A stretch of DNA of 64,000 nt from Allostella vacuolata (GTDB taxonomy: Bacteria; Pseudomonadota; Alphaproteobacteria; ATCC43930; Allostellaceae). Under the pieces are notes generated by a model. That model was not told the origin of the DNA. It made no database searches and worked only from the letters and a program-made list of their open reading frames with translations. The DNA lies in assembly GCA_006739055.1 (NCBI GenBank), contig AP019702.1, positions 5,667,388-5,731,387 of the forward strand. Direction: 5' to 3'. Every line of letters starts with the position of its first letter. The stretch's first letter is position 1. The position numbers and the translations under genes were made by a program. Positions 1 to 64,000 of the stretch are shown piece after piece.

Positions 1-314
1 TCAGCATCTCCCGCGGCAATCCGCTGAAGCTGATCTATCCGACGGACGGCACGGTCGCGACCCCGGCGCCGACGGCGATCATCGCGAACGCTCCGCATCC
101 CAATGCCGCCAAGCTGTTCATGGAGTTCGCGACGGGCCCGGAATATTCGCGGGTCATCACCAAGCTCTATAATGAATCGCTGCGCCCCGAGGTGCCGCCG
201 CCCGTCGGCGGCCGGCCGCTCAACGAGATCAAGCTGATCATGCCGACCATGGAGGAAGCCGAGAAGGGCGTGCCGGAGATGCGCGAGGTCTGGCGCGACA
301 TCTTCGGGGTCTGA
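1..314 (+). CDS. Extracellular solute-binding protein of an iron(III)/phosphonate-type ABC importer (3' part only)
   Basis: The reading frame enters from the left edge (frame of position 3) and stops at 312-314, leaving about 103 C-terminal residues. The visible part has a segment typical of the last lobe of Fe(3+)/2-aminoethylphosphonate-type periplasmic binding proteins: a strand with a TPAPTAIIANAPHPNAAK run, then a helix of the 'FMEFATGPEYSRV' kind and a C-terminal 'EVWRDIFGV'. A two-domain permease and an ATPase follow on the same strand, so this is the binding component of that importer. The N terminus, signal peptide and ligand-binding residues lie outside the window, and the substrate cannot be judged. 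Confidence 0.8.
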   Translation, partial: SISRGNPLKLIYPTDGTVATPAPTAIIANAPHPNAAKLFMEFATGPEYSRVITKLYNESLRPEVPPPVGGRPLNEIKLIMPTMEEAEKGVPEMREVWRDIFGV

Positions 315-381
315 TCGGGAAGCCCCCGGCGCCCGCCCGGGCGCCGGGCAGCGGACATCCAGCCAGGCGGGTCGTTCCAGC

Positions 382-2115
382 ATGACCGACAGTGCGGCAA
401 TGGGCGCGCCGGGGCGCCCGCTCTCCCTTTCCGGCCGGCTCCGCAACGTGGAGCCGGCGACCCTGGTCTGGGTGGCGCTGGCCGCCATCCTTCTCGTCCT
501 CGTCGCCTACCCGATGGGCAAGCTCCTGGTCTCCAGCTTCGAGACGCGCGGCACCGGGGCCTTCACCATCGACAACTACCTGACCGCCTATGGTCGCGCC
601 CGCTACCTGGAGGCGCTCGGCAACTCGCTGCTGCTGGGCGTGCTCGCGGCCGGCATCTCGATGGTGCTGGCGGTTCCGATGGCCTGGGCGGTGTCGCGCA
701 CCGACATGCCCGGCAAGAGTATCGTCTGGATCACGGTGCTGGGCGCCTTCATCCTGCCGCCGTTCCTGGGGGCGATCGGCTGGATCCTGCTGGCCGGCCC
801 GAACGCCGGCTTCGTCAACCAGGCCTGGCGCTGGGCGACGGGGCTGCAGACGCCGCTGGTCAACGTCTATTCCTTCCCCGGCCTGGCGCTGGTGATCGCG
901 CTCCACTCCTTCCCGCTCATCTTCATCTTCGTGAAATCCGCACTCGACCTGGTGTCGTCGGAGATGGAGGACGCGGCCAACATCCTGGGTGCCGGCACCT
1001 GGACGGCGACGCGCAAGATCACCCTGCCCCTGGTCTGGCCGTCGATCCTGGGCGGCACCATCGTCGTGTTTCTGGAAACGATCGCGCTGTTCGGCACGCC
1101 GGCCATCATCGGCATCCCCGCGCGCATCAACGTCGTCACCACCCAGCTCTGGCAGTTCTTCGAATATCCGGTGCGGGTGGAGGTGGCCTCGGCCTACGCC
1201 ATGCCGCTCCTGCTCATCACCGTGGCGATGATCCTGGCCCAGCGCCTGCTGCTCAACCGCAAGGGTTTCGTCTCGCAGACCGGCAAGGGCGGCGAGCGGC
1301 GGCCGACCCGCCTCGGCCCCTGGCGCTGGGTCGTCTTCGGCTGGTGCGCGGCGGTCGGAATGCTGGCCGTCGCCATGCCGATGATCGTGCTGATCCAGGC
1401 GTCCTTCGCCAAGGGCTGGGGGCGCGGGTTCCGCTTGGACAACCTGACCTTCCGCAATTACGAGTACCTGCTGTTCCGGCACGAGATGGCGATCCAGTCG
1501 ATCTGGAACACGCTGATCTTCTCCAGCATCGCCGCCACCTTCGCCGTCGCCCTGGCGCTCCTCGTTGCCTACATCGCGGCGCGCCGCCTAGTGCCGTTCG
1601 CGGGCGCGCTGGGGTTCCTGGCCATGGCCCCGTTCGTCATCCCGGGCATCGTCATGGCGATCGGCTTCTATGCCGCCTATGCCTCGCCGCCGCTGGCCCT
1701 CTACGGCACCGCGGCCATCATCGTCCTGGCCTTCACGGCCCGCTTCCTGCCGATCGCCTATGCCAACTCGACCGCGGCCATCCGCGCCGTCCATCCGGAG
1801 ATGGAGGAGGCGGCCCGCATCCTCGGCAGCGGCCGGATGCGCACGGTGGCGAAGATCACCGCGCCGCTGATCCGCAAGAGCCTGCTCGGCGGCTGGCTGC
1901 TGGTCTTCATCGTCTCGGCGCGCGAGCTGTCGTCGGCGGTCTTCCTGGTCGGCCCCAAGACGCTGACCATGGCCGTGCTCATCTATGACCTGAGCGAGGC
2001 CGGGAACTTCGAGGTCGTGGCGGCCATGGGTGGCCTCATGCTGGTCATCACCCTGGTGCTCGTCGGCGTCGGCATGAAGCTGGCCGGGCGCGATTTCATG
2101 CTGCGGAGGGAATAG
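382..2115 (+). CDS. ABC transporter permease, fused two-domain type (FbpB/PhnU-like)
   Basis: At 577 residues this is twice the size of a single permease. It contains two binding-protein-dependent transport inner-membrane domains in tandem, as in iron(III) (FbpB/SfuB) and phosphonate importers. Each half ends in an EAA loop that docks the ATPase: EMEDAANILGAG at about residue 194 and EMEEAARILGSG at about residue 473. About twelve hydrophobic segments are visible, the first near residues 27-48. It lies 67 bp after the binding-protein stop and 2 bp before the ATPase gene, so the three form one operon. The start at 382 lacks a strong Shine-Dalgarno; an in-frame ATG at 400 is an alternative. The substrate is not determined. 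Confidence 0.93.
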   Translation: MTDSAAMGAPGRPLSLSGRLRNVEPATLVWVALAAILLVLVAYPMGKLLVSSFETRGTGAFTIDNYLTAYGRARYLEALGNSLLLGVLAAGISMVLAVPMAWAVSRTDMPGKSIVWITVLGAFILPPFLGAIGWILLAGPNAGFVNQAWRWATGLQTPLVNVYSFPGLALVIALHSFPLIFIFVKSALDLVSSEMEDAANILGAGTWTATRKITLPLVWPSILGGTIVVFLETIALFGTPAIIGIPARINVVTTQLWQFFEYPVRVEVASAYAMPLLLITVAMILAQRLLLNRKGFVSQTGKGGERRPTRLGPWRWVVFGWCAAVGMLAVAMPMIVLIQASFAKGWGRGFRLDNLTFRNYEYLLFRHEMAIQSIWNTLIFSSIAATFAVALALLVAYIAARRLVPFAGALGFLAMAPFVIPGIVMAIGFYAAYASPPLALYGTAAIIVLAFTARFLPIAYANSTAAIRAVHPEMEEAARILGSGRMRTVAKITAPLIRKSLLGGWLLVFIVSARELSSAVFLVGPKTLTMAVLIYDLSEAGNFEVVAAMGGLMLVITLVLVGVGMKLAGRDFMLRRE

Positions 2116-2117
2116 GG

Positions 2118-3188
2118 ATGCCTCGTCTGGTCCTGCGCCGGCTCGGCAAGGCCTTCGGCAAGACGACCGTGGTCGACGGTGTCGACCTGGCGCTGGAGGA
2201 AGGGGAGTTCGTCTCGCTGCTCGGCCCGTCGGGCTGCGGCAAGACGACGACGCTGCGGATGATCGCGGGCTTCATCGAACCGACGGCCGGGACCATCGAA
2301 CTGGACGGCGAGGTGGTCTCGCAGCCGGGCTCCGCCCTGCCGCCGGAACGCCGGCGCATGTCGATGATCTTCCAGAGCTATGCCATCTGGCCGAACATGA
2401 CCGTGGCCGAGAACGTCGCCTTCGGCCTGAAGCTGCGCAAGCTGCCGTCCGACGAGGTCCGCCGGCGGGTGGCCGAGATCCTGGAGGTGGTGCAGATGGC
2501 CCACTTGTCGGGGCGCTATCCGGCCGAGCTGTCGGGCGGGCAGCAGCAGCGCGTGGCGCTCGCCCGGGCCATCGTCGTCAAGCCGTCGGTCCTGCTGCTG
2601 GACGAGCCACTCTCCAACCTCGACGCCAACCTGCGCGAGGAGATGCGGTTCGAGATCCGCCGCCTGCATGACGAGTTCCGCATCACCACCGTCTACGTCA
2701 CCCACGACCAGGCGGAGGCGATGGCGACCTCGGACCGGATCGCCGTCATGCATGCGGGCCGGATCGAGCAGGTCGACGCCCCCCATGTCCTCTACACCCA
2801 GCCGCGCACCCGCTTCGTCGCCGGGTTCATTGGCCGCACCAACCTCCTGCCGGCGCGCTGGCAGGGCGGCGAGGTCGGCTTCGAGGGCGGCTTCGCCCTT
2901 CCGGCCGGCATTCTCGGCCTGTCGCCGCCGGACGGCGCCAACGAAGGCACGGTGTCGATCCGCCCCCAGGGCATGCGGCTCCACCGCACCGCGCCCGGTG
3001 CGGGCACGCCATCCCTGCCTGCGGCCGTGTCGACCCGGGTCTTCCTGGGCGAGACCTGGGACTATGGCGTGACCCTGCCCGGCACCGACCAGAAGCTCCG
3101 GGTCGCAGCCCCGCCCTTCGACGTCTTCGATGTCGGCGCCAGTGTCTGGGTGGAGTTCGACCCGCGGCAGATGGCGGTGGTACGTTGA
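2118..3188 (+). CDS. ABC transporter ATP-binding protein (Fe3+/spermidine/phosphonate class)
   Basis: A 356-residue importer ATPase. Walker A GPSGCGKT is at residues 36-43, the signature LSGGQQQR near 138 and Walker B LLLDEP near 160, followed by an H-loop THDQAEA. The C-terminal 120 residues form a TOBE-type regulatory domain, as in FbpC, PotA and UgpC. The gene begins 2 bp after the permease stop and ends 4 bp before hutD, which shows tight co-transcription. It powers the importer encoded by the two preceding genes. ATPases of this class do not reveal the transported ligand. Confidence 0.93.
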   Translation: MPRLVLRRLGKAFGKTTVVDGVDLALEEGEFVSLLGPSGCGKTTTLRMIAGFIEPTAGTIELDGEVVSQPGSALPPERRRMSMIFQSYAIWPNMTVAENVAFGLKLRKLPSDEVRRRVAEILEVVQMAHLSGRYPAELSGGQQQRVALARAIVVKPSVLLLDEPLSNLDANLREEMRFEIRRLHDEFRITTVYVTHDQAEAMATSDRIAVMHAGRIEQVDAPHVLYTQPRTRFVAGFIGRTNLLPARWQGGEVGFEGGFALPAGILGLSPPDGANEGTVSIRPQGMRLHRTAPGAGTPSLPAAVSTRVFLGETWDYGVTLPGTDQKLRVAAPPFDVFDVGASVWVEFDPRQMAVVR

Positions 3189-3192
3189 CTCA

Positions 3193-3774
3193 ATGATCGA
3201 GATTCTCCGCGCCGCCGACCGCCATCCCATCCCGTGGAAGAATGGCGGCGGCCAGGCGGAGGATATCGCGTCCGCGCCGCCGGCCGCCTCGTGGGACGCG
3301 ATGGACTGGCGTGTCAGCCGGGCCTGGATCACGGCGTCCGGCCCCTTCTCGATCTTCCCCGGCATCGACCGCACCTTCCTGGTCGCCGACGGCGACGGCG
3401 TGGTGCTGTCGCCGGCCGGCATGGCGGCCGCGGCCCTGGACCTCTCCTCGCCGCCGTTCGTCTTTGCCGGCGATGTCGCCACCGGCTGCCGTCTGGCGGC
3501 CGGTCCGACTATTGCGTTCAATGTCATGAGCGCGCGCGGGCGCTGGCACCACCGGGTGACCCGGCACGAGCCCTCCGGCGCCTTCGAGCTTGCGGCGACG
3601 GCGCCCGGGACCCTGGCCGTCCTGCTCCGGGGCCGGGCCCGGCTGCAGGGGCACGGGAAGCCGGCGCTGGCGGCGGGAGACGCTGTCCGACTGTCAGCCG
3701 GCGCGACGCTGGCCCTCGCGGCGGAGCCCCATGCGTCGATCGCCTGGGTCGAACTCTGGCGTGCCGCCACATAG
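3193..3774 (+). CDS. hutD: HutD family protein
   Basis: A 193-residue cupin-like protein. The HutD hallmark IPWKNGGGQAEDI is close to the N terminus, followed by 'DWRVSRAWI..SGPFSIFPGIDRTF', which is characteristic of the family. HutD is known from histidine utilisation loci, where it is proposed to bind formiminoglutamate or urocanate and limit excess flux. No other hut gene is visible here. The ATG at 3193 was chosen because the conserved N terminus MIEILRAADRHPIPWKN starts there; the frame is open further upstream but overlaps the ATPase gene. Its position 4 bp behind the ABC ATPase suggests that it serves the same import operon, possibly handling a histidine-like or other nitrogenous ligand (inference). 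Confidence 0.85.
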   Translation: MIEILRAADRHPIPWKNGGGQAEDIASAPPAASWDAMDWRVSRAWITASGPFSIFPGIDRTFLVADGDGVVLSPAGMAAAALDLSSPPFVFAGDVATGCRLAAGPTIAFNVMSARGRWHHRVTRHEPSGAFELAATAPGTLAVLLRGRARLQGHGKPALAAGDAVRLSAGATLALAAEPHASIAWVELWRAAT

Positions 3775-3786
3775 GGGCCCGATCCG

Positions 3787-4632
3787 ATGCGACTGACCGT
3801 GCTCGCTCTCCTGGCGTTGACCGCCGCCTGCAGCATGGCCGCCCGGGCAGAACCGCCGCGGGTCGATCGCGTGCCGGTCGCCTCTTCCATGCTGCGGCCG
3901 GGTGTCCCCGCCGTCCCGGTGCAACTCGTGGCCTGGTTCTCCCGCCCGCAGGGTGCCGGGCCGGCGCCGGCCGTGCTGCTGATGCATGGTTGCAGCGGCC
4001 CCGGCCGCAACCTGCCGCAATGGCGTCGCGTCCTGCACGAACTCGGCTATGCCGTGTTGTCCCTGGACAGTTTCGGCGGCCGCGGGGTGCAGGAGATCTG
4101 CAGCGACTTCTCCCGGGTTTCCGACGAGGAGCGCTTGGCCGACGCCCATGCCGGGCTGGACTGGCTGGCGGCCCGCGCCGATGTCCGCAGCGACCGGGTC
4201 GCGCTGATCGGCTTCTCGCACGGCGGCGGCATCGCGCTCGATGTCGGCAGCGTGCGGTCACGGCTCGCCCGCCCGCCCGGCGCGGCCACGTTCGTGGCGG
4301 TTGTCGCCTTCTATCCCGCCTGCCGGCCCGCGAGGCGGCAGACGGCGGAATACGCGGTGCCGGTGCAGATCCTGATCGGCGAGGCGGACGACTGGACGCC
4401 GGCGTCGCGCTGTCGCGAGCTGGCCATGCGCAGCCGCGGCATTCCCGTCGAGCTGACCGTCTTCCCGGGAGCCCTGCATGGCTTCGATGTCGCCGGCCTG
4501 CCGGTGGCGCTGCGCCCCGACGTCCGGAACGTGAACCGTCCGGGCGGATGGGGCTCCGTAACCGGAGAGGACCCGGCTGCGCGCGAGGCCGCCGAGACGC
4601 TGGTGAAGGCCTTCCTCCTCCGCCAGCTCTGA
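3787..4632 (+). CDS. Secreted dienelactone-hydrolase-family alpha/beta hydrolase
   Basis: A 281-residue protein with an N-terminal signal sequence (hydrophobic residues 3-18, probable cleavage after ARA near residue 21), so it is likely periplasmic. An LTAAC stretch could be read as a weak lipobox. The fold is alpha/beta hydrolase: oxyanion motif HGCSGPG at 67-73, nucleophile elbow GFSHG with Ser144, acid Asp201 or Asp202 in GEADDWTP, and His231 in LHGFD. The nucleophile is serine, not the cysteine of classical dienelactone hydrolase, so esterase or peptidase-like chemistry is as likely. It follows hutD by 12 bp and is probably the last gene of the operon. Its end nearly touches the convergent phosphate transporter gene. 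Confidence 0.85.
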   Translation: MRLTVLALLALTAACSMAARAEPPRVDRVPVASSMLRPGVPAVPVQLVAWFSRPQGAGPAPAVLLMHGCSGPGRNLPQWRRVLHELGYAVLSLDSFGGRGVQEICSDFSRVSDEERLADAHAGLDWLAARADVRSDRVALIGFSHGGGIALDVGSVRSRLARPPGAATFVAVVAFYPACRPARRQTAEYAVPVQILIGEADDWTPASRCRELAMRSRGIPVELTVFPGALHGFDVAGLPVALRPDVRNVNRPGGWGSVTGEDPAAREAAETLVKAFLLRQL

Positions 4633-4639
4633 TCCGGAG

Positions 4640-6301
4640 TCAGGTCGCCGCGACCCTGTCTTCAGGGATTGCGGATTCGGGAGCCCCCTGGATCGACCGG
4701 CGCTCGCGGTCGATGCGCAGGATCAGCTGCAGGGCACGCTCGGCGCTGCCGAGCAGAGCGAGCAGCGCGCCGCGCTCCCCGGGCCGTGCCGCAGCGGCGA
4801 GCGCGGAGGCCTGCCGACGCCTTTCGGGCAAGCTCTCCATCAGGACCGGAACCACCTCGCCGGGTGCGCGCAGCGGATCCGGGTCGAGGGCCTCCAGCGC
4901 CTCTTCCACCAGGTCCAGGATCGTCTGGGCCAGTTCCTGCGCGACCGGGGAAAGTTCGTCCTGCAGCACCCGCCGTGCCGCCTGGTGCAGCACCTCGCCC
5001 AGGCTCGCCGCGAAGTCCGCTTCCTGGACCAGGCTTGCCGCGAGCGCGGCGCGGCCCGGATCGGACGCGGAATCCAGCAGCTGCGATGCGAAGCCGCGGA
5101 TCTCCCGGCCCAGGATGTCGACCGCGACATGGTGGTCGTCGACATCCTCCGGCGCGCCCGGGCGTCTGCGGGCGATATGGAGGAACAGGCCGGATGCCCA
5201 CAGGTGCCGGGCGATCTCGCGCCGCACGGCGGGCACCTCACGCCCGGCCGCCACCTCGCGCCCGATGAAGCGGGGAACCGAGTAGTCCTCGTTCTCTTCG
5301 GCCGCGGTATGGCCGACCCGCGACAGGACGCGCTCGAAGGTGCCGATGAAGGGGAAGAGCAGGGCCGTGTTGAAGATGTTGAACGCGGTCGAGTAGAGGC
5401 CGACGGCGACCGGCACCAGCGGGTAGGTCGCGACGCCGTTGACGATGGTCGCGGCACCCGGGTCGCCGACCATCCAGGCGACGGCCCGGCTGGCGAGGGG
5501 AAACAGCGGCAGCATCACGGCGACGCCGATGGCGTTGAAGGCGATGTGCGCGTAGGCGGCGCGCTTGGCGTTCCGCGACAGGTTCAATGCGGCGATGAAC
5601 GAGGTGACCGTCGTGCCGAGGTCGGCCCCGAGGGCGAAGGCGAGCGCCGTCTGCCAGTCCAGCACGCCGGCCGCGCCCAGGCCCATCACGATCCCGATGG
5701 TCGCCGACGAGGAGTGGATGAGGGCCGTGATGCCCGCCGCGACGATCACGCAATAGAGGATGCCCGCGTACCCGTCGGCCTTCAGGTCGGAGATGGCCGA
5801 CATGATCTCCGGTATCTGGCGCAGTGGCCGCAGGCCGCTGGTCAGCATGCCGAGGCCGTAGAAGATCAGGCTGAAGCCGAGCAGCGCCAGACACAGGTTG
5901 CGGGTCGTCTCCCGCTTCGAGAAGACCATGGCGAGCGCGAAGATGCCGGCGAAGAGCAGGCCCCACAGGCCAAGGGGCAGCGCGACCAGGGCGTTGGTCA
6001 GGGTGGTGCCTATGTTGGCGCCCATGATGACGCTGATTGCCGGCCGGAGGCCGAGCACGCCTGCGTTCACCAGGCCCACGACCATCACCGTCATCGCCGT
6101 GCTCGACTGGATGACGCCGGTGATCAGCGTTCCCGCCAGCAGCCCGCGGAGGGGTGTCCCGGCGACCCGGCCCAGCACCTCGCGCATGCGGTTGACCGCC
6201 ATCGCCTGGATGCCGCTGGCCATGAACTCCAGGCCCAGCATGAAGATGCCGAGCCCACCGACGGTAGGCACCAGCACGTCCCTGAAGAGATCCGCCTGCA
6301 T
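4640..6301 (-). CDS. Na+/phosphate cotransporter family protein with PhoU-like tail (NptA/YjbB type)
   Basis: A 553-residue inner-membrane protein. The two inverted Na/Pi-cotransporter repeats are clear: QSSTA at 65-69 with GANIGTT at 94-100, and HSSSA at 196-200 with GADLGTT at 225-231. These motif pairs line the substrate path in the SLC34/NptA family. After about eight membrane segments (to about residue 330) comes a soluble helical region of roughly 190 residues resembling PhoU. The family moves phosphate with sodium, often as an exporter in bacteria such as E. coli YjbB. It stands alone on the minus strand between a convergent hydrolase gene and ftsK. A G-rich stretch before the ATG could serve as ribosome-binding site. 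Confidence 0.92.
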   Translation of the reverse strand: MQADLFRDVLVPTVGGLGIFMLGLEFMASGIQAMAVNRMREVLGRVAGTPLRGLLAGTLITGVIQSSTAMTVMVVGLVNAGVLGLRPAISVIMGANIGTTLTNALVALPLGLWGLLFAGIFALAMVFSKRETTRNLCLALLGFSLIFYGLGMLTSGLRPLRQIPEIMSAISDLKADGYAGILYCVIVAAGITALIHSSSATIGIVMGLGAAGVLDWQTALAFALGADLGTTVTSFIAALNLSRNAKRAAYAHIAFNAIGVAVMLPLFPLASRAVAWMVGDPGAATIVNGVATYPLVPVAVGLYSTAFNIFNTALLFPFIGTFERVLSRVGHTAAEENEDYSVPRFIGREVAAGREVPAVRREIARHLWASGLFLHIARRRPGAPEDVDDHHVAVDILGREIRGFASQLLDSASDPGRAALAASLVQEADFAASLGEVLHQAARRVLQDELSPVAQELAQTILDLVEEALEALDPDPLRAPGEVVPVLMESLPERRRQASALAAAARPGERGALLALLGSAERALQLILRIDRERRSIQGAPESAIPEDRVAAT

Positions 6302-6366
6302 GACCGAGCCCCCCGCGGCCGGGGCCGCCTCTACGCGGGCGGCCCTATGAAGCGAATGTCATGGGT

Positions 6367-8982
6367 TCAGTTGGCCTCGCCGTGCTTCCACAGCACCTCG
6401 CGCTTGCCCACATGGTTGGCGGCGCTGATGACGCCCGCCCCTTCCATGCGCTCGACGAGGCGGGCCGCACGATTGTAGCCGATCTGCAGATGGCGCTGGA
6501 TGAAGCTGGTCGACGCCTTGCGCTCGCGGATGACGATCTGGACGGCCTGCTCGTAGAGCCCGTCGGCATCGCCGTCCTCGCCGTCGCCGCCCGACCCGCC
6601 CTCGCCGCCGCCGGCGGAATCGTCCTCGGTCACCTCGTCGAGATAGGCGGGTTCGCCCTGCGCCTTCAGGAACTTCACCACCTCTTCGACCTCGTCGTCG
6701 CGGACGAAGGGGCCGTGGACGCGGGTGATGCGCCCGCCGCCCGCCATGTAGAGCATGTCGCCGCGGCCGAGCAGCTGCTCGGCGCCGGCCTCGCCCAGGA
6801 TGGTGCGGCTGTCGATCTTCGAAGTGACCTGGAAGCTGATGCGGGTCGGGAAGTTCGCCTTGATGGTGCCGGTGATGACGTCGACCGACGGTCGCTGCGT
6901 CGCCATGATGATGTGGATGCCGGCCGCGCGCGCCATCTGCGCCAGGCGCTGGATCGCCGCCTCGATATCCTTGCCGGCGACCAGCATCAGGTCGGCCATC
7001 TCGTCGACCACGACGACGATGAAGGGCAGCGGCTTCAGGTCGAAGGGCTGCTCCTCGAAGACGGGCTCGCCGGTCTCGGCGTTGAAGCCGGTCTGCACCC
7101 GGCGCTTGCCGTCCTCGCCGCGGCTGGCCATCTCGGCCAGGCGGGAATTGAAGCCTTCGACGTTGCGCACGCCCAGCTGCGACATGGCGCGATAGCGGTT
7201 CTCCATCTCGCGCACGGTCCATTTCAGCGCGACGACGGCCTTGCGCGGGTCGGTGACGACCGGCGCCAGCAGATGCGGGATGCCGTCATAGACCGACAGC
7301 TCCAGCATCTTGGGGTCGATCATGATGAACTTGCAGCGGTTGGGCGGCAGGCGGTAGAGCAGCGACAGGATCATCGCGTTCATGCCGACCGACTTGCCGG
7401 AGCCGGTGGTACCGGCGATCAGCAGGTGCGGCATCCGCGCCAGGTCGGCAATGACCGGCGCCCCGCCGATGTCCTTGCCGATGGCGAGCATGAGCTGGGC
7501 CGAGGTCTTCTCGTAGGCGTCGGCGGACAGCAGCTCGCGCATCCACACCGTTTCCGCCTTGCGGTTCGGCAGCTCGATCCCGATGGCGTTGCGGCCGGGA
7601 ACGACCGCCACGCGTACCGAGACCGCACTCATCGAGCGGGCGATGTCGTCGGCCAGCCCGATCACGCGGGAGGACTTGGTCCCCGGCGCCGGTTCCAGTT
7701 CGTACAGGGTGACGACCGGGCCCGGCCGCACCTTCACGATCCGGCCCTTGACGCCGAAATCCTCCAGCACCCCTTCCAGCAGCTTGGCGTTGTTGGACAG
7801 GGCGGCTTCGTCGATGCCGGCGTCCATGGACGGCGGAATCGGGGCCAGCAGGTCGAGCGGCGGCAGGCGATACTCGCCGTCGACCGAAAGGTCGAGGGCG
7901 GCCTGCTTCGAACCGGGCTTCCTGGCAGCGGCCGCCTGGCGTCGCTGGCTGAGGTCGACGGCGACGGTCGGGCGGCGTGGGTCGGGAACGGCCGGCACCG
8001 GCGCCGTCGGTCGGACCGGCATCGCGGCGCGCGGCGGCAGCGGTTCGGCGTTCTCTTCGCCACTGGCTCGAGCGCCCGATAGCCGCTCGGTTGCAGGGGG
8101 TGCCGGCTCCGCTTCGCGGCGGGCGAACACCGGCTCGACCCGTTCGCTCGGCTCGGGTGCCGCCGCCCGGGCGCGGCTGGCCCGGCGCGGTTCCGCCGCC
8201 GGCTTGGACGATGCCGCCGCGGCCTGCGCCCGGTCCAGGACCTGGCTCAGCCCGATCTTCGGCTCCGCGCCGCCGGCGCGCGGCTTGCGCGGCGGCGGCC
8301 GCATCTGCTCCCACAGGCGCAGCAGCAGGCTGCCGAAGGCGGTAATGCTGCGGGTCAGCAGGCCCCCCGCATGCCCCGCGCCGCGGCCGGCGCCGGCCCA
8401 GTCGGTGCGCGACAGGCCGATGACGTAGGCCGCGCCGATCACGCTGGCCAGCATCACCACGAAGAGGAGGATGCCGTAGCCGAAGGCGCCCAGGCCGTAT
8501 TCCAATCCGCTCAGGCGGTGCAGCAGCAGGCTGCCGGTGAAGCCTCCCCACCCCCCCTGCAGCCACCAGCCGTCCGGAAAGGGCAGGATCGAGAGGGTCG
8601 TCGCCAGCCCGAGGAGGGTCGGGAAGAACGCGATCAGCCGGAACGCCGCCTGGTGGACCATGCGATGCGCGGCCAGCCGCCAGCCCCACGCGATCAGCAC
8701 GACCGGGATCAGCATCGCCGCCATGCCAACGCTCTGCCACAGCAGGTCGGCGGCGTAGGCGCCGCTGTGTCCCATCAGGTTGTGGACCGGCGCATCCACG
8801 GCCCGGTTGAAGGACGGGTCGCCGCGATCGTAGCTGACGAGGGCCACGAGGAATGCGAGGCCGAGCGCGAACAGGAGAACCCCGGCCGTTTCCTCGATCC
8901 GCCGGCGGAGGAACCGCGAGACGGTTTCGGTGCTGCCGGCGGCACGCTCCATGAAGCCGCGCGCCATCGTCTCCTTGCTCAT
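6367..8982 (-). CDS. ftsK: DNA translocase FtsK
   Basis: About 871 residues. The order is four hydrophobic helices in the first 200 residues, a Pro/Ala/Arg-rich linker (roughly 210-390), a RecA-like motor with Walker A GTTGSGKS near 525 and Walker B VVVVDEMADLM near 655, and a C-terminal winged-helix gamma domain (about 810-870) with RKASTSFIQRHLQIGYNRAARL. This anchors at the septum and pumps chromosome dimers towards XerCD/dif at division. The frame is open far upstream into the aminotransferase gene. I placed the start at 8982 because GAGG lies 4 bp before it; 8997 (5 codons longer) is the alternative. The linker is short compared with E. coli FtsK. Confidence 0.95.
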   Translation of the reverse strand: MSKETMARGFMERAAGSTETVSRFLRRRIEETAGVLLFALGLAFLVALVSYDRGDPSFNRAVDAPVHNLMGHSGAYAADLLWQSVGMAAMLIPVVLIAWGWRLAAHRMVHQAAFRLIAFFPTLLGLATTLSILPFPDGWWLQGGWGGFTGSLLLHRLSGLEYGLGAFGYGILLFVVMLASVIGAAYVIGLSRTDWAGAGRGAGHAGGLLTRSITAFGSLLLRLWEQMRPPPRKPRAGGAEPKIGLSQVLDRAQAAAASSKPAAEPRRASRARAAAPEPSERVEPVFARREAEPAPPATERLSGARASGEENAEPLPPRAAMPVRPTAPVPAVPDPRRPTVAVDLSQRRQAAAARKPGSKQAALDLSVDGEYRLPPLDLLAPIPPSMDAGIDEAALSNNAKLLEGVLEDFGVKGRIVKVRPGPVVTLYELEPAPGTKSSRVIGLADDIARSMSAVSVRVAVVPGRNAIGIELPNRKAETVWMRELLSADAYEKTSAQLMLAIGKDIGGAPVIADLARMPHLLIAGTTGSGKSVGMNAMILSLLYRLPPNRCKFIMIDPKMLELSVYDGIPHLLAPVVTDPRKAVVALKWTVREMENRYRAMSQLGVRNVEGFNSRLAEMASRGEDGKRRVQTGFNAETGEPVFEEQPFDLKPLPFIVVVVDEMADLMLVAGKDIEAAIQRLAQMARAAGIHIIMATQRPSVDVITGTIKANFPTRISFQVTSKIDSRTILGEAGAEQLLGRGDMLYMAGGGRITRVHGPFVRDDEVEEVVKFLKAQGEPAYLDEVTEDDSAGGGEGGSGGDGEDGDADGLYEQAVQIVIRERKASTSFIQRHLQIGYNRAARLVERMEGAGVISAANHVGKREVLWKHGEAN

Positions 8983-9025
8983 GTTGCCTCGGGCCATCGG
9001 TCTGTCGCTCGTTCCTGCGGGGCGT

Positions 9026-10219
9026 CTAGCTGAGGGTACGGACCAGCCGGCCAAGACCGGCCTCGACCTTGTCCGCATCATGCACCAGGGCCACGCGAAT
9101 GTAGGATTGGCCGATGTTGCTGCCGTCGGCGTTCGGCTTGGCGATATAGCCGCCGGGCACCACCTTGACGCCGGCATCCGCCCAGAGCCGGCGGGCCGCG
9201 TCCTCCCCGTCGCCCACGTCGAGCCACAGGAAGAAGCCGCCCGGCGGGCGGTAGAAGCCGAAACGGCCGCCCAGCACCCGCTCGGCAATGTCGAACTTCT
9301 GGCGGTAGAGGGCGCGGTTCTCGGCGACGTGGGTCTCTTCGTTCCACAGCTCGGTCGCCGCTGCCAGCAGCGGCATCGGCACCGTCGCCCCGCCATAGCT
9401 GCGCAGGCGGGTGAAGAGGCGGATCAGGTCCGGGCAACCGGCGACGAAGCCGCAGCGGATACCGGGCGCGCTCGACCGCTTCGACAGCGAATGCATGACC
9501 AGCACATGGTCGGTCGCGCCGCCCAGGGCGGCCGCGGCCTCCAGCGCGCCGGCGGGCGGCGTTTCGTCATAGATCTCCGCATAGCACTCGTCGGCCACGA
9601 GCACGAAATCATGTCGCCGGGCGAGCCCGATCAAGCGCTTCAGGTAGCCGAGGTCGGCCTGCGCGCCCTGCGGGTTGGCCGGCGAGCAGAGATAGAAGAG
9701 CGCGCAGCGATCCAGCGCCTCTTCCGGTATGGCATCGAGATCGGGCAGGAACCCGGTCTCCTTCGTCGCCGCCAGGAACACTGGCTCGGCGCCGGCCATG
9801 ACGGCCGCCGCGCTGTAGACGTGATAGTAGGGATTGGGCAGCAGCACCGTCGGCGGCCGGCCATTCTTCGCCTGCGGCACCGCGACCTGGGCCAGCAGGT
9901 AGAGCCCCTCCTTGGTCCCCGACAGGGGCAGGACCTGGCGGTCGGGATCGATCATCCCGTCCGGCAATCCATAACGGCGTCCCAGCCAGCCGGCTACGGC
10001 GCGACGGAACTCGGGACCGCCTTCGTTGCCGGGATACCGGCCCCAGAGATGGGCATTCCGGGCGACCGTTTCGGCGAGCAAAGGCGGCGGCGGATGCTGC
10101 GGCTCGCCGGCGGACATCAGCAGGGGCGCTTCGTTGGCCAGCGGTTGAACCCCGGCGAGCAGTTTGGCCAGCCGATAGAACGGGTTGTCCCCCAGCATTT
10201 CCAGACGGTCGTTCAGCAT
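9026..10219 (-). CDS. Pyridoxal-phosphate aminotransferase, class I/II (DapC-like)
   Basis: About 397 residues of fold-type I aminotransferase. The cofactor lysine is Lys247 in HSLSKRSSAPGIRCG, preceded by a 'VLVADECYAEIYDE' Asp/Tyr pair and followed by 'FFLWLDVG' near the C terminus. The N terminus MLNDRLEMLGDNPFYRL matches the start of succinyldiaminopimelate aminotransferases (DapC) of Alpha- and Betaproteobacteria, which decided the start at 10219; in-frame ATGs at 10234 and 10267 are possible. DapC makes N-succinyl-LL-diaminopimelate for lysine and peptidoglycan. Specificity within this family cannot be read from motifs alone. It is upstream of and codirectional with ftsK (about 40 bp gap), so they may share a transcript. 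Confidence 0.85.
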   Translation of the reverse strand: MLNDRLEMLGDNPFYRLAKLLAGVQPLANEAPLLMSAGEPQHPPPPLLAETVARNAHLWGRYPGNEGGPEFRRAVAGWLGRRYGLPDGMIDPDRQVLPLSGTKEGLYLLAQVAVPQAKNGRPPTVLLPNPYYHVYSAAAVMAGAEPVFLAATKETGFLPDLDAIPEEALDRCALFYLCSPANPQGAQADLGYLKRLIGLARRHDFVLVADECYAEIYDETPPAGALEAAAALGGATDHVLVMHSLSKRSSAPGIRCGFVAGCPDLIRLFTRLRSYGGATVPMPLLAAATELWNEETHVAENRALYRQKFDIAERVLGGRFGFYRPPGGFFLWLDVGDGEDAARRLWADAGVKVVPGGYIAKPNADGSNIGQSYIRVALVHDADKVEAGLGRLVRTLS

Positions 10220-10348
10220 TGCCTGCGATTCCATGGGAAGCCGGCGATGGTAGCCGCCGACCTCCATGGAAACAACTCTCTGGCCAGATTGGTTGAAGTG
10301 GACTGTCCAGATATCGCAACCGGACGGCGCCCGCGGCCGAACTGAGCG

Positions 10349-10377
10349 TTGCACTTTCTTGTCACGAAACGCATAGT
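10349..10377 (+). promoter_or_regulatory. Candidate sigma-70 promoter for the dipeptide-type ABC operon
   Basis: TTGCAC at 10349-10354 and CATAGT at 10372-10377 are separated by 17 bp. That would start transcription near 10385, about 30 bp before the binding-protein ATG at 10416. It lies in the intergenic region shared with the divergent aminotransferase. Match to consensus is moderate (4 of 6 in each box). Confidence 0.4.
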
Positions 10378-10415
10378 CGAGCCGATCGACCCTTGCTCAC
10401 ACCGGAGACGGAAGC

Positions 10416-11969
10416 ATGCGCCGTGCCGCCCTCGCTCTGACCTTGTTCGCCGCCCCCTGGATCGTCGGCCCGGCGGCTGCGCAGTCGCCCGGCACGCTCA
10501 GGGTCTCGATCAATGCGGATATCCGGACCAACGACCCCGGCGTCAACCGCGACGGCAATACCGACGGCGTGATGATGCATGTCCTGGAAGGGCTGGTCGG
10601 CCTGACCGAGAACGGCGACGTGGCGCCCCTGCTGGCGGCCAGGATCGACGTGTCGGACGACGGCAAGACCTATACCTTCACCCTGCGCGACGGGGTCACC
10701 TTCCACAACGGCCAGCCGCTCACCTCGGCCGATGTCGCCTGGACGTGGAAGCGGTACCTCGATCCGGCGACCAAGTGGCGCTGCCAGTCGGAGTTCGGCG
10801 GCAAGGGCCTGACCAGGATCGAAGCCGTGGAGACGCCGGACGCGCGCACGGCCGTGTTCCGCATCGACAAGCCGACCGCCATCTTCCTGTCGGTCATGGC
10901 CCGGCCCGATTGCGGCGGCTCGGCAATCCTGCACAAGGACTCCGTCGACGCGGACGGCAAGTGGAAGGGCCCGATCGCGACCGGGCCGTTCAAGTTCGGC
11001 GAATGGAAGCGCAGCGAGTTCATCGAGCTGGAGCGTTTCGCCGGCTATGCCTCGCTGCCCGGCCCCCGCGACGGCTATGTCGGCGGCAAGAAGGCCGAGG
11101 TCGAGCGCGTCCGGTTCCTGGTCATTCCCGACCCCGCCGCGACCAAGGCAGCCTTGCTGGCGGGCTCGATCGACGTCTGGGCGGACGCGTCCGCCGAGGA
11201 CCTCCCGGAGCTGAAGCGGCGCAGCGACATCACGGTGGATACGGCGCCCACCATGTCGGTCAGCGGCTTCCTGCTCCAGACCAGGGATCCGGTCCTGCAG
11301 GACGTGCGGGTGCGGCGCGCCATCGCGCATGCGATCGACACGGCCGAGATCGCCACTGGCATCACCCAGGGCACGGCCCAGCCCAACGCCTCGATGGTGC
11401 CTGTCCCCAGCTCCTACTACAGCAAGGTCCAGGCCCAGCGCCTCGCGGCCGATCCCGCAGCGGCGAAGAAGCTGCTGGCGGAGGCCGGCTACCGCGGCCA
11501 GACGATCAAGATCCTGGCCAACAAGCGCTACGGCGCGATGTACGATGCGGCCGTGCTGGCGCAGGCGATGATGCAGCAGGCGGGCATCACCGCCGAGCTC
11601 GAGGTGCTGGAGTGGGCGACCCAGCTCGACCGCTACCTCAAGGGCGACTACCAGATGATGTCGTTCTCCTACTCCGCGCGCCTCGATGCTGCCCTGAACT
11701 ACGAGATGATGAGCGGCCCGAAGGCGACCCAGCCGCGCAAGGTCTGGGACAACCCCGAGGCCCTGAAGCTGCTGGGAGAGGCCATGGTGGTCGCCGACCG
11801 GAGCCGGCGCCAGGCCATCTTCGACCGGCTGCACACCATGTTCCTGGCCGATGTCCCGATGCTGGTCCTATACAACGGCGTCGACATCGCCGCCTCCGGC
11901 AAGCGGGCGAAGGGCTACAAGGGCTGGGCCGCCGGCCAGCCGCGCCTGTGGGGCGTCTCGCTGCAATAG
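10416..11969 (+). CDS. ABC transporter substrate-binding protein, family 5 (dipeptide/oligopeptide type)
   Basis: A 517-residue periplasmic binding protein. The signal peptide (MRRAALALTLFAAPWIVGPAAA) ends near residue 22. Family 5 features are present: 'GLTENGDVAPLLAARIDVSDDGKTYTFTLRDGVTFHNG' near residues 64-102 and 'VRVRRAIAHAID' near 295-306, both standard in DppA, OppA and GsiB-like proteins. It is first in a run of four transporter genes ending in a fused ATPase, followed by a regulator gene. The family binds peptides but also opines, glutathione, nickel chelates and other amines, so the ligand is open. The nitrogen genes downstream suggest a nitrogenous solute (inference). Confidence 0.92.
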   Translation: MRRAALALTLFAAPWIVGPAAAQSPGTLRVSINADIRTNDPGVNRDGNTDGVMMHVLEGLVGLTENGDVAPLLAARIDVSDDGKTYTFTLRDGVTFHNGQPLTSADVAWTWKRYLDPATKWRCQSEFGGKGLTRIEAVETPDARTAVFRIDKPTAIFLSVMARPDCGGSAILHKDSVDADGKWKGPIATGPFKFGEWKRSEFIELERFAGYASLPGPRDGYVGGKKAEVERVRFLVIPDPAATKAALLAGSIDVWADASAEDLPELKRRSDITVDTAPTMSVSGFLLQTRDPVLQDVRVRRAIAHAIDTAEIATGITQGTAQPNASMVPVPSSYYSKVQAQRLAADPAAAKKLLAEAGYRGQTIKILANKRYGAMYDAAVLAQAMMQQAGITAELEVLEWATQLDRYLKGDYQMMSFSYSARLDAALNYEMMSGPKATQPRKVWDNPEALKLLGEAMVVADRSRRQAIFDRLHTMFLADVPMLVLYNGVDIAASGKRAKGYKGWAAGQPRLWGVSLQ

Positions 11970-12008
11970 CTTCCCGTCCGCCTCGTCCTTCGGAAGGCCC
12001 TCATCTCC

Positions 12009-12953
12009 GTGCTGCGCTACATCCTCCACCGCCTGCTGATGACGGTGCCGACGGCACTGCTCGTCGCGCTCGCGGTCTTCGTCCTGCTGCGGCTGGTCCC
12101 GGGCGATCCGGCCCAGCTCATGCTGGGCGACACCGCGACCGAAGAAACGCTGGCCGAGCTGCGTAGCCAGCTCGGCCTCGACCAGTCGATCCCGGTGCAG
12201 TTCATGTACTGGCTTGGCAACGTGCTCGTGGGCGACTTCGGTCGCTCGATCACCAACGACCTGCCGGTGCTGCCGCTGATCCTCGATCGCTTCCGGGTCA
12301 GCGCCAGCATCGTGCTGGTGGCGGTCCTGCTGGCGACGCTCGTCGCCGTGCCGGCCGGGATGATCGCAGCCTGGAAGCAGAACAGCCTGGGCGACCTGAT
12401 GATCGTCGCCGGCGCCACCATGCTGCTGTCCATCCCGAGCTTCTGGCTGGGCCTGCTGATGCTGCTGCTGTTCGGGGTCAAGCTCGGCTGGCTGCCCGTG
12501 GTCGGCTATGTCTCCTTCGCCGAGGATTTCGGCCGGGCGCTCGCCTACGTCGTCCTGCCGACCGCGACCCTGACCCTGATCGAGATCGGCGTCGTCACGC
12601 GCATGGCGCGGGCCGCAACCATCGAGGTGCTGCGGCTCGAATACATCACCCACGCCCGGGCCAAGGGCGTGCCCGAGGGCCGGGTGCTGTGGCGCCACGC
12701 GCTGCCCAATGCCTTCGCGCCCACCTGGACCCTGCTCGGCCTGATCCTCGGCAACCTGCTGGGCGGCATCGCCGTCATCGAGACCGTCTTCACCCTGCCC
12801 GGCCTGGGCCGGTTGCTGGTCGACGGGATCTTCGCGCGAGACTATCCGGTGGTGCAGGGCTGCCTGCTGTTCATCGCCATCATGTACGTCCTGGTCAATC
12901 TCCTGGTGGACCTGCTCTACCCCGTGTTCGATCCGCGGGTAGCGGCGGAATGA
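12009..12953 (+). CDS. ABC transporter permease, DppB/OppB type
   Basis: A 314-residue inner-membrane permease with about six helices. The first is immediately N-terminal (LLMTVPTALLVALAVFVLLRL), followed by the conserved 'PGDPAQLMLGD' and 'LGLDQSIPVQF' stretches of DppB. The EAA loop 'THARAKGVPEGRVLWRHALPNA' is in the last third. The start at 12009 follows the binding-protein stop by 39 bp. Its end overlaps or abuts the DppC-type permease gene, which forms the other half of the channel. Confidence 0.93.
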   Translation: MLRYILHRLLMTVPTALLVALAVFVLLRLVPGDPAQLMLGDTATEETLAELRSQLGLDQSIPVQFMYWLGNVLVGDFGRSITNDLPVLPLILDRFRVSASIVLVAVLLATLVAVPAGMIAAWKQNSLGDLMIVAGATMLLSIPSFWLGLLMLLLFGVKLGWLPVVGYVSFAEDFGRALAYVVLPTATLTLIEIGVVTRMARAATIEVLRLEYITHARAKGVPEGRVLWRHALPNAFAPTWTLLGLILGNLLGGIAVIETVFTLPGLGRLLVDGIFARDYPVVQGCLLFIAIMYVLVNLLVDLLYPVFDPRVAAE

Positions 12954-12961
12954 GGTCGCGG

Positions 12962-13774
12962 ATGCGCCTGCGCGCCAATGCCGTCATCGGCGGAACGTTG
13001 ATCGGCCTGCTCGCCACGGTCAGCTTCACCGCCAACTTCTGGACCCCCTACGCGCCGCTGCGGATCAACCTGCGGGCGCGGCTGCGTCCGCCGTCGGACC
13101 TCTACTGGCTCGGCACCGACGAGTTCGGCCGCGACGTCATCAGCCGCCTGATGGCGGGGGCCGCCACCAGCGCGCTGGTGGCGCTGATGACCGTGGTTGC
13201 CGCCGTCGTTCTGGGCGTCGTCATTGGCGTCCTGGCGGGCTTCCTGCGCGGCTGGCTCGACCGCGTCCTCATGGCGATCAACGACACCCTGCTGGCCTTC
13301 CCCGGCATCCTGCTGGCGCTGGGCCTGATGGCGGTGATCGGCCCCAACAAGTGGGGCATCATCCTGGCGCTGGGCCTCGCCTACGCGCCGTCGGTGGTCC
13401 GCGTCGTCCGCGGCGCCGTGCTGTCGGTGCGCGAGCGCGAGTACATCGAGGCCTCCCGCGTCATCGGCAATTCCGAGGTCTACACGATGGCCCGCCACGT
13501 CCTGCCGAACTGCGTGGCGCCGATCGTCGTGCTCGCCACCAGCATGTTCGGCTGGGTGGTCCTGGCGGAGAGCGCGCTCAGCTTCCTCGGCCTCGGCGTG
13601 CCGCCACCCGCGCCGACCTGGGGCAACATGCTGTCGGCCGCCCGGCCCTATCTCGACCAGGCGCCGTGGCTGTCGATCGCGCCCGGCCTGTGCATCGCGC
13701 TGACCCTGCTCGGCATCAATCTCCTGGGCGACGCGCTGCGCGACCGCCTCGACCCACGCATGGTTGCGGCATGA
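12962..13774 (+). CDS. ABC transporter permease, DppC/OppC type
   Basis: About 270 residues. It has an N-terminal helix followed by 'LRPPSDLYWLGTDEFGRDVISRLMAGA', the DppC/OppC hallmark, a central membrane domain, and the EAA loop 'EASRVIGNSEVYTMARHVLPN'. I placed the start at 12962 because GAGG lies 7 bp upstream. An ATG at 12950 that overlaps the previous stop (ATGA) would add four residues. It pairs with the preceding permease. Its stop codon overlaps the start of the ATPase gene by four bases, so translation is probably coupled. Confidence 0.93.
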   Translation: MRLRANAVIGGTLIGLLATVSFTANFWTPYAPLRINLRARLRPPSDLYWLGTDEFGRDVISRLMAGAATSALVALMTVVAAVVLGVVIGVLAGFLRGWLDRVLMAINDTLLAFPGILLALGLMAVIGPNKWGIILALGLAYAPSVVRVVRGAVLSVREREYIEASRVIGNSEVYTMARHVLPNCVAPIVVLATSMFGWVVLAESALSFLGLGVPPPAPTWGNMLSAARPYLDQAPWLSIAPGLCIALTLLGINLLGDALRDRLDPRMVAA

Positions 13775-15399
13775 CCCCGACCCGTCCCAGCGCCGTTCCT
13801 GCCGGCCCCGGCCCGCTCCTGGCCGTGACCGACCTGTCGGTCACGGCCGGCGACCGCACCGTGGTCGACCGGGTGTCGTTCTCCCTCCAGCCCGGCGAGA
13901 TCATGGCGCTGGTCGGCGAATCCGGCAGCGGCAAGACGATGGCCGCGCGCTCGGTGCTCGACCTCCTGCCGCCGGGCGTGCGCCGCAGCGGCGGCCGGAT
14001 CCTGTTCGACGGCCGCGACCTCTCCGCCCTGCCGCCGTCGGCGATGCGGGCGCTGCGCGGACCCGGCATCGGCATGGTCTTCCAGGAGCCGATGGTCTCG
14101 CTCAACCCCGCGCTGACGATCGGCTCGCAGCTGGCCGAGGGGCTGGAGCTGCACCGCAAGCTGCCGAAGGACGAGGTGCGGCGGCTGTGCCGGCAGATGC
14201 TCGACCGGGTGCAGATCACCGACCCGGACCGCTGCCTCGCCGCCTACCCGCACGAATTCTCGGGCGGGATGCGCCAGCGCATCATGCTGGCCGCGGTCAT
14301 GCTGCTGCAGCCGAAGCTGCTCCTGGCCGACGAGCCGACCACGGCGCTGGACACGCTGACCCAGCGCGAGGTGCTCGATCTGATGGTCGAGCTGACCCGC
14401 GACAACGGCACCGCGGTCATTCTCATCACCCACAATCTCGGCCTGGTCGGCCGCTATGCCTCGAACGCGGTGGTGATGGAGCGCGGCCGGGTGGTGGAGG
14501 CCGGGTCGTCGCGCGACATCCTGCTCCGGCCGCAGCAGCCCTATACCCAGACCCTGGTCGGCGCCCTGCCGCGACGCGGCCCGGCCCGGCCGGTGCCGCC
14601 CGACGCCAGGCCGATCGTCTCGGTCCGCGACCTGGAGGTGCTGTTCCCCGGCCGCAAGCACCTCTTCCGGGCCGGCCGGCCGGTCCATGCGGTGAAGGGC
14701 GTCAGCCTCGACGTGCGCCCGGGCGAGGTGCTGGCGGTGGTCGGCGGCAGCGGGTCGGGCAAGACGACGCTGGGCCGCGCCATCCTCGGCCTCGTCCCGG
14801 CCAAGGCGGGCCGCATCCATTTCGCCGGCACCGACATCGCCGCCAGCGACCCGGCCGCGATGCGCCGTTTCCGGCTGGCCTGCCAGCTGGTGTTCCAGGA
14901 CCCCTACTCCTCGCTCGACCCGCGCATGCGCGTCGGTCCCATCGTGGCCGAGCCGCTGCGCCATGCCGAGGGCATGGACGGCAAGGCCAAGGCCGTCCGC
15001 GTCGCCGAAGTGCTGGAGGAAGTGGGCCTGGCCGGCTTCGCCGACCGCCACCCGCACGCGCTCTCGGGCGGCCAGCGGCAGCGGGTGGCGATCGCCCGGG
15101 CACTCGTCCGCCGCCCGGCCTTCGTCGTCGCCGACGAGCCGGTCTCGGCCCTCGACATGACGATCCAGCAGCAGGTGCTGTCGCTCTTGCAGCGGCTCCA
15201 GGCACAGCACGGCTTCGCCTGCCTCTTCATCTCCCACGACCTGGCCGCGGTCGCCCAGATCGCCGACCGCGTCGCAGTGATGGAGCATGGCCTGGTGGTG
15301 GAGACGGGGACGCGGGACGAGATCTTCGACCGTCCGCAGCATCCCTACACCAAGGCCCTGCTGGAAGCCTCGCCCAGGATCGACGACCTGGCGGCATGA
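13771..15399 (+). CDS. Fused double ATP-binding protein of dipeptide-type ABC importer (DppD-DppF fusion)
   Basis: A 542-residue protein carrying two complete nucleotide-binding domains, normally two polypeptides (DppD and DppF). Domain 1 has Walker A GESGSGKT at 49-56 and the signature FSGGMRQR near 163. Domain 2 has Walker A GGSGSGKT near 325-332 and the signature LSGGQRQR near 431. Each is followed by its Walker B and an 'HPYTKAL/QPYTQTL' oligopeptide-transporter C-terminal motif. Such fusions are known (GsiA, YejF). The ATG overlaps the permease stop, and the stop overlaps the start of the XRE-cupin gene, so importer and regulator are translationally linked. Confidence 0.93.
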   Translation: MTPTRPSAVPAGPGPLLAVTDLSVTAGDRTVVDRVSFSLQPGEIMALVGESGSGKTMAARSVLDLLPPGVRRSGGRILFDGRDLSALPPSAMRALRGPGIGMVFQEPMVSLNPALTIGSQLAEGLELHRKLPKDEVRRLCRQMLDRVQITDPDRCLAAYPHEFSGGMRQRIMLAAVMLLQPKLLLADEPTTALDTLTQREVLDLMVELTRDNGTAVILITHNLGLVGRYASNAVVMERGRVVEAGSSRDILLRPQQPYTQTLVGALPRRGPARPVPPDARPIVSVRDLEVLFPGRKHLFRAGRPVHAVKGVSLDVRPGEVLAVVGGSGSGKTTLGRAILGLVPAKAGRIHFAGTDIAASDPAAMRRFRLACQLVFQDPYSSLDPRMRVGPIVAEPLRHAEGMDGKAKAVRVAEVLEEVGLAGFADRHPHALSGGQRQRVAIARALVRRPAFVVADEPVSALDMTIQQQVLSLLQRLQAQHGFACLFISHDLAAVAQIADRVAVMEHGLVVETGTRDEIFDRPQHPYTKALLEASPRIDDLAA

Positions 15400-16025
15400 A
15401 GCGCCCGGCCGCCACCCCAGCCCCTCCCGACCCGGCACACCGTCCGCCGGAGGGACGGCTGGAAGCGGCGATCGGCCGGGCGGTGCGGGCCTTCCGGCAG
15501 CGCCACGACCTGACGGTGGCGGCGCTGGCGGCGCGTGCCGGCCTGTCGGTCGGCATGCTGTCGAAGATCGAGAACGGCCGCACCTCGCCCTCGCTTGGTA
15601 CCATCCAGCGGCTGGCCGACGCGCTCGGCGTGCCGGTCACCGCCTTCCTGCGCTCCTACGAGGAGCAGCGCGACGCGGTCTATGTCCCGGCGGGCCAGGG
15701 GCTGGCGATCGAGCGCCGCGGCACCCGCGCCGGGCACCAGTACCAGCTGCTGGGGCACGGCATCGGCAAGCGCATCGCGGTCGAGCCCTACCTCATCACG
15801 CTCACCGAGAAGTCCGACGTCTTCCCGGTCTTCCAGCACGCGGGACAGGAGTTCATCCACATGCTGGCGGGCGAGGTGGTCTATCGCCACGGCGCCAAGG
15901 CGTGGCTGCTGCGCCCTGGCGATTCCCTGTTGTTCGACGCGGATGCCCCGCACGGGCCGGAGGAACTGCGCCGCCTGCCGATCCGCTTCCTGTCGATTCT
16001 CGTCTCGGAGCGCGAGGAGCGCTGA
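15396..16025 (+). CDS. XRE-family transcriptional regulator with C-terminal cupin domain
   Basis: A 209-residue regulator. A helix-turn-helix of the lambda-repressor type spans roughly residues 24-80 ('LTVAALAARAGLSVGMLSKIENGRTSPS'). A cupin sensory domain occupies about 120-205 with 'FQHAGQEFIHMLAGEVVYRHG'. The architecture is that of PuuR/SutR-like regulators, which typically sense small amines, amino acids or their derivatives and act next to their targets. The gene overlaps the fused ATPase by four bases (ATGA). It lies 76 bp upstream of glxB, and an array of GGAAA/TTTCC half-sites stands in that gap, so it probably controls glxBCD and perhaps its own operon. Confidence 0.9.
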   Translation: MKRPAATPAPPDPAHRPPEGRLEAAIGRAVRAFRQRHDLTVAALAARAGLSVGMLSKIENGRTSPSLGTIQRLADALGVPVTAFLRSYEEQRDAVYVPAGQGLAIERRGTRAGHQYQLLGHGIGKRIAVEPYLITLTEKSDVFPVFQHAGQEFIHMLAGEVVYRHGAKAWLLRPGDSLLFDADAPHGPEELRRLPIRFLSILVSEREER

Positions 16026-16028
16026 TCG

Positions 16029-16049
16029 GGAAATTTTCCTGTAAGGAAA
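16029..16049. promoter_or_regulatory. Half-site array, candidate XRE-cupin operator upstream of glxB
   Basis: Three alternating half-sites are visible: GGAAA (16029-16033), TTTCC (16035-16039) and GGAAA (16045-16049). They form two overlapping inverted repeats, GGAAA-N1-TTTCC and TTTCC-N5-GGAAA. The stretch is conspicuously AT-rich for this genome. It lies between the XRE-cupin gene and glxB, 53 bp before the glxB start, a natural place for an operator. Binding is inferred. Confidence 0.5.
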
Positions 16050-16101
16050 TATTGTTGCTTTCGATTGCGTGCCGCAGCGCGCGGCTCCTAAAGTCGCCGC
16101 C

Positions 16102-17001
16102 ATGTGCGGAATTGTCGGACTGTTCCTGAAGAACGAGGCGCTGCGGCCGGACCTGGGCCGGCTGCTGGCGCGCATGCTGGTGGAGATGGGCGATCGCGGG
16201 CCGGACAGCGCCGGCTTCGCCGTCTATCGCCGCCCCGCGCCGGAGGGCTCGGTCAAGATCACCCTCTTCCATCCGGACCCGGCCCATGACTGGGCGGCGC
16301 TGGCCGCTGCCTTCGCGCGGTCGATCGACCGCCCGGCGGCGGCCGAGCCGCGCGGCAACCACGCGGTGCTGACCGTCTCGGCGGAAGAGGGGCCGGCGCG
16401 CGCCTGGCTGGCTGCCCACCACCCCGAGGTACGGGTGATGGGCTTCGGCCGGCGCATCGAGGTGTTCAAGGACATGGGCGGCCCGGACGAGGTCGCGCGC
16501 CGCTTCGACCTGGCCGGCATGGACGGGACCCATGCGCTCGGCCACACCCGCATGGCGACCGAGAGCGCGGTCACCACCGAGCACTCCCACCCGTTCGCGG
16601 TCGGGTCCGAGCTGTGCCTCGTCCATAACGGCTCGCTGTCCAATCACAACCGCCTGCGCCGCAACCTCGCCCGCGCCGGCATCCGCTTCGGCACCGACAA
16701 CGACAGCGAGGTCGCGGCCGGCTACTTCGCCCATCGGCTGCAGCAGGGCGATTCCCTGGCCGATGCGATGCGCGCCGGGCTCGACGACCTCGACGGCTTC
16801 TACACCTTCGCCGTCGGCACCCGGGACGGCTTCGCCGTGCTGCGCGACCCGGTGGCCTGCAAGCCGGCGATCCTGGCCGAGACCGACGACTGGGTCGCCA
16901 TGGGGTCGGAATGGAAGGCGATCGCGCCCTTGCCCGGTTCCGCCCGCGCCCGGGTGTGGGAGCCGGAGCCGGCCACCGTCTATGCCTGGGGGCGCGCGTG
17001 A
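16102..17001 (+). CDS. glxB: Class II glutamine amidotransferase, GlxB/MgsA type
   Basis: A 299-residue stand-alone Ntn-type glutaminase domain. The start was set at 16102 because the enzyme family needs Cys2 as the N-terminal nucleophile (MCGIVGLF). The frame is open 11 codons upstream but that would bury the cysteine. Other active-site motifs: 'GHTRMATESAVTTEHSHPF' and 'LVHNGSLSNHN'. The domain corresponds to the N-terminal part of glutamate synthase GltB. As a separate subunit next to glxC and glxD it forms the GlxBCD / N-methylglutamate synthase (MgsABC) complex, where it would release ammonia from glutamine or handle gamma-glutamyl amides. It overlaps glxC by four bases. Confidence 0.88.
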   Translation: MCGIVGLFLKNEALRPDLGRLLARMLVEMGDRGPDSAGFAVYRRPAPEGSVKITLFHPDPAHDWAALAAAFARSIDRPAAAEPRGNHAVLTVSAEEGPARAWLAAHHPEVRVMGFGRRIEVFKDMGGPDEVARRFDLAGMDGTHALGHTRMATESAVTTEHSHPFAVGSELCLVHNGSLSNHNRLRRNLARAGIRFGTDNDSEVAAGYFAHRLQQGDSLADAMRAGLDDLDGFYTFAVGTRDGFAVLRDPVACKPAILAETDDWVAMGSEWKAIAPLPGSARARVWEPEPATVYAWGRA

Positions 17002-17681
17002 TCACGGTCGACCTTGAGCTCGCGACGGTCCGCGAGCTGAACCAGCGCCTGCACGACCTGCCGCCCGACACCAACGAGCGCGCCTGGACGATCGTCAACC
17101 CGGGCGGGCGGCACGCGCTGCTGGCCGGCCTGACCCGGCCGGTCTCGATCACCGTCGAGGGGCATGTCGGCTACTACTGCGCGGGGATGAACGAGGCGGC
17201 CGAGATCGTCATCGACGGCCATGCCGGCGTCGGCGTGGCCGAGAACATCATGTCCGGCACCGTCCGGGTGCGCGGCAACGCCTCCCAGGCGGCCGGGGCC
17301 TCCGGCCATGGCGGCCTGCTCGTCATCGAGGGCGATGCCAGCGCGCGCTGCGGCATCTCGATGAAGGGGGTCGACATCGTGGTCGGCGGCTCGGTCGGGC
17401 ACATGAGCGCCTTCATGGCCCAGGCGGGGCGGCTGGTCGTCTGCGGCGATGCCGGCGGCGACCTCGGCGATTCGCTGTACGAGGCGGTGATCTACGTCCA
17501 GGGCCGCGTCACCAGCCTGGGTGCCGACTGCGAGGAACAGCCGATGGCCGACGCCGACCGCGCGGCGGTGGCGGACCTGCTGGCCCGGACGGGCATCCCG
17601 GGCGATCCGGCGCGCTTCCGGCGCTACGGCTCCGCCCGCCGGCTCTACCACTTCCACGTCGACCACGCCGACGCCTATTGA
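16998..17681 (+). CDS. glxC: GXGXG-motif protein, GlxC/MgsB type (GltB C-terminal beta-helix domain)
   Basis: A 227-residue protein made largely of a right-handed beta-helix with repeating G-x-x-G-x-x-x-G turns (for instance 'VRVRGNASQAAGASGHGG' and 'DIVVGGSVGHMSAFMAQAG'). It corresponds to the C-terminal structural domain of glutamate synthase, separated as its own gene as in glxC/mgsB. The start is GTG at 16998, overlapping the glxB stop (GTGA); a longer open frame upstream lies inside glxB. It is likely the middle subunit of the three-part synthase. Confidence 0.88.
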   Translation: MITVDLELATVRELNQRLHDLPPDTNERAWTIVNPGGRHALLAGLTRPVSITVEGHVGYYCAGMNEAAEIVIDGHAGVGVAENIMSGTVRVRGNASQAAGASGHGGLLVIEGDASARCGISMKGVDIVVGGSVGHMSAFMAQAGRLVVCGDAGGDLGDSLYEAVIYVQGRVTSLGADCEEQPMADADRAAVADLLARTGIPGDPARFRRYGSARRLYHFHVDHADAY

Positions 17682-17692
17682 GGCCATAGAGA

Positions 17693-19003
17693 ATGGACGG
17701 CCATCCCCCCCTTCGCCGCTCCGCGTCCTTCCCGCCGGAGACGATCCACGAGATCCAGCGGGCCGCGGCCGAGGGCATCTACGAGATCCGCGGCTTCGGC
17801 GCCAAGCGGCGGCTGCCGAGCTTCGATGACCTGGTCCTGCTCGGCGCCTCCATCTCCCGCTACCCGCTCGAGGGCTATCGCGAGAAGTGCGCGACCGACG
17901 TCGTCATCGGTGCCCGCTTCGCCAAGAAGCCGCTGCATCTCAAGATCCCCATCACCATCGCCGGCATGAGCTTCGGCGCGCTCTCCGCCACCGCCAAGAC
18001 CGCGCTCGGCCGGGCGGCCACCGCCATGGGCACGACCACCACGACCGGCGATGGCGGCATGACCGACGAGGAGCGCGAGGCGTCGAGCCTGCTCGTCTAC
18101 CAGGTGCTGCCGTCGCGCTATGGCCTCAACCCGCGCGACCTGCGCCGGGCCGACGCGATCGAGGTGGTGGTCGGCCAGGGCGCCAAGCCCGGCGGCGGCG
18201 GCATGCTGCTCGGCCAGAAGATCACCGAGCGGGTCGCCGGCATGCGCGTGCTGCCGGCGGGCATCGACCAGCGCAGCGCCTGCCGCCATCCCGACTGGAC
18301 CGGCCCGGACGACCTGGCGATCAAGATCCAGGAGCTGCGCGAGATCACCGACTGGCAGAAGCCGATCTATGTGAAGGTGGCGGCCGCCCGCCCGCGCTAC
18401 GACGTGCAGCTCTCGGTCAAGTCGGGCGCCGACGCGATCGTGCTCGACGGGATGCAGGGCGGCACCGGCGCCACCCAGGACGTGTTCATCGAGCATGTCG
18501 GCATCCCGACCCTGCCGGCGCTGCGCGAGGCGGTCGAGGCCCTGCAGGAGCTGGACATGCACCGCAAGGTGCCGCTGATCATCTCGGGCGGCATCCGCTC
18601 CGGCGCCGACGTCGCCAAGGCCCTGGCGATGGGGGCGGACGCGGTCTCGATCGGCACCGCGGCCCTGATCGCGCTGGACTGCAACCGGCCGATCCATGTC
18701 GCCGACTATGCCGCGCTCGGCACGGCGCCCGGGGCCTGCCACCATTGCCAGACCGGCCGCTGCCCGGTCGGCATCGCCACCCAGGATCCGGCGCTGGAGG
18801 CGCGCCTCGACGTGGATGCGGCCGCGCGCCGGGTCCGCAATTACCTGTCGACGATGGTGCTGGAGGCGCAGACCCTGGCCCGGGCGTGCGGCAAGTCGCA
18901 TCTCCACAACCTGGAGCCGGAGGATCTGGCGGCCCTGACCATGGAGGCCGCGGCCATGGCCGGCGTGCCCCTGGCCGGAACGGGCTGGATTCCGGGAAGA
19001 TAG
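17693..19003 (+). CDS. glxD: FMN-binding glutamate-synthase-like protein, GlxD/MgsC type
   Basis: A 436-residue protein equal to the central FMN/[3Fe-4S] synthase domain of GltB. The flavin barrel shows 'KIPITIAGMSFGALSATAKTALGRAA', 'PGGGGMLLGQKI', 'DGMQGGTGATQDVFIEH' and 'IISGGIRSGADVAKALAMGADAVSIGTA'. The iron-sulfur ligands are Cys349, Cys352 and Cys357 in CHHCQTGRCPVG. With glxB and glxC it makes a complete three-gene synthase. In methylotrophs the equivalent MgsABC turns glutamate plus methylamine (or gamma-glutamylmethylamide) into N-methylglutamate. The start at 17693 is 11 bp after the glxC stop. A sigma-54-like promoter sits between it and glnT. Confidence 0.9.
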   Translation: MDGHPPLRRSASFPPETIHEIQRAAAEGIYEIRGFGAKRRLPSFDDLVLLGASISRYPLEGYREKCATDVVIGARFAKKPLHLKIPITIAGMSFGALSATAKTALGRAATAMGTTTTTGDGGMTDEEREASSLLVYQVLPSRYGLNPRDLRRADAIEVVVGQGAKPGGGGMLLGQKITERVAGMRVLPAGIDQRSACRHPDWTGPDDLAIKIQELREITDWQKPIYVKVAAARPRYDVQLSVKSGADAIVLDGMQGGTGATQDVFIEHVGIPTLPALREAVEALQELDMHRKVPLIISGGIRSGADVAKALAMGADAVSIGTAALIALDCNRPIHVADYAALGTAPGACHHCQTGRCPVGIATQDPALEARLDVDAAARRVRNYLSTMVLEAQTLARACGKSHLHNLEPEDLAALTMEAAAMAGVPLAGTGWIPGR

Positions 19004-19013
19004 GGCGGCCGGC

Positions 19014-19029
19014 TGGCACGGCGGTCGCA
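19014..19029 (+). promoter_or_regulatory. Candidate sigma-54 (-24/-12) promoter for glnT/gmaS
   Basis: The sequence TGGCACGGCGGTCGCA matches TGGCACG-N4-TTGCW at every defined position but one (C for T at the 13th). The essential GG (-24) and GC (-12) are present at correct spacing. Transcription would begin near 19041, about 17 bp before the ATG at 19058. Sigma-54 with NtrC is the classic control of glutamine synthetase genes. Confidence 0.55.
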
Positions 19030-19057
19030 TCGGCGGGCGGGACAAGAGGGGGACGGG

Positions 19058-20395
19058 ATGGCCAGGACTGCGGCGGCGAAGGCGGAGAAGACCAGCGACC
19101 TGGCGGCGATCGCCCGCGAGCGCGGCATTGCCTATTTCCTGATCGCCTATGTCGATCTCTTCGGCGCCACCCGGGCCAAGCTGGTGCCGGCCTCGGCGAT
19201 CGGCGGGATGCAGAAGGCGGGCGCGGGCTTTGCCGGTTTCGCCACCCACCTCGACCTGTCGCCGGCCGATGCCGACATGTTCGCCGTGCCGGACCCGGCC
19301 AGCCTGACGGTCCTGCCCTGGAAGAAGGAGGTGGCCTGGCTGGCGGCCGACCTGTGGATGGGCGGCGCCCCGGTGCCGCAGGCCCCTCGCGTCATCCTGA
19401 AGCGCCTGATCGCCGAGGCGGCGGCCAAGGGCTGGCGCATGCGCACCGGCGTCGAGTGCGAGTTCTTCCTGCTGTCGCCGGACGGCAAGGCGATCGGCGA
19501 TGCCGGCGACGTCGCCGACAAGCCCTGCTACGACCAGCAGGCGCTGATGCGCCGCTTCGACATCATCCGGGCGATCTGCGACGGCATGGCCGAGCTCGGC
19601 TGGGGCCCGTACCAGAACGACCACGAGGACGCGAACGGCCAGTTCGAGATGAACTGGGAGTATGACGACGCGCTGGTCACCGCCGACCGGCACGTCTTCT
19701 TCAAGTTCATGGCGCGATCGATCGCCGAGGCCCACGGCGCCCGCGCCACCTTCATGCCCAAGCCCTTCCCGCACCTGACCGGGTCGGGCTGTCATGCCCA
19801 TGTCTCCCTGTGGGATGGCGCCGGCCGCAAGAACCTGTTCGAGGACGCCGACGGCGAACTCGGCCTGTCGCCGCTGGCCTACCAGTTCCTGGGCGGCGTC
19901 CTGCAGCATGCGGGCGACCTGTGCGCCCTCTTCGCCCCGACGGTGAACAGCTACAAGCGCCTCAACGCGCCGAACACCCGGTCGGGCGCCACCTGGGCGC
20001 CCAACACCATCACCTATGGCGGCAACAACCGCACCCACATGGTCCGCATCCCGGAGGCGGGCCGCTTCGAGCTGCGGCTGATGGACGCGGCCGTCAATCC
20101 CTACCTGGGCCAGGCGGCGATCCTGGCCGCGGGGCTGGACGGCATCGCCGCCGGCCGCGACCCGGGCAAGCGTCTCGACATCGACATGTACCGCGACGGC
20201 CACAAGGTGAAGGGCGCCAAGCGGCTGCCGCTCTACCTGCTCGACGCCATCCGCCTGTTCGAGAAGAGCGGCTTCACCCGCGCCGCCTTCGGCGCCGACG
20301 TCGTCGCCAGCTACGCGAAGCTCAAGATGGCGGAATGGGACGACTTCTCCCGCACCCTGTCCGAATGGGAGCGGCGGAACACGCTCGACGCCTGA
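19058..20395 (+). CDS. glnT: Type III glutamine synthetase family enzyme (GlnT / gamma-glutamylmethylamide synthetase GmaS)
   Basis: A 445-residue ATP-dependent glutamate-amine ligase. Glutamine-synthetase active-site motifs are present: GVECEFFL at 131-138 (metal glutamates), 'EDANGQFEMNW' near 190-200, 'GSGCHAHVSLWD' and 'GNNRTHMVRIPEAGRFELRL'. The sequence and length fit the GlnT/GmaS group rather than the 470-residue GlnA, and the adenylylation tyrosine loop of GlnA is not apparent. GmaS joins methylamine to glutamate, giving gamma-glutamylmethylamide for the Mgs synthase; GlnT makes glutamine. The glxBCD genes directly upstream favour the GmaS reading. Two sigma-54-like sites flank the gene. 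Confidence 0.88.
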   Translation: MARTAAAKAEKTSDLAAIARERGIAYFLIAYVDLFGATRAKLVPASAIGGMQKAGAGFAGFATHLDLSPADADMFAVPDPASLTVLPWKKEVAWLAADLWMGGAPVPQAPRVILKRLIAEAAAKGWRMRTGVECEFFLLSPDGKAIGDAGDVADKPCYDQQALMRRFDIIRAICDGMAELGWGPYQNDHEDANGQFEMNWEYDDALVTADRHVFFKFMARSIAEAHGARATFMPKPFPHLTGSGCHAHVSLWDGAGRKNLFEDADGELGLSPLAYQFLGGVLQHAGDLCALFAPTVNSYKRLNAPNTRSGATWAPNTITYGGNNRTHMVRIPEAGRFELRLMDAAVNPYLGQAAILAAGLDGIAAGRDPGKRLDIDMYRDGHKVKGAKRLPLYLLDAIRLFEKSGFTRAAFGADVVASYAKLKMAEWDDFSRTLSEWERRNTLDA

Positions 20396-20422
20396 GCCGC
20401 CGATCCGCCCGCCCACTTTGCC

Positions 20423-20438
20423 TGGCGCGCCGATTGCT
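20423..20438 (+). promoter_or_regulatory. Candidate sigma-54 (-24/-12) promoter for the dioxygenase-ABC operon
   Basis: TGGCGCGCCGATTGCT differs from TGGCACG-N4-TTGCW only at the fifth position (G for A) and keeps the invariant GG and GC at the right spacing. Transcription would start near 20450, leaving an 80-base leader before the dioxygenase ATG at 20531. The 135-bp gap is the longest within this plus-strand block. Confidence 0.55.
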
Positions 20439-20530
20439 TCATTCCGTCGCGCGGATTGCCGATGACAGCCGGTGCGGGGCGTGATTGACTCCGCCGCGGT
20501 TGCGCCTGGGCGCATTCGGAGGTGCGAGCG

Positions 20531-21601
20531 ATGGCAGTTGCGGCACGGCAAACGATTTCCGGACCCGTGGCTTGGTACGGCAAGGATCTCGAGGCATCGA
20601 ACGGCTGGGTTCGCCGGCTGAGCGATGATCAGATGGCGACGATCGAGGCGGCGCTGGCCGCGGTCGACCGCGCGGGCATCCCGACGCTGGCCATCCGGCG
20701 GGAGGATTTCCCGCTGCCCGGGTTCGAGCCCTTCATCGCGGACCTGCAGCAGGAACTGGAGACCGGCTATGGCGCCGTCCGGGTCTCCGGCCTGCCGGTT
20801 GCCCGCTACTCGCTCGACGACATGCGCCGGATCTTCTGGGGCTTCGGCACCCACATGGGCACCGCCGTCCACCAGAATGCCCGCGGCGAGCTGATCGGCG
20901 AGGTCCGTGACGAGTCGGGCGATGCCGAGCCGACCTATGTCGTACCCGTCGCCGGCCGGGTGAAGTCGAGCCGGGCGCGCGCCCGCTCGAACGGGCCGTT
21001 GCGCTTCCACACCGACCGCTGCGACGTGATCGCGCTGTTGTGTGCGCAGAACAGCATGGCGGGCGGCGTCAGCAAGCTCGCCAGCATCGCCACCATCTAC
21101 AACGAGATGCTGCGGCGGCGCCCCGATCTGCTGGACGTCCTGTTCCAGGATTTCTATCGCTCGCGGCCCGAGGACGAGGACGGGCTGCATCCGCAGCCCT
21201 GGTTCAAGCTGCCGGTGTTCGGGATGGTTGACGGCTGGCTGACCAGCCAGTACTCGCGCACCTATGTCGAGCAGGCCCAGGAATTCCCCGACGTCCCCCG
21301 GGTCACGCCCGAACAGGTTGCGGCGATGGACATGCTGGCCGAACTGGCGGAGGAGAACTGCCTCTACGCCCCCTTCGTCGAGGGCGACATGCAGTTCCTC
21401 AACAACCACGTCATCTACCACGGCCGCACCGCCTACGAGGACGACCCGACCGCGGGCCGGACCCGGCGCCTGATGCGGCTGTGGTTCTCCATGCCGAACA
21501 ACCGCCCCCTGCCTCCCGGTTTCGAGGTGCTGTGGGGTTCGACCGCCCCCAACTCGCTGCGCGGCGGCGTCGCCGTCCAGCGCGTCTCCGCCGCCGCCTG
21601 A
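20531..21601 (+). CDS. TauD/TfdA-family Fe(II)/2-oxoglutarate-dependent dioxygenase
   Basis: A 356-residue member of the TauD/TfdA/gamma-butyrobetaine-hydroxylase superfamily. The iron triad is visible: His160 and Asp162 in FHTDRCD, and His297 in NNHVIYHGRTAY. An arginine-rich 'RTRRLMRLWFSMP' follows for 2-oxoglutarate binding. Such enzymes hydroxylate a substrate at a carbon next to N, S or O, often releasing the hetero group (taurine to sulfite, methylated amines to amine plus aldehyde). The ATG at 20531 was chosen for the GGAGG 8 bp upstream. It is followed after 22 bp by an importer operon, so its substrate is probably what that importer brings in. The true substrate is unknown. Confidence 0.85.
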   Translation: MAVAARQTISGPVAWYGKDLEASNGWVRRLSDDQMATIEAALAAVDRAGIPTLAIRREDFPLPGFEPFIADLQQELETGYGAVRVSGLPVARYSLDDMRRIFWGFGTHMGTAVHQNARGELIGEVRDESGDAEPTYVVPVAGRVKSSRARARSNGPLRFHTDRCDVIALLCAQNSMAGGVSKLASIATIYNEMLRRRPDLLDVLFQDFYRSRPEDEDGLHPQPWFKLPVFGMVDGWLTSQYSRTYVEQAQEFPDVPRVTPEQVAAMDMLAELAEENCLYAPFVEGDMQFLNNHVIYHGRTAYEDDPTAGRTRRLMRLWFSMPNNRPLPPGFEVLWGSTAPNSLRGGVAVQRVSAAA

Positions 21602-21623
21602 TCCTCCGGAAAGAATCCGCCCC

Positions 21624-22676
21624 ATGGCTCCGATCAGCCGTTCCGCCCTGTTGCGCGCCGTCGCCGGCGCCGCTCTGTCCGTTGCCGTGGCCGGCGGAGC
21701 GGTTGCCCAGGGCGCCAGCAAGACCGTCTACTTCCTGACCTGGGGCGGCACCGTCCAGCAGACGCTCGAGAAGGAGGGCTGGGGCAAGAAGTTCACCGAG
21801 GCGACCGGATACACCGTCCAGCTGGTGCCGAAGGCGACCGGGCCGGAGATCATCGCGGCCGCCGTCGCTCAGAAGGACAAGCCGCAGGTCGACGTGGTGC
21901 AGAGCGACCTGCTGCCCTTCCTGGCCGGCAACGACCAGGGCATCTTCGTTCCGCTCGACCAGAAGGACATCCCCAACATCGCCAAGCTGGCCCCGGTCGC
22001 GCGCATCAACGCCAACGCGATCATGACGTATGGCGACGTCATGTCGATCATCTACAACCACGAGGTCTTCGCCCAGAAGAAGTGGGTCGAGCCCAAGGCC
22101 GACTGGGCGGAGCTGATGCGGCCGGAGTTCCGCGGCAGCCTCGTGCTGCCGCCGGTCAACACCACCTACGGCCTCTATGTGCTGATCACGCTGGCGCGCG
22201 TCCATGGCGGCAGCGAGCACCAGATCGGCCCGGGCATGGAGGCGCTGAAGAAGCTGGCGCCCGGCATCGTCGAATGGCCGACCACCTTCGCGCGCATGGG
22301 CCAGTTCCTGCAGGACGGCTCGGCGGCGGTCGGCTTCTACAGTTCGTCCTCGGCGGCCGAGATGGCCAAGCGCGGCATCCCGGTCAAGTACGTCGTGCCG
22401 AAGCCGCTGTTCTTCACGGGCACCGCCGCCGGTATCATGAAGAATGCGCCGAACCCGGAAGGTGCCAAGGCGTTCCTGAACTGGTGGCTGTCCAAGGAAG
22501 TCATGAGCTTCCGTGCCGAGCGCTACGGCAACGTGACCATGAACACCGAGGTCACCAACAACCCGATCCCGGTCTCCGCCCTCAACGAGATGCAGCGGAT
22601 CGACTACGCCCATGTGAACGCCAGCCGTGCCGAATGGATCAAGGTGTTCGAGCGCGAAGTCCTGCCGCTGAAATAG
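21624..22676 (+). CDS. ABC transporter extracellular binding protein, spermidine/putrescine (PotD/PotF) type
   Basis: A 350-residue secreted binding protein. The signal peptide is residues 1 to about 28 (MAPISRSALLRAVAGAALS...VAQ). The mature protein starts with the typical 'SKTVYFLTWGGTVQQTLEKEGW' of type-2 binding proteins for polyamines and related compounds. The motifs 'VDVVQSDLLPFLAGNDQGIFVPLD' and 'YGNVTMNTEVTNNPIPV' fit the same class. The next three genes encode the matching ATPase and two permeases in pot order. Ligands of this subfamily include putrescine, spermidine and other cationic nitrogen compounds. Confidence 0.9.
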   Translation: MAPISRSALLRAVAGAALSVAVAGGAVAQGASKTVYFLTWGGTVQQTLEKEGWGKKFTEATGYTVQLVPKATGPEIIAAAVAQKDKPQVDVVQSDLLPFLAGNDQGIFVPLDQKDIPNIAKLAPVARINANAIMTYGDVMSIIYNHEVFAQKKWVEPKADWAELMRPEFRGSLVLPPVNTTYGLYVLITLARVHGGSEHQIGPGMEALKKLAPGIVEWPTTFARMGQFLQDGSAAVGFYSSSSAAEMAKRGIPVKYVVPKPLFFTGTAAGIMKNAPNPEGAKAFLNWWLSKEVMSFRAERYGNVTMNTEVTNNPIPVSALNEMQRIDYAHVNASRAEWIKVFEREVLPLK

Positions 22677-22694
22677 TCGCGTCCGGAACGAACT

Positions 22695-23795
22695 GTGGTG
22701 GCTACGGCTCCTGCGGGCCTGGAGGCCTCGTCGCTCGTCAAGCGCTTCGGCGGGACGGCGGCGGTGGACGGGATCGACGTCTCGGTCCGGCCGGGTGAAT
22801 TCTTCACCGTGCTGGGCCCCTCCGGCTGCGGCAAGACGACCTTCCTGCGCCTCGTCGCCGGGATCCTGACGCCGGACTCGGGGCGGATCGCGATCGGCGG
22901 GGCCGATGTCAGCCAGGCCCCGATCTGGGCCCGTCGCATCGGCCTCGTGTTCCAGAACTATGCGCTCTTTCCGCACATGACGGTGGCCCAGAACGTCGCC
23001 TTCGGCCTTGCCATGCGCCGCGTGCCGCGGGCCGAGCGCGGGCCGAGGGTGGAGCGCGCGCTCGCCACCGTCCGGCTGGAGGGCTATGGCCGTCGCAAGC
23101 CCTCGGAACTGTCCGGCGGCCAGCAGCAGCGCGTGGCACTCGCCCGGGCCATCGTCGTCGAACCCGACCTGCTGCTGCTCGACGAGCCGCTGTCCAACCT
23201 CGATGCACGGCTGCGCGAGGACATGCGCAGCGAACTGGCGGACCTGCAGCACCGCCTCGGCATCACCACCGTGCTGGTGACGCACGACATCCACGAGGCC
23301 TTCTCCCTGTCCGACCGGGTCGCGGTGATGCGCGCCGGTCGCGTCGAGCAGGTGGGGGCGCCGACCGAGATCTATGATCGTCCGGCCAATCGCTTCGTTG
23401 CGGGCTTCCTCGGCCCCGTCAACGAATGGACCGGGCAGGTGCAGCGCGTGCAGGGCGGCGTGGCGGAGATCATGCTGGACGGCCTGCGGACCTGCCGCGT
23501 GGCGGCACTTCCGGGATCGGCGGCCGGGGACGCCGCGACCGTGGTCCTGCGCCCCGAGCGGCTGGCGCTTGCCCCCGCCCTCGCCACGCCTGCCCCTACC
23601 ATGTCGGCGGCCGGTGCGCTGGCCGGCCGGATCGATCAGGTCGCCCATCTCGGCAACCTCGTGAACTACCGAATCGCCCTCGACGGCCGGATGCTGCTGG
23701 CACAGGCCCTGCCGGAGCGGTCGGGGGCTCTGGCCGTGGGGACTCCGGTCCGCCTGTCGTGGGACGACGCCGACCTGGCGGCGGTCGCTCCATGA
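22695..23795 (+). CDS. ABC transporter ATP-binding protein, PotA/PotG type
   Basis: A 366-residue importer ATPase: Walker A GPSGCGKT at 41-48, signature LSGGQQQR near 138, Walker B LLLLDEP, then a C-terminal TOBE domain from about residue 245. It starts with GTG (22695; a second GTG at 22698 is equally possible), and only a weak GGA-type ribosome-binding site precedes it. It lies 18 bp after the binding-protein gene and 10 bp before the first permease. Confidence 0.92.
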   Translation: MVATAPAGLEASSLVKRFGGTAAVDGIDVSVRPGEFFTVLGPSGCGKTTFLRLVAGILTPDSGRIAIGGADVSQAPIWARRIGLVFQNYALFPHMTVAQNVAFGLAMRRVPRAERGPRVERALATVRLEGYGRRKPSELSGGQQQRVALARAIVVEPDLLLLDEPLSNLDARLREDMRSELADLQHRLGITTVLVTHDIHEAFSLSDRVAVMRAGRVEQVGAPTEIYDRPANRFVAGFLGPVNEWTGQVQRVQGGVAEIMLDGLRTCRVAALPGSAAGDAATVVLRPERLALAPALATPAPTMSAAGALAGRIDQVAHLGNLVNYRIALDGRMLLAQALPERSGALAVGTPVRLSWDDADLAAVAP

Positions 23796-23805
23796 CCATC
23801 CCTCC

Positions 23806-24693
23806 ATGACGGGTGCCGCGGCCGGCCGGGCCGCGCTCGGCGTGCGGCTCGGCGGCGGGGTCTGGATCTTCCTGGGCCCCGCGCTGCTGCTGATGCTGGC
23901 CGTCTACCTGGCGCCGCTGATCGACACCGCGGTCATCAGCCTGCACCCGAACACGCCGGCCGGCATCGACCGCAGCCACTGGACGACCGCCAACTTCCTG
24001 CGGCTGGTCGACACCTACTACTGGGGGGTGCTGGTGCGCACGCTGCGGGTCAGCATAATCATCACCCTGCTGTCGGTCCTGCTCGCCTACCCCGTTGCCG
24101 TGTGGCTGGCGGGGCTCGGCCCGCGCGGGCAGACCTGGGCCATCCTGGTCTACATGTCGCCCTGGTTCGTGAACGCAGTGGTGAAGTCCTTCGGCTGGAC
24201 GCTCATCCTCGGCAACAACGGCCTGGTGAACAACGGCCTGCGGGCGCTGGGCCTGATCGATACACCGCTGCGCCTGATGCTGAACGAGACCGGGATCGTC
24301 ATCGGCCTGCTGCCGGGGCATTTCCTCTTCGTGCTGCTGCCGTTGTGGGCAGCGCTGAAGGGGCTGGACGGCAACCTGCGCTGGGCGGCGATGACGCTGG
24401 GCGCCCGGCCGTGGCAGGTCTTCCTGCGCGTCACGGTGCCGCTCACCCTGCCGGCGCTGCTGGCGGGCGCCATCATCAACTTCACCATGAACATGGCGGC
24501 CTTCGCCGCCCCGGCGCTGCTGGGCGGCACGCGGACGCGCGTGCTGTCCTTCATCGCCTATCAGGTCAACCTGGAAGAGCTGAACTGGCCGTTCGGCGGT
24601 GCGCTGGCGGTCGCCATGCTGGTGGTGACGCTGGGCTTCGTCATGCTGGCCCAGGGCATCACCGCGCGGGGGCTGGCGGGCCCGCGGCGATGA
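23806..24693 (+). CDS. ABC transporter permease, PotB/PotH type
   Basis: A 295-residue inner-membrane permease with six helices, the first at about residues 18-40 (WIFLGPALLLMLAVYLAPLI). The EAA loop 'LRWAAMTLGARPWQVFLRVTVPLTLPAL' lies in the C-terminal half. It overlaps the next permease gene by four bases (ATGA). Together they form the channel of the polyamine-type importer. Confidence 0.92.
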   Translation: MTGAAAGRAALGVRLGGGVWIFLGPALLLMLAVYLAPLIDTAVISLHPNTPAGIDRSHWTTANFLRLVDTYYWGVLVRTLRVSIIITLLSVLLAYPVAVWLAGLGPRGQTWAILVYMSPWFVNAVVKSFGWTLILGNNGLVNNGLRALGLIDTPLRLMLNETGIVIGLLPGHFLFVLLPLWAALKGLDGNLRWAAMTLGARPWQVFLRVTVPLTLPALLAGAIINFTMNMAAFAAPALLGGTRTRVLSFIAYQVNLEELNWPFGGALAVAMLVVTLGFVMLAQGITARGLAGPRR

Positions 24694-25466
24694 AGCGGAC
24701 GCTCACCTTCTTCAACCTGCTGATGATCGTCTATGTCGTGGCGCCGATCATCCTGGTGGTGTGGATGTCCTTCACCCCCAGCATGCGCTTCGAGGTGCCG
24801 ATCGCCAGCTTCTCGCTGCGCTGGTACCAGGAGCTGTTCTCCTACGACGCCTTCATCGACAGCGCCTGGCTCAGCCTGCGCCTCGGCCTGCTGTCGGCGC
24901 TGATCGCGACGGCGCTGGGCTTCCTGGCCGCCTATGGGCTGGTGCGCGGCCGGCCCCCCGGCTCGGCCGTGCTGCTCGGCCTCTTCACCGCGCCGCTGAT
25001 CGTGCCGGCCGTCGTCTACGGCATCGCCATGCTGCAGTTCACCAACCTGGTGGGCCTCTACGGCGCGTTCCCGGCACTGCTGGCCGCCCACGTGGTGATC
25101 GTCCTGCCCTTTGCCGTGCGCACGCTGCTGGCCGCGCTCGAAGGCCAGGGGCCGGAGCTGGAATGGGCCGCGATGAGCCTCGGCGCGCGCCGCCGCCACG
25201 CGGTGCTGCTCGTCACCTTGCCGCTATGCCTGCGCGGCATGGTCTCGGCCTTCCTGTTCTGCTTCCTGATCTCGTTCTCCGAGGTCACGGTCACGCTGTT
25301 CATGGCCGGCCCCGCCCACCAGACCCTGCCGGTGCGGATCTTCAACTATGTCAGCGACCGCATCGACCCGACCATGGCCGCCGTCTCGGCCCTGATCGTC
25401 CTGGTGTCGGTCGCCCTGGTCCTGGTGCTCAACCGCCTGGGCGCGCTCGGCACCGTGCGGAAGTAA
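24690..25466 (+). CDS. ABC transporter permease, PotC/PotI type
   Basis: A 258-residue permease. The start is fixed by MKRTLTFFNLLMIVYVVAPI and the four-base overlap with the previous gene; the much longer open frame upstream lies inside the first permease. The EAA loop is 'LEWAAMSLGARRRHAVLLVTLPLC'. It ends the long plus-strand block. Its stop is 40 bp from the convergent rhodanese gene, with a GC-rich inverted repeat (25467-25473 / 25491-25497) just after the stop. Confidence 0.92.
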   Translation: MKRTLTFFNLLMIVYVVAPIILVVWMSFTPSMRFEVPIASFSLRWYQELFSYDAFIDSAWLSLRLGLLSALIATALGFLAAYGLVRGRPPGSAVLLGLFTAPLIVPAVVYGIAMLQFTNLVGLYGAFPALLAAHVVIVLPFAVRTLLAALEGQGPELEWAAMSLGARRRHAVLLVTLPLCLRGMVSAFLFCFLISFSEVTVTLFMAGPAHQTLPVRIFNYVSDRIDPTMAAVSALIVLVSVALVLVLNRLGALGTVRK

Positions 25467-25505
25467 GGCGGGGGGGCCGGCCCGCGGCGGCCCCGCCCCG
25501 TCTCG

Positions 25506-25886
25506 TCAGGCCGGTTCCACCTCCAGCCCGCCTTCGACCCCGTCCGTGAAGCCGCCGAGGTTGTGGACGCGGGCGAAGCCCAGGTCGTGCAGGGTCTTGC
25601 CCGCCAGGGCCGAGCGGCCGCCCGACGCACAGTAGAGGATGATCGGCCGGTCCTTGCGGAAGGCAGGGTCGTGGGCCGGGCTGTCCGGGTCGGCGCGGAA
25701 CTCCAGCAGGCCGCGGGATACGGCGACGGCGCCCTTCAGCTTGCCGCTCCTGGCGACCTCGGTCCCGTCCCGGACATCGACCAGCAGGGCATCGGATTCG
25801 GCCTGCATCCGGCGGGTCTCCCCCGCGTCGATCCTCGGGACGACGGCGTTCGCGGCCGCGAGCAGCTCTTTCACGGATGTCGGCAT
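25506..25886 (-). CDS. Rhodanese-domain protein
   Basis: A 126-residue single rhodanese domain without a signal peptide, so cytosolic. The active loop is YCASGGRSA with catalytic Cys86 and Arg91, the six-residue CxxxxR loop of sulfurtransferases. The N-terminal half has the usual 'LLVDVRDGTEVARSGKLKGA'. The start at 25886 (MPTSVKEL) was taken because it leaves a normal domain length; the frame is open 13 codons further. It lies downstream of amt, separated by a strong terminator, so it is probably transcribed separately. Its sulfur acceptor is unknown. Confidence 0.87.
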   Translation of the reverse strand: MPTSVKELLAAANAVVPRIDAGETRRMQAESDALLVDVRDGTEVARSGKLKGAVAVSRGLLEFRADPDSPAHDPAFRKDRPIILYCASGGRSALAGKTLHDLGFARVHNLGGFTDGVEGGLEVEPA

Positions 25887-25933
25887 GGGCTGGGGCGCTC
25901 CTCTCGATTCGGATCGGGGCGCCATCTTGCACG

Positions 25934-25961
25934 AAAAAGGGGGCGCCGAAGCGCCCCCTTT
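25934..25961 (-). terminator. Rho-independent terminator of amt
   Basis: Read on the minus strand this is an 11-base-pair stem, AAAGGGGGCGC / GCGCCCCCTTT, with a TTCG loop, running straight into TTTTT. It begins about 24 bp after the amt stop codon. It is the best intrinsic terminator in the window. Confidence 0.85.
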
Positions 25962-25984
25962 CCCCTCGACCTCGGTACCGGCGT

Positions 25985-27400
25985 TCAGGGCACGGTCTCA
26001 CCATGCAGCCGGAGGTCGAGACCATCGCGCTCCATCTCCTCGTCGACACGGAGCCCCACCAACACATCGACGATCTTCAGGAGCACGAAGGAGGCGATCG
26101 CACACCACACGATGGTAACGAGAACGCCGACGATCTGGGCGATGACCTGGCCGCCATTGCCTTCGACCAGGCCGCTGACGCCGGCGACCACGGCACCGTC
26201 CGCGCCGGTCGTGGCGCTCATCGCGCCCACCGCGAAGACACCGGTCAGGATGGCGCCGACGATGCCGCCCATGCCGTGGATGCCGAACACGTCGAGCGCG
26301 TCGTCATAGCCCAGCGCGTGCTTCAGCCCGGTGCAGGCCCAGAAGCAGACCACGCCGGAGACCAGCCCGATGATCAGGCCGCCGGTCGGGGTGACGAAGC
26401 CGCAGGCCGGCGTGATCGCGACCAGGCCGGCGACGGCGCCGGAGATGATGCCGAGGATGCTGGGCTTGCCCTTGGTCAGCCACTCCGCGAACATCCAGGA
26501 CAGGCCGGCGGCGGCCGTGGCGATATGGGTCACCGCCATCACCATGCCGGCGCGCTCGCCCGCGGCCAGTGCCGAACCGGCATTGAACCCGAACCAGCCC
26601 ACCCACAGCAGCGACGCGCCGATCACCGACAGCGCCAGGTTGTGCGGCGGGAAGGGGTCCCGGCCGTAGCCGCGGCGCTTGCCGATCACCAGGGCCGCGA
26701 CCAGGCCGGCGATGCCGGAATTGATGTGCACCACCGTGCCGCCGGCGAAGTCGAGCACCGCGCCGGCGCCGAACGGGCCGGGATAGTCGGTCAGGCCGGT
26801 TCCGCCCAGGAAGCCGCCCGGTCCCCAGACCATGTGCGCCACCGGCGAGTAGACCACGATCGACCACAGGCCGCTGAACAGCAGCATGGCCGAGAACTTC
26901 ATGCGGTCGGCGACGGCACCGACGATGAGCGCCGGGGTGATGGCCGCGAAGGACAGCTGGAACATGAAGAACACGGTCTCGGGAATGGTCCCCGACAGCG
27001 TGCCCATTTCCACCCCGCCCATGAACATCTTGGACAGGCTGCCGACGAAGGCCGTGCCCTCGGCAAAGGCGATCGAATAGCCGATCACGAACCAGATCAG
27101 GCTGATGAGGCACATGCAGGCAAAGGACTGCATGAGCGTCGCCAGCACGTTCATCTTGCGGACCATGCCTGCGTAGAACAGCGCCAGGCCGGGGATGAGC
27201 ATCATCAGGACGAGCACCGTCGACGTCAGCATCCAGGCGGTATCGCCGGAATTCAGTGTCGGCGCGGTCTGGGCGAGCGCCGGGTCGGCGACGACAGCGG
27301 CAGCCGCGCCGGCGAGTGCCGGTATGAGCGCGGTCCGCGCACCGGGGCGCCGCTGCGCCGCCAGTTCGGCAGAAGTCTTGTGGTTGTTCGGCGACGTCAT
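25985..27400 (-). CDS. amt: Ammonium transporter (Amt/AmtB)
   Basis: A 471-residue ammonium channel. After a 40-residue N-terminal stretch ending in a signal-like hydrophobic run (ALIPALAGAAAAVVADPALAQ), about eleven membrane helices follow. Family motifs are clear: 'GDTAWMLTSTVLVLMM' at the start of the core, 'DFAGGTVVHINSG', 'WVGWFGFNAGSA' and 'DALDVFGIHGMGG'. The start at 27400 was chosen for the AGGAGAGGG 7 bp upstream; a longer open frame exists. A sigma-54-type promoter 100 bp upstream indicates induction under nitrogen limitation. The usual partner glnK (PII) is not adjacent, although glnD, the PII-modifying enzyme, is in the same window. Confidence 0.95.
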   Translation of the reverse strand: MTSPNNHKTSAELAAQRRPGARTALIPALAGAAAAVVADPALAQTAPTLNSGDTAWMLTSTVLVLMMLIPGLALFYAGMVRKMNVLATLMQSFACMCLISLIWFVIGYSIAFAEGTAFVGSLSKMFMGGVEMGTLSGTIPETVFFMFQLSFAAITPALIVGAVADRMKFSAMLLFSGLWSIVVYSPVAHMVWGPGGFLGGTGLTDYPGPFGAGAVLDFAGGTVVHINSGIAGLVAALVIGKRRGYGRDPFPPHNLALSVIGASLLWVGWFGFNAGSALAAGERAGMVMAVTHIATAAAGLSWMFAEWLTKGKPSILGIISGAVAGLVAITPACGFVTPTGGLIIGLVSGVVCFWACTGLKHALGYDDALDVFGIHGMGGIVGAILTGVFAVGAMSATTGADGAVVAGVSGLVEGNGGQVIAQIVGVLVTIVWCAIASFVLLKIVDVLVGLRVDEEMERDGLDLRLHGETVP

Positions 27401-27500
27401 CGAACCCTCTCCTGAGCAGCTCCTTGGCCCATCGTGCGCCTCCGGCGGCAATCCGGGACGCGTCCGCCCCTCTGGCATCAACAGGACGGTCCATCATGAG

Positions 27501-27516
27501 TCCAAAATTCGTGCCA
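27501..27516 (-). promoter_or_regulatory. Sigma-54 (-24/-12) promoter of amt
   Basis: On the minus strand the sequence is TGGCACGAATTTTGGA, identical to TGGCACG-N4-TTGCW except G for C at position 15. The full -24 element is intact and the spacing exact. Transcription would start near 27490, giving a leader of about 90 bases to the amt ATG. Confidence 0.65.
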
Positions 27517-27539
27517 AGGCGGTAGCCAGATGAATCGAT

Positions 27540-27579
27540 GGACTCGGCAGGAGTATTGCCTATAATTTAGGCGGAGTCC
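27540..27579. promoter_or_regulatory. Nested inverted repeat upstream of the amt promoter
   Basis: The outer arms GGACTC (27540-27545) and GAGTCC (27574-27579) enclose a second repeat GCCTA (27558-27562) / TAGGC (27568-27572) with an AT-rich loop. It sits 25-60 bp behind the amt -24 element, where an activator might bind. It does not match the usual NtrC site, and the role is unknown. Confidence 0.3.
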
Positions 27580-27592
27580 GAGCAGCTGCCAC

Positions 27593-27613
27593 AAAAAAGG
27601 CAGAATTCCTGCC
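27593..27613 (-). terminator. Rho-independent terminator after tadA
   Basis: Minus strand: a short stem GGCAG / CTGCC with a five-base loop, followed by TTTTTT. It begins about 10 bp after the tadA stop at 27624, so it closes the sulfite dehydrogenase-cytochrome-tadA run and insulates the amt promoter. Confidence 0.65.
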
Positions 27614-27623
27614 CTTGCATCTG

Positions 27624-28061
27624 TCAGATGCGCCGCGGGGAGAAGAAGCTGCGCAGCAGCTGGGCGGCGGCCCGTTCCTCGATGCCGCCATAGACCTCCG
27701 GGCGGTGATGGCAGGTGGCCTGGCCGAAGATGCGCGGGCCATGCTCCACGCCGCCCCCCTTGGGGTCGTAGGCTCCGAAATAGACCCGCCGGAGCCGGGC
27801 GAACGCGATCGCCTGCGCGCACATGGGGCACGGCTCCAGCGTGACGTAGAGGTCGCAGCCTGGAAGACGGGCGGACCCGGCGATGGCCGCCGCCTGGCGG
27901 ATCGCCAGCATCTCGGCGTGGGCGGTCGGGTCGCGATCGAGCTCGACCCGGTTGTGCGCGGCCGACAGTTCGCGACCGGTAATGCCGTCGACGAGGACGG
28001 CGCCGACCGGCACTTCCCCTGCCGCAGCGGCCGCCCGGGCCAGTTCCAGCGCGCGGAGCAT
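27624..28061 (-). CDS. tadA: tRNA-specific adenosine deaminase TadA
   Basis: A 145-residue zinc deaminase that converts A34 of tRNA-Arg(ACG) to inosine. The zinc site is complete: His48-x-Glu50 in TAHAEML and Cys78/Cys81 in EPCPMC. The RRVYFGAYDPKGGGVEHG and 'RPEVYGGI' segments near the C terminus are typical TadA features and help tell it from guanine or cytosine deaminases. The start is the first plausible ATG (28061), although the frame is open far upstream through the cytochrome gene. No good Shine-Dalgarno is visible. It lies 38 bp behind the cytochrome gene and ends at a terminator. Confidence 0.93.
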   Translation of the reverse strand: MLRALELARAAAAAGEVPVGAVLVDGITGRELSAAHNRVELDRDPTAHAEMLAIRQAAAIAGSARLPGCDLYVTLEPCPMCAQAIAFARLRRVYFGAYDPKGGGVEHGPRIFGQATCHHRPEVYGGIEERAAAQLLRSFFSPRRI

Positions 28062-28099
28062 CGGCGCCCAATGGCGGGTGCCGGCCAATGGCGCCAGGC

Positions 28100-28582
28100 C
28101 TACTGCCGGTTCAGGAACGGATTGGTGAAGCCGCGCTGACGGCGGGGCGGCAGGGCCTCGCTCAGATAGTCGAGGTACTTGTCGCGCTCTGCCCCCTCGA
28201 GCGGGGCCATCCCGTGCCGATCCGTCATCCAGGTCAGCAATTCGTCCCAGCGATCGCGGGCAAGCCCCTGGCGACGGATCAGTTCGGAACTGTGGCAGGC
28301 GGTGCAGAACCAGAAGATCTCTTCGCGATTGGGCCCCTCCGGCAGATTCTCCGGCACGTCGGCGACGTCCCGAACATAGCCCGTCGGCGGCGCGCCGGCC
28401 GCCGGCGCGGCCTGAGCCGGTGGGCTCGGTGCGGTCGGTGCAGGCGCGGCCGGCGGCCGGGTGGCGACCGGCGGCGGGGGTGGCTGCGGCTTGTCGCGCA
28501 GCCACCCGGCCTTGTCCGATCCGAGCACGGCGATCGTCAGCACGATGCAGAGCGTGGCGAGGCGTGCCGGTCCGAAGGCCAT
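28100..28582 (-). CDS. Monoheme c-type cytochrome, partner of the sulfite dehydrogenase (SorB/SorU-like)
   Basis: A 160-residue exported protein. Residues 5-21 form a membrane anchor or signal segment. A Pro/Ala-rich linker follows (about 31-67), then a small cytochrome domain with CTACH at 93-97. The likely distal ligand is a methionine in the 'TWMTDRHGM' region. It starts 13 bp after the sulfite oxidase-like gene, an arrangement seen for sorAB. It would take electrons from the molybdenum enzyme and pass them on to the respiratory chain. The long proline linker suggests that the heme domain is tethered to the membrane. Confidence 0.82.
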   Translation of the reverse strand: MAFGPARLATLCIVLTIAVLGSDKAGWLRDKPQPPPPPVATRPPAAPAPTAPSPPAQAAPAAGAPPTGYVRDVADVPENLPEGPNREEIFWFCTACHSSELIRRQGLARDRWDELLTWMTDRHGMAPLEGAERDKYLDYLSEALPPRRQRGFTNPFLNRQ

Positions 28583-28595
28583 GGTCGTCGTGCCC

Positions 28596-29903
28596 TCAGG
28601 CGTTGATCAGCACGGCCACCCGCTGGATGGCGTTGCCGCCATAGCCTTGCGGGTTCCAGTTGGCGGCGGCCGCGGGCTGCATGCGTCCCTTGCTGTCGGT
28701 GCCGCGAACCCACAACTCGAAATAGCCGGCGCTCGGCACGGTCACTTCCGTGCGCCAGTTCTGCCAGCAATACTTGTTGGGCGGTGCGTCGACCGCGCAG
28801 GCCTGCCAGGTCTGGCCGTAGTCGAAGCTTACATCGACCGCCTTGACGGTCTCTTCCCCTGCCCAGGCGTGGCCGCGCAGCGGAATCTTGCGGGTGCCGT
28901 CGGGCAGCTGGGTGCCGTTCTTCACATTGGTGATGATCGCCCGCACCGGCATGGATTCCAGGACCGCGAAGGTCTTCGGATCCGCCTTGCCGCCCGGGAC
29001 CATCGGGATCGTCGGCACCCGATAGGAGGTCCCGGTCATGCCCGGCCCGTCATGCTCGCGGTCCCGGACCCAGATCCGGGTCAGCCACTTGGACGACGCC
29101 GAGCCGGGATAGCCCGACGCGATCACCCGCAGGGGAAAGCCGTGAATGGGCGGCATCGGCTTGCCGTTCATCGCGAAGGCCAGGAGCGTGTGCTCCTCCA
29201 TCGCCTTGGCGATCGGCAGCCCGCGGGACAGCGTGATGCGCGCGGCATCGCCCGACAGGTGCGGGTCGGCCGCGTAGTGCCCGGTATAGACGGCCGACGG
29301 CTTCAGGCCCGCTGCCTGCAGCACGTCGCGCAACCGCACGCCGGTCCATTCCGCGTTGCCGACGCCGCCATTGGTCCACTGGTTGCCGCGCGCTTCCGGG
29401 TTGAAGAAGGCCCGGCCGTTGCCGCCGCACTCGAGCTGCAGCTTGTAGCTGACCGCGGGAAAGCGCTTCTTCAGTTCCCCCAGGGTCAGCTTGAGCGGCG
29501 TGTTGACCTCGCCGTCGATGGTCAGCTCCCAGGCATCGGGGTTGGCGGTCGGCTCCGGCACCTGGCCATTGTTGCGGATGAAGAACTTCTCGGTCGGCGT
29601 GACGTCGTCGTCCAGCAGGTATTCCGGCGCTTCGGCGACCAGCGGCCGATCGCCGAGGAGGGCGAGATCGGCCTTGCCGTCCATCTTCAGGATCTTCGGC
29701 GCGGCCGGTGCCGCACCTTGAGCCATGGCCGATGGCACCAGCCCCCGCGGCAGGCCGCCGGCGAACGGTAGGGCGGCGCCGACTGCCGCCCCCATGGCGG
29801 CTGCACCCGTGCCCATGAGGAGTGCGCGACGGCCGACGGCGAGTGCATCCTGCTGCTCCCGGCCATCGCGATGGAGTGCTTCGGTCTCCCGTCCCTTGCG
29901 CAT
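28596..29903 (-). CDS. Periplasmic sulfite oxidase/dehydrogenase, molybdopterin subunit (SorA/SoxC-like)
   Basis: A 435-residue enzyme. A twin-arginine signal (VGRRALLMG, Arg25-Arg26) is followed by a hydrophobic stretch and a probable cleavage after SAMAQ near 61. The molybdenum-ligand cysteine is Cys159 in LECGGNGR. Further family motifs are 'EWTGVRLRDVL', 'GFPLRVIASGYPGSASSKWL' and a C-terminal Mo-co dimerisation domain from about 300 ('RGHAWAGEETVKAVDVSFDYGQTW'). The enzyme oxidises sulfite to sulfate. Ribosome-binding site GGGAG lies 8 bp before the ATG. The downstream cytochrome gene supports a SorAB-type dehydrogenase; a role with the dioxygenase (if that one releases sulfite) is conceivable but unproven. 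Confidence 0.9.
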   Translation of the reverse strand: MRKGRETEALHRDGREQQDALAVGRRALLMGTGAAAMGAAVGAALPFAGGLPRGLVPSAMAQGAAPAAPKILKMDGKADLALLGDRPLVAEAPEYLLDDDVTPTEKFFIRNNGQVPEPTANPDAWELTIDGEVNTPLKLTLGELKKRFPAVSYKLQLECGGNGRAFFNPEARGNQWTNGGVGNAEWTGVRLRDVLQAAGLKPSAVYTGHYAADPHLSGDAARITLSRGLPIAKAMEEHTLLAFAMNGKPMPPIHGFPLRVIASGYPGSASSKWLTRIWVRDREHDGPGMTGTSYRVPTIPMVPGGKADPKTFAVLESMPVRAIITNVKNGTQLPDGTRKIPLRGHAWAGEETVKAVDVSFDYGQTWQACAVDAPPNKYCWQNWRTEVTVPSAGYFELWVRGTDSKGRMQPAAAANWNPQGYGGNAIQRVAVLINA

Positions 29904-30157
29904 CGTCTTCTCCCTTCGCCAGTCGTTCCCAAGCCCGCAGAATACGGATCATGCGCGCGCTGGCCACCCTGGGGTGATAAAAAACCGACGCGCCAGCGGT
30001 ACCGAGTATATTCCGCGCTCCACAGTACCGCAGGCCACGACTATTCTCACGCCGCGGCGCGATGGCCATCAAGAACTGGGGCCGTCAGGAATCGGGGCCA
30101 TCAAGAACCGGGGCCATCCGGAACTGGGGCGATCCAGGAAGAGGCGGCGGAACGTTC
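29904..30157. other. Divergent intergenic region with a 16-bp tandem repeat
   Basis: This 254-bp gap separates the sulfite dehydrogenase gene from the histidine kinase gene. Most of it is unremarkable, with an AT-richer stretch near 29978-30016. Its right end (30064-30143) consists of five imperfect 16-bp repeats, listed separately. No tRNA or small open frame with convincing signals is seen. Confidence 0.6.
30064..30143. repeat. Five tandem copies of a 16-bp repeat
   Basis: Units of GGCCATCAAGAACTGG type run head to tail at 30064, 30080, 30096, 30112 and 30128. Copies 1 and 3 differ by one base; copies 2 and 4 by two or three; the fifth is decayed after GGCGATCCAGGAA. The array ends 14 bp before the histidine kinase ATG. 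The unit length is not a multiple of three, so it is unlikely to encode protein. Confidence 0.85.
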
Positions 30158-32755
30158 ATGACCATGGAAGCGAACAAGGCCGACGCCCTGGCGACGGAAG
30201 TCCAGGCCGGGCCGACGCCGGAACGGCCGACGCGAAGCGGCGGCATCACCGCCCTGCTGATTGCCACCAACCTTTTCATCCTGGTGGTGGCCGGCGCCAT
30301 CGGGGCCTGGATGACCGACCGCTATGCCGATTTCGTGCGCAACTCGGACCGCAGCGCGGCGGCACGCATCATCGACTTCGCCACCAAGGAGATCCTGTGG
30401 ACGCAGCATCTGGGCGTGGTGCAGGGGCTCGCCGGCCTGATCGCGGAGAACCGGGACGTTCGCGCGCTCGTCGATGAGACCGACGAGGCCCGCATCCGGG
30501 CCGTGCTCGCCAACGAGTTCGGCCGCGACCTGCTGACCCGGGGCGATGTGCGGATGCTGGGGCTGTCGATCTATACGCCGGACCTGCGCAAGGTCGGCGA
30601 GCGGTGGGGGGACCGGACCACCGAGGCTCCTCCGCGCGAACCGCCGGCGACGCTGCTCGAGGCGCTGCGCGGCCGGTCTGCCCGGGACCGGCTGCGGCAG
30701 ATGGCGCGCGCCTGGGTCGATCGTGGCACGCCGGTGCTGACGGTGGTCGCGCCGCTGGGCGGCCTGCGGGTGGCGGGCTACGTCTTCGTCCATGTCGACC
30801 CGCTGACCGCGCTCGGCCGCATCGACGAGCGGGTCGGCATCGACGTGGCGATCCTGGAGCATGGCAGCGACCGGGTGCTGGCCAATCCGGACAACGTGCC
30901 GCCGCCGGCGGGGACGGTCGACGAGACCCGGGTCCCGCTTCTCAGTCCCGAAGGAGTCCCGTTCGCGGACGTGAAGCTCAGCCGCGACCTGACCCCGCTC
31001 GAGACCTTCCTGGATGCCGAGCTGCATCGCTCGATGACCATCTTCGTCGTGCTGGGCGGGCTCGCGGCACTGCTTGCGATCGGCACGGTGTGGATGGCCT
31101 TGCGGCGGGCGCGGCGGCGGGAGGATGCCTATGCGGCGGCCCTGGCCGAGCGCGCGCAGGCGCTGGAGGCCACCAACACCTACCTGATGACGGCCCGCGA
31201 CGAGGCGGAGGCGGCGCGGGCGGCGGCGGAGCGCGCGACGCAGGCGAAGTCGGAGTTCCTGGCGAACATGAGCCACGAGCTGCGGACGCCGCTCAACGCG
31301 ATCATCGGCTACAGCGAGATCCTGCTGGAGGAATCGGAGGACCAGGGGCTGGACGACTTCTCGCCGGACCTCGAGCGGATCCGCACGGCGGGCAAGCACC
31401 TGCTGACGATCATCAACGACATCCTGGACCTGTCGAAGATCGAGGCGGGGCGGATGGACGTGCATATCGAGGAGATCGACCTCGGCTTCCTGGTGCACGA
31501 GGTGGAGACGCTGATCCGGCCGCTGGCCGAGAAGAACGGCAACCGGCTGGAACTGGTGTGCCCGGACGACATCGGCCGGATGACGTCGGACAGCCAGAAG
31601 ATCAAGCAGTGCCTGCTGAACCTGGCCGGCAACGCCGCCAAGTTCACCAGCAACGGCACCATTCGCGTGGTCGTCACCCGGAACGTCGAGGAAGGCATCG
31701 GCATCGTCCGCTTCGCGATCGAGGATACCGGGATCGGGATGACGCAGGAGCAGATGGGCAAGCTGTTCCGGGCCTTCACCCAGGCGGATTCGTCGACGAC
31801 GAAGAAGTATGGCGGGACCGGCCTGGGGCTGGCGATCTGCAAGCACTTCGCGGCGATGCTGGGCGGCGACATCACGGTTTCCAGCACGGTCGGGGTCGGC
31901 ACCACCTTCTCCATGTGGCTGCCCGACCCGGCCCCGGGCGAGGTCGCGCCGATCCCGGCCGGCCATGCGATCGTGCGGCAGGGCGCGATCGCGGCCACCG
32001 GCGCCACCGGGCAGAAGATCCTGGTGGTGGACGATGATCCCAATGTCCACAACCTGCTGGGCGCCATCCTGGCCAAGGAGGGATTCCTGGCGCTCCACGC
32101 CTATTCGGGCGAGGAGGCGCTGGAGATGGCGCGGTCGGAGCGGCCGGCCCTGATCACGCTCGACGTGATGATGCCCAAGGTGAACGGCTGGTCGGTGCTG
32201 ACCGCGCTCAAGGCCGACGCCGACATCGACTACATCCCCGTCGTCATGGTGACGATCAGCGACGATCGCGGGCTCGGCTACTCTCTCGGGGCGGCCGAGT
32301 TCCTGACCAAGCCGATCGACCGCGCCCGCCTCGTCTCCGTCGTCCGCCGCTTCGCGACGGAATCGGCACCGCGCCCGGTCCTGCTGGTCGAGGACGATGC
32401 CGCCAACCGCGACCTGATGCGGCGCGCGGTGGAGGCGGCGGGACTCGACGCGGCCGAGGCGGAGAACGGGGTCCGCGGCCTGGACTGGCTGCGCCACAAT
32501 CCGGCGCCCTGCCTCATCCTGCTCGACCTGATGATGCCGGAGATGGACGGCTTCGGCTTCCTGGAGGAACTGCGCGCCGAGCCCTCCTGGCGGGACATCC
32601 CGGTGGTGGTGGTGACGGCGAAGACCCTGACCGCCCAGGAGCACGAGTATCTGAGCCACCGTACCCAGCAGGTGGTCGCCAAGGGCGACCAGACCACCGT
32701 CGACCTGGCCGAGGCGATCCGCAAATCGATCCCGGCGCCTCCCGCCAGCGCTTGA
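30158..32755 (+). CDS. Hybrid sensor histidine kinase with two receiver domains
   Basis: An 865-residue membrane kinase. Two membrane segments (about 29-50 and 293-315) bracket a periplasmic sensor domain of some 240 residues that I do not recognise. A coiled linker (about 325-360) leads to HisKA with phospho-His373 in NMSHELRTPLN, then the HATPase (N-box LAGNAAKFTSN near 487, 'KYGGTGLGLAI'). Receiver 1 spans about 621-735 with Asp669; receiver 2 spans about 742-860 with Asp790. There is no HPt or output domain, so the signal must pass to a separate partner. The start at 30158 follows a GGCGGAA stretch; the frame is open through the repeat array upstream. No regulator gene is adjacent. Confidence 0.92.
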   Translation: MTMEANKADALATEVQAGPTPERPTRSGGITALLIATNLFILVVAGAIGAWMTDRYADFVRNSDRSAAARIIDFATKEILWTQHLGVVQGLAGLIAENRDVRALVDETDEARIRAVLANEFGRDLLTRGDVRMLGLSIYTPDLRKVGERWGDRTTEAPPREPPATLLEALRGRSARDRLRQMARAWVDRGTPVLTVVAPLGGLRVAGYVFVHVDPLTALGRIDERVGIDVAILEHGSDRVLANPDNVPPPAGTVDETRVPLLSPEGVPFADVKLSRDLTPLETFLDAELHRSMTIFVVLGGLAALLAIGTVWMALRRARRREDAYAAALAERAQALEATNTYLMTARDEAEAARAAAERATQAKSEFLANMSHELRTPLNAIIGYSEILLEESEDQGLDDFSPDLERIRTAGKHLLTIINDILDLSKIEAGRMDVHIEEIDLGFLVHEVETLIRPLAEKNGNRLELVCPDDIGRMTSDSQKIKQCLLNLAGNAAKFTSNGTIRVVVTRNVEEGIGIVRFAIEDTGIGMTQEQMGKLFRAFTQADSSTTKKYGGTGLGLAICKHFAAMLGGDITVSSTVGVGTTFSMWLPDPAPGEVAPIPAGHAIVRQGAIAATGATGQKILVVDDDPNVHNLLGAILAKEGFLALHAYSGEEALEMARSERPALITLDVMMPKVNGWSVLTALKADADIDYIPVVMVTISDDRGLGYSLGAAEFLTKPIDRARLVSVVRRFATESAPRPVLLVEDDAANRDLMRRAVEAAGLDAAEAENGVRGLDWLRHNPAPCLILLDLMMPEMDGFGFLEELRAEPSWRDIPVVVVTAKTLTAQEHEYLSHRTQQVVAKGDQTTVDLAEAIRKSIPAPPASA

Positions 32756-32759
32756 TTCC

Positions 32760-32784
32760 GGGCGCCTTTGCCGAGATGGCGCCC
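32760..32784 (+). terminator. Stem-loop after the histidine kinase gene (weak terminator candidate)
   Basis: GGGCGCC (32760-32766) and GGCGCCC (32778-32784) form a perfect 7-bp stem with an 11-base loop, 5 bp after the stop. There is no T-run, so it could be Rho-dependent or only a stabilising hairpin. Confidence 0.35.
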
Positions 32785-32797
32785 GCCGCGGTATAGT
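32768..32797 (+). promoter_or_regulatory. Candidate sigma-70 promoter of the periplasmic rhodanese gene
   Basis: TTGCCG (32768-32773), 18 bp, then TATAGT (32792-32797; 5 of 6). The start would be near 32804. A perfect palindrome GTCCGG-TG-CCGGAC (32813-32826) follows at once, a possible operator in the leader. Confidence 0.4.
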
Positions 32798-32812
32798 GAG
32801 CGGGCCCTGATC

Positions 32813-32826
32813 GTCCGGTGCCGGAC
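32813..32826. promoter_or_regulatory. 14-bp palindrome in the rhodanese leader
   Basis: GTCCGG and CCGGAC are separated by TG, 24 bp before the chosen start codon. It could be an operator or a small mRNA hairpin. No regulator is adjacent. Confidence 0.35.
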
Positions 32827-32850
32827 GGTGGCGTCGAAAGGATGGACGCG

Positions 32851-33306
32851 ATGAAGAAGCGGATCGCAATTCTCGCCATGGTCGCTGCGCTGTCGGGCTG
32901 GTCGATCGCAGCCGCCGATGCCCAGACGCCCGCCCCCGCGGCGGCCCAGGCCGCGCCCATGGAGATCAAGGGGGCGAAGACGGTCGATGCGGAGAAGGTC
33001 ATCGACCTCATCGATGCCCACAAGAACCTGGTCATCGTCGATAACCGGCGCGCCGAGGATTTCGACGCGGGCCATATCGAAGGGGCGGTGCGGGTGCTCG
33101 ACACCGACCTGTCGGAAGCGCGGATGAGCCAGCTGGCGCCGCAGAAGGATCGGCCCCTGCTCTTCTACTGCAACGGGCTGAACTGCGGGCGTGCGGCCAA
33201 GGCCGTCCAGATGGCGCTCGGCTGGGGCTACCAGAACGTCCACTACTATGCGCTCGGCATGGACGAGTGGAAGAAGCTGCAGCTGCCGCTCACCACCGCC
33301 CAGTAG
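32851..33306 (+). CDS. Exported rhodanese-like protein
   Basis: A 151-residue protein with a cleavable signal peptide (MKKRIAILAMVAALSGWSIAAADA, cut near 24) and a rhodanese domain. The active loop reads FYCNGLNCGRAAKA: two cysteines and a loop longer than the normal CxxxxR. It resembles periplasmic rhodanese-like proteins with a CxxxxC loop (the kind found near PQQ-dependent or cytochrome genes), so disulfide or redox chemistry is as likely as sulfur transfer. The ATG at 32851 has AAGGA about 8 bp upstream; an ATG at 32842 is the alternative. Confidence 0.83.
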   Translation: MKKRIAILAMVAALSGWSIAAADAQTPAPAAAQAAPMEIKGAKTVDAEKVIDLIDAHKNLVIVDNRRAEDFDAGHIEGAVRVLDTDLSEARMSQLAPQKDRPLLFYCNGLNCGRAAKAVQMALGWGYQNVHYYALGMDEWKKLQLPLTTAQ

Positions 33307-33323
33307 GCCTCTGCGAGCCTGCA

Positions 33324-33351
33324 GCCGCAATCCGTCGGACCGGATTGCGGC
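33324..33351 (+). other. Strong stem-loop between the rhodanese and PuuD-like genes
   Basis: GCCGCAATCCG (33324-33334) and CGGATTGCGGC (33341-33351) are perfect complements of 11 bases with a six-base loop. It lies 18 bp after one stop and 28 bp before the next start. There is no T-run, so it is a terminator only in the Rho-assisted sense, or an mRNA-processing or stability hairpin. Confidence 0.6.
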
Positions 33352-33379
33352 CCCGGCTGGCGGGGCCTACATTCCGGCC

Positions 33380-34102
33380 ATGAACCGGATCCGCACGCGC
33401 CCCACCATCGGAATTACCCTCGATTCGGAGCAGCCCGGCGGCTACTCGAAGATGCCCTGGTATGCCCTGCGCGAGAATTACTGCTCGGCCGTGCGGGCGG
33501 CGGGTGGCCTGCCGATGCTGCTGCCGCACGAGCCGGACCAGGCCGAGGACTACCTGGACCGGATCCGGGGCCTCGTGATCACCGGCGGCGCATTCGACGT
33601 GGACCCCACCCTGTTCGGCGCCACCTCGCGCCATGCGACGGTGAAGACCAAGGATCGCCGCACCGCCTTCGAGCTGGCCGTCACCCGCGGCGCGCTGGCC
33701 CGCGGCATGCCCATCCTGGGCATCTGCGGCGGGCAGCAGTTGCTGGCGGTGATCCTGGGCGGCACACTGGTTCAGCATATCCCGGACGAGGTGCCGGGTT
33801 CTCTCGCCCACGAGCAGCCGAACCCCCGGACCGAGCCCGGCCATATCGTCCGGGTCGCGCGCGACACCCTGCTGCACCGGATCGTCGGAGCCGACGAGCT
33901 GCCGGTCAACAGCGCCCACCACCAGGCCGTGAAGTCGGTCCCGGCGGGCGTGGTGGTCGATGCGGTGGCACCCGACGGAGTCATCGAGGGGATCGAGGAC
34001 CCGAGCCAGCGCTTCTGCCTGGGGGTCCAGTGGCATCCGGAATACGACATCAGCGCGGGCGACGCGAAGATTTTTGCCGCCTTCGTCGATGCGGCCGGCT
34101 GA
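33380..34102 (+). CDS. Class I glutamine amidotransferase-like hydrolase (PuuD / gamma-Glu-GABA hydrolase family)
   Basis: A 240-residue protein of the peptidase C26 / PuuD family. The triad is Cys116 in GICGGQQ and His219/Glu221 in QWHPEYD. The N-terminal 'PTIGITLDSEQPGG' and 'GLVITGGAFDVDPTLFG' match PuuD-like hydrolases, which cut gamma-glutamyl amides such as gamma-glutamyl-GABA in putrescine breakdown. Given the gamma-glutamyl-amide enzymes elsewhere in the window, its substrate could be related, but no puu genes are next to it. The start at 33380 is the first ATG after the hairpin. The next gene starts 10 bp downstream. Confidence 0.85.
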   Translation: MNRIRTRPTIGITLDSEQPGGYSKMPWYALRENYCSAVRAAGGLPMLLPHEPDQAEDYLDRIRGLVITGGAFDVDPTLFGATSRHATVKTKDRRTAFELAVTRGALARGMPILGICGGQQLLAVILGGTLVQHIPDEVPGSLAHEQPNPRTEPGHIVRVARDTLLHRIVGADELPVNSAHHQAVKSVPAGVVVDAVAPDGVIEGIEDPSQRFCLGVQWHPEYDISAGDAKIFAAFVDAAG

Positions 34103-34111
34103 GCCCGGCCG

Positions 34112-34987
34112 ATGACCGAGACACCCGCGAAGGGCGACCGGATCGCCAAGGTGCTGGCACGCGCCGGCCTGTGCTCGCGCCGGGATGCCGAGCGCTGGAT
34201 CGCCGAGGGCCGGGTCCGGGTCAATGGCCGCCTGCTCGACACGCCGGCCTGCGTGGTCACCGAGAAGGACCAGATCGTGGTCGACGGCAAACCCCTGCCG
34301 GCCGCCGACCGTACCCGGCTCTGGCGCTTCCACAAGCCGGCGGGGGTTGTCACCACCCACCGCGACCCGCAGGGCCGCCCGACCCTGTTCGACATCCTGC
34401 CCCCGGAGCTGCCGCGGGTCGTGTCCGTCGGCCGGCTCGACCTCAACAGCGAGGGGTTGATCCTTCTCACCAACGATGGCGCCCTGGCACGCCGGCTGGA
34501 GCTGCCCTCGACCGGCTGGATCCGGCGCTACCGCGTGCGGCTGCACGGCATCGTCGACCCGGGCCTCCTTGCGACCCTGGAAGCCGGCGTCACCGTCGAC
34601 GGCATCGTCTACGGCCCGATCCGCGCGGTCCTCGACGGGCAGAAGGGGGAGAACGCGTGGCTGACCGTCAGCCTGCGGGAAGGAAAGAACCGGGAGATTC
34701 GCCGGGTGATGGAGCATCTGGGCTACATCACCAGCCGGCTCATCCGCGTCGCCTACGGCCCGTTCCAGCTGGGCGAGCTGGAGCGCGGCGCTGCCGCCGA
34801 AGTCACCGGCAAGGTGCTGCGCGACCAGCTCGGCGCGACCGCCGAGGATGTGCTGGAAAAGACGGTCCGCCCGCCTGCTGCGCGCGGGCCCACGCCTCAG
34901 ACGGCCGCCTCGCGCCCGCCGCGATCCCGGCCGAACGAGACGGGCACGCCCGAGACAGGCAGGCCGCGGCGCCGCACCGGCGCATGA
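34112..34987 (+). CDS. Pseudouridine synthase, RluB/RsuA family
   Basis: A 291-residue rRNA-modifying enzyme. An S4 RNA-binding domain (about 8-65, 'IAKVLARAGLCSRRDAERWI') is followed by the catalytic core with Asp110 in GRLDLNSEGLILLTNDG. The conserved 'NREIRRVMEHLGY' follows. A charged, disordered-looking tail of about 45 residues ends the protein. The family acts on 23S (RluB, RluE, RluF) or 16S (RsuA) rRNA; linkage to rsmD is common in Alphaproteobacteria. It overlaps rsmD by four bases. Confidence 0.9.
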   Translation: MTETPAKGDRIAKVLARAGLCSRRDAERWIAEGRVRVNGRLLDTPACVVTEKDQIVVDGKPLPAADRTRLWRFHKPAGVVTTHRDPQGRPTLFDILPPELPRVVSVGRLDLNSEGLILLTNDGALARRLELPSTGWIRRYRVRLHGIVDPGLLATLEAGVTVDGIVYGPIRAVLDGQKGENAWLTVSLREGKNREIRRVMEHLGYITSRLIRVAYGPFQLGELERGAAAEVTGKVLRDQLGATAEDVLEKTVRPPAARGPTPQTAASRPPRSRPNETGTPETGRPRRRTGA

Positions 34988-35547
34988 GCCTGCGCATCTC
35001 CGGCGGTCGCCACCGCGGCCGCCCCCTGCAGGCCATGGAGGGGCTGCAGGTGCGGCCGACCGGCGCACGCGCCAGGGAGGCGGCGTTCGACATCCTCGCC
35101 CATGGCGCACCGGCGGCGTTCCGCCGTCTGCGAGATGCGGAGGTTCTCGACGCATTCGCCGGTACGGGGGCGCTCGGCCTGGAGGCGCTGTCGCGCGGCG
35201 CGGCACGCGCAACCTTCATCGAGAAGGACCGGGCGGCGGTCGACCTCTTGCGGGCCAATGCAGAGCGCCTGGGCGAAGGGGCAAGGAGCCATGTGATCCC
35301 GGGCGACGCCACGCGGCCGCCGCCGGCCGCAAGGCCCGTGGACATCGCCTTCCTCGATCCCCCCTACGGCGAGGGGCTGGCGCCGCTCGCCCTGGTCGCG
35401 CTGGCCGAGGCGGGATGGCTGGCAACGGGCTCGGTCGCCATGGTCGAAACCGCTGCCGCGGACGGCTTCACCGCCCCGGCAGGCTTTCGGCTGATCGACC
35501 AGCGCCGCTACGGCAAGGCGGCGATTACGTTCCTGGTCCGCGAATAG
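34984..35547 (+). CDS. rsmD: 16S rRNA (guanine966-N2)-methyltransferase RsmD
   Basis: A 187-residue SAM-dependent methyltransferase. It starts with the RsmD signature 'MSLRISGGRHRGRPL' and 'VRPTGARAREAAFDIL', then motif I 'VLDAFAGTGALGLEALSRGA' and the catalytic 'IAFLDPPYGEG'. The ATG overlaps the upstream TGA. Its end is 3 bp from the convergent cytochrome gene. Confidence 0.93.
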   Translation: MSLRISGGRHRGRPLQAMEGLQVRPTGARAREAAFDILAHGAPAAFRRLRDAEVLDAFAGTGALGLEALSRGAARATFIEKDRAAVDLLRANAERLGEGARSHVIPGDATRPPPAARPVDIAFLDPPYGEGLAPLALVALAEAGWLATGSVAMVETAAADGFTAPAGFRLIDQRRYGKAAITFLVRE

Positions 35548-35550
35548 CGG

Positions 35551-36363
35551 TCAGCAGGGCGCTCCGCCCGCGCACAGCTTGCGCTGCTTCATGGACGACA
35601 GGTAGTTGACGATGGCGGTGCGGTCGTCGGCCGGAAGATGGCCGAAGCTCGGCATCTTGCTGCGCGCCCGATAGCTCTCCGGCGCGGCGATGAACGCCAG
35701 CATGTGCCGGGTCGTCCAGTATTCCGTGATGTTCTTCGGGACGTTCAGCTCGGGCCCGGTATTTCCGCCGATCAGGTTGACGGAATGGCAGGGCATGCAG
35801 TTCTGCACGAACAGGCGAAATCCCTTCTGGGCCTGGCCGGACGCCCGGGCCGGGGGCGATGCGCCGCCGTAACGGGCGTCGAACGAGGCCACCGAAAGAT
35901 GGGCCAGCTTGTAGGGCCAGCGGTAGTGCGGGTCGTCAGGGGCCACGCCCGGCCATACAAGGTAGTAGGGCTCCGGCGTCAGCATCGTCCGTCCCTTCGG
36001 GAAGGGCTCCCAGGGATCGTTCGCCGGCCGGTCCAGGTCGCGGGTCGCAACCACGCCTTCGCCGGCCAGGGCCCTGGCCAGATCCATCGACGGGGCGTAG
36101 CCGTCGACCGCGGTCAGCACCAGCTCGGCGCCCTCCGCCGCCCAGGCCTCGACCTCCGGCCAGGCCTTCCGCAGCAGCTGGGCCAGCGGATAGCCCTCGT
36201 AGCGCTTGGCCTTCTTGTAGACCGGGTCGTCCACCGTCACCGTCACCGGCTCGATCGACTTGATCAGCTCGGAAATGGCGACCGGCGGGGCCGCGGGCTC
36301 CGCCCGCGCCGGAACCGTGATCGACAGCAGGGCAATCAGGATGGCGGCGCAGCGGGTCATCAC
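35551..36363 (-). CDS. Exported c-type cytochrome fused to a sulfite-oxidase-fold-like N-terminal domain
   Basis: A 270-residue periplasmic protein: signal peptide 1-21 (cut after ARA), an N-terminal domain of about 135 residues, then a class I cytochrome c with CMPCH at 189-193 and probable Met ligand near 232 (RSKMPSFG). The N-terminal part ('YPLAQLLRKAWP', 'LTAVDGYAPSMDL', 'PYYLVWPGV') recalls the oxidoreductase molybdopterin-binding fold, but it contains no cysteine, so the molybdenum ligand is missing and it probably does not bind Mo in the usual way. Two cysteines end the chain (KLCAGGAPC). Function unknown; an electron carrier that docks a partner through the degenerate domain is a reasonable guess. 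Confidence 0.8.
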   Translation of the reverse strand: MMTRCAAILIALLSITVPARAEPAAPPVAISELIKSIEPVTVTVDDPVYKKAKRYEGYPLAQLLRKAWPEVEAWAAEGAELVLTAVDGYAPSMDLARALAGEGVVATRDLDRPANDPWEPFPKGRTMLTPEPYYLVWPGVAPDDPHYRWPYKLAHLSVASFDARYGGASPPARASGQAQKGFRLFVQNCMPCHSVNLIGGNTGPELNVPKNITEYWTTRHMLAFIAAPESYRARSKMPSFGHLPADDRTAIVNYLSSMKQRKLCAGGAPC

Positions 36364-36366
36364 GGG

Positions 36367-36984
36367 TCACCCGAGGGTTGGTTCGTCGTCGGCGATTGGC
36401 GATCGGCTGGCGGCGGCCGGTGCCGGTGCGGCTCCCTTGGCAACACCGACCAGCGCCGGCCGCAGCAGCCGGTCGTGCATGACCCAGCCGGCTTGCAGGC
36501 ATTGGACCACGGTGCCGTTCGGCTTGCCGGAGCCCGGCACTTCGAACATCGCCTGGTGTCTGTTGGGGTCGAACGGCACGTCGATCGGCGCAATCCGTTC
36601 GATCCCGTGCCGGCCGAACGCCGCCAGCAGCTCCCGCTCGGTCAGTTCGACGCCTTCGACGAAGCTGCGGACCGCGTCGTCGCTGCGGGCGTCGGGCGGC
36701 AGGGCATCCAGCGCCCGGCGCAGGTTGTCGCCGACCGGCAGCATGTCGCGGGCAAGGTTGGTGGCGGCATATTTCGCCACGTCCTGCCGTTCCCGCTCCC
36801 CGCGGCGACGGATGTTCTCGGCCTCGGCGACGGCGCGCAGATACTGGTCCTTCAGGCTTGCGATCTCGGCCTCGAGCTCGGCCAGGCGCGACTGCTCGCC
36901 GGGCATGGCTGCGGTTTCGCCCTCGATCGCGCTGTCGTTGGCGGGCGCGGGCCGCTCGGCCGGATCTTGATTCGAAGCGTTCAT
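36367..36984 (-). CDS. grpE: Nucleotide exchange factor GrpE
   Basis: A 205-residue co-chaperone of DnaK. A long coiled-coil (about 34-75, 'LAELEAEIASLKDQYLRAVAEAENIRRRGERE') leads to the beta domain with 'PFDPNRHQAMFEVPG' and 'GTVVQCLQAGWVMHDRLLRPALVGV', all typical. The ATG at 36984 has AAAGG 6 bp upstream; an earlier ATG overlaps hrcA. It follows hrcA by 14 bp, the usual hrcA-grpE pair, so heat-shock control is expected. Confidence 0.95.
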   Translation of the reverse strand: MNASNQDPAERPAPANDSAIEGETAAMPGEQSRLAELEAEIASLKDQYLRAVAEAENIRRRGERERQDVAKYAATNLARDMLPVGDNLRRALDALPPDARSDDAVRSFVEGVELTERELLAAFGRHGIERIAPIDVPFDPNRHQAMFEVPGSGKPNGTVVQCLQAGWVMHDRLLRPALVGVAKGAAPAPAAASRSPIADDEPTLG

Positions 36985-36998
36985 GAAACCTTTCCAGA

Positions 36999-38057
36999 TC
37001 AACCGATAATACGCCCTATCACCTTGGCCGTGTAATCGACCATCGGAATGATGCGAGCGTAATTGATACGCGTGGGGCCGATGACGCCGATCGCGCCGAC
37101 GATCTGTTCGCGGCTGTTGCGATATGGCGCGATCACCACCGAGCAGCCGGTGTTGGCGAACAGATTATGCTCCGCCCCGATGAAAATCTGTACGCCCTCA
37201 CCGATCTGGGTGGCGTCGAGAAGGCGCAGCATCGAATCCTTCGCCTCCAGCATCTCGAAGAGGGTCCGGATCTTCTCCAGATCCTCGATGGCAGTGACGT
37301 TGCCCAGCAGGTTCGACTGGCCGCGAACGATCAGTGCGCCCTCGCTGCGGCTGCCGGTCCAGGTGGCGAGGCCGGCCGCGACCACCCGGCTTGCCAGTTC
37401 GTCGAGCTGGCTGCGGTGGTTCTCGAGCTCGCTGGTGATCTCGTTCTTCGCTTCCTCGATGGTCCGGCCACTCAGGCGGGCGTTCAGGTAGTTGCCGGCG
37501 CGGACCAGCGCCGACGGCGGCATGCCGACCGGAACCTCGACGATGCGGTTCTCGACCAGCCCATCCTCGGTCACCATCACCACCAGCGCCCGGCCGGGGC
37601 CGAGATGAACGAACTCGATATGGCGCAGCGAGCGCTCCACCTTCGGGGCGAACACCACCCCGGCGCAGCGCGACAACCCCGACAGCAGCTCGGTCGCCTC
37701 TTCGAGGACCTGCCCGACGCTGCGGCCGGAGGCGCTGCAGCGTCCGTCGATGTTGCGGCGCTCGTCCTCGCTCAGCCGACCCAGCTCCAGCAGGCCGTTG
37801 ACGAACAGGCGCACGCCCGCTTCGGTCGGCAGGCGCCCGGCCGAGGTGTGCGGCGCGAACAGCAGCCCGGCATCCTCCAGGTCCGCCATGACATTGCGGA
37901 TGGTCGCCGGCGACAGTTGCTGACCGAGGCGGCGGGCGATCGTCCGGGATCCGACCGGCTCGCCCGTCTCCATGTACGCGTCGACGATCAACCGGAAGAT
38001 CTCGCGCGAGCGCTCGTTCAGCTCCGTCACCATTCCGCTTCGGAACGGCTGCATCAT
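36999..38057 (-). CDS. hrcA: Heat-inducible transcription repressor HrcA
   Basis: A 352-residue repressor of groE/dnaK-type genes. It has an N-terminal winged helix ('SREIFRLIVDAYMETGEPVGSRTIARRLG'), a GAF-like domain and the C-terminal 'GVIGPTRINYARIIPMVDYTAKVIGRII'. HrcA binds CIRCE elements; I see none in its own upstream region. A good sigma-70-type promoter stands 31-59 bp before the ATG. An ATG at 38033 (MVTELNERS) is an alternative start close to the conserved N terminus. The gene is divergent from the epimerase gene. Confidence 0.95.
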   Translation of the reverse strand: MMQPFRSGMVTELNERSREIFRLIVDAYMETGEPVGSRTIARRLGQQLSPATIRNVMADLEDAGLLFAPHTSAGRLPTEAGVRLFVNGLLELGRLSEDERRNIDGRCSASGRSVGQVLEEATELLSGLSRCAGVVFAPKVERSLRHIEFVHLGPGRALVVMVTEDGLVENRIVEVPVGMPPSALVRAGNYLNARLSGRTIEEAKNEITSELENHRSQLDELASRVVAAGLATWTGSRSEGALIVRGQSNLLGNVTAIEDLEKIRTLFEMLEAKDSMLRLLDATQIGEGVQIFIGAEHNLFANTGCSVVIAPYRNSREQIVGAIGVIGPTRINYARIIPMVDYTAKVIGRIIG

Positions 38058-38087
38058 GAAAACCAGGCAAGGATCCGCACGTCGGCG

Positions 38088-38116
38088 AATCTAGGAACGA
38101 GGCAGCGAACGGTCAA
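38088..38116 (-). promoter_or_regulatory. Sigma-70-type promoter of hrcA-grpE
   Basis: On the minus strand: TTGACC (38116-38111), exactly 17 bp, TAGATT (38093-38088). That is 5 of 6 and 4 of 6 matches to consensus. Transcription would begin near 38080, about 23 bp before the hrcA start. Confidence 0.6.
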
Positions 38117-38173
38117 TGCACGGAACCTCCCAGCTCAGCTACCATGCCACCCAGCCAACCCGGGAGGAAAGAC

Positions 38174-39211
38174 TTGGATCACGACAAGACCGCCATACCG
38201 ATCGAAGGGGGCCGCTTCCTGATTGTCGGTGGCGCCAGCCTGGTCGGCTCCACGACCGCCGACCTGCTGCTCCGCAAGGGTGCCCGCGAGGTGGTCGTGC
38301 TCGACAACTTCGCCTTCGGGGCGGAAAGCGTGGTCGCCCATCTTCGCCAGGATCCGCGGGCGCGGATCGTCCGCGGTGACGTGATGCGCCTGCCGCAGCT
38401 CCTGGCTGCCAGCGAGGGCATGGACGGGGTGCTGCATCTGGCTGCGGCCATGTCGATCTCCATGGATGCCGATCCGTGGACCGGGCTCGACGTCAATATC
38501 CGCGGCGTGCAGAACATCCTGGAGGCGTGCCGGGCCAACCGGGTCCGCAAGCTGGTGTTTGCCTCCTCCAACGCCGTCTATGGCTACGGGCCGGGGGTGG
38601 CGGGCGATCTGGTCGAATCGACGCCGTTCCATTCGGTGGGGGCGCCGACCGGGGCCGTGATCTATGGCGCGTCCAAGATCATCGGCGAGCAGCTCTGCCG
38701 CGACGCATACCGTCGCCACGGTCTGGACTATGTGGTGCTGCGCTATTCCACCGTCTATGGCGAGCGTCAGCACTACCGTGCGGCCAACGCGCTCTACATC
38801 ATCGAGACTCTGGACCGGATCCGGCGGGGCGAGCGTCCGCGCGTCATCGGCGACGGCAGCGAGACCAAGCATTTCCTCTATGTCGGCGATGCCGCGCGGG
38901 CCAACGCCCGGGCCTTCGAGGCGGCAGCCAGCGACGTGGCGGTCAACATATCCGGCCCGGCCCCGGTCACGACCCTGGAGCTGGTCCGCCTGGTCACGCG
39001 CCTGGCCGGCAGCGACCTGGTGCCCGAGCATGTCGAACCACAGGCCGGTCGCGTGCGGCTGACCTCGGGCGGTGCTTTCCGGATCGACCATTCGGCGGCG
39101 CTGCGGGCGATCGGCTGGGCACCGGAAACCCCCATGGAGGAAGGGCTGGCGCGCCTCATCCGCTGGCGGGACGCTGCGGCCGGGCTGGACGCGGGCGGGG
39201 CCGACGCGTAG
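38174..39211 (+). CDS. NAD-dependent epimerase/dehydratase (extended SDR family)
   Basis: A 345-residue nucleotide-sugar epimerase/dehydratase-like protein. The NAD-binding glycines are in VGGASLVGS (residues 18-26), then 'HLAAAMSI' and the catalytic Tyr164-x3-Lys168 in IYGASK, with '[10 protein letters not shown]' after it. It resembles UDP-glucose 4-epimerase-type enzymes, but the sugar cannot be told. The start is TTG at 38174: it is preceded by GGAGG at 6-bp spacing, while no ATG lies in a sensible place (the open frame has an ATG at 38144 without a ribosome-binding site). It sits between hrcA and rph, which are commonly neighbours. Confidence 0.85.
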
Positions 39212-39252
39212 TTTCCGCCGCCAAATCCCACATCCGACCAAGGAATCCCGAG

Positions 39253-39972
39253 ATGCGTCCATCCGGCCGCGCAGCCGACGCGTTGCGTGCCATCCGCCTG
39301 GAGCCCGGCTTCTCGAAGCACGCCGAGGGTTCCTGCCTCGCCCGCTTCGGCGATACGCACGTGCTGTGTACCGCCTCGATCGAGGAGAAGGTCCCGCCCT
39401 TCCTGCGCAACAGCGGCAAGGGCTGGGTGACGGCCGAGTACGGCATGCTGCCGCGCTCGACCCACACCCGCACCGACCGCGAGGCCGCGCGCGGCAAGCA
39501 GTCCGGCCGCACCCAGGAGATCCAGCGCCTGATCGGCCGTTCGCTGCGTGCCGTCGTCGACCTGACGGCGCTGGGCGAGCGGCAGATCAAGATCGACTGC
39601 GACGTCCTGCAGGCCGACGGCGGCACCCGCACGGCGGCCGTCACCGGTTCCTGGGTGGCCCTGGCCATCGCCTGCCGCGGCCTGGTTGCCGCCGGCAAGC
39701 TTCCGGCATCGCCGATCCGCAACGGGGTCGCCGCCATCTCCTGCGGCATCTACAAGGGCACTCCGGTCCTCGACCTCGACTACCTGGAGGATTCCGCGGC
39801 GGAAACCGATGCCAACTTCGTGCTGACGGACGAGGGCCGGATCGTCGAGGTCCAGGGAACCGCGGAAGGGGCACCGTTCGACGAGGACGAACTGCTGGCC
39901 CTGCTGCGCCTGGCGCGCAAGGGCATCGGCGAACTGGCCCAGCACCAGCAGCGGGCGCTCGAGGCGGCCTGA
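39253..39972 (+). CDS. rph: Ribonuclease PH
   Basis: A 239-residue phosphorolytic 3'-5' exoribonuclease that trims tRNA 3' ends. Typical motifs: '[17 protein letters not shown]', '[18 protein letters not shown]', '[22 protein letters not shown]' and '[19 protein letters not shown]'. The start at 39253 matches the conserved family N terminus. The stop shares a base with the rdgB start. Confidence 0.96.
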
Positions 39973-40595
39973 TGGCGCGGCGCTTCGACACCGGAACGGG
40001 GGGTGGCAGGCTGGTCATCGCCAGCCACAATCCGGGCAAGGTGCGAGAGATCGGCGAGCTGCTGCAGCCGTGGCGGGTGACGGTGGTGTCGGCGGGGAGC
40101 CTCGGCCTGCCGGAACCGGAAGAGACCGGAACCACCTTCGTCGCCAACGCCGAGCTGAAGGCCCATGCCGCGGCACAGGCAAGCGGCCTGCCGGCGCTCG
40201 CCGACGATTCCGGCCTGGAAGTCGCCGCCCTCGGCGGGGCCCCCGGCGTCTATTCGGCCCGCTGGGGCGGCCCGGCCAAGGATTTCGCCCATGCCATGGC
40301 CGAGGTCGAACGGCGCATGGCGGGCGCGGCCGACCGGTCGGCGCGCTTCGTCTGCGCGCTGACCCTGGCGTGGCCGGACGGCCATGCCGAGACCTTCCTC
40401 GGCACGGTCGACGGCACCCTGGTCTTCCCCCCACGCGGCGCGAGCGGCTTCGGCTACGACCCGATCTTCCGGCCGCTCGGGGCCGACCGGACCTTCGCCG
40501 AGATGGACCCCGAGTCGAAGCATCGGATCAGCCACCGCGCCGACGCCTTCCGCCGGCTCGTCGCCACATGCTTCGCCGGAGGGGCGGGCGGATGA
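39972..40595 (+). CDS. rdgB: XTP/dITP diphosphatase RdgB (HAM1 family)
   Basis: A 207-residue house-cleaning nucleotidase that removes XTP, dITP and ITP. It shows the substrate-binding '[16 protein letters not shown]', the catalytic '[24 protein letters not shown]' and '[12 protein letters not shown]', then '[13 protein letters not shown]'. It lies between rph and hemW with overlapping start and stop codons, the standard alphaproteobacterial order. Confidence 0.95.
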
Positions 40596-41770
40596 CCGCG
40601 GCGGGGGACCCCACCGGGCTTGCGGTCTATGTCCACTGGCCGTTCTGCGTCTCCAAGTGCCCCTACTGCGACTTCAACAGCCATGTCCGCGAGCGCATCG
40701 ACGAGACGGCGTGGCAGGCCGCCTATGACCGGGCGATCGATGCGGCGGCGGACCGCACGCCGGGGCGCACCGTCACCAGCATCTTCTTCGGCGGTGGCAC
40801 GCCGTCGCTGATGGACCCGCGGACGGTGGCGGGCGTGCTCGACCGCATCGCCGCGCGCTGGGCCGTCGCCAAAGACGTCGAGGTGACGCTGGAAGCCAAT
40901 CCCGGCTCGGTCGAAGCGGCGCGCTTCGCCGGCTACCGGGCGGCCGGCGTGGGGCGGGTGTCGCTCGGCGTGCAGGCGCTCGACGATGCCGCCTTGCTGG
41001 GACTCGGGCGGCGCCACGACGCGGGCGAGGCGCTGGCGGCGCTGGAGCTGGCCGCCCGCATCTTCCCGCGCTGGTCCTTCGACCTGATCTATGCCCGCCC
41101 CGGCCATACGGTGGCGGCCTGGCGGGCCGAGCTGGGCCGGGCCCTCGCGCTGGCCGGTGACCATCTGTCCGTCTACCAGCTGACCATCGAGGCCGGCACC
41201 CGCTTCGCCACCCTGTTCGACCGGGGCGACCTGGTGCTGCCGGACGAGGATACCCAGGGCGCGCTCTACGAGGCGACGCAGGAACTCCTGACCGCGGCCG
41301 GAATGCCGGCCTACGAGATCTCCAACCACGCCCGCCCGGGCGGGGAAAGCCGCCACAACCTCGCCTACTGGCGCTACGGGGACTATGCCGGGATCGGTCC
41401 CGGCGGACACGGCCGCCTCTCTGCGGGCGGAGGCAAGGTCGCCACCCGGCAGAAGAAGGCGCCGGAGGCGTGGCTCGCCGCCGTGGCGGCCACCGGCGAC
41501 GGCATGGAGGAGATCCTGCCTCTCGATACCGCGGAGCGGCTGTCGGAACTGCTGATGATGGGCCTGCGCCTGGCGGAAGGCGTGCCGCTTGCCCGCATCG
41601 TCGAGGAGACCGGGCGCCCGCTCGACGACTGGATCCCGGCGGAGCGGACGGCGCGGCTCGTGCGGGGCGGCTTCGTGCAGCGGGACGATGTCCGGATCGT
41701 CGCGACCATTGCCGGGCGCCAGCGGCTGAACGCCGTTCTGTCCGCCCTGCTGGGTAGCGCCCCGGGATAG
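40592..41770 (+). CDS. hemW: Radical SAM heme chaperone HemW (coproporphyrinogen III oxidase-like)
   Basis: A 392-residue radical SAM protein. The [4Fe-4S] motif is C19-x3-C23-x2-C26 in [14 protein letters not shown], followed by '[12 protein letters not shown]' and '[32 protein letters not shown]'. HemW inserts heme into respiratory enzymes; it is often labelled an oxygen-independent coproporphyrinogen oxidase but lacks that enzyme's fourth cysteine arrangement. The ATG overlaps the rdgB stop. Confidence 0.93.
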
Positions 41771-41828
41771 CGTGCGCTTCGGCCGGCCGGGCACGGAGGC
41801 GGGGCCCCCTCCAGCCCGCCGCAGCGTC

Positions 41829-42449
41829 CTATCGCTCGGGCGGCAGCCCGTGACCGGCCAGCCAGCCGCGGAGCGCCTCCGGGCCGCGGAAATGGTGCGC
41901 GTGGAAGCCGAGCGCCTCCGCCGCCTCGACGTTCCGGGGGGAATCGTCGATGAAGACCGAATCTTCCGGATCCAGGGCGAAGTCGAGGCATAGCCGGCGA
42001 AAGATCGCCGCGTCCGGCTTGATCAGGCCGACCTGGCCCGACACCAGGATGCCGCGGAAGCGGTCGAGGAACGGGAAGAGCGGCCGCGCCAGCGGCCAGG
42101 TCTCCGCCGACCAGTTCGTCAGGGCGAACAGCGGAACGCCGGCGGCATGCAGCTCCTCCAGGACGGCCACCGTGCCTTGGATCGGACCGTTCAGCATCTC
42201 CGGCCAGCGGGCGAAGAACGCCTCGACCATCGCGGCCTGACCGGGATGCCGGTCGATCAGCAGCCGGGCCGCCTCGGCGAACGGCCGCCCGCGGTCCTGC
42301 TCGCCGTTCCAGTCCCCGGTGCAGACCTCGGCCAGGAACCGCTCCATCTCCTCTTCCCGCTCGAAGAGCTTGCGGTAGAGGTGGCGCGGGTTCCAGTCGA
42401 TCAGCACGCCACCCAGGTCGAAGACGACGGTCGTGGGCGATCGCGCCAT
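41829..42449 (-). CDS. HAD-superfamily hydrolase, YihX-like
   Basis: A 206-residue haloacid-dehalogenase-type phosphatase. Motif I is VVFDLGGVLIDWN with nucleophile Asp11. The second aspartate of DxD is a glycine here, as in YihX-like and other DLGGV/DLGNV members. Motif II is FALTNWS, motif III 'GLIKPDAAIF' (Lys), motif IV 'DSVFIDDSPRN'. Likely a sugar-phosphate or similar phosphatase. The start at 42449 follows the family N terminus; the longer open frame overlaps the lipoprotein gene upstream. It ends 58 bp from hemW (convergent). Confidence 0.87.
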   Translation of the reverse strand: MARSPTTVVFDLGGVLIDWNPRHLYRKLFEREEEMERFLAEVCTGDWNGEQDRGRPFAEAARLLIDRHPGQAAMVEAFFARWPEMLNGPIQGTVAVLEELHAAGVPLFALTNWSAETWPLARPLFPFLDRFRGILVSGQVGLIKPDAAIFRRLCLDFALDPEDSVFIDDSPRNVEAAEALGFHAHHFRGPEALRGWLAGHGLPPER

Positions 42450-42453
42450 GGGT

Positions 42454-43737
42454 TCAGCTCGGCCGATCGTCGAAGGCGGCCGGCGCGGGGTGGACGACGA
42501 CGGGCGCCGAACCGCGACGGATCTCCATGATCGCCAGCGCCCGGTCGGACAACCCGTCGCGGCGGAAGCGGAAGAGGCCTTCCACGCCGGCGAATCCGTT
42601 CGGCTGGGTGATGGCGTCGATCGAGAAGTCGGGGCCGCCCGGACGGCGGGCGAGTGCCGCGGCGAGCGCCGTGGCGTCGTAGGGCAGGGTCGCGATCCGC
42701 GGCGGCGGCCGGCCTTGCAGCGCGGCAAAGCGCTCGGTGAAGGCGACCCGGGCCTCTGCCGGCGGTGCCGCGAACCAGGAGCCGTACAGTGCCGGCTCCC
42801 GCCACATCGACGGGTCGTCCCACAGCTGGGTGCCGAGGAAGCGGGCCCGGGCCCCGCGCGTCTCATAGTAGGCGTAGATCGGGGCCAGGGTGACCGCCCG
42901 TTGCGGCGCCTCCGGCAGAACCACGAAGTCGGCCGGCTGCCGCGCCAGCCGGCGCGCGGTCTCCTGCGAATCGGCGCCGCCCGGATCGTAGAACTCGACG
43001 GCGACCAGGCTGCCGCCGACCTGGGGCACGGTTTCCTCGGCGGCCTGCGCCCCGCGCTGGCCGTAGGCGGAAGCGGGCGCCAGGACCGCGAACCGCTTGC
43101 CGCCGCCGGCCGCGGCCTCCGCCACCACCCGCTGGATCTGCGGCCGCGGCAGGAGACCCATCACGAAGATCCCCGCGCCGGCCACGTCGGCATCGTTGGT
43201 GAAGGCGATCACCGGCACCCCGCGCTCGCGGGCCGGCCCGGCGGCAGCGCGAACCTCATGCGAGAAGAGCGGGCCGAGGATCAGGTTGGCGCCGGCGTCG
43301 ATCGCCTTGCGGGCGGCAGCCTCGGCCCCTTCCGCGGTGCCGTTCGTGTCTTCCGGCACGAGCGAGATGCCGGGCGCCTGCCCCGGCCCGGCCTGGCCGG
43401 CATCGATCAGCGCCATCTGCGCCGCTTCCAGCATGGCGCCGCCGAGCGCCGCGTGCTGGCCCGTCAGCGGCAGCAGCAGGGCGACCTGGGCCGTGCCGCG
43501 GCCGATCCCGGCCATCGCCGGGCTGGGGGCGGCCGGCACCGGCTGGACGGTCGGCGGCGGCTCGACCACCATCGCCTGGGGCGGCGGCATCGGTTGCTGT
43601 CGGGGGGGCGCCTGCCGTACGGTGGGACCACAGGCGGCGAGCGACAGAGCGAAGGCGACACATGCCGCGGTCCACAGACCAGACGGACGACGAGGGCCAG
43701 GCGGAAGGCGAAGGCGGGCGGCTCGCACGGGCGGCAC
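42454..43737 (-). CDS. Penicillin-binding protein activator-like lipoprotein (LpoA family, periplasmic-binding fold)
   Basis: A 427-residue outer-membrane lipoprotein candidate. The signal ends in the lipobox LAAC with Cys36, followed by a Pro/Gln-rich linker (about 40-85). Then comes a Peripla_BP_6 fold ('VALLLPLTGQHAALGGAMLEAAQMALIDAG', 'GANLILGPLFSHEVRAAAGPA', 'DADVAGAGIFVMGLLPRPQIQRVV') as in LpoA C-terminal domains, which activate PBP1a in Gammaproteobacteria. Alphaproteobacterial homologues next to rsmI-yraN carry the same annotation, but a direct role is untested. The start is GTG (43737), inside the 5' end of the divergent rsmI; a GTG at 43728 is also possible. Confidence 0.85.
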   Translation of the reverse strand: MPPVRAARLRLPPGPRRPSGLWTAACVAFALSLAACGPTVRQAPPRQQPMPPPQAMVVEPPPTVQPVPAAPSPAMAGIGRGTAQVALLLPLTGQHAALGGAMLEAAQMALIDAGQAGPGQAPGISLVPEDTNGTAEGAEAAARKAIDAGANLILGPLFSHEVRAAAGPARERGVPVIAFTNDADVAGAGIFVMGLLPRPQIQRVVAEAAAGGGKRFAVLAPASAYGQRGAQAAEETVPQVGGSLVAVEFYDPGGADSQETARRLARQPADFVVLPEAPQRAVTLAPIYAYYETRGARARFLGTQLWDDPSMWREPALYGSWFAAPPAEARVAFTERFAALQGRPPPRIATLPYDATALAAALARRPGGPDFSIDAITQPNGFAGVEGLFRFRRDGLSDRALAIMEIRRGSAPVVVHPAPAAFDDRPS

Positions 43738-44717
43738 TCCCAGCAGGGGAAGAAGGTCGGCCGGAGCCTATCGATGCACCCGCGGCAAGTAAACCGGATG
43801 CGGACGACATCCCGGATGGGCCGCTGCCTGCGCAGGGCCGGCTGCCGGCCGGGCTTTATGTCGTGGCCACCCCGATCGGCAACCGCCGCGACATCACCCT
43901 GCGGGCGGTCGACACGCTGTGTGCGGCCGATCTGATCGCCTGCGAGGACACGCGGGTGAGCGGCCCCTTCGTGCGCGGCCTGGGTGCTGTGGCGCCGCTT
44001 GTCGCCTATCACGACCACAATGCGGCGCGGATGCGGCCGAAGCTGCTGGAGCGGATGGCGGCGGGGCTGGCGGTGGCCCTGGTCTCCGATGCCGGCACGC
44101 CGCTGGTCTCCGACCCCGGCTATCGCCTGGTGGCGGACTGCCTGGCCCGGGAGATCGCGGTGACGACCCTGCCCGGACCGTCGGCACCGCTGGCCGCCCT
44201 GGTCCTCTCCGGCCTGCCGAGCGACCGGTTCCTGTTCGCGGGTTTCCTGCCGCCTAAGGCGGGCGCACGCGCCTCGGCCCTGGCCGAGGTGGCGGGCGTG
44301 CCGGCGACGCTGCTGTTCTTCGAGACGGCGCCGCGGCTCGCCGACAGCCTGGAGCAGATGGCGGCCGTCCTGGGCGATCGCCCGGCGGCGGTCGCCCGCG
44401 AGCTGACCAAACTGCACGAAGAGGTCCGGCGCGGGTCCCTGGCGACCCTGGCAGCGCACTACCGCACGGCCGGGCCGCCGCGCGGGGAGATCGTGGTGGT
44501 GGTCGGCCCGCCGCCGCCGGCCGAGGCGCCGGGCGACGACGAGGTCGACCGACGCCTGCGCCAGGCGCTGGCGACGATGCGGGTCAAGGACGCCGCGACG
44601 GCGGTGGCTGCGGCAACCGGCCTGCCGCGCCGGGACGTCTATGCCCGCGCGCTCGCCATCAGCATGGCCACCAGGGATCCATCCGAGGATGGGCGTCCGG
44701 AAGGGAACGACCGATGA
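43662..44717 (+). CDS. rsmI: 16S rRNA (cytidine1402-2'-O)-methyltransferase RsmI
   Basis: A 351-residue tetrapyrrole-methylase-fold enzyme. The catalytic core starts near residue 60 with 'GLYVVATPIGNRRDITLRA' and shows 'CEDTRVSG', 'ALVSDAGTPLVSDPGYRL' and 'LPGPSAPLAALVLSGLPSDRF'. The first 58 residues are acidic, low-complexity and not part of the family, but no in-frame start codon lies closer to the core, so the ATG at 43662 is needed. This makes the 5' end overlap the divergent lipoprotein gene by 76 bp. It overlaps yraN by four bases. Confidence 0.9.
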   Translation: MPRSTDQTDDEGQAEGEGGRLARAALPAGEEGRPEPIDAPAASKPDADDIPDGPLPAQGRLPAGLYVVATPIGNRRDITLRAVDTLCAADLIACEDTRVSGPFVRGLGAVAPLVAYHDHNAARMRPKLLERMAAGLAVALVSDAGTPLVSDPGYRLVADCLAREIAVTTLPGPSAPLAALVLSGLPSDRFLFAGFLPPKAGARASALAEVAGVPATLLFFETAPRLADSLEQMAAVLGDRPAAVARELTKLHEEVRRGSLATLAAHYRTAGPPRGEIVVVVGPPPPAEAPGDDEVDRRLRQALATMRVKDAATAVAAATGLPRRDVYARALAISMATRDPSEDGRPEGNDR

Positions 44718-45115
44718 ACGGCTCGCGGGAACGGCTGATGCCGGGGGCTGCGGCCCGGCGCGCGGCGGCGGAGCGGCGCGGGCGGCGGGCCGAGACCTGG
44801 GCCGGCTGGCTCCTGCGCCTGAAGGGCTATCGGGTGGTCGCCCGGCGCTGGCGCGGCCGGGCGGGAGAGATCGACCTGATCGCCCGGCGCGGGCGCACGC
44901 TCGCCATGGTCGAGGTCAAGGCGCGGGCCGACCTGACGACCGCGGCGGGCTCGCTCGGCGCCAAGGGGCAGGCGCGGATCGCGCGTGCCGCGAGCGAATA
45001 CCTGCTCGGCCGGCCCGACCTGGCGGGCCTGGAGGTCCGCTTCGACGTGGTCCTGGCGAGCCCCGGCCGCCTGCCGCGGCACCTTCCCGACGCGTGGCGG
45101 CCCCGAGCCCCATGA
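44714..45115 (+). CDS. yraN: YraN/UPF0102 family nuclease-like protein
   Basis: A 133-residue protein with an endonuclease-like fold. The probable active site is in GEIDLIARRG (51-60, Asp54) and VEVKAR (66-71, Glu67 and Lys69), the PD-(D/E)xK arrangement. The N terminus is rich in Arg/Ala. Members are near-universally next to rsmI and are thought to act on Holliday-type or damaged DNA; the role is unsettled. It overlaps both neighbours by four bases. Confidence 0.92.
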   Translation: MNGSRERLMPGAAARRAAAERRGRRAETWAGWLLRLKGYRVVARRWRGRAGEIDLIARRGRTLAMVEVKARADLTTAAGSLGAKGQARIARAASEYLLGRPDLAGLEVRFDVVLASPGRLPRHLPDAWRPRAP

Positions 45116-45954
45116 CAGACCCCCTGGCCGGGCGGGACGAGGCGCAGGCCATCCTGCGGTCGCTGGCCGACGTTCCCGACGATGCCTTCGACCTCGGCGA
45201 AGGGGCGCTGGCCCTGGCGGCGCTCGACCGGCCCCTGGTGCCGCTCGATCGCTATCGCGACCATCTGGCGGCGCTGGCCACCGCGGTCGATGCGCGGGCG
45301 GGGGCCGATGTCGGCCTGCCCGGCCGCGCCCGGGCGCTGGCTGAGGTGATCGCGGTCGACGAGCGTTACCAGGGCGACGCCCTGACCTACGACGACCTCC
45401 AGAACGCCAACATGATCCGGGTGATGGACCGCCGCAAAGGCCTGCCGGTGGCGCTCGGCATCCTCTATCTCGACGTGGCGCGGCGCCTCGGCTGGGATGC
45501 CTGCGGCCTGTCCTTTCCCGGGCACTTCCTGATCGCGGTCGGTGCCGGCGGGGGGCGGGCGATCCTCGACCCGTTCCATCGCGGCCGGCTGTGCGACGCC
45601 GCCGACCTGCGCGGCCTGCTCAAGTCCATGGTCGGTGCGGGCGAGGAGCTGGATCCCAGCCACTACGCCCCGGTGCCGAACCGCTCGGTGCTGCTGCGGC
45701 TGCACAACAACGTCAAGATGCGCCGGCTGCGCGCCCGCGATCCGGCCGGCGCGGTCGCCGCCATCGAGGCCATGCTGCTGTTCGCGCCGGGCGAGGTCGC
45801 CCTGTGGCACGAGGCCGGTCTGATCCATGGGCACCTGGGCAACCTGCGTGCCGCCGCCGCGGCGATCGGGCAGGCGCTGGAGCGAACCCCCGATGCCCGG
45901 CTTCGCCATTCCCTGGCCACGCTGCTTCAGGATCTGCGCAGCCGGCTGAACTGA
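45112..45954 (+). CDS. SirB1-family transglutaminase-like protein with TPR-like tail
   Basis: A 280-residue protein. A transglutaminase-like/SirB1 domain ('YQGDALTYDDLQNANMIRVMDRRKGLPVALGILYLDVARRLGWDACGLSFPGHFLI') occupies the middle. A helical TPR-like segment follows at about 205-275 ('ARDPAGAVAAIEAMLLFAPGEVALWHEAGLIHGHLGNLRAAAAAIGQALERTP'). Cys and His residues expected for catalysis are present in 'DACGLSFPGHF', but SirB1 proteins are of uncertain activity. The ATG overlaps the yraN stop, so it belongs to the rsmI operon. Quoted segments are contiguous stretches of one domain. Confidence 0.85.
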   Translation: MTDPLAGRDEAQAILRSLADVPDDAFDLGEGALALAALDRPLVPLDRYRDHLAALATAVDARAGADVGLPGRARALAEVIAVDERYQGDALTYDDLQNANMIRVMDRRKGLPVALGILYLDVARRLGWDACGLSFPGHFLIAVGAGGGRAILDPFHRGRLCDAADLRGLLKSMVGAGEELDPSHYAPVPNRSVLLRLHNNVKMRRLRARDPAGAVAAIEAMLLFAPGEVALWHEAGLIHGHLGNLRAAAAAIGQALERTPDARLRHSLATLLQDLRSRLN

Positions 45955-45963
45955 ACCGCGCCG

Positions 45964-46326
45964 TCAGCGGCCGGCCGGCAGGCCGGTGCATCCCCCGATC
46001 ATGGCGAAGCCGATGTCGAGCGGCGGATAGGCGGCGATGGCGCCTGCGGTTCGCAGGCGGCCGACGAAGCCGGGCGCGTCGCTGTCGGCAACGACCAGGT
46101 TCGGCAGGAAGGTCGCCCGCACGAGCCGGCCGTCGGCGGCGGCGATCGCTGCCAGCGCGTGCATCGGGTCTGCCGTCGGCGGGAACAGCACCGCGACGGT
46201 GCCCGACCGGTCCGGCGGCAGCGCCGCCAGCGCCAGCAACAGGGCGGCGGCTGCGGCCCACAGGGCCAGGACGCCGCCGGCGAGCCCGAGCGCGAGCCGG
46301 TGCGGCCGCGAGGCGTGGCCTGCCAT
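45964..46326 (-). CDS. Small single-span membrane protein of unknown function
   Basis: A 120-residue protein with one hydrophobic helix at about residues 10-35, then a periplasmic part with 'AVLFPPTADPMHALAAIAAADGRLV' and 'FVGRLRTAGAIAAYPP'. I do not recognise the family; codon usage matches the neighbours and the start ATG is clear. It sits between the rsmI operon (convergent) and the MFS gene on the same strand (27 bp gap), and could be cotranscribed with the latter. Confidence 0.7.
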   Translation of the reverse strand: MAGHASRPHRLALGLAGGVLALWAAAAALLLALAALPPDRSGTVAVLFPPTADPMHALAAIAAADGRLVRATFLPNLVVADSDAPGFVGRLRTAGAIAAYPPLDIGFAMIGGCTGLPAGR

Positions 46327-46353
46327 CGCCGTCCCTTGCCGGGCCCGCCTCAG

Positions 46354-47556
46354 CTACGGCCTGACCGGGGCGAGCCGGGCCGACCGCTCCGCGATCGGCA
46401 GGTGGATCAGCGCCGCGAACAGCCCGAGGGCTACCCCGAACCACCAGACGAGATCGTAGCTGCCGGTGGCGTCGTAGATCCGGCCGCCCAGCCAGACGCC
46501 GAAGAACGCACCGACCTGATGGCTGAGGAAGACGATCCCGAACAGGGTCGCCATGTAGCGCGGCCCGAACATGACGGCGACCAGGCCGGAGGTGAGGGGA
46601 ACCGTCGACAGCCAGAGCAGGCCCATGGCGGCCGCGAAGATCAGCACCGACGCCGAGGAGGGCGGGGTCAGGACGAATATGGTGATGACGATCGCGCGAC
46701 CGAGATAGATCAGGCTCAGCAGCCACTTCTTGCTGAGCCGGCCGCCCAGCACGCCGGCGGTGTAGGAGCCGACGATGTTGAACAGCCCCACCAGCGCCAG
46801 CGCCCAGCCGGCGATCGACGCCGGCACGCCCACATCCTTCAGGTAGGGCGGCAGGTGGGTCAGGATGAAGGCGACGTGGAAACCGCAGACGAAGAAGCCG
46901 GCCACCAGGTACCAGTAGCTGACATGGGCCCCGGCCTCGCGCAAGGCCTGGCCCATGGACTGCTGGCCGGCGACGTGATCGGGCCGGCCGCGCAGGAACC
47001 AGGCGAGCGGCAGCATGAAGAGCGCCATCGCGCCGATGACGACGAGCGCGCTGCTCCAACCGAGGAGGCCGAGCAGGAGCTGCTCTATGGGAGCGATGAG
47101 GAACTGCCCCATCGAACCGGCAGCGGTGCCGAGGCCGAAGGCCCAGGTCCGCTTCTCCGCCGGGACGGCGCGGCCGAGCGCGGCGAGGACGATCGAGAAC
47201 GAGGCGCAGGACAGGCCGAACCCGACCATGACCCCCATGGTCGCGTGCAGCATCCAGGGTTCGCTGGCGAACGGCATCAGCGCGGTGCCGATGCAATAAA
47301 GGATCGCGCCCAGCGCCAGCACCCGGCCGGTGCCCCAGCGGTCGGCCGCCGCCGCGGCGAACGGGACGCCCAGGCCCCACAGCAGGTTCTGCACCGCCGA
47401 CGCCAGCGAGAACACCTCGCGGCCCCAGCCGCGCGTGTCGCTCATCGGCTCCAGGAACAGGCCGAACCCGGTGCGCAGGCCGAACGAGAAGATGTTGAAC
47501 AGACAGCCCGCGACGATGACGATCATCACGACCCGGCCGGCCTGGACGCCTTGCAT
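46354..47556 (-). CDS. Major facilitator superfamily transporter
   Basis: A 400-residue inner-membrane carrier with twelve predicted helices. Loop 2-3 has 'ADRWGTGRVLALGA' in the position of the MFS G-x-x-x-D-R-x-x-G-R motif. The halves are joined by a loop near residues 190-210 ('RGRPDHVAGQQSMGQALREAG'). It resembles OFA/monocarboxylate-type porters rather than a drug pump, but the substrate is unknown. The regulator gene lies just upstream, and two 16-bp direct repeats occupy the gap before the ATG. Confidence 0.9.
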   Translation of the reverse strand: MQGVQAGRVVMIVIVAGCLFNIFSFGLRTGFGLFLEPMSDTRGWGREVFSLASAVQNLLWGLGVPFAAAAADRWGTGRVLALGAILYCIGTALMPFASEPWMLHATMGVMVGFGLSCASFSIVLAALGRAVPAEKRTWAFGLGTAAGSMGQFLIAPIEQLLLGLLGWSSALVVIGAMALFMLPLAWFLRGRPDHVAGQQSMGQALREAGAHVSYWYLVAGFFVCGFHVAFILTHLPPYLKDVGVPASIAGWALALVGLFNIVGSYTAGVLGGRLSKKWLLSLIYLGRAIVITIFVLTPPSSASVLIFAAAMGLLWLSTVPLTSGLVAVMFGPRYMATLFGIVFLSHQVGAFFGVWLGGRIYDATGSYDLVWWFGVALGLFAALIHLPIAERSARLAPVRP

Positions 47557-47585
47557 GCTCGACTCCCTTCGGGCGCGGGCCCGAC

Positions 47586-47617
47586 TTTGCGATATGTCGT
47601 CTTTGCGATATGTCGTC
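47586..47617. repeat. Two perfect 16-bp direct repeats between the HxlR regulator and MFS genes
   Basis: TTTGCGATATGTCGTC occurs at 47586-47601 and again at 47602-47617 without a spacer. The array ends at the regulator stop codon and lies 30 bp before the MFS start, where an operator would act. It may instead be a recent tandem duplication. Confidence 0.75.
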
Positions 47618-48105
47618 TAGGTGCGGTCGGGCTCGGCCAGGCGCGCACGCTCGGCCGCGTACGCCTGGCCGAACTCGACCTGGATGTCACGGGCACCGAC
47701 CGGCTCGCCGCATTCCGAACAGCACAGGACCGGGCGCGTGGGCCGGCCGCAACCGCGGTGGACCAGGGTGACCGGCGGACCGTCGGGCGCGCCCATCCAC
47801 CGTTGCCCCCACAGGCTGAGCGTCACCATCACCGGATGCAGCTCGCGGCCCTTGGCGGTCAGGCGGTATTCGTGCCGGACCGGCCGTTCCTGGTACGCTT
47901 GCTTCTCCATGACCCCCTCGGCCACCAGCTTGCCCAGCCGATCGGCGACCAGGCGCGGCGAGGCCTGCGTCAGGCGCTGGAAATCCTCGAAGCGGCGGAC
48001 GCCGAAGAACGCCTCGCGCAGGATCAGCAGGGTCCAGCGGTCGCCGACGATGGCCAGCGCCCGGGCGATCGAACAGGTGGATTCGCCGATGTCGGACCAG
48101 CGCAT
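47617..48105 (-). CDS. HxlR-type winged-helix transcriptional regulator with C-terminal cysteine cluster
   Basis: A 162-residue regulator. The winged helix ('CSIARALAIVGDRWTLLILREAFFGVRRFEDFQ', 'LVADRLGKLVAEGVMEK', 'EYRLTAKGRELHPV') fills residues 10-95. A tail with 'HRGCGRPTRPVLCCSECGEPV' holds four cysteines and may bind zinc, as in related regulators. It is next to an MFS gene it may control. A 15-bp palindrome sits 7 bp upstream of its start codon, a likely auto-regulatory operator. Confidence 0.88.
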   Translation of the reverse strand: MRWSDIGESTCSIARALAIVGDRWTLLILREAFFGVRRFEDFQRLTQASPRLVADRLGKLVAEGVMEKQAYQERPVRHEYRLTAKGRELHPVMVTLSLWGQRWMGAPDGPPVTLVHRGCGRPTRPVLCCSECGEPVGARDIQVEFGQAYAAERARLAEPDRT

Positions 48106-48111
48106 GAGTGA

Positions 48112-48126
48112 CTTCCGTTTCGGAAG
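48112..48126. promoter_or_regulatory. 15-bp palindrome, candidate HxlR-regulator operator
   Basis: CTTCCG-TTT-CGGAAG is a perfect inverted repeat 7 bp upstream of the regulator's start codon on the minus strand. It is placed to block its own translation start region or promoter. Binding is inferred. Confidence 0.5.
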
Positions 48127-48244
48127 GGACTATAGGCAGTCTTCGAACGGCCGGTCAATGGCCGCCGCAGCCGCTCGTCTGGGCCGGCGCCCGCCGCTAT
48201 AGTCGCCGCCCTGCCATCCGCCTCGTCCGCCCCGGAGCCGCCCC

Positions 48245-49207
48245 ATGAGCCTCGCCGTCGCCATCCAGATGGACCCGATCGAAACCATCAACATCGACGC
48301 AGACTCGTCCTTCGTCCTGGCGCTCGAGGCGCAGCGCCGCGGGCACGCCCTCTTCCACTACCTGCCCCAGCACCTGTCGCTGCGCGGCGGCCGCGTGGTC
48401 GCGCGCTGCCGGCCGCTGCAGGTGCGGCGCGAGAAGGGCAACCACCACACCTTCGGCCCATGGGAGACGATCGACCTCGCCACCATGGATGTCGTCCTGA
48501 TGCGCCAGGACCCGCCGTTCGACATGGCCTACATCACGGCCACCCACCTGCTGGAGCACATCCATCCCGAGACGCTGGTGGTGAACGACCCGGTCCGGGT
48601 GCGCAACGCGCCGGAGAAGCTCTACGTCACCCACTTCCCCGAACTGATGCCGCCGACGCTGATCACCGCCGACCGGCAGGAAATCCTGGCCTTCCGTGCC
48701 GAATACAAGGACATCATCGTCAAGCCGCTGTTCGGCAATGGCGGCTCGGGCGTCTTCCATATCGGCCCGGACGACGAGAACCTGTCGGCGCTGCTGGAGA
48801 TGTTCACCCAGCTCTTCCGCGAACCGATCATCATCCAGCGCTACCTGCCGGAGGTGCGCCAGGGCGACAAGCGCATCATCCTGATCGACGGGGTGCCCGG
48901 CGGCGCCATCGACCGGGTGCCGGAGAAGGGCGAGGCGCGGGCCAACATGCATGCCGGCGCCAAGCCGCAGAAGGCGACCCTGACCGAGCGCGACCGCGAG
49001 ATCTGCGCCGCCATCGGCCCGGCGCTGCGCGAGGCGGGCCTGATCTTCGTCGGCATCGACGTCATCGGCGGCTACCTGACCGAGATCAACGTGACGTCGC
49101 CGACCGGCATCCAGGAGATCAACCGCTTCGACGGCGTCCGGCTGGAATCCGACATCTGGGACGCGATCGATCGCCGCCTCGCCGAACGGCCACGCCCGGC
49201 CGTCTGA
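48245..49207 (+). CDS. gshB: Glutathione synthetase
   Basis: A 320-residue ATP-grasp enzyme that adds glycine to gamma-glutamylcysteine. Family motifs: '[29 protein letters not shown]' at the N terminus, '[20 protein letters not shown]', the ATP-grasp '[17 protein letters not shown]' and '[21 protein letters not shown]' with metal-binding residues. Length is normal for the family (about 315). The start at 48245 is the ATG before this N terminus. It is normally next to rsmI-yraN and comM; accessory genes now separate them. A 14-bp duplication covers its stop codon. Confidence 0.95.
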
Positions 49208-49222
49208 GCCCGGCCGTCTGAG
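49195..49222. repeat. 14-bp tandem duplication spanning the gshB stop codon
   Basis: CCCGGCCGTCTGAG is present twice head to tail (49195-49208 and 49209-49222). The first copy includes the gshB stop TGA; the second is in the untranslated gap. It is probably a replication-slippage duplication with no effect on the protein. Confidence 0.8.
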
Positions 49223-49243
49223 TCACGGGCGGCCGGGGCGGGG

Positions 49244-50446
49244 CTACACCGTCCCGGCCCGCTCCAGGGCAGCCAGCCGCTCGTCTCCGAGGCCCAGGCG
49301 GTGGCCCAGGATGTCGGCGTTGTCCTCTGCCACCTGGGCGTCCCGGAAGTGCCGGAGGCCGTCTCCGGCGTAGCCGCGCGGCGCCCGGCCCGGCACGATC
49401 ACGGGCCCCACGACCGGATCCTCGGTGGCGACGACGTCGCCGCGCGCGCGAAAGTAGGGGTCCTCCGCCAGCGTCGCTCCGTCATGGACGGGGACGAGTT
49501 CGATGTCGAGCGGGCCGAGCGCGGCGCGCGCGTCATCCGGCATGCGGGTCTGGAACCAGGGCGCCAGCGCGGCCGAGAGCCGGTCGCGGCCCGAGTTCGG
49601 CGGGGCATCGACCAGGGCCGCCAGCTTTCCGACACCCTCTGGCCGGACCAGCAGCATCACCCAGCGCCCGTCGGCGCAGCGGAAGCTGGGCAGCCAATCG
49701 CCGTCCGCCTCAGCCGCCCCCCAGCCATAGGGGTCGTTGCCGCCCTGCCGCAGGGGGCTGCGCCCCAGCCGCTCGTGCAGCGCCAGCTGGCAGTCGGCCA
49801 TGCGGAACAGCGGCTCGTACAGCGCCAGGTCGATGTGCGCGCCGCTTCCGCCGGCGCAATCCCGGGCATAGAGCGCGGCCGAGATCGCGAAGAAGCCCAT
49901 CATGCCGGCCGACGTATCGGCCAGGCTGAAGCCGACATGCTGGGGGGTGTCCGCGGGATCTCCGGTCAGCATGACCATGCCACTCAGCGCTTCGGCGATC
50001 TTGCCGAACCCGGGCCGGCCGGCATCGGGCCCGGTCTGGCCGAATCCGGACACGCTCAGCATCACCAGCCGCGGGTTGATCCGCGACAGGTCCTTCCAGC
50101 CGATGCCGAGCCGGTCCATGACACCTGGCCGGTAATTCTCGACCACCACGTCGGCATCGGCGACCAGGCGCAGGAACAGCGCCTTCCCCTCGGGGTCCTT
50201 GAGGTTGAGCGTGACCACCCGCTTGTTGCGCGCGGCCACCCCCCACCACACCTGGACGCCGTTCTTCCGCCGGCCCAGCAGACGCATCGGGTCGCCGCCG
50301 TCGCGCCGTTCGACCTTGATGACCTCGGCCCCCATGTCCGCCAGCAGGCTGCCGGCGAAGGGGCCGGCCAGCGCGATGCCGACCTCGACGACGCGAAGCC
50401 CGTCCAGCGGGCGGGGCGGCGGCGCCCCGGCTGCGATCCCGTCCAT
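49244..50446 (-). CDS. Class III CoA-transferase (CaiB/BaiF), catalytic type
   Basis: A 400-residue family III CoA-transferase. Conserved features: 'GLRVVEVGIALAGPFAGSLLADMGAEVIKVER' near 16-47, 'NYRPGVMDRLGIGW' near 104-117, 'LSVSGFGQTGPDAGRPGFG' near 130-148 and the catalytic Asp177 in SLADTSAGMMG. The enzyme moves CoA between organic acids, e.g. succinyl-CoA to malate, citramalate or a similar acid. The start at 50446 fits the family; the longer open frame is inside the lyase gene. It is the last gene of the LysR-controlled operon, 11 bp after the lyase gene. It pairs with the more divergent paralog at the operon's other end. Confidence 0.9.
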   Translation of the reverse strand: MDGIAAGAPPPRPLDGLRVVEVGIALAGPFAGSLLADMGAEVIKVERRDGGDPMRLLGRRKNGVQVWWGVAARNKRVVTLNLKDPEGKALFLRLVADADVVVENYRPGVMDRLGIGWKDLSRINPRLVMLSVSGFGQTGPDAGRPGFGKIAEALSGMVMLTGDPADTPQHVGFSLADTSAGMMGFFAISAALYARDCAGGSGAHIDLALYEPLFRMADCQLALHERLGRSPLRQGGNDPYGWGAAEADGDWLPSFRCADGRWVMLLVRPEGVGKLAALVDAPPNSGRDRLSAALAPWFQTRMPDDARAALGPLDIELVPVHDGATLAEDPYFRARGDVVATEDPVVGPVIVPGRAPRGYAGDGLRHFRDAQVAEDNADILGHRLGLGDERLAALERAGTV

Positions 50447-50457
50447 GGTCTTCCCCC

Positions 50458-51354
50458 TCAGGCTTCCAGCACGCCGCGGCGGCGTGCCTCGCGCAGTACC
50501 TCTTCGGCGATCGGCAGCATGGCGTAGTCGACCATCTGCCCGCGGTAGGTCACGGCGCCGGAGCCGGCGGCCTCGGCCTCGCGCATCACCTCGACCAGGC
50601 CCTTGAAGTAGTCGACCTCCTCGCGGTCGGGGGTGAACACCGCGTTCGCGATGGCGACGTGGCTCGGATGGATCAGCACCGCCCCGGTGAAGCCCAGGGA
50701 TTTCGCCCGCTGGCACAGCTGCCGCACCAGCGCGTGGTCGTCGAGCGCCGTGCCGATGATGCTCGCCATCGGGTGGAGCGCGCCGGCCGCACGGCTGTCG
50801 AGCACCATCTTGGAGGCGAGATAGAGCTGCTCCTGCCCCTCGACGGTCGGCCGGAAACCGGCCGCGCGGGCGACATCGCCGATCACCGGCCCGCCGACGA
50901 TGCCGATCACCCCTTTCACCCGCGGGCTGGCGGCAGCCAGGTCGCGCGCCGCCCACAGGCCCTCGGCGGTCTCCGGCAGGACCATGATGGCGACGGAGCG
51001 TTGCGGCAGGCTGGCCTTTCCTTCGGCATAGGCGAGCGCCACGTCCAGCTGGCGGACCTCCTCGGCCGTCCGCCCCTTGGGCAGCATGACCCCGGAGAAG
51101 CCCTCGGCGGCGACGGCGACCGCGTCCTCGAGCCCGCCCTGGTCGACCGAATTGATGCGCACGAACGCAGGGATGTTCATCCCGTGCAGCAGCCCGATCG
51201 CCTCCCGCGCCATGGCCCGGGCGGGGATCTTGTCGGCGGGCGGGACCGCATCCTCCAGGTCGAGGACGACCGAGTCGGGGGCGAAGCGGGCTACCCGGCG
51301 CGTCCAGTCGAGCTTGTGGGCGGGGATGAACAGCATCGATCGCAAGGGCCACAT
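50458..51354 (-). CDS. HpcH/HpaI aldolase/citrate-lyase-beta family (CitE-like) C-C lyase
   Basis: A 298-residue CitE-type lyase. 'RSMLFIPAHKLDWTRRV' opens the barrel. The metal-site 'DSVVLDLEDAVPPADK' (about 28-43), substrate-binding Arg in 'AFVRINS', 'GVMLPKGRTAEEV', catalytic Glu in 'IMVLPETAEGL' and 'HPSHVAIANAVFTPD' follow. Relatives cleave acyl-CoA hydroxy-dicarboxylates: malyl-CoA, citramalyl-CoA, beta-methylmalyl-CoA. The two CoA-transferases flanking it would supply such a CoA ester. The start at 51354 was chosen for AAGGAG 7 bp upstream. Confidence 0.88.
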   Translation of the reverse strand: MWPLRSMLFIPAHKLDWTRRVARFAPDSVVLDLEDAVPPADKIPARAMAREAIGLLHGMNIPAFVRINSVDQGGLEDAVAVAAEGFSGVMLPKGRTAEEVRQLDVALAYAEGKASLPQRSVAIMVLPETAEGLWAARDLAAASPRVKGVIGIVGGPVIGDVARAAGFRPTVEGQEQLYLASKMVLDSRAAGALHPMASIIGTALDDHALVRQLCQRAKSLGFTGAVLIHPSHVAIANAVFTPDREEVDYFKGLVEVMREAEAAGSGAVTYRGQMVDYAMLPIAEEVLREARRRGVLEA

Positions 51355-51383
51355 GGCCGTCTCCTTCTGGTTCGGGGGCACCG

Positions 51384-51584
51384 TCATGGCTCCTCGTCCG
51401 GGCCGTCCGCCGACATCTCCCACCACAGCAGGGCGGTCAGGATGGCGGCCGCCACCGCTACGACGCCGACGAAGGCGAGCGGATCGACCAGGTGCAGCCG
51501 GCCGCGCGCGGCGAAGAACCACAGTCCGGCGACGACGAGCAGGACGACGCACCAGACGATCGCGTTGATTCGCGCCTTGGACAT
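51384..51584 (-). CDS. Small two-helix membrane protein in the TRAP operon
   Basis: A 66-residue protein. Two hydrophobic helices (about 8-26 and 34-53) and an acidic tail (SADGPDEEP) are its only features. It starts 12 bp after the TRAP permease stop, with AGGA about 9 bp upstream of the ATG. The lyase gene follows after 29 bp. I do not recognise the family; small membrane genes of this sort sometimes follow fused TRAP permeases, and an accessory role there is a guess. Confidence 0.65.
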   Translation of the reverse strand: MSKARINAIVWCVVLLVVAGLWFFAARGRLHLVDPLAFVGVVAVAAAILTALLWWEMSADGPDEEP

Positions 51585-51595
51585 GGCGGGTCTTC

Positions 51596-53566
51596 CTACT
51601 TCACGGGCGCGGGCACGGCGGCCGCCGCGCGCTCGCGGCGAAGCGCCACCGGCAGGATCGCCACCGCGGCGATCGCCAGGCCGAGCAGGCGGGCGCGCCA
51701 GTCGGGCCAGGCCAGGCACAGGGTGGCGATGGCCAGTAGGACGCGGACCGGAAAGGTCAGCGTGCGGCCGAGCCACCCTTCCACCGACGCCGCCAGCAGG
51801 ATCACGGCGATCAGGGTCGCCCCCGACACCATGGCGATCGCCGTCCAGGACCCGGCCATCAGCAGCGCCGGGTCGTAGATGAAGATGAACGGCACGATGA
51901 AGCCGGACAGCGCCAGGATGAAGGCCTCGTAGCCCGTGCGGTTGAGGTCGGCCCCGGCGATGCTGGCCGCGGCATAGGCGGCGAGCGCCACGGGTGGCGT
52001 CACGTTGGCGAGGATGCCGAAGTAGAAGGCGAACATGTGGCTCGCCAGCTCCGGCGCGCCCATGCGGACCAGCGCTGGTACGATCAGCACCGCCACCGTC
52101 AGATAGACCGCCGGCGTCGGCAGCCCCATGCCGAGGATGAGGGCGATGACGGCTGTCAGGACCAGCGCCACGATCAGCCGTCCGTCGGAGGCGAAGACGA
52201 CGAAGTCGGCCAGCAGGTTGCCGGCTCCCGACACCCACAGCGTTCCCATCAGAATGCCGGCCGTCGCCACCGCGGCGCCCACGGCCACGTTGTTGGACAT
52301 GGCGTCGACCACGGCATCGAGATAGCGCGCCATCGGGATGCGGGTGGACCGCGCCAGCAGCGAGGCGAAGAACAGCGCGCCCAGGCCGATCAGTGCGGCC
52401 ATCTGCGACGAGAAGCCGAAGAAGAAGGGCGCGATCAGGGCGGCGATGGCGATCAGCAGGTGCCCGCCCGAGCGCATCGCCGCGCCGACCGTCGGCAGGG
52501 TCTCCGTTGTCGCCACCATGCCGAGCCGGCGCGAGCGGAACTCCACCTGGCAGTGGATGGAGGTGAAATAGATGACGGCCGGGATGACCGCGGCCACGAC
52601 GATGGTCCAGTAGCCGACGCCGAGGAAGGCCGCCATCAGGAAGGCGGCGGAGCCCATGACCGGCGGCATGATCTGCGCGCCGGACGACGCCACCGCCTCG
52701 ATCGCGCCCGCGGTCGCCGGGCGGAAGCCGCTGCGGATCATGAGCGGGATGGTGACGTTGCCCATGCCGACGACGTTGCCGACAACGCTGCCCGAGGTCG
52801 TGCCCTGGAGCGCGCTGGACAGGACCGAGACGTGGGCGGGCCCGCCCGCCCGTCGGCCCATCAGGGCCAGCGACAGATCCTCGAAGAAGGAGATGCCGTT
52901 GGTCCGGACCAGGACGGCGCCGAAGATCAGGAACAGCATCAGGTAGGTCGCCGCGACCCCGGTGGTCGACCCGAAGATGCCCTGGTCCTGCATGAACAGG
53001 ATCTCGACGAAGGTCTGCCAGCGCACGTCGGGTGCGGCGAACATGCCGGGAAAATGCTCGCCGAACAGCGCCTGGACCGAGAACAGGCCGACGATCAGCA
53101 GCATCGCCCAGCCGATGAAGCGCCGGGTCACCTCGAGCGTCACCAGGATGTAGACGATCCCGAAGGCGAGGTCGGCCTCGCCCGGGAAGCCGATGCGGCG
53201 CGCGAACTCCTCGTAGTCCAGGAACACATGCAGCATGCCGGCGATCAGCAGGACGATGCAGACCGTGTCCGGCAGCAGGCTGGCGACGCTGCGCCGGTGC
53301 CACGCCGTGCCGCCGGCCGACCGCACGAGCAGGCCGATGCTGCAGATGGCGCAGACGAAGGCGATGCGCTGCAGGTAGGCGGTGATGGTGCCGAACGCCG
53401 CCGTGTAGATCAGCAGCACGCCGAGGAACAGGCTGAGGAAGATGATGGCGGCCGCCACCGCGCGGTGGTGGGGCGCGCCGTGCCGGATCACCCGCCGCAG
53501 CGGCCGTGCCGCATCCTGTTCGAGGAGCGCCAGGGCGGCGGCGGACGGCGCTTCGGGCTGGACCAT
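51596..53566 (-). CDS. TRAP transporter fused permease (4TM/12TM, TAXI type)
   Basis: A 656-residue inner-membrane protein. The N-terminal third holds the small DctQ-like part and the rest the 12-helix DctM-like part, fused in one chain as in TAXI-associated TRAP systems. Motifs: 'GAVLVRTNGISFFEDLSLALMGRRAGGPAHVSVLSSALQGTTSGSVVGNV', 'MPPVMGSAAFLMAAFLG' and 'ILGMGLPTPAVYLTVAVLIVPALVRMG'. Uptake is driven by an ion gradient. The N-terminal start at 53566 follows the TAXI binding-protein stop by 29 bp. The downstream genes imply that an organic acid enters by this system. Confidence 0.92.
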   Translation of the reverse strand: MVQPEAPSAAALALLEQDAARPLRRVIRHGAPHHRAVAAAIIFLSLFLGVLLIYTAAFGTITAYLQRIAFVCAICSIGLLVRSAGGTAWHRRSVASLLPDTVCIVLLIAGMLHVFLDYEEFARRIGFPGEADLAFGIVYILVTLEVTRRFIGWAMLLIVGLFSVQALFGEHFPGMFAAPDVRWQTFVEILFMQDQGIFGSTTGVAATYLMLFLIFGAVLVRTNGISFFEDLSLALMGRRAGGPAHVSVLSSALQGTTSGSVVGNVVGMGNVTIPLMIRSGFRPATAGAIEAVASSGAQIMPPVMGSAAFLMAAFLGVGYWTIVVAAVIPAVIYFTSIHCQVEFRSRRLGMVATTETLPTVGAAMRSGGHLLIAIAALIAPFFFGFSSQMAALIGLGALFFASLLARSTRIPMARYLDAVVDAMSNNVAVGAAVATAGILMGTLWVSGAGNLLADFVVFASDGRLIVALVLTAVIALILGMGLPTPAVYLTVAVLIVPALVRMGAPELASHMFAFYFGILANVTPPVALAAYAAASIAGADLNRTGYEAFILALSGFIVPFIFIYDPALLMAGSWTAIAMVSGATLIAVILLAASVEGWLGRTLTFPVRVLLAIATLCLAWPDWRARLLGLAIAAVAILPVALRRERAAAAVPAPVK

Positions 53567-53594
53567 GACGGGTCTCGCTGCGGCGGGGAGGGTG

Positions 53595-54662
53595 TCAGGA
53601 CGGGTTGGCGCCGCCCTGGGCGATCAGCTTGATCGGGATCTTCGCCTCGTCGAAGCACTTCCGGGCGCCGGGGTGCAGCGGGACGAAGACGGTCTGGGCG
53701 GCGCGGTCGGCGATCTTCTCCGCACCCTTCCAGGTCGGGACCACCTCGCCCCAGATCCGGGCGTTCTCGGGCCAGTAGAGCTGCCGGCAGATGCGGTAGA
53801 CGACGTCGTCCGGCAGGTCCTTGTGGACCACGTAGCCGAGCGACAGCTGGACGCCGGTGACCGCATTCTGCTGCCATTCGTACGTGCCGGCCGGCAGGTC
53901 GTTGCGGGTGAAGGTGGGGTAGTTGTCGAGCATCGCCTTCAGGACGGGTTCGTCCATCGACACGATGCGGGCGGCGTTGGTGGCGGCGAACTGGGTCAGG
54001 ATCGGCGAGGGATGGTCGGCCGTCAGGAAGACCGCGTCGAGCTGGCCGTCGGCCAGCATGTCCATCTGCTGGTTCCAGTCGCCGGTCGCGACCACGCCGC
54101 CGTTGCGCCGGATCGCGTCGTAGGACAGCCCGGCTCCCTTCAGGCCGACATTGACCATGGTCGAGGTCAGGCTGTCCGGCGTGCCGACGCCGATCCGCTT
54201 GTCCTTGAGGTCCGCCCAGGACTTGAGCCCGGACTTGGCGGTGGTGATGTAGGTCGGGCTAGCCGACGGCCGGTTCATGAAGCCGAGATAGGCGCCGACA
54301 TAGCGCAGGGTCTGCATCTTCGGGCGGTTGGCGAAGGTGCGCGCGCCGTTCCAGGCATCGACCACGCTCTCGCCGACGCCATGGCCGATCTGTGCCTCGC
54401 CGCTGTGGATGCGCGGCGGCACGGCCGTGGCGGTGCCCGGCAACCGGCGCACATTGATGCTGGTCCCGGCATAGGCCCGCTTGATTGCCTCCTCCATCAC
54501 GGTGAAGGCGAGGTCGCTGGTGGACCCGGCCGATCCGCGGCCGATGATGACGAGCGACTTCGGCGGCTCCTGGGCCATGGCGGGAACGCCGATGGCGACG
54601 ACCGCCGCCGCCAGCAGCAGCGTGCGGGCAACCGCACCTGCTCCGAACTGGTGTTGTTTCAT
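53595..54662 (-). CDS. TAXI-family TRAP transporter substrate-binding protein
   Basis: A 355-residue exported binding protein. The signal peptide is cut after VPAMA at residue 30. TAXI hallmarks are seen in 'LVIIGRGSAGSTSDLAFTVMEEAIKR', 'RIHSGEAQIGHGVGESVVDAWNG' and 'KSWADLKDKRIGVGTPDSLTSTMV'. The start at 54662 has GGAGGA 6 bp upstream and is the only sensible choice within a longer open frame. It delivers the ligand to the fused permease downstream; TAXI ligands known so far include amino acids and dicarboxylates, but most are unknown. Confidence 0.9.
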   Translation of the reverse strand: MKQHQFGAGAVARTLLLAAAVVAIGVPAMAQEPPKSLVIIGRGSAGSTSDLAFTVMEEAIKRAYAGTSINVRRLPGTATAVPPRIHSGEAQIGHGVGESVVDAWNGARTFANRPKMQTLRYVGAYLGFMNRPSASPTYITTAKSGLKSWADLKDKRIGVGTPDSLTSTMVNVGLKGAGLSYDAIRRNGGVVATGDWNQQMDMLADGQLDAVFLTADHPSPILTQFAATNAARIVSMDEPVLKAMLDNYPTFTRNDLPAGTYEWQQNAVTGVQLSLGYVVHKDLPDDVVYRICRQLYWPENARIWGEVVPTWKGAEKIADRAAQTVFVPLHPGARKCFDEAKIPIKLIAQGGANPS

Positions 54663-54714
54663 GCTTGTCCTCCCCCGTGCCTTCGATTGATCGCGGCCGA
54701 CTTGTTCTCGCCGG

Positions 54715-55917
54715 TCAGGTCCAGATGGCGCCGTTCCGCCGGAAGGCGGCGATCTCCTCGACGGAGAACCCCGCTTCGGCCAGGATCCGGTCGCTGTCCG
54801 CGCCGATCGCCGGCCCGGCTCGGCGCACCTTCGCCGCCATGCCGGAGATCTTGGGCAGGACGGCCGGCTGCGGCAGCCGGTTGCCGAACCCGTCATCGAC
54901 GCGGACGATGTCCTCGCGCGCGGCCAGGTGCGGGTCCTGGCCGAGATCGCCGGCCTCGTAGAGCGGGCCCACGACGACATCGTTCTCGCGCACCAGGCGC
55001 ATGGCCTCGGCGGCGTCGTGGCGGCCCATCCACTCGGCGACCACGACGTCGAGCGCATCCATGTTGCGCTGCCGATCCGCCGTGGTGCGGAAGCGCGGGT
55101 CCTCGCGCAGGGCCGGCCCGCCGATCATTGTCAGCAGGCGGTCGGCGACGGACGGCGTGGCAGCGGATACCGTCAGCAGCTTGCCGTCGCGGGTCTGGAA
55201 GACGTTGCCGATGTTGGAGTTCATCGGGAACCGGTTGCCGTTGCGCGGCTCGGCCCGGCCGGTGATGGCGGCGACCGCGAGCTGCCATTCGTTCATCCGC
55301 AGCAGGGCCTCGTGCATGCCGACGGCGAGCGGAGCCGGGTTGCGCGCGCCCATTCCCGCCGCACGCAGTTCGCACAAGGCACCGGCCGCCGCCAGCAGCC
55401 CGGCGCTGTATTCCGCAAGCGGGAATTCCGGCTGCATCGGCGGCCCGTCGGCCGGGCCGGTCAGGGCCACCATGCCGGTGGCCGCCGCGGCCAGCTGCGG
55501 CGCCGTCCCCCACGGCCACTCGGCCGGCCGGTCGGCGCCCGGCGCATGCAGGCAGAGGTCGAGCGGCGGCCGTGCCCGTGCCGCGGCCGCCGACGCCCAG
55601 GCGGCCGGACTGCCGCCGTCCCGCACCAGAACCTGCGCCTGCTCCAGCAGGCGGTCGACGATAGGTGCGGCCTCGGGCCGGTCGACATCGATGGCGAGCG
55701 ACAGCTTGTTGCGGGCGAGGATCGGCCACCAGACCGCGCGCACGGCGGCACTGCCGAGCCGGCGCAGCGGCGATCCGCCGGGGGGCTCGCAGACGATGAC
55801 CCGGCCACCGAAATCGGCGAACAGGCTGGCAGCGAAGGCGCCGGCCGGCGTCGCCGTCGCTTCCAATACCGTCACCGTCGAAAGATCGGACGTCCCATGC
55901 GTGCCGCCGTCGGCCAT
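54715..55917 (-). CDS. Divergent class III CoA-transferase paralog (catalytic Asp replaced by Glu)
   Basis: A 400-residue CaiB/BaiF-type protein, first gene of the minus-strand operon. The fold-defining N terminus is drifted ('VTVLEATATPAGAFAASLFADFGGRVIVCEPP'). The segment that holds the catalytic aspartate in the partner (LADTSAG) reads LAEYSAG here, so residue 169 is Glu. The back half ('NGNRFPMNSNIGNVFQTRDGK', 'REDPRFRTTADRQRNMDALDV') is well conserved. It could be a weak enzyme, a non-catalytic subunit partnering the 49244-50446 protein (as in two-gene succinyl-CoA:malate CoA-transferases), or have altered specificity. The LysR operator region lies directly upstream. Confidence 0.85.
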   Translation of the reverse strand: MADGGTHGTSDLSTVTVLEATATPAGAFAASLFADFGGRVIVCEPPGGSPLRRLGSAAVRAVWWPILARNKLSLAIDVDRPEAAPIVDRLLEQAQVLVRDGGSPAAWASAAAARARPPLDLCLHAPGADRPAEWPWGTAPQLAAAATGMVALTGPADGPPMQPEFPLAEYSAGLLAAAGALCELRAAGMGARNPAPLAVGMHEALLRMNEWQLAVAAITGRAEPRNGNRFPMNSNIGNVFQTRDGKLLTVSAATPSVADRLLTMIGGPALREDPRFRTTADRQRNMDALDVVVAEWMGRHDAAEAMRLVRENDVVVGPLYEAGDLGQDPHLAAREDIVRVDDGFGNRLPQPAVLPKISGMAAKVRRAGPAIGADSDRILAEAGFSVEEIAAFRRNGAIWT

Positions 55918-56002
55918 GGCCCTGCCTTGGTCTGTTTCGCGCTTCCGAGCTGGGCGTTGATCGCCCGATTGTCCCTCGAGGGGATTGAAGCAAAGGCGGA
56001 TT

Positions 56003-56028
56003 GATCAGACCATTCGAAAAGTCTGATC
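56003..56028. promoter_or_regulatory. Inverted repeat, probable LysR-regulator operator
   Basis: GATCAGAC (56003-56010) and GTCTGATC (56021-56028) are perfect inverted arms around a 10-base centre that itself contains TTCGAA. T-N11-A motifs fit in both directions (T56005-A56017; T56014-A56026). It lies 16 bp before the lysR start and 86 bp before the divergent CoA-transferase start, the usual position for shared control and autorepression. Confidence 0.7.
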
Positions 56029-56043
56029 CATTGAGAAGTTTCG

Positions 56044-56991
56044 ATGATCAATTACACCCTGACCCAGGTCACCACCTTCCTGGCGGTCGCCGAGACGCGA
56101 AGCTTCCGGCTGGCCGCCGAGCAGCTGCGCGTGTCGGGGCCGGCGGTCAGCCAGCGGGTGCGCGACCTGGAAGACCGGCTGGGCGTCCGCCTGTTCCACC
56201 GGACCACCCGATCCGTGGTGCCGACACCGGAAGGCGAGCGCCTGGCGGCTGCCGCACAGCAGGCGCTCGACGACCTGCACCGGGCGGCGGGCGCGCTGCG
56301 CGAGGAGGCGGCGCTGCGCCGGGGTCGCTTCGCGGTGGCGGCGCTGCCGTCGATGGCGGCAACCATCCTGCCGCCGGCCATCGCCGATTTCCGCGCCCGC
56401 CACCCCGGCGTCCGGATCGAGATGATCGATGCGGCCGAGGGCGGCTCGCTCGACGCGATCGCCCGCAACGATGCCGCGTTCGGCCTCGTGGCCCGCGCGC
56501 CTCCGGGCCGGCGCGACCTGCTGTTCCAGCCGCTCTTCCGGGACGATTCGGTGGCCGTCGTCTCGATCGGCCATCGCCTGGCCGGGCGGCGCAGTCTGCG
56601 CCTGGAGGAGCTGGTCGTCGAGCCGCTGCTGGTGCCGGCCATCGGCACCAGCGTCCGGGCCATGGTGGACGACGCCTTCGGCCAGCATGGCCTGACGATC
56701 GAGCCGGCCTACGAAGCGCTCAATCTGGCGACCCTGCTGGCGCTGGCGGAAGCGGGGCTGGGCGTGACCTTCGTGCCGCGCATCTTTGCGGTGCGGCTCG
56801 ACCTGTCGCGCCTGAAGATGGTGCCGCTCGTCGGCCGGCCGATGGCGCGCGACATCGGCATCGTCCTGCCGCGCGGCCGCTCCCTGTCGCCGGCCGCGGC
56901 GGCGTTCCGGGATTTCCTGTGCGAGCGCTTCTCCAAGCCGGGCCGCCACCGCCAGATGCCGATCGCCGCCGCCGGCCCAACCATCGGATGA
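56044..56991 (+). CDS. LysR-family transcriptional regulator of the TRAP/CoA-transferase operon
   Basis: A 315-residue LysR protein. The N-terminal winged helix (about 4-65) contains 'FRLAAEQLRVSGPAVSQRVRDLEDRLGVRLFHRTTR', and the effector-binding domain (about 90-300) has 'RHPGVRIEMIDAAEGGSLDAIARNDAAFGLV' and 'ALNLATLLALAEAGLGVTFVPRI'. It is transcribed away from the operon that starts at 55917, with the palindromic site between them. It probably senses the operon's substrate or a CoA derivative and activates transport and breakdown. Confidence 0.92.
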   Translation: MINYTLTQVTTFLAVAETRSFRLAAEQLRVSGPAVSQRVRDLEDRLGVRLFHRTTRSVVPTPEGERLAAAAQQALDDLHRAAGALREEAALRRGRFAVAALPSMAATILPPAIADFRARHPGVRIEMIDAAEGGSLDAIARNDAAFGLVARAPPGRRDLLFQPLFRDDSVAVVSIGHRLAGRRSLRLEELVVEPLLVPAIGTSVRAMVDDAFGQHGLTIEPAYEALNLATLLALAEAGLGVTFVPRIFAVRLDLSRLKMVPLVGRPMARDIGIVLPRGRSLSPAAAAFRDFLCERFSKPGRHRQMPIAAAGPTIG

Positions 56992-57040
56992 CAGCCGCGC
57001 GGCCCAGCCGCTACACTTCATCCGAGCCTAGGGGGTGCGG

Positions 57041-58558
57041 ATGGTCGCGCGGATCGCGACGGTGGCGTTTCAGGGTATAGAGGTCCGCGCGGTCGACGTG
57101 CAGGTGCAGATGGCGGCGGGCCTGCCGACCTTCGCCCTGGTCGGCCTGCCGGACAAGGCGGTGGCCGAGAGCCGCGAGCGGGTCCGGGCCGCGCTCCAGG
57201 CGATGGGGCTGGCCCTGCCGCCCAAGCGCATCACCGTCAACCTGTCGCCGGCCGACCTGCAGAAGGAAGGCAGCCACTTCGACCTGCCGATCGCGCTCGG
57301 CCTGCTGGTCGCGATGGGGGTGCTGCCGGAGGAGGCGATGGCGGCCCATGTCGCGCTGGGCGAACTGGCGCTGGATGGCGCCCTGGCGCCGGTCGCAGGC
57401 GTGCTGCCGGCGGCGGTCCATGCCAACGGCCAGGGCCGTGGCATCATCTGCCCGGAAGCATCGGGGGGCGAGGCGGCCTGGGCGGGCGAGATGCCGATCA
57501 TCGCCGCGCCGTCCCTGCTGTCGCTGGTCAACCACATCAAGGGGACCCAGCTGCTGATCCCGCCCCGGCCGCGCCTGGCCGAGGAGGAGCCGGGGCAACC
57601 GGACCTGGCGGCGGTGAAGGGGCAGGAAACCGCCAAGCGCGCGCTGGAGGTGGCTGCAGCCGGCGGCCACAACCTGCTGATGGTCGGGCCGCCCGGATCG
57701 GGCAAGTCGATGCTGGCCCAGCGCCTGCCCGGTCTGCTGCCGCCCTTGAGCCCGGCCGAGGCCCTGGAGATATCGCTGATCCACAGCGTCGCCGGGCTGC
57801 TGACGGGCGGCCGCATCAGCCGCCGCCGGCCGTTTCGCGACCCGCACCATTCCGCCTCGCTGGCGGCCCTGATCGGCGGCGGGCCGCGGGCGCGCCCGGG
57901 CGAGGTGTCGCTTGCCCACCGTGGCGTGCTGTTCCTGGATGAGTTGCCGGAGTTCCAGCGGCCGGCGCTGGAGTCCTTGCGCCAGCCCCTGGAGACCGGC
58001 CGGGCGGTGGTCGCGCGTGCCCAGGCCCATGTCGCCTACCCGGCCCGCTTCCAGCTGGTGGCGGCGATGAATCCCTGCCGGTGCGGCCATCTCGCCGATG
58101 CGTCGGTCGCCTGTGCCCGGGCACCGGCCTGCGCGCGCGACTACCAGTCCCGCCTGTCGGGCCCGCTGCTCGACCGGATCGACCTGCATGTCGACGTGCC
58201 GGCCGTGACCGCGGCCGACCTCGCCCTGCCGCCGGCGGCCGAGACGTCGGCCGACGTCGCCGCGCGGGTGGCGTCGGCCCGCGACCTCCAGCGCGCCCGC
58301 TTCGAGCGGCTGGGGGCCGCCCACGTCGCGTGCAACGCCGAGGCCGACGGCGAGGTGCTGGATGCGATCGCCGATCCGGAGCCGGACGGCCGGCGCCTGC
58401 TGGCCGAGGCGGCGGAGCGACTGAAGCTGTCGGCGCGGGGCTGGCACCGGGTGCTGCGCGTCGCGCGCACGCTGGCCGACCTGGAAGGGGGCGAGCGGGT
58501 CCGCCGCATCCATATCGCCGAGGCGCTGTCCTACCGCCGGACCGGGTTCGCTGCCTGA
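57041..58558 (+). CDS. comM: YifB/ComM family Mg-chelatase-like AAA+ ATPase
   Basis: A 505-residue protein with the ComM layout: an N-terminal Lon-protease-like domain ('GLPTFALVGLPDKAVAESRERV', 'DLPIALGLLVAMG'), a AAA+ module with Walker A GPPGSGKS near 216-223, Walker B 'GVLFLDELPEF', 'PCRCGHL' with zinc-like cysteines, and a C-terminal lid. ComM helps branch migration during natural transformation in Haemophilus and Vibrio; the function in Alphaproteobacteria is mainly inferred. The ATG at 57041 was chosen over a GTG two codons earlier. It is normally close to gshB; the accessory operon lies between them. Confidence 0.92.
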   Translation: MVARIATVAFQGIEVRAVDVQVQMAAGLPTFALVGLPDKAVAESRERVRAALQAMGLALPPKRITVNLSPADLQKEGSHFDLPIALGLLVAMGVLPEEAMAAHVALGELALDGALAPVAGVLPAAVHANGQGRGIICPEASGGEAAWAGEMPIIAAPSLLSLVNHIKGTQLLIPPRPRLAEEEPGQPDLAAVKGQETAKRALEVAAAGGHNLLMVGPPGSGKSMLAQRLPGLLPPLSPAEALEISLIHSVAGLLTGGRISRRRPFRDPHHSASLAALIGGGPRARPGEVSLAHRGVLFLDELPEFQRPALESLRQPLETGRAVVARAQAHVAYPARFQLVAAMNPCRCGHLADASVACARAPACARDYQSRLSGPLLDRIDLHVDVPAVTAADLALPPAAETSADVAARVASARDLQRARFERLGAAHVACNAEADGEVLDAIADPEPDGRRLLAEAAERLKLSARGWHRVLRVARTLADLEGGERVRRIHIAEALSYRRTGFAA

Positions 58559-58585
58559 GCGGCCCGGCCCGGCGCAAGGCTGCCC

Positions 58586-59335
58586 TCAGTGCCGGTATTC
58601 GGGCTCCTGCCGGTCGAGCATCCGCTTGATGGCGGTGAAGTGGCGCTCGGCCACCTTCGGCAGGTCGCCGGCCATCTGCTGGCGCGTATGGCGGCGCACC
58701 TCGTCGGGGATGGTGCGCAATTCCTCCCCGCCGGAGCGGGCCAGCACCTGGAACATGCAGGCGCGCTCCAGATAGTAGAGGTCGTTGAACGCGTCGGCGA
58801 CCGTCGGCCCCACGGCGATGACGCCATGGCTCGCCAGCATCAGCACGCTCGCCGTGCCGAGCCCGTCGGCCAGGCGGTCGCCCTCCGACCGGTCGAGTGC
58901 CAGGCCGCCATAGATCTCGTCATAGGCGATGCGGCCGTCGAACATCAGGGCGTTCTGCTCGCACATCTCCAGGCGCATGCGCTGGCGCAGGGTCAGTGCG
59001 GTGGCATGCGGCTGATGGGTGTGCAGCACGGCCACGGCGTGCGGCGCCTTGAGGTGGATGCGGCTGTGGATGAAGAAGGCGCTGTCCTCCACCGGCCCCT
59101 CGCCTTCCAGGACGTTGCCGTCGGCATCGCACAGGCAGAGCGACGAGGCGGTGATCTCCGACCAGTGCCAGCCATAGGGGTTGATGAGGAAGCGGTCGCC
59201 GCGGACCTGGCCGTCGGCGTCCGGAACGGCGACCGAGAAGTGATTGTCCACGCCCTCGTTCAGCCCGAGGCGCGCCGCCCAGCGCAGCGCCGCCGCCAGA
59301 TCGACGCGCATCGCGTCCACCGTTTCGCTCGTCAT
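58586..59335 (-). CDS. Class II aldolase/adducin-family protein
   Basis: A 249-residue single-domain protein. Zinc ligands are His105 and His107 in VLHTHQPHA, with a third His in 'LMLASHGVIAVG'. The 'GVDNHFSVAVP' and 'DRFLINPYGWHWSEITASSL' stretches near the N terminus are normal for the family. Members cleave phosphorylated sugars (L-fuculose-1-P type), decarboxylate, or act as epimerases; the substrate here is unknown. It is convergent with comM and preceded by a 293-bp gap with two inverted repeats, so it is probably transcribed alone. Confidence 0.87.
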   Translation of the reverse strand: MTSETVDAMRVDLAAALRWAARLGLNEGVDNHFSVAVPDADGQVRGDRFLINPYGWHWSEITASSLCLCDADGNVLEGEGPVEDSAFFIHSRIHLKAPHAVAVLHTHQPHATALTLRQRMRLEMCEQNALMFDGRIAYDEIYGGLALDRSEGDRLADGLGTASVLMLASHGVIAVGPTVADAFNDLYYLERACMFQVLARSGGEELRTIPDEVRRHTRQQMAGDLPKVAERHFTAIKRMLDRQEPEYRH

Positions 59336-59628
59336 GCTTCTGCCTCTGCTCCTCGTCGTCCGGAGCCTGCGCCCAGGGCAGGCCGCACCGCCGGGCAGAC
59401 GGTAACGGAAACGGGCGCCGATCGCCGCAGGGAAGTTGGCCGACGGGGGACCGCAGCCACGATCGCGGTGCGAGGGGGAGCGGTATCCAAATACCGATCA
59501 GCTGATTTGGGTGCGACTCGCGGCAACTCCTGGAACGTTCATTGGACGTTCCGTGATTCGCGCCCGAGTCGCTGCCCGAGTCGAATACCCATAAGCGATC
59601 GTGATTTGTTCGAGCTTCGTTCAGGGCT
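59336..59628. other. Intergenic region between the aldolase gene and glnD
   Basis: This 293-bp gap holds no gene I can support. It contains an inverted repeat GGAACGT-N7-ACGTTCC (59532-59552), a looser one CCAAAT (59487-59492) / ATTTGG (59505-59510) and a direct repeat of GCCCGAGTCG (around 59560-59582). The first may be part of the glnD 3' end (80-100 bp after the stop) or an operator of the aldolase gene. No T-run or promoter boxes stand out. Confidence 0.6.
59532..59552. promoter_or_regulatory. 21-bp inverted repeat between the aldolase gene and glnD
   Basis: GGAACGT and ACGTTCC are perfect arms with a seven-base centre (TCATTGG). There is no T-run on either side, so it looks like an operator rather than a terminator. 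The regulator is unknown. Confidence 0.35.
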
Positions 59629-62424
59629 TCAGGCGCTGTGTCCGGCCGCCATCCGCCGCGGTCGAGCCGGCCGCGGCAGGGCCGCCGCCTCCGTCTCGCC
59701 ATTGCCGAAGACGGCCAGCAGCGCGGCGCGGATCGCCTTGATCTTGGGTTCCTTCTCGACCTTCAGGCCGAACACGTCCTTGACGTAGAAGACGTCGACG
59801 ACCTTCTCGCCGTAGGTCGAGATGCGGGCGGTCGCGATCTGCACCCCCTGCCGGGTGAGCGCGCGCGTCAGGTCCGCCAGCAGGCCGGGCCGGTCGCGGC
59901 CGTTGACCTCGATCACCGTGTGGCTGGCCGAGACGGTGTTGTCGACCAGCACCCGCGGCGGCAGGGCCAGCGTCCGGGTGGCGCGGGCGAACGGCACCGG
60001 GCGGCGCAACTCGGCCGTGGGCGACAGGCGCCCATCCAGCGACTGCTCCACCATGACCGCGAGGCGGGCCAGCTTGTCGGGCCGGTCGAAGGTGCCGCCG
60101 GCCGCGTCCTGCACTGCAAAGCTGTCGAGCGCCATGCCGTTGGCCAGGGTGTGGATGCGGGCGTCGACGATGTTGGCGCCGGCCACCGCGAGCGCGCCGG
60201 CGATCCGGGAGAAGAGGCCCGGATGGTCGGCCGTGTAGATCGTGACGTTGGTCACGCCCCGGGCGGGGTCGACGCGGGTGTCAACGGTCAACGCGCGGCC
60301 CTCGCGCTCGGCCGTGCGGACGATGCGGGCGTGGCGCGCCTGGGTGTCGACGTCGAGGCCGAGCCAGTAGGCCGGATAGATGATCTCGGAGAAGAGCGCG
60401 AAGCTGTCGTCGTCCCAATCCTGCAGGGCGGCCCGCAGCCGTTCCCGGGCGAGCGCGATGCGCGCGGCCTTGGGCTGGCTGCCGATGCCCCCGGACATGG
60501 CCTCGGCGGCGCGATGGTAGAGCTCGCGGAGCAGGCTCGCCTTCCAGCTGTTCCAGACCTTGGGGCCGACCGCGCGGATGTCGGCCACCGTCAGCACGAG
60601 CAGCAACTTCAGCCGCTCGGGCGACTGCACCTCGGCCACGAAGTCGGCGATGGTCTGGGAATCGTCGATGTCGCGCTTGAAGGCGGTGTTCGACATCAGC
60701 AGGTGATGGCGGACCAGCCAGGCGACGGTCTCGGTCTCCTCCGGCGCCAGGCCGAAACGCGGGCCGAGCTTGAGCGCGATCTCTGCGCCCAGCAGCGAAT
60801 GGTCGCCGCCGCGGCCCTTGGCGATATCGTGCAAGAGGACGGCTACGTAGAGCGAGCGGCGGGAGGCCACGGTCGGCAGGATCTCGCTGGCGACGGGATG
60901 GTCGCCCTTCAGCTCGCCGCGTTCGATGCGCGACAGGATGCCGAGCGCGAAGATGGTGTGCTCGTCGACCGTGTACACATGGTACATGTCGTACTGCATC
61001 TGGGCGACGACCCGGCCGAAGTCCGGCACGAATTTCCCGAACAGGCCGACCTCGCTCATCCGCCGCAGGATCTGCTCGGGGTCCTTGTGCGAGGCGAGGA
61101 TGTCGAGGAACAGGCGGTTCGCCTCGGGCTCGCGCCGCAGCCGGTTGTCGACCAGCTTCAGGTCGCGGGTGACCTGCTTCAGCGCCGCCGGATGGATGTC
61201 GAGGCCGGTCTCCTGGGCGGCATGGAACAGGCGCAGCAGGTTCACCGGATCGTCCTGGAAGATGGTCGGCGACGGCAGGGCAAGGCGCCCGCCTTCCACC
61301 GAGAACCCCTCCACCTTGCGCCGACGCAGGCCGAGCCGGCTCAGCAGCGGCGGGGCGGCCTTCTTGTGCTCCGCCTCGAGCGCGGCGCAGAGGATGCGCG
61401 TCAGGTCCCCGACGTCCTTGGCGACCAGGAAATAGTGCTTCATGAAGCGCTCGACGCCGCGCGTCCCGGCATGGTCGGTATAGCCGAGCCGGCGTCCGAT
61501 CTCCGACTGCATGTCGAAGGTGAGCCGCTCGTCCGGCCGCTTGGCGATGTCGTGGAGATGGAAGCGCACCGTCCACAGCAGATCCTGGGCGCGGGCGAAG
61601 CCCTGCGCCTCCTCGGCCGACAGCACGCCTAGCTCCACCAGGGCGGAAACCTCGTCGACCCGGTATGCGTACTTGGCGATCCAGAACAGCGTGTGCAGGT
61701 CGCGCAGCCCGCCCTTGCCTTCCTTCAGGTTGGGTTCCAGCAGGTAGCGGCTGTCGCCCAGCCGGCGGTGGCGATCGTCGCGCTCGGCCAGCTTGGCCTC
61801 GATGAAGCCGACCACGTCGCGGCTCTGGATCTCCTGCTCGTAGCTGCGCCGCAGGTCGCCATAGAGGGCCTGGTCGCCCCACAGCCAGCGCGCCTCCAGC
61901 AACGCCGTCCGCACCGTGTGGTCACTCTTCGCCTGGCGCAGGCACTCGGCCACCGAGCGCGTCGAGTGCCCCACCTTCAGCCCCAGGTCCCACAGCAGGT
62001 AGAGCAGGAACTCGACCACCTGCTCGGTGTGCGGCGTCGACTTCCAGGGCAGCAGGAAGAGCAGGTCGACGTCCGAGAACGGGGCCAGTTCGGCGCGTCC
62101 GTAGCCGCCGACCGCGACGATGCTGAGCCGTTCGGACGTGGTGGGGTTGGAGACGACGTGGACGTGCGAGACGGTGGCGTCGTGCAGGACGCGGATCACC
62201 TGGTCCATCAGGTGGGCCAGAGCGCGGGCCGCCTCGACGCCGCGCTGGTTGGCATAGAAGCGCCGCATCACCTCCGCCCGGCCATGGTCCAGCGCAGCGC
62301 GCGCGATCTTCAGCAGTTCCGCCCGGAACGCGTCGGGCGTCAGGCCGCGGGCGGCGGCGGAATCGATCCGGCGCAGCAGCTCGCCACGGTCGATGATCGC
62401 GCGGGGGCGGGGAATGGCGGTCAT
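59629..62424 (-). CDS. glnD: Bifunctional PII uridylyltransferase/uridylyl-removing enzyme GlnD
   Basis: A 931-residue nitrogen sensor that uridylylates PII proteins when glutamine is low and removes UMP when it is high. Domains in order: nucleotidyltransferase with GGYGRAELAPFSDVD near 103-120; GlnE-like helical region; HD hydrolase with 'LLHDIAKGRGGDHS' near 528-541; two ACT domains (about 720-800 and 835-910, 'DRPGLLADLTRALTRQG'). The start at 62424 has AGGGGG 6-7 bp upstream. GNAT and mutS precede it on the same strand, a common order. Its activity would set the NtrC/sigma-54 output proposed for the amt and glnT promoters. Confidence 0.95.
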   Translation of the reverse strand: MTAIPRPRAIIDRGELLRRIDSAAARGLTPDAFRAELLKIARAALDHGRAEVMRRFYANQRGVEAARALAHLMDQVIRVLHDATVSHVHVVSNPTTSERLSIVAVGGYGRAELAPFSDVDLLFLLPWKSTPHTEQVVEFLLYLLWDLGLKVGHSTRSVAECLRQAKSDHTVRTALLEARWLWGDQALYGDLRRSYEQEIQSRDVVGFIEAKLAERDDRHRRLGDSRYLLEPNLKEGKGGLRDLHTLFWIAKYAYRVDEVSALVELGVLSAEEAQGFARAQDLLWTVRFHLHDIAKRPDERLTFDMQSEIGRRLGYTDHAGTRGVERFMKHYFLVAKDVGDLTRILCAALEAEHKKAAPPLLSRLGLRRRKVEGFSVEGGRLALPSPTIFQDDPVNLLRLFHAAQETGLDIHPAALKQVTRDLKLVDNRLRREPEANRLFLDILASHKDPEQILRRMSEVGLFGKFVPDFGRVVAQMQYDMYHVYTVDEHTIFALGILSRIERGELKGDHPVASEILPTVASRRSLYVAVLLHDIAKGRGGDHSLLGAEIALKLGPRFGLAPEETETVAWLVRHHLLMSNTAFKRDIDDSQTIADFVAEVQSPERLKLLLVLTVADIRAVGPKVWNSWKASLLRELYHRAAEAMSGGIGSQPKAARIALARERLRAALQDWDDDSFALFSEIIYPAYWLGLDVDTQARHARIVRTAEREGRALTVDTRVDPARGVTNVTIYTADHPGLFSRIAGALAVAGANIVDARIHTLANGMALDSFAVQDAAGGTFDRPDKLARLAVMVEQSLDGRLSPTAELRRPVPFARATRTLALPPRVLVDNTVSASHTVIEVNGRDRPGLLADLTRALTRQGVQIATARISTYGEKVVDVFYVKDVFGLKVEKEPKIKAIRAALLAVFGNGETEAAALPRPARPRRMAAGHSA

Positions 62425-62432
62425 TGCACCCC

Positions 62433-62965
62433 CTATATAGGGCCTTCGGGCCCGCCCGGCGCGGGTGGTCCGTCGAACATGTGCACCATCAGGATCTCGT
62501 CGACATAGCGATCGCCCAGCCGGAGCGCCCGTCGCTCCAGCCCGTAGGCCTCGAAGCCCTTGCGTTCGTAGAGCCGGCGGGCGGCCTCGTTGCCGGCAAC
62601 GACGCTCAGATGCAGGAGCTCGACCCGCGATGCCGCGTGGGCCATGACCCGGTCGACCAGCCGTCCGGCCAGCCCGCGGCCGCGCCAGTCGGCGCGGACA
62701 TAGACGCCCCACACCAGGCCCTTGTGCCGCCGCTTCTCCCCGGACTGGGCCAGGAAGCCGGCCATGCCGACCGGGAGCGTCCCGTGGAAGGCGCCGAAGG
62801 TGTGCCCGGCGCCCAGGCGGGCCGCCACGGTCTCCATCGGCACCAGGCACTCGTCGGCGGGCGCGTTGCCGAACGCCTCCGGATCGGCGGACAGGGCCTC
62901 CAGGCGCAGCGCCCGGAAGGCCTCGGCATCGTCGGGCGTGAAGGCGCGGATGACGGCCGGGTCGG

Positions 62966-62969
<4 letters not shown>
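62433..62969 (-). CDS. GNAT-family N-acetyltransferase
   Basis: A 178-residue acetyltransferase. The acetyl-CoA loop is '[21 protein letters not shown]' near residues 90-110. Preceding it are '[21 protein letters not shown]', and following '[26 protein letters not shown]'. It resembles RimJ/RimL-like or antibiotic-type GNATs; the acceptor is unknown. The ATG overlaps the mutS stop by four bases, and glnD starts 8 bp after its end, so all three are cotranscribed. Confidence 0.88.

Positions 62970-64000
<1,031 letters not shown>

Follow-up and report, generated by a model that had tools for sequence, protein, structure and literature searches.

A probable sigma-54 promoter before a TauD-fold dioxygenase and ABC importer operon in Stella (Allostella) vacuolata

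A 16-bp sequence at positions 20423–20438 of the analysed DNA is interpreted here as the RpoN (sigma-54) promoter of a nitrogen-scavenging operon that encodes a TauD-fold dioxygenase and an ABC importer; a probability of about 0.75 is given to this reading as a whole. As proposed, RpoN-RNA polymerase would form a closed complex at the site, to be opened under nitrogen shortage by an AAA+ activator, for which NtrC is the most likely candidate. The resulting transcript, from near position 20449, would carry the dioxygenase gene and the four importer genes. The operon would probably import and oxidise a nitrogen-containing organic compound, as a member of a nitrogen-scavenging RpoN regulon. The parts of this reading differ in strength. 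That the site is a real RpoN promoter from which transcription starts appears highly probable. Nitrogen control of the operon is plausible, and a nitrogen-containing substrate is somewhat favoured, while NtrC as the direct activator would be put at about even odds.

Stella is a genus of star-shaped Alphaproteobacteria, for which three complete genomes have been described (PMC6687932); it has been renamed Allostella (PMC12488387). The window is the whole stretch of DNA that was analysed, 64,000 nt in length, and the genome that contains it (G000) is a single contig of 5.83 Mb. Three relatives of the same genus, G001–G003, were used for comparison; G003 is a fragmented assembly. Features of the window are listed in Table 1.

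Table 1. Features of the window near the dioxygenase operon, with positions, strand and basis of assignment.
Feature	Position	Strand	Basis
Second sigma-54-like site, TGGCACGGCGGTCGCA	19014..19029	+	29 bp before the gmaS-like gene; kept in two sister genomes
Type III glutamine synthetase, gmaS-like	19058..20395	+	closest solved relative 7cql, 643 bits
Probable sigma-54 (-24/-12) promoter site of the dioxygenase operon, TGGCGCGCCGATTGCT	20423..20438	+	motif, genome-wide location, weight matrix, partial conservation
Leader element, ATGAC-N11-GGCRTGRTTGACT	20462..20490	+	intact once per genome in four Stella genomes, only at the dioxygenase operon
TauD-fold (PF02668) Fe/2OG dioxygenase-like, first gene of the operon	20531..21601	+	family and structure matches
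ABC importer solute-binding protein, 2-aminoethylphosphonate/polyamine type	21624..22676	+	nearest family models
ABC importer ATPase, PotA/PhnT2-like	22695..23795	+	nearest family models
ABC importer permease 1, PotB-like	23806..24693	+	nearest family models
ABC importer permease 2	24690..25466	+	reading frame open from 24690
Ammonium transporter, amtB	25985..27400	-	family matches
Sigma-54-like site before amtB, TGGCACGAATTTTGGA	27501..27516	-	kept in two sister genomes (G001, G003)

The location and spacing of the motif are as the earlier note had described them. The sequence TGGCGCGCCGATTGCT has GG at 20424–20425 and GC at 20436–20437, an exact GG-N10-GC arrangement, and lies in the 135-bp gap (20396–20530) between the stop codon of the gmaS-like gene and the ATG of the dioxygenase gene, upstream of which GGAGG is present. 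The RpoN consensus is quoted in PMC4999443, from Barrios et al. 1999, as TGGCACG-N4-TTGCW. The site is close to this consensus, with 11 of the 12 specified bases in agreement and a sole mismatch, A to G, at position 5; the figure of 15 of 16 given earlier counted the four Ns as matches. By the -24/-12 geometry, the transcription start would be expected near 20449, 12 bases past the GC. A scan of positions 20300–20700, of a type that suits GC-rich alphaproteobacterial promoters poorly, yielded no sigma-70-type promoter and no terminator, and the predicted folding of the leader RNA was no more stable than that of shuffled sequences.

The number of matches to the consensus is uninformative, because shuffled or reversed patterns give equally many. 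With two or fewer mismatches, the window has 8 matches versus 9.6 expected from shuffles; with one mismatch or fewer, the whole genome has 26 matches to the true pattern versus 33 to the reversed consensus, which served as control. Location relative to genes is decisive instead. Genes around every match were called by codon usage, with nine window genes as the training set, and the control for location was run on G000. Twenty of the 26 true-pattern matches are intergenic and aimed at a downstream gene (19 within 221 bp, one at 471 bp), versus 4 intergenic matches among the 33 reversed ones, and no reversed match has a gene ahead of it within 300 bp (p about 8e-11 or 6e-7 in Fisher tests, for two ways of counting). 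At the same threshold, gene-directed upstream matches within 500 bp make up 21 of 34 in G001 and 20 of 31 in G002. When position 5 is left free, the 5.83-Mb genome has just two exact matches, each of them in an intergenic region ahead of a gene. A large number of equally good matches at random coding positions had been named earlier as an outcome that would speak against a promoter; the distribution found speaks for one. As RpoN is encoded in the genome and sites of this kind show a strong concentration ahead of genes, the claim of a sigma-54 promoter before the dioxygenase-importer operon is supported.

Ranking by an RpoN weight matrix, also suggested earlier, was carried out on the 64-kb window. 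The matrix covers 16 positions and was trained on 52 distinct sites excluding the one at 20423; its scores flatter sites with one mismatch or fewer, because matches of this kind were used in training. The highest scores are those of the amtB site at 27501 on the minus strand (16.9 bits) and the gmaS-like site at 19014 (16.0 bits), followed by the 20423 site (15.3 bits), and the next-best site of the window is 3 bits lower (12.0 bits). The amtB and gmaS-like sites belonged to the training set, so that only the third rank is independent.

Among the genes behind the RpoN sites of G000 are glnB and amtB, as well as genes for a urea-type solute-binding protein, for two enzymes resembling glutamine synthetase, for an amidase and a copper amine oxidase, and for importers of amino acids and peptides. 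In the relatives the set also includes hydantoinase-like genes (judged by sequence alone), and glnB has an identical site, TGGCACGGCTCCTGCT, before it in each of the four genomes. For a few targets, a role in nitrogen metabolism is not evident. By its predicted functions, the make-up of this gene set is that of a nitrogen-scavenging RpoN regulon. As a separate observation, a conserved RpoN-like site lies 22–23 bp before a translation GTPase gene (TypA/BipA-like by sequence; loci L194 and L254), an unexpected target.

The genome encodes one RpoN gene and four sigma-54 activators with a full interaction domain, all of which have receiver domains: NtrC, NtrX and two further response regulators (the gene order at locus L218 is dusB-like, ntrB, ntrC, ntrY, ntrX). 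A TGCC(T/C)A-N5-TAGGCA dyad is found 57–143 bp before the sites of amtB, glnB, urtA and one peptide-importer gene. The glnB and amtB dyads agree with the GC-N11-GC layout that PMC8443478 reports for NtrC sites of P. stutzeri. The amtB dyad, 57 bp upstream of its site, is well kept in G000 and G001 and scores well above background; those of glnB and urtA score near or above it. Single dyads that agree at 9–10 of 12 positions are not rare by chance, since roughly one of every eight random stretches of 400 bp reaches 9, and recurrence at orthologous places is a better argument than the score of a single dyad. Upstream of the dioxygenase site, no NtrC-like dyad is present within 400 bp, the best match being at background level. 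The dyad is absent before most other RpoN sites too. When the regions upstream of all sites were searched together for an NtrC dyad or any other that they share, nothing exceeded shuffles, apart from the dyad recognised by eye at glnB, amtB and urtA. Nitrogen control, as proposed in the earlier note, thus gains from the co-regulated set and from the gmaS-like and amtB neighbours, but not from an NtrC-type enhancer. Since a binding site near the promoter was not found, control of the operon by NtrC is inferred from the company that it keeps.

With four full-domain activators encoded, and with NtrC-like dyads only before the four genes named above and not before the dioxygenase gene, the sigma-54 promoter could be real and yet be activated by NtrX or by one of the two further response regulators, in response to a signal other than general nitrogen status. 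This is considered unlikely: most of the RpoN-site genes have nitrogen functions, many of them likewise without a recognisable dyad, and the operon itself is flanked by the gmaS-like gene and amtB. The gmaS-like gene is preceded by a trio of glutamate-synthase-like genes (16069–20395 in all), an arrangement that we take to resemble the N-methylglutamate (methylamine) module. The -12 element of the amtB site reads GG instead of GC (TTGGA instead of TTGCA).

The orthologous site in G001 is identical at all 16 bases, though the adjacent upstream flank is different and contains indels. In G002 the site, CGGCCCGAAGATTGCT, is weaker (8.7 versus 15.3 bits); its -24 half is degraded, and GG and GC are retained. 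In G003 the operon and the amtB site are found on one contig, but there is no RpoN site before the operon and the gmaS-like cluster is not adjacent. Within the genus, RpoN control of the operon therefore does not extend to every species, and the operon is a separable unit.

This last point bears on the view that the operon is transcribed mainly by read-through from the gmaS-like gene, with the site at 19014 as the real control point. The two genes are on the same strand, no terminator was recognised in the 135-bp gap between them, and the site before gmaS is kept in three species. However, a second good site lies within that gap, and G003 has the operon without gmaS next to it, so that this view appears improbable.

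Downstream of the expected start, the leader element at 20462–20490 is common to all four species. It reads as ATG, 8 codons and TGA, without indels, and may thus represent either a mini-ORF or an operator. That the 20423 match is a chance or decayed one, and that the operon depends instead on a promoter of the housekeeping type or on a local regulator acting at this element, might be argued from the presence of the element in G003, which has no RpoN site, and from the degraded -24 half in G002; it has little probability, given that the control density (33 on two strands of 5.83 Mb) predicts a match with one mismatch or fewer, on one strand, in only about 4 of 10,000 gaps of 135 bp and that intergenic matches of this quality are overwhelmingly gene-directed genome-wide.

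The promoter type is ordinary; the new detail is that in Stella it recurs in front of TauD-fold dioxygenase genes. Three groups of TauD-fold paralogues in Stella carry RpoN-like sites, that of the dioxygenase operon included. In one further group the conserved sites TGGCACGACATTCGCA, TGGCATGATGTTCGCA and TGGCACGCCCTTCGCA lie 58–78 bp before the called starts in three genomes (L020, L018, L023), and in the other, TGGCATACCGTGTGCA, TGGCATACCATGTGCA and TGGCATACCCTGTGCG, likewise conserved, lie 60–124 bp before the called starts, also in three genomes (L029, L025, L026). A tentative suggestion is that the Stella TauD-fold dioxygenases form a recurrent nitrogen-scavenging arm, with paralogues that are separately under RpoN and that oxidatively release nitrogen from imported compounds. 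If so, the operon described here would be the case with a dedicated importer and with a gmaS-type methylamine-assimilation module alongside.

The dioxygenase-importer unit is also present in an Acetobacteraceae assembly (L049). Before 80 homologous loci outside Stella, no excess of RpoN-like sites was found, save for two Variovorax loci, and the pairing of the dioxygenase with RpoN thus looks lineage-specific. In the two Variovorax loci (L097 and L111), a strong RpoN-like sequence, TGGAACGCTTCTTGCT, lies about 226–239 bp before a dioxygenase homologue of 43–44% identity.

The dioxygenase was compared with family models. It is TauD-like, as the earlier note termed it, in the sense of membership in PF02668; only this broad family was matched, and no NCBIfam taurine-dioxygenase model was, so that TauD proper was rejected as its identity. 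The nearest models for the importer are of the polyamine and 2-aminoethylphosphonate types, all under the cut-off. "Polyamine" can therefore be kept as a nearest-family label and not as a substrate assignment, since no substrate model reaches the cut-off. Nitrogen control had also been called an unusual pairing for this enzyme family, sulfur limitation being expected. This was overstated: the expectation rests on the family name and does not follow for an enzyme that is not a true TauD and whose closest relatives are 7n7v and FrbJ. In the literature searched, no report was found of TauD-type dioxygenases under RpoN or NtrC.

The proposed promoter would add an oxygen-dependent enzyme-importer operon to the nitrogen-type RpoN regulon. 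It may also provide a substrate handle for an uncharacterised TauD-fold family, directing the search towards nitrogen compounds instead of sulfonates. In addition, the plain RpoN consensus appears specific enough, in a genus of high G+C content, for much of the regulon to be read from sequence.

Three known systems can be compared with the Stella operon. It shares with the RpoN/NtrC nitrogen-scavenging regulon the -24/-12 motif, its spacing, the classes of target genes, and the presence of RpoN and NtrBC; it differs in what this member encodes, a TauD-fold dioxygenase accompanied by a dedicated importer, and in the lack of a recognisable NtrC-type dyad nearby. By sequence similarity, the closest solved relatives of the dioxygenase are 7n7v (a "predicted hydroxylase", 189 bits) and FrbJ (5eqn, 119 bits). 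FrbJ belongs to the biosynthesis of a phosphonate antibiotic, whereas the Stella protein is encoded in an importer operon. The likeness to tauABCD consists of a PF02668 dioxygenase beside an ABC importer. The Stella operon differs from tauABCD in having no match to a taurine-dioxygenase model and an importer of the polyamine/2-aminoethylphosphonate type. Finally, tauABCD is under sulfur-starvation control, whereas the Stella operon carries an RpoN-type site.
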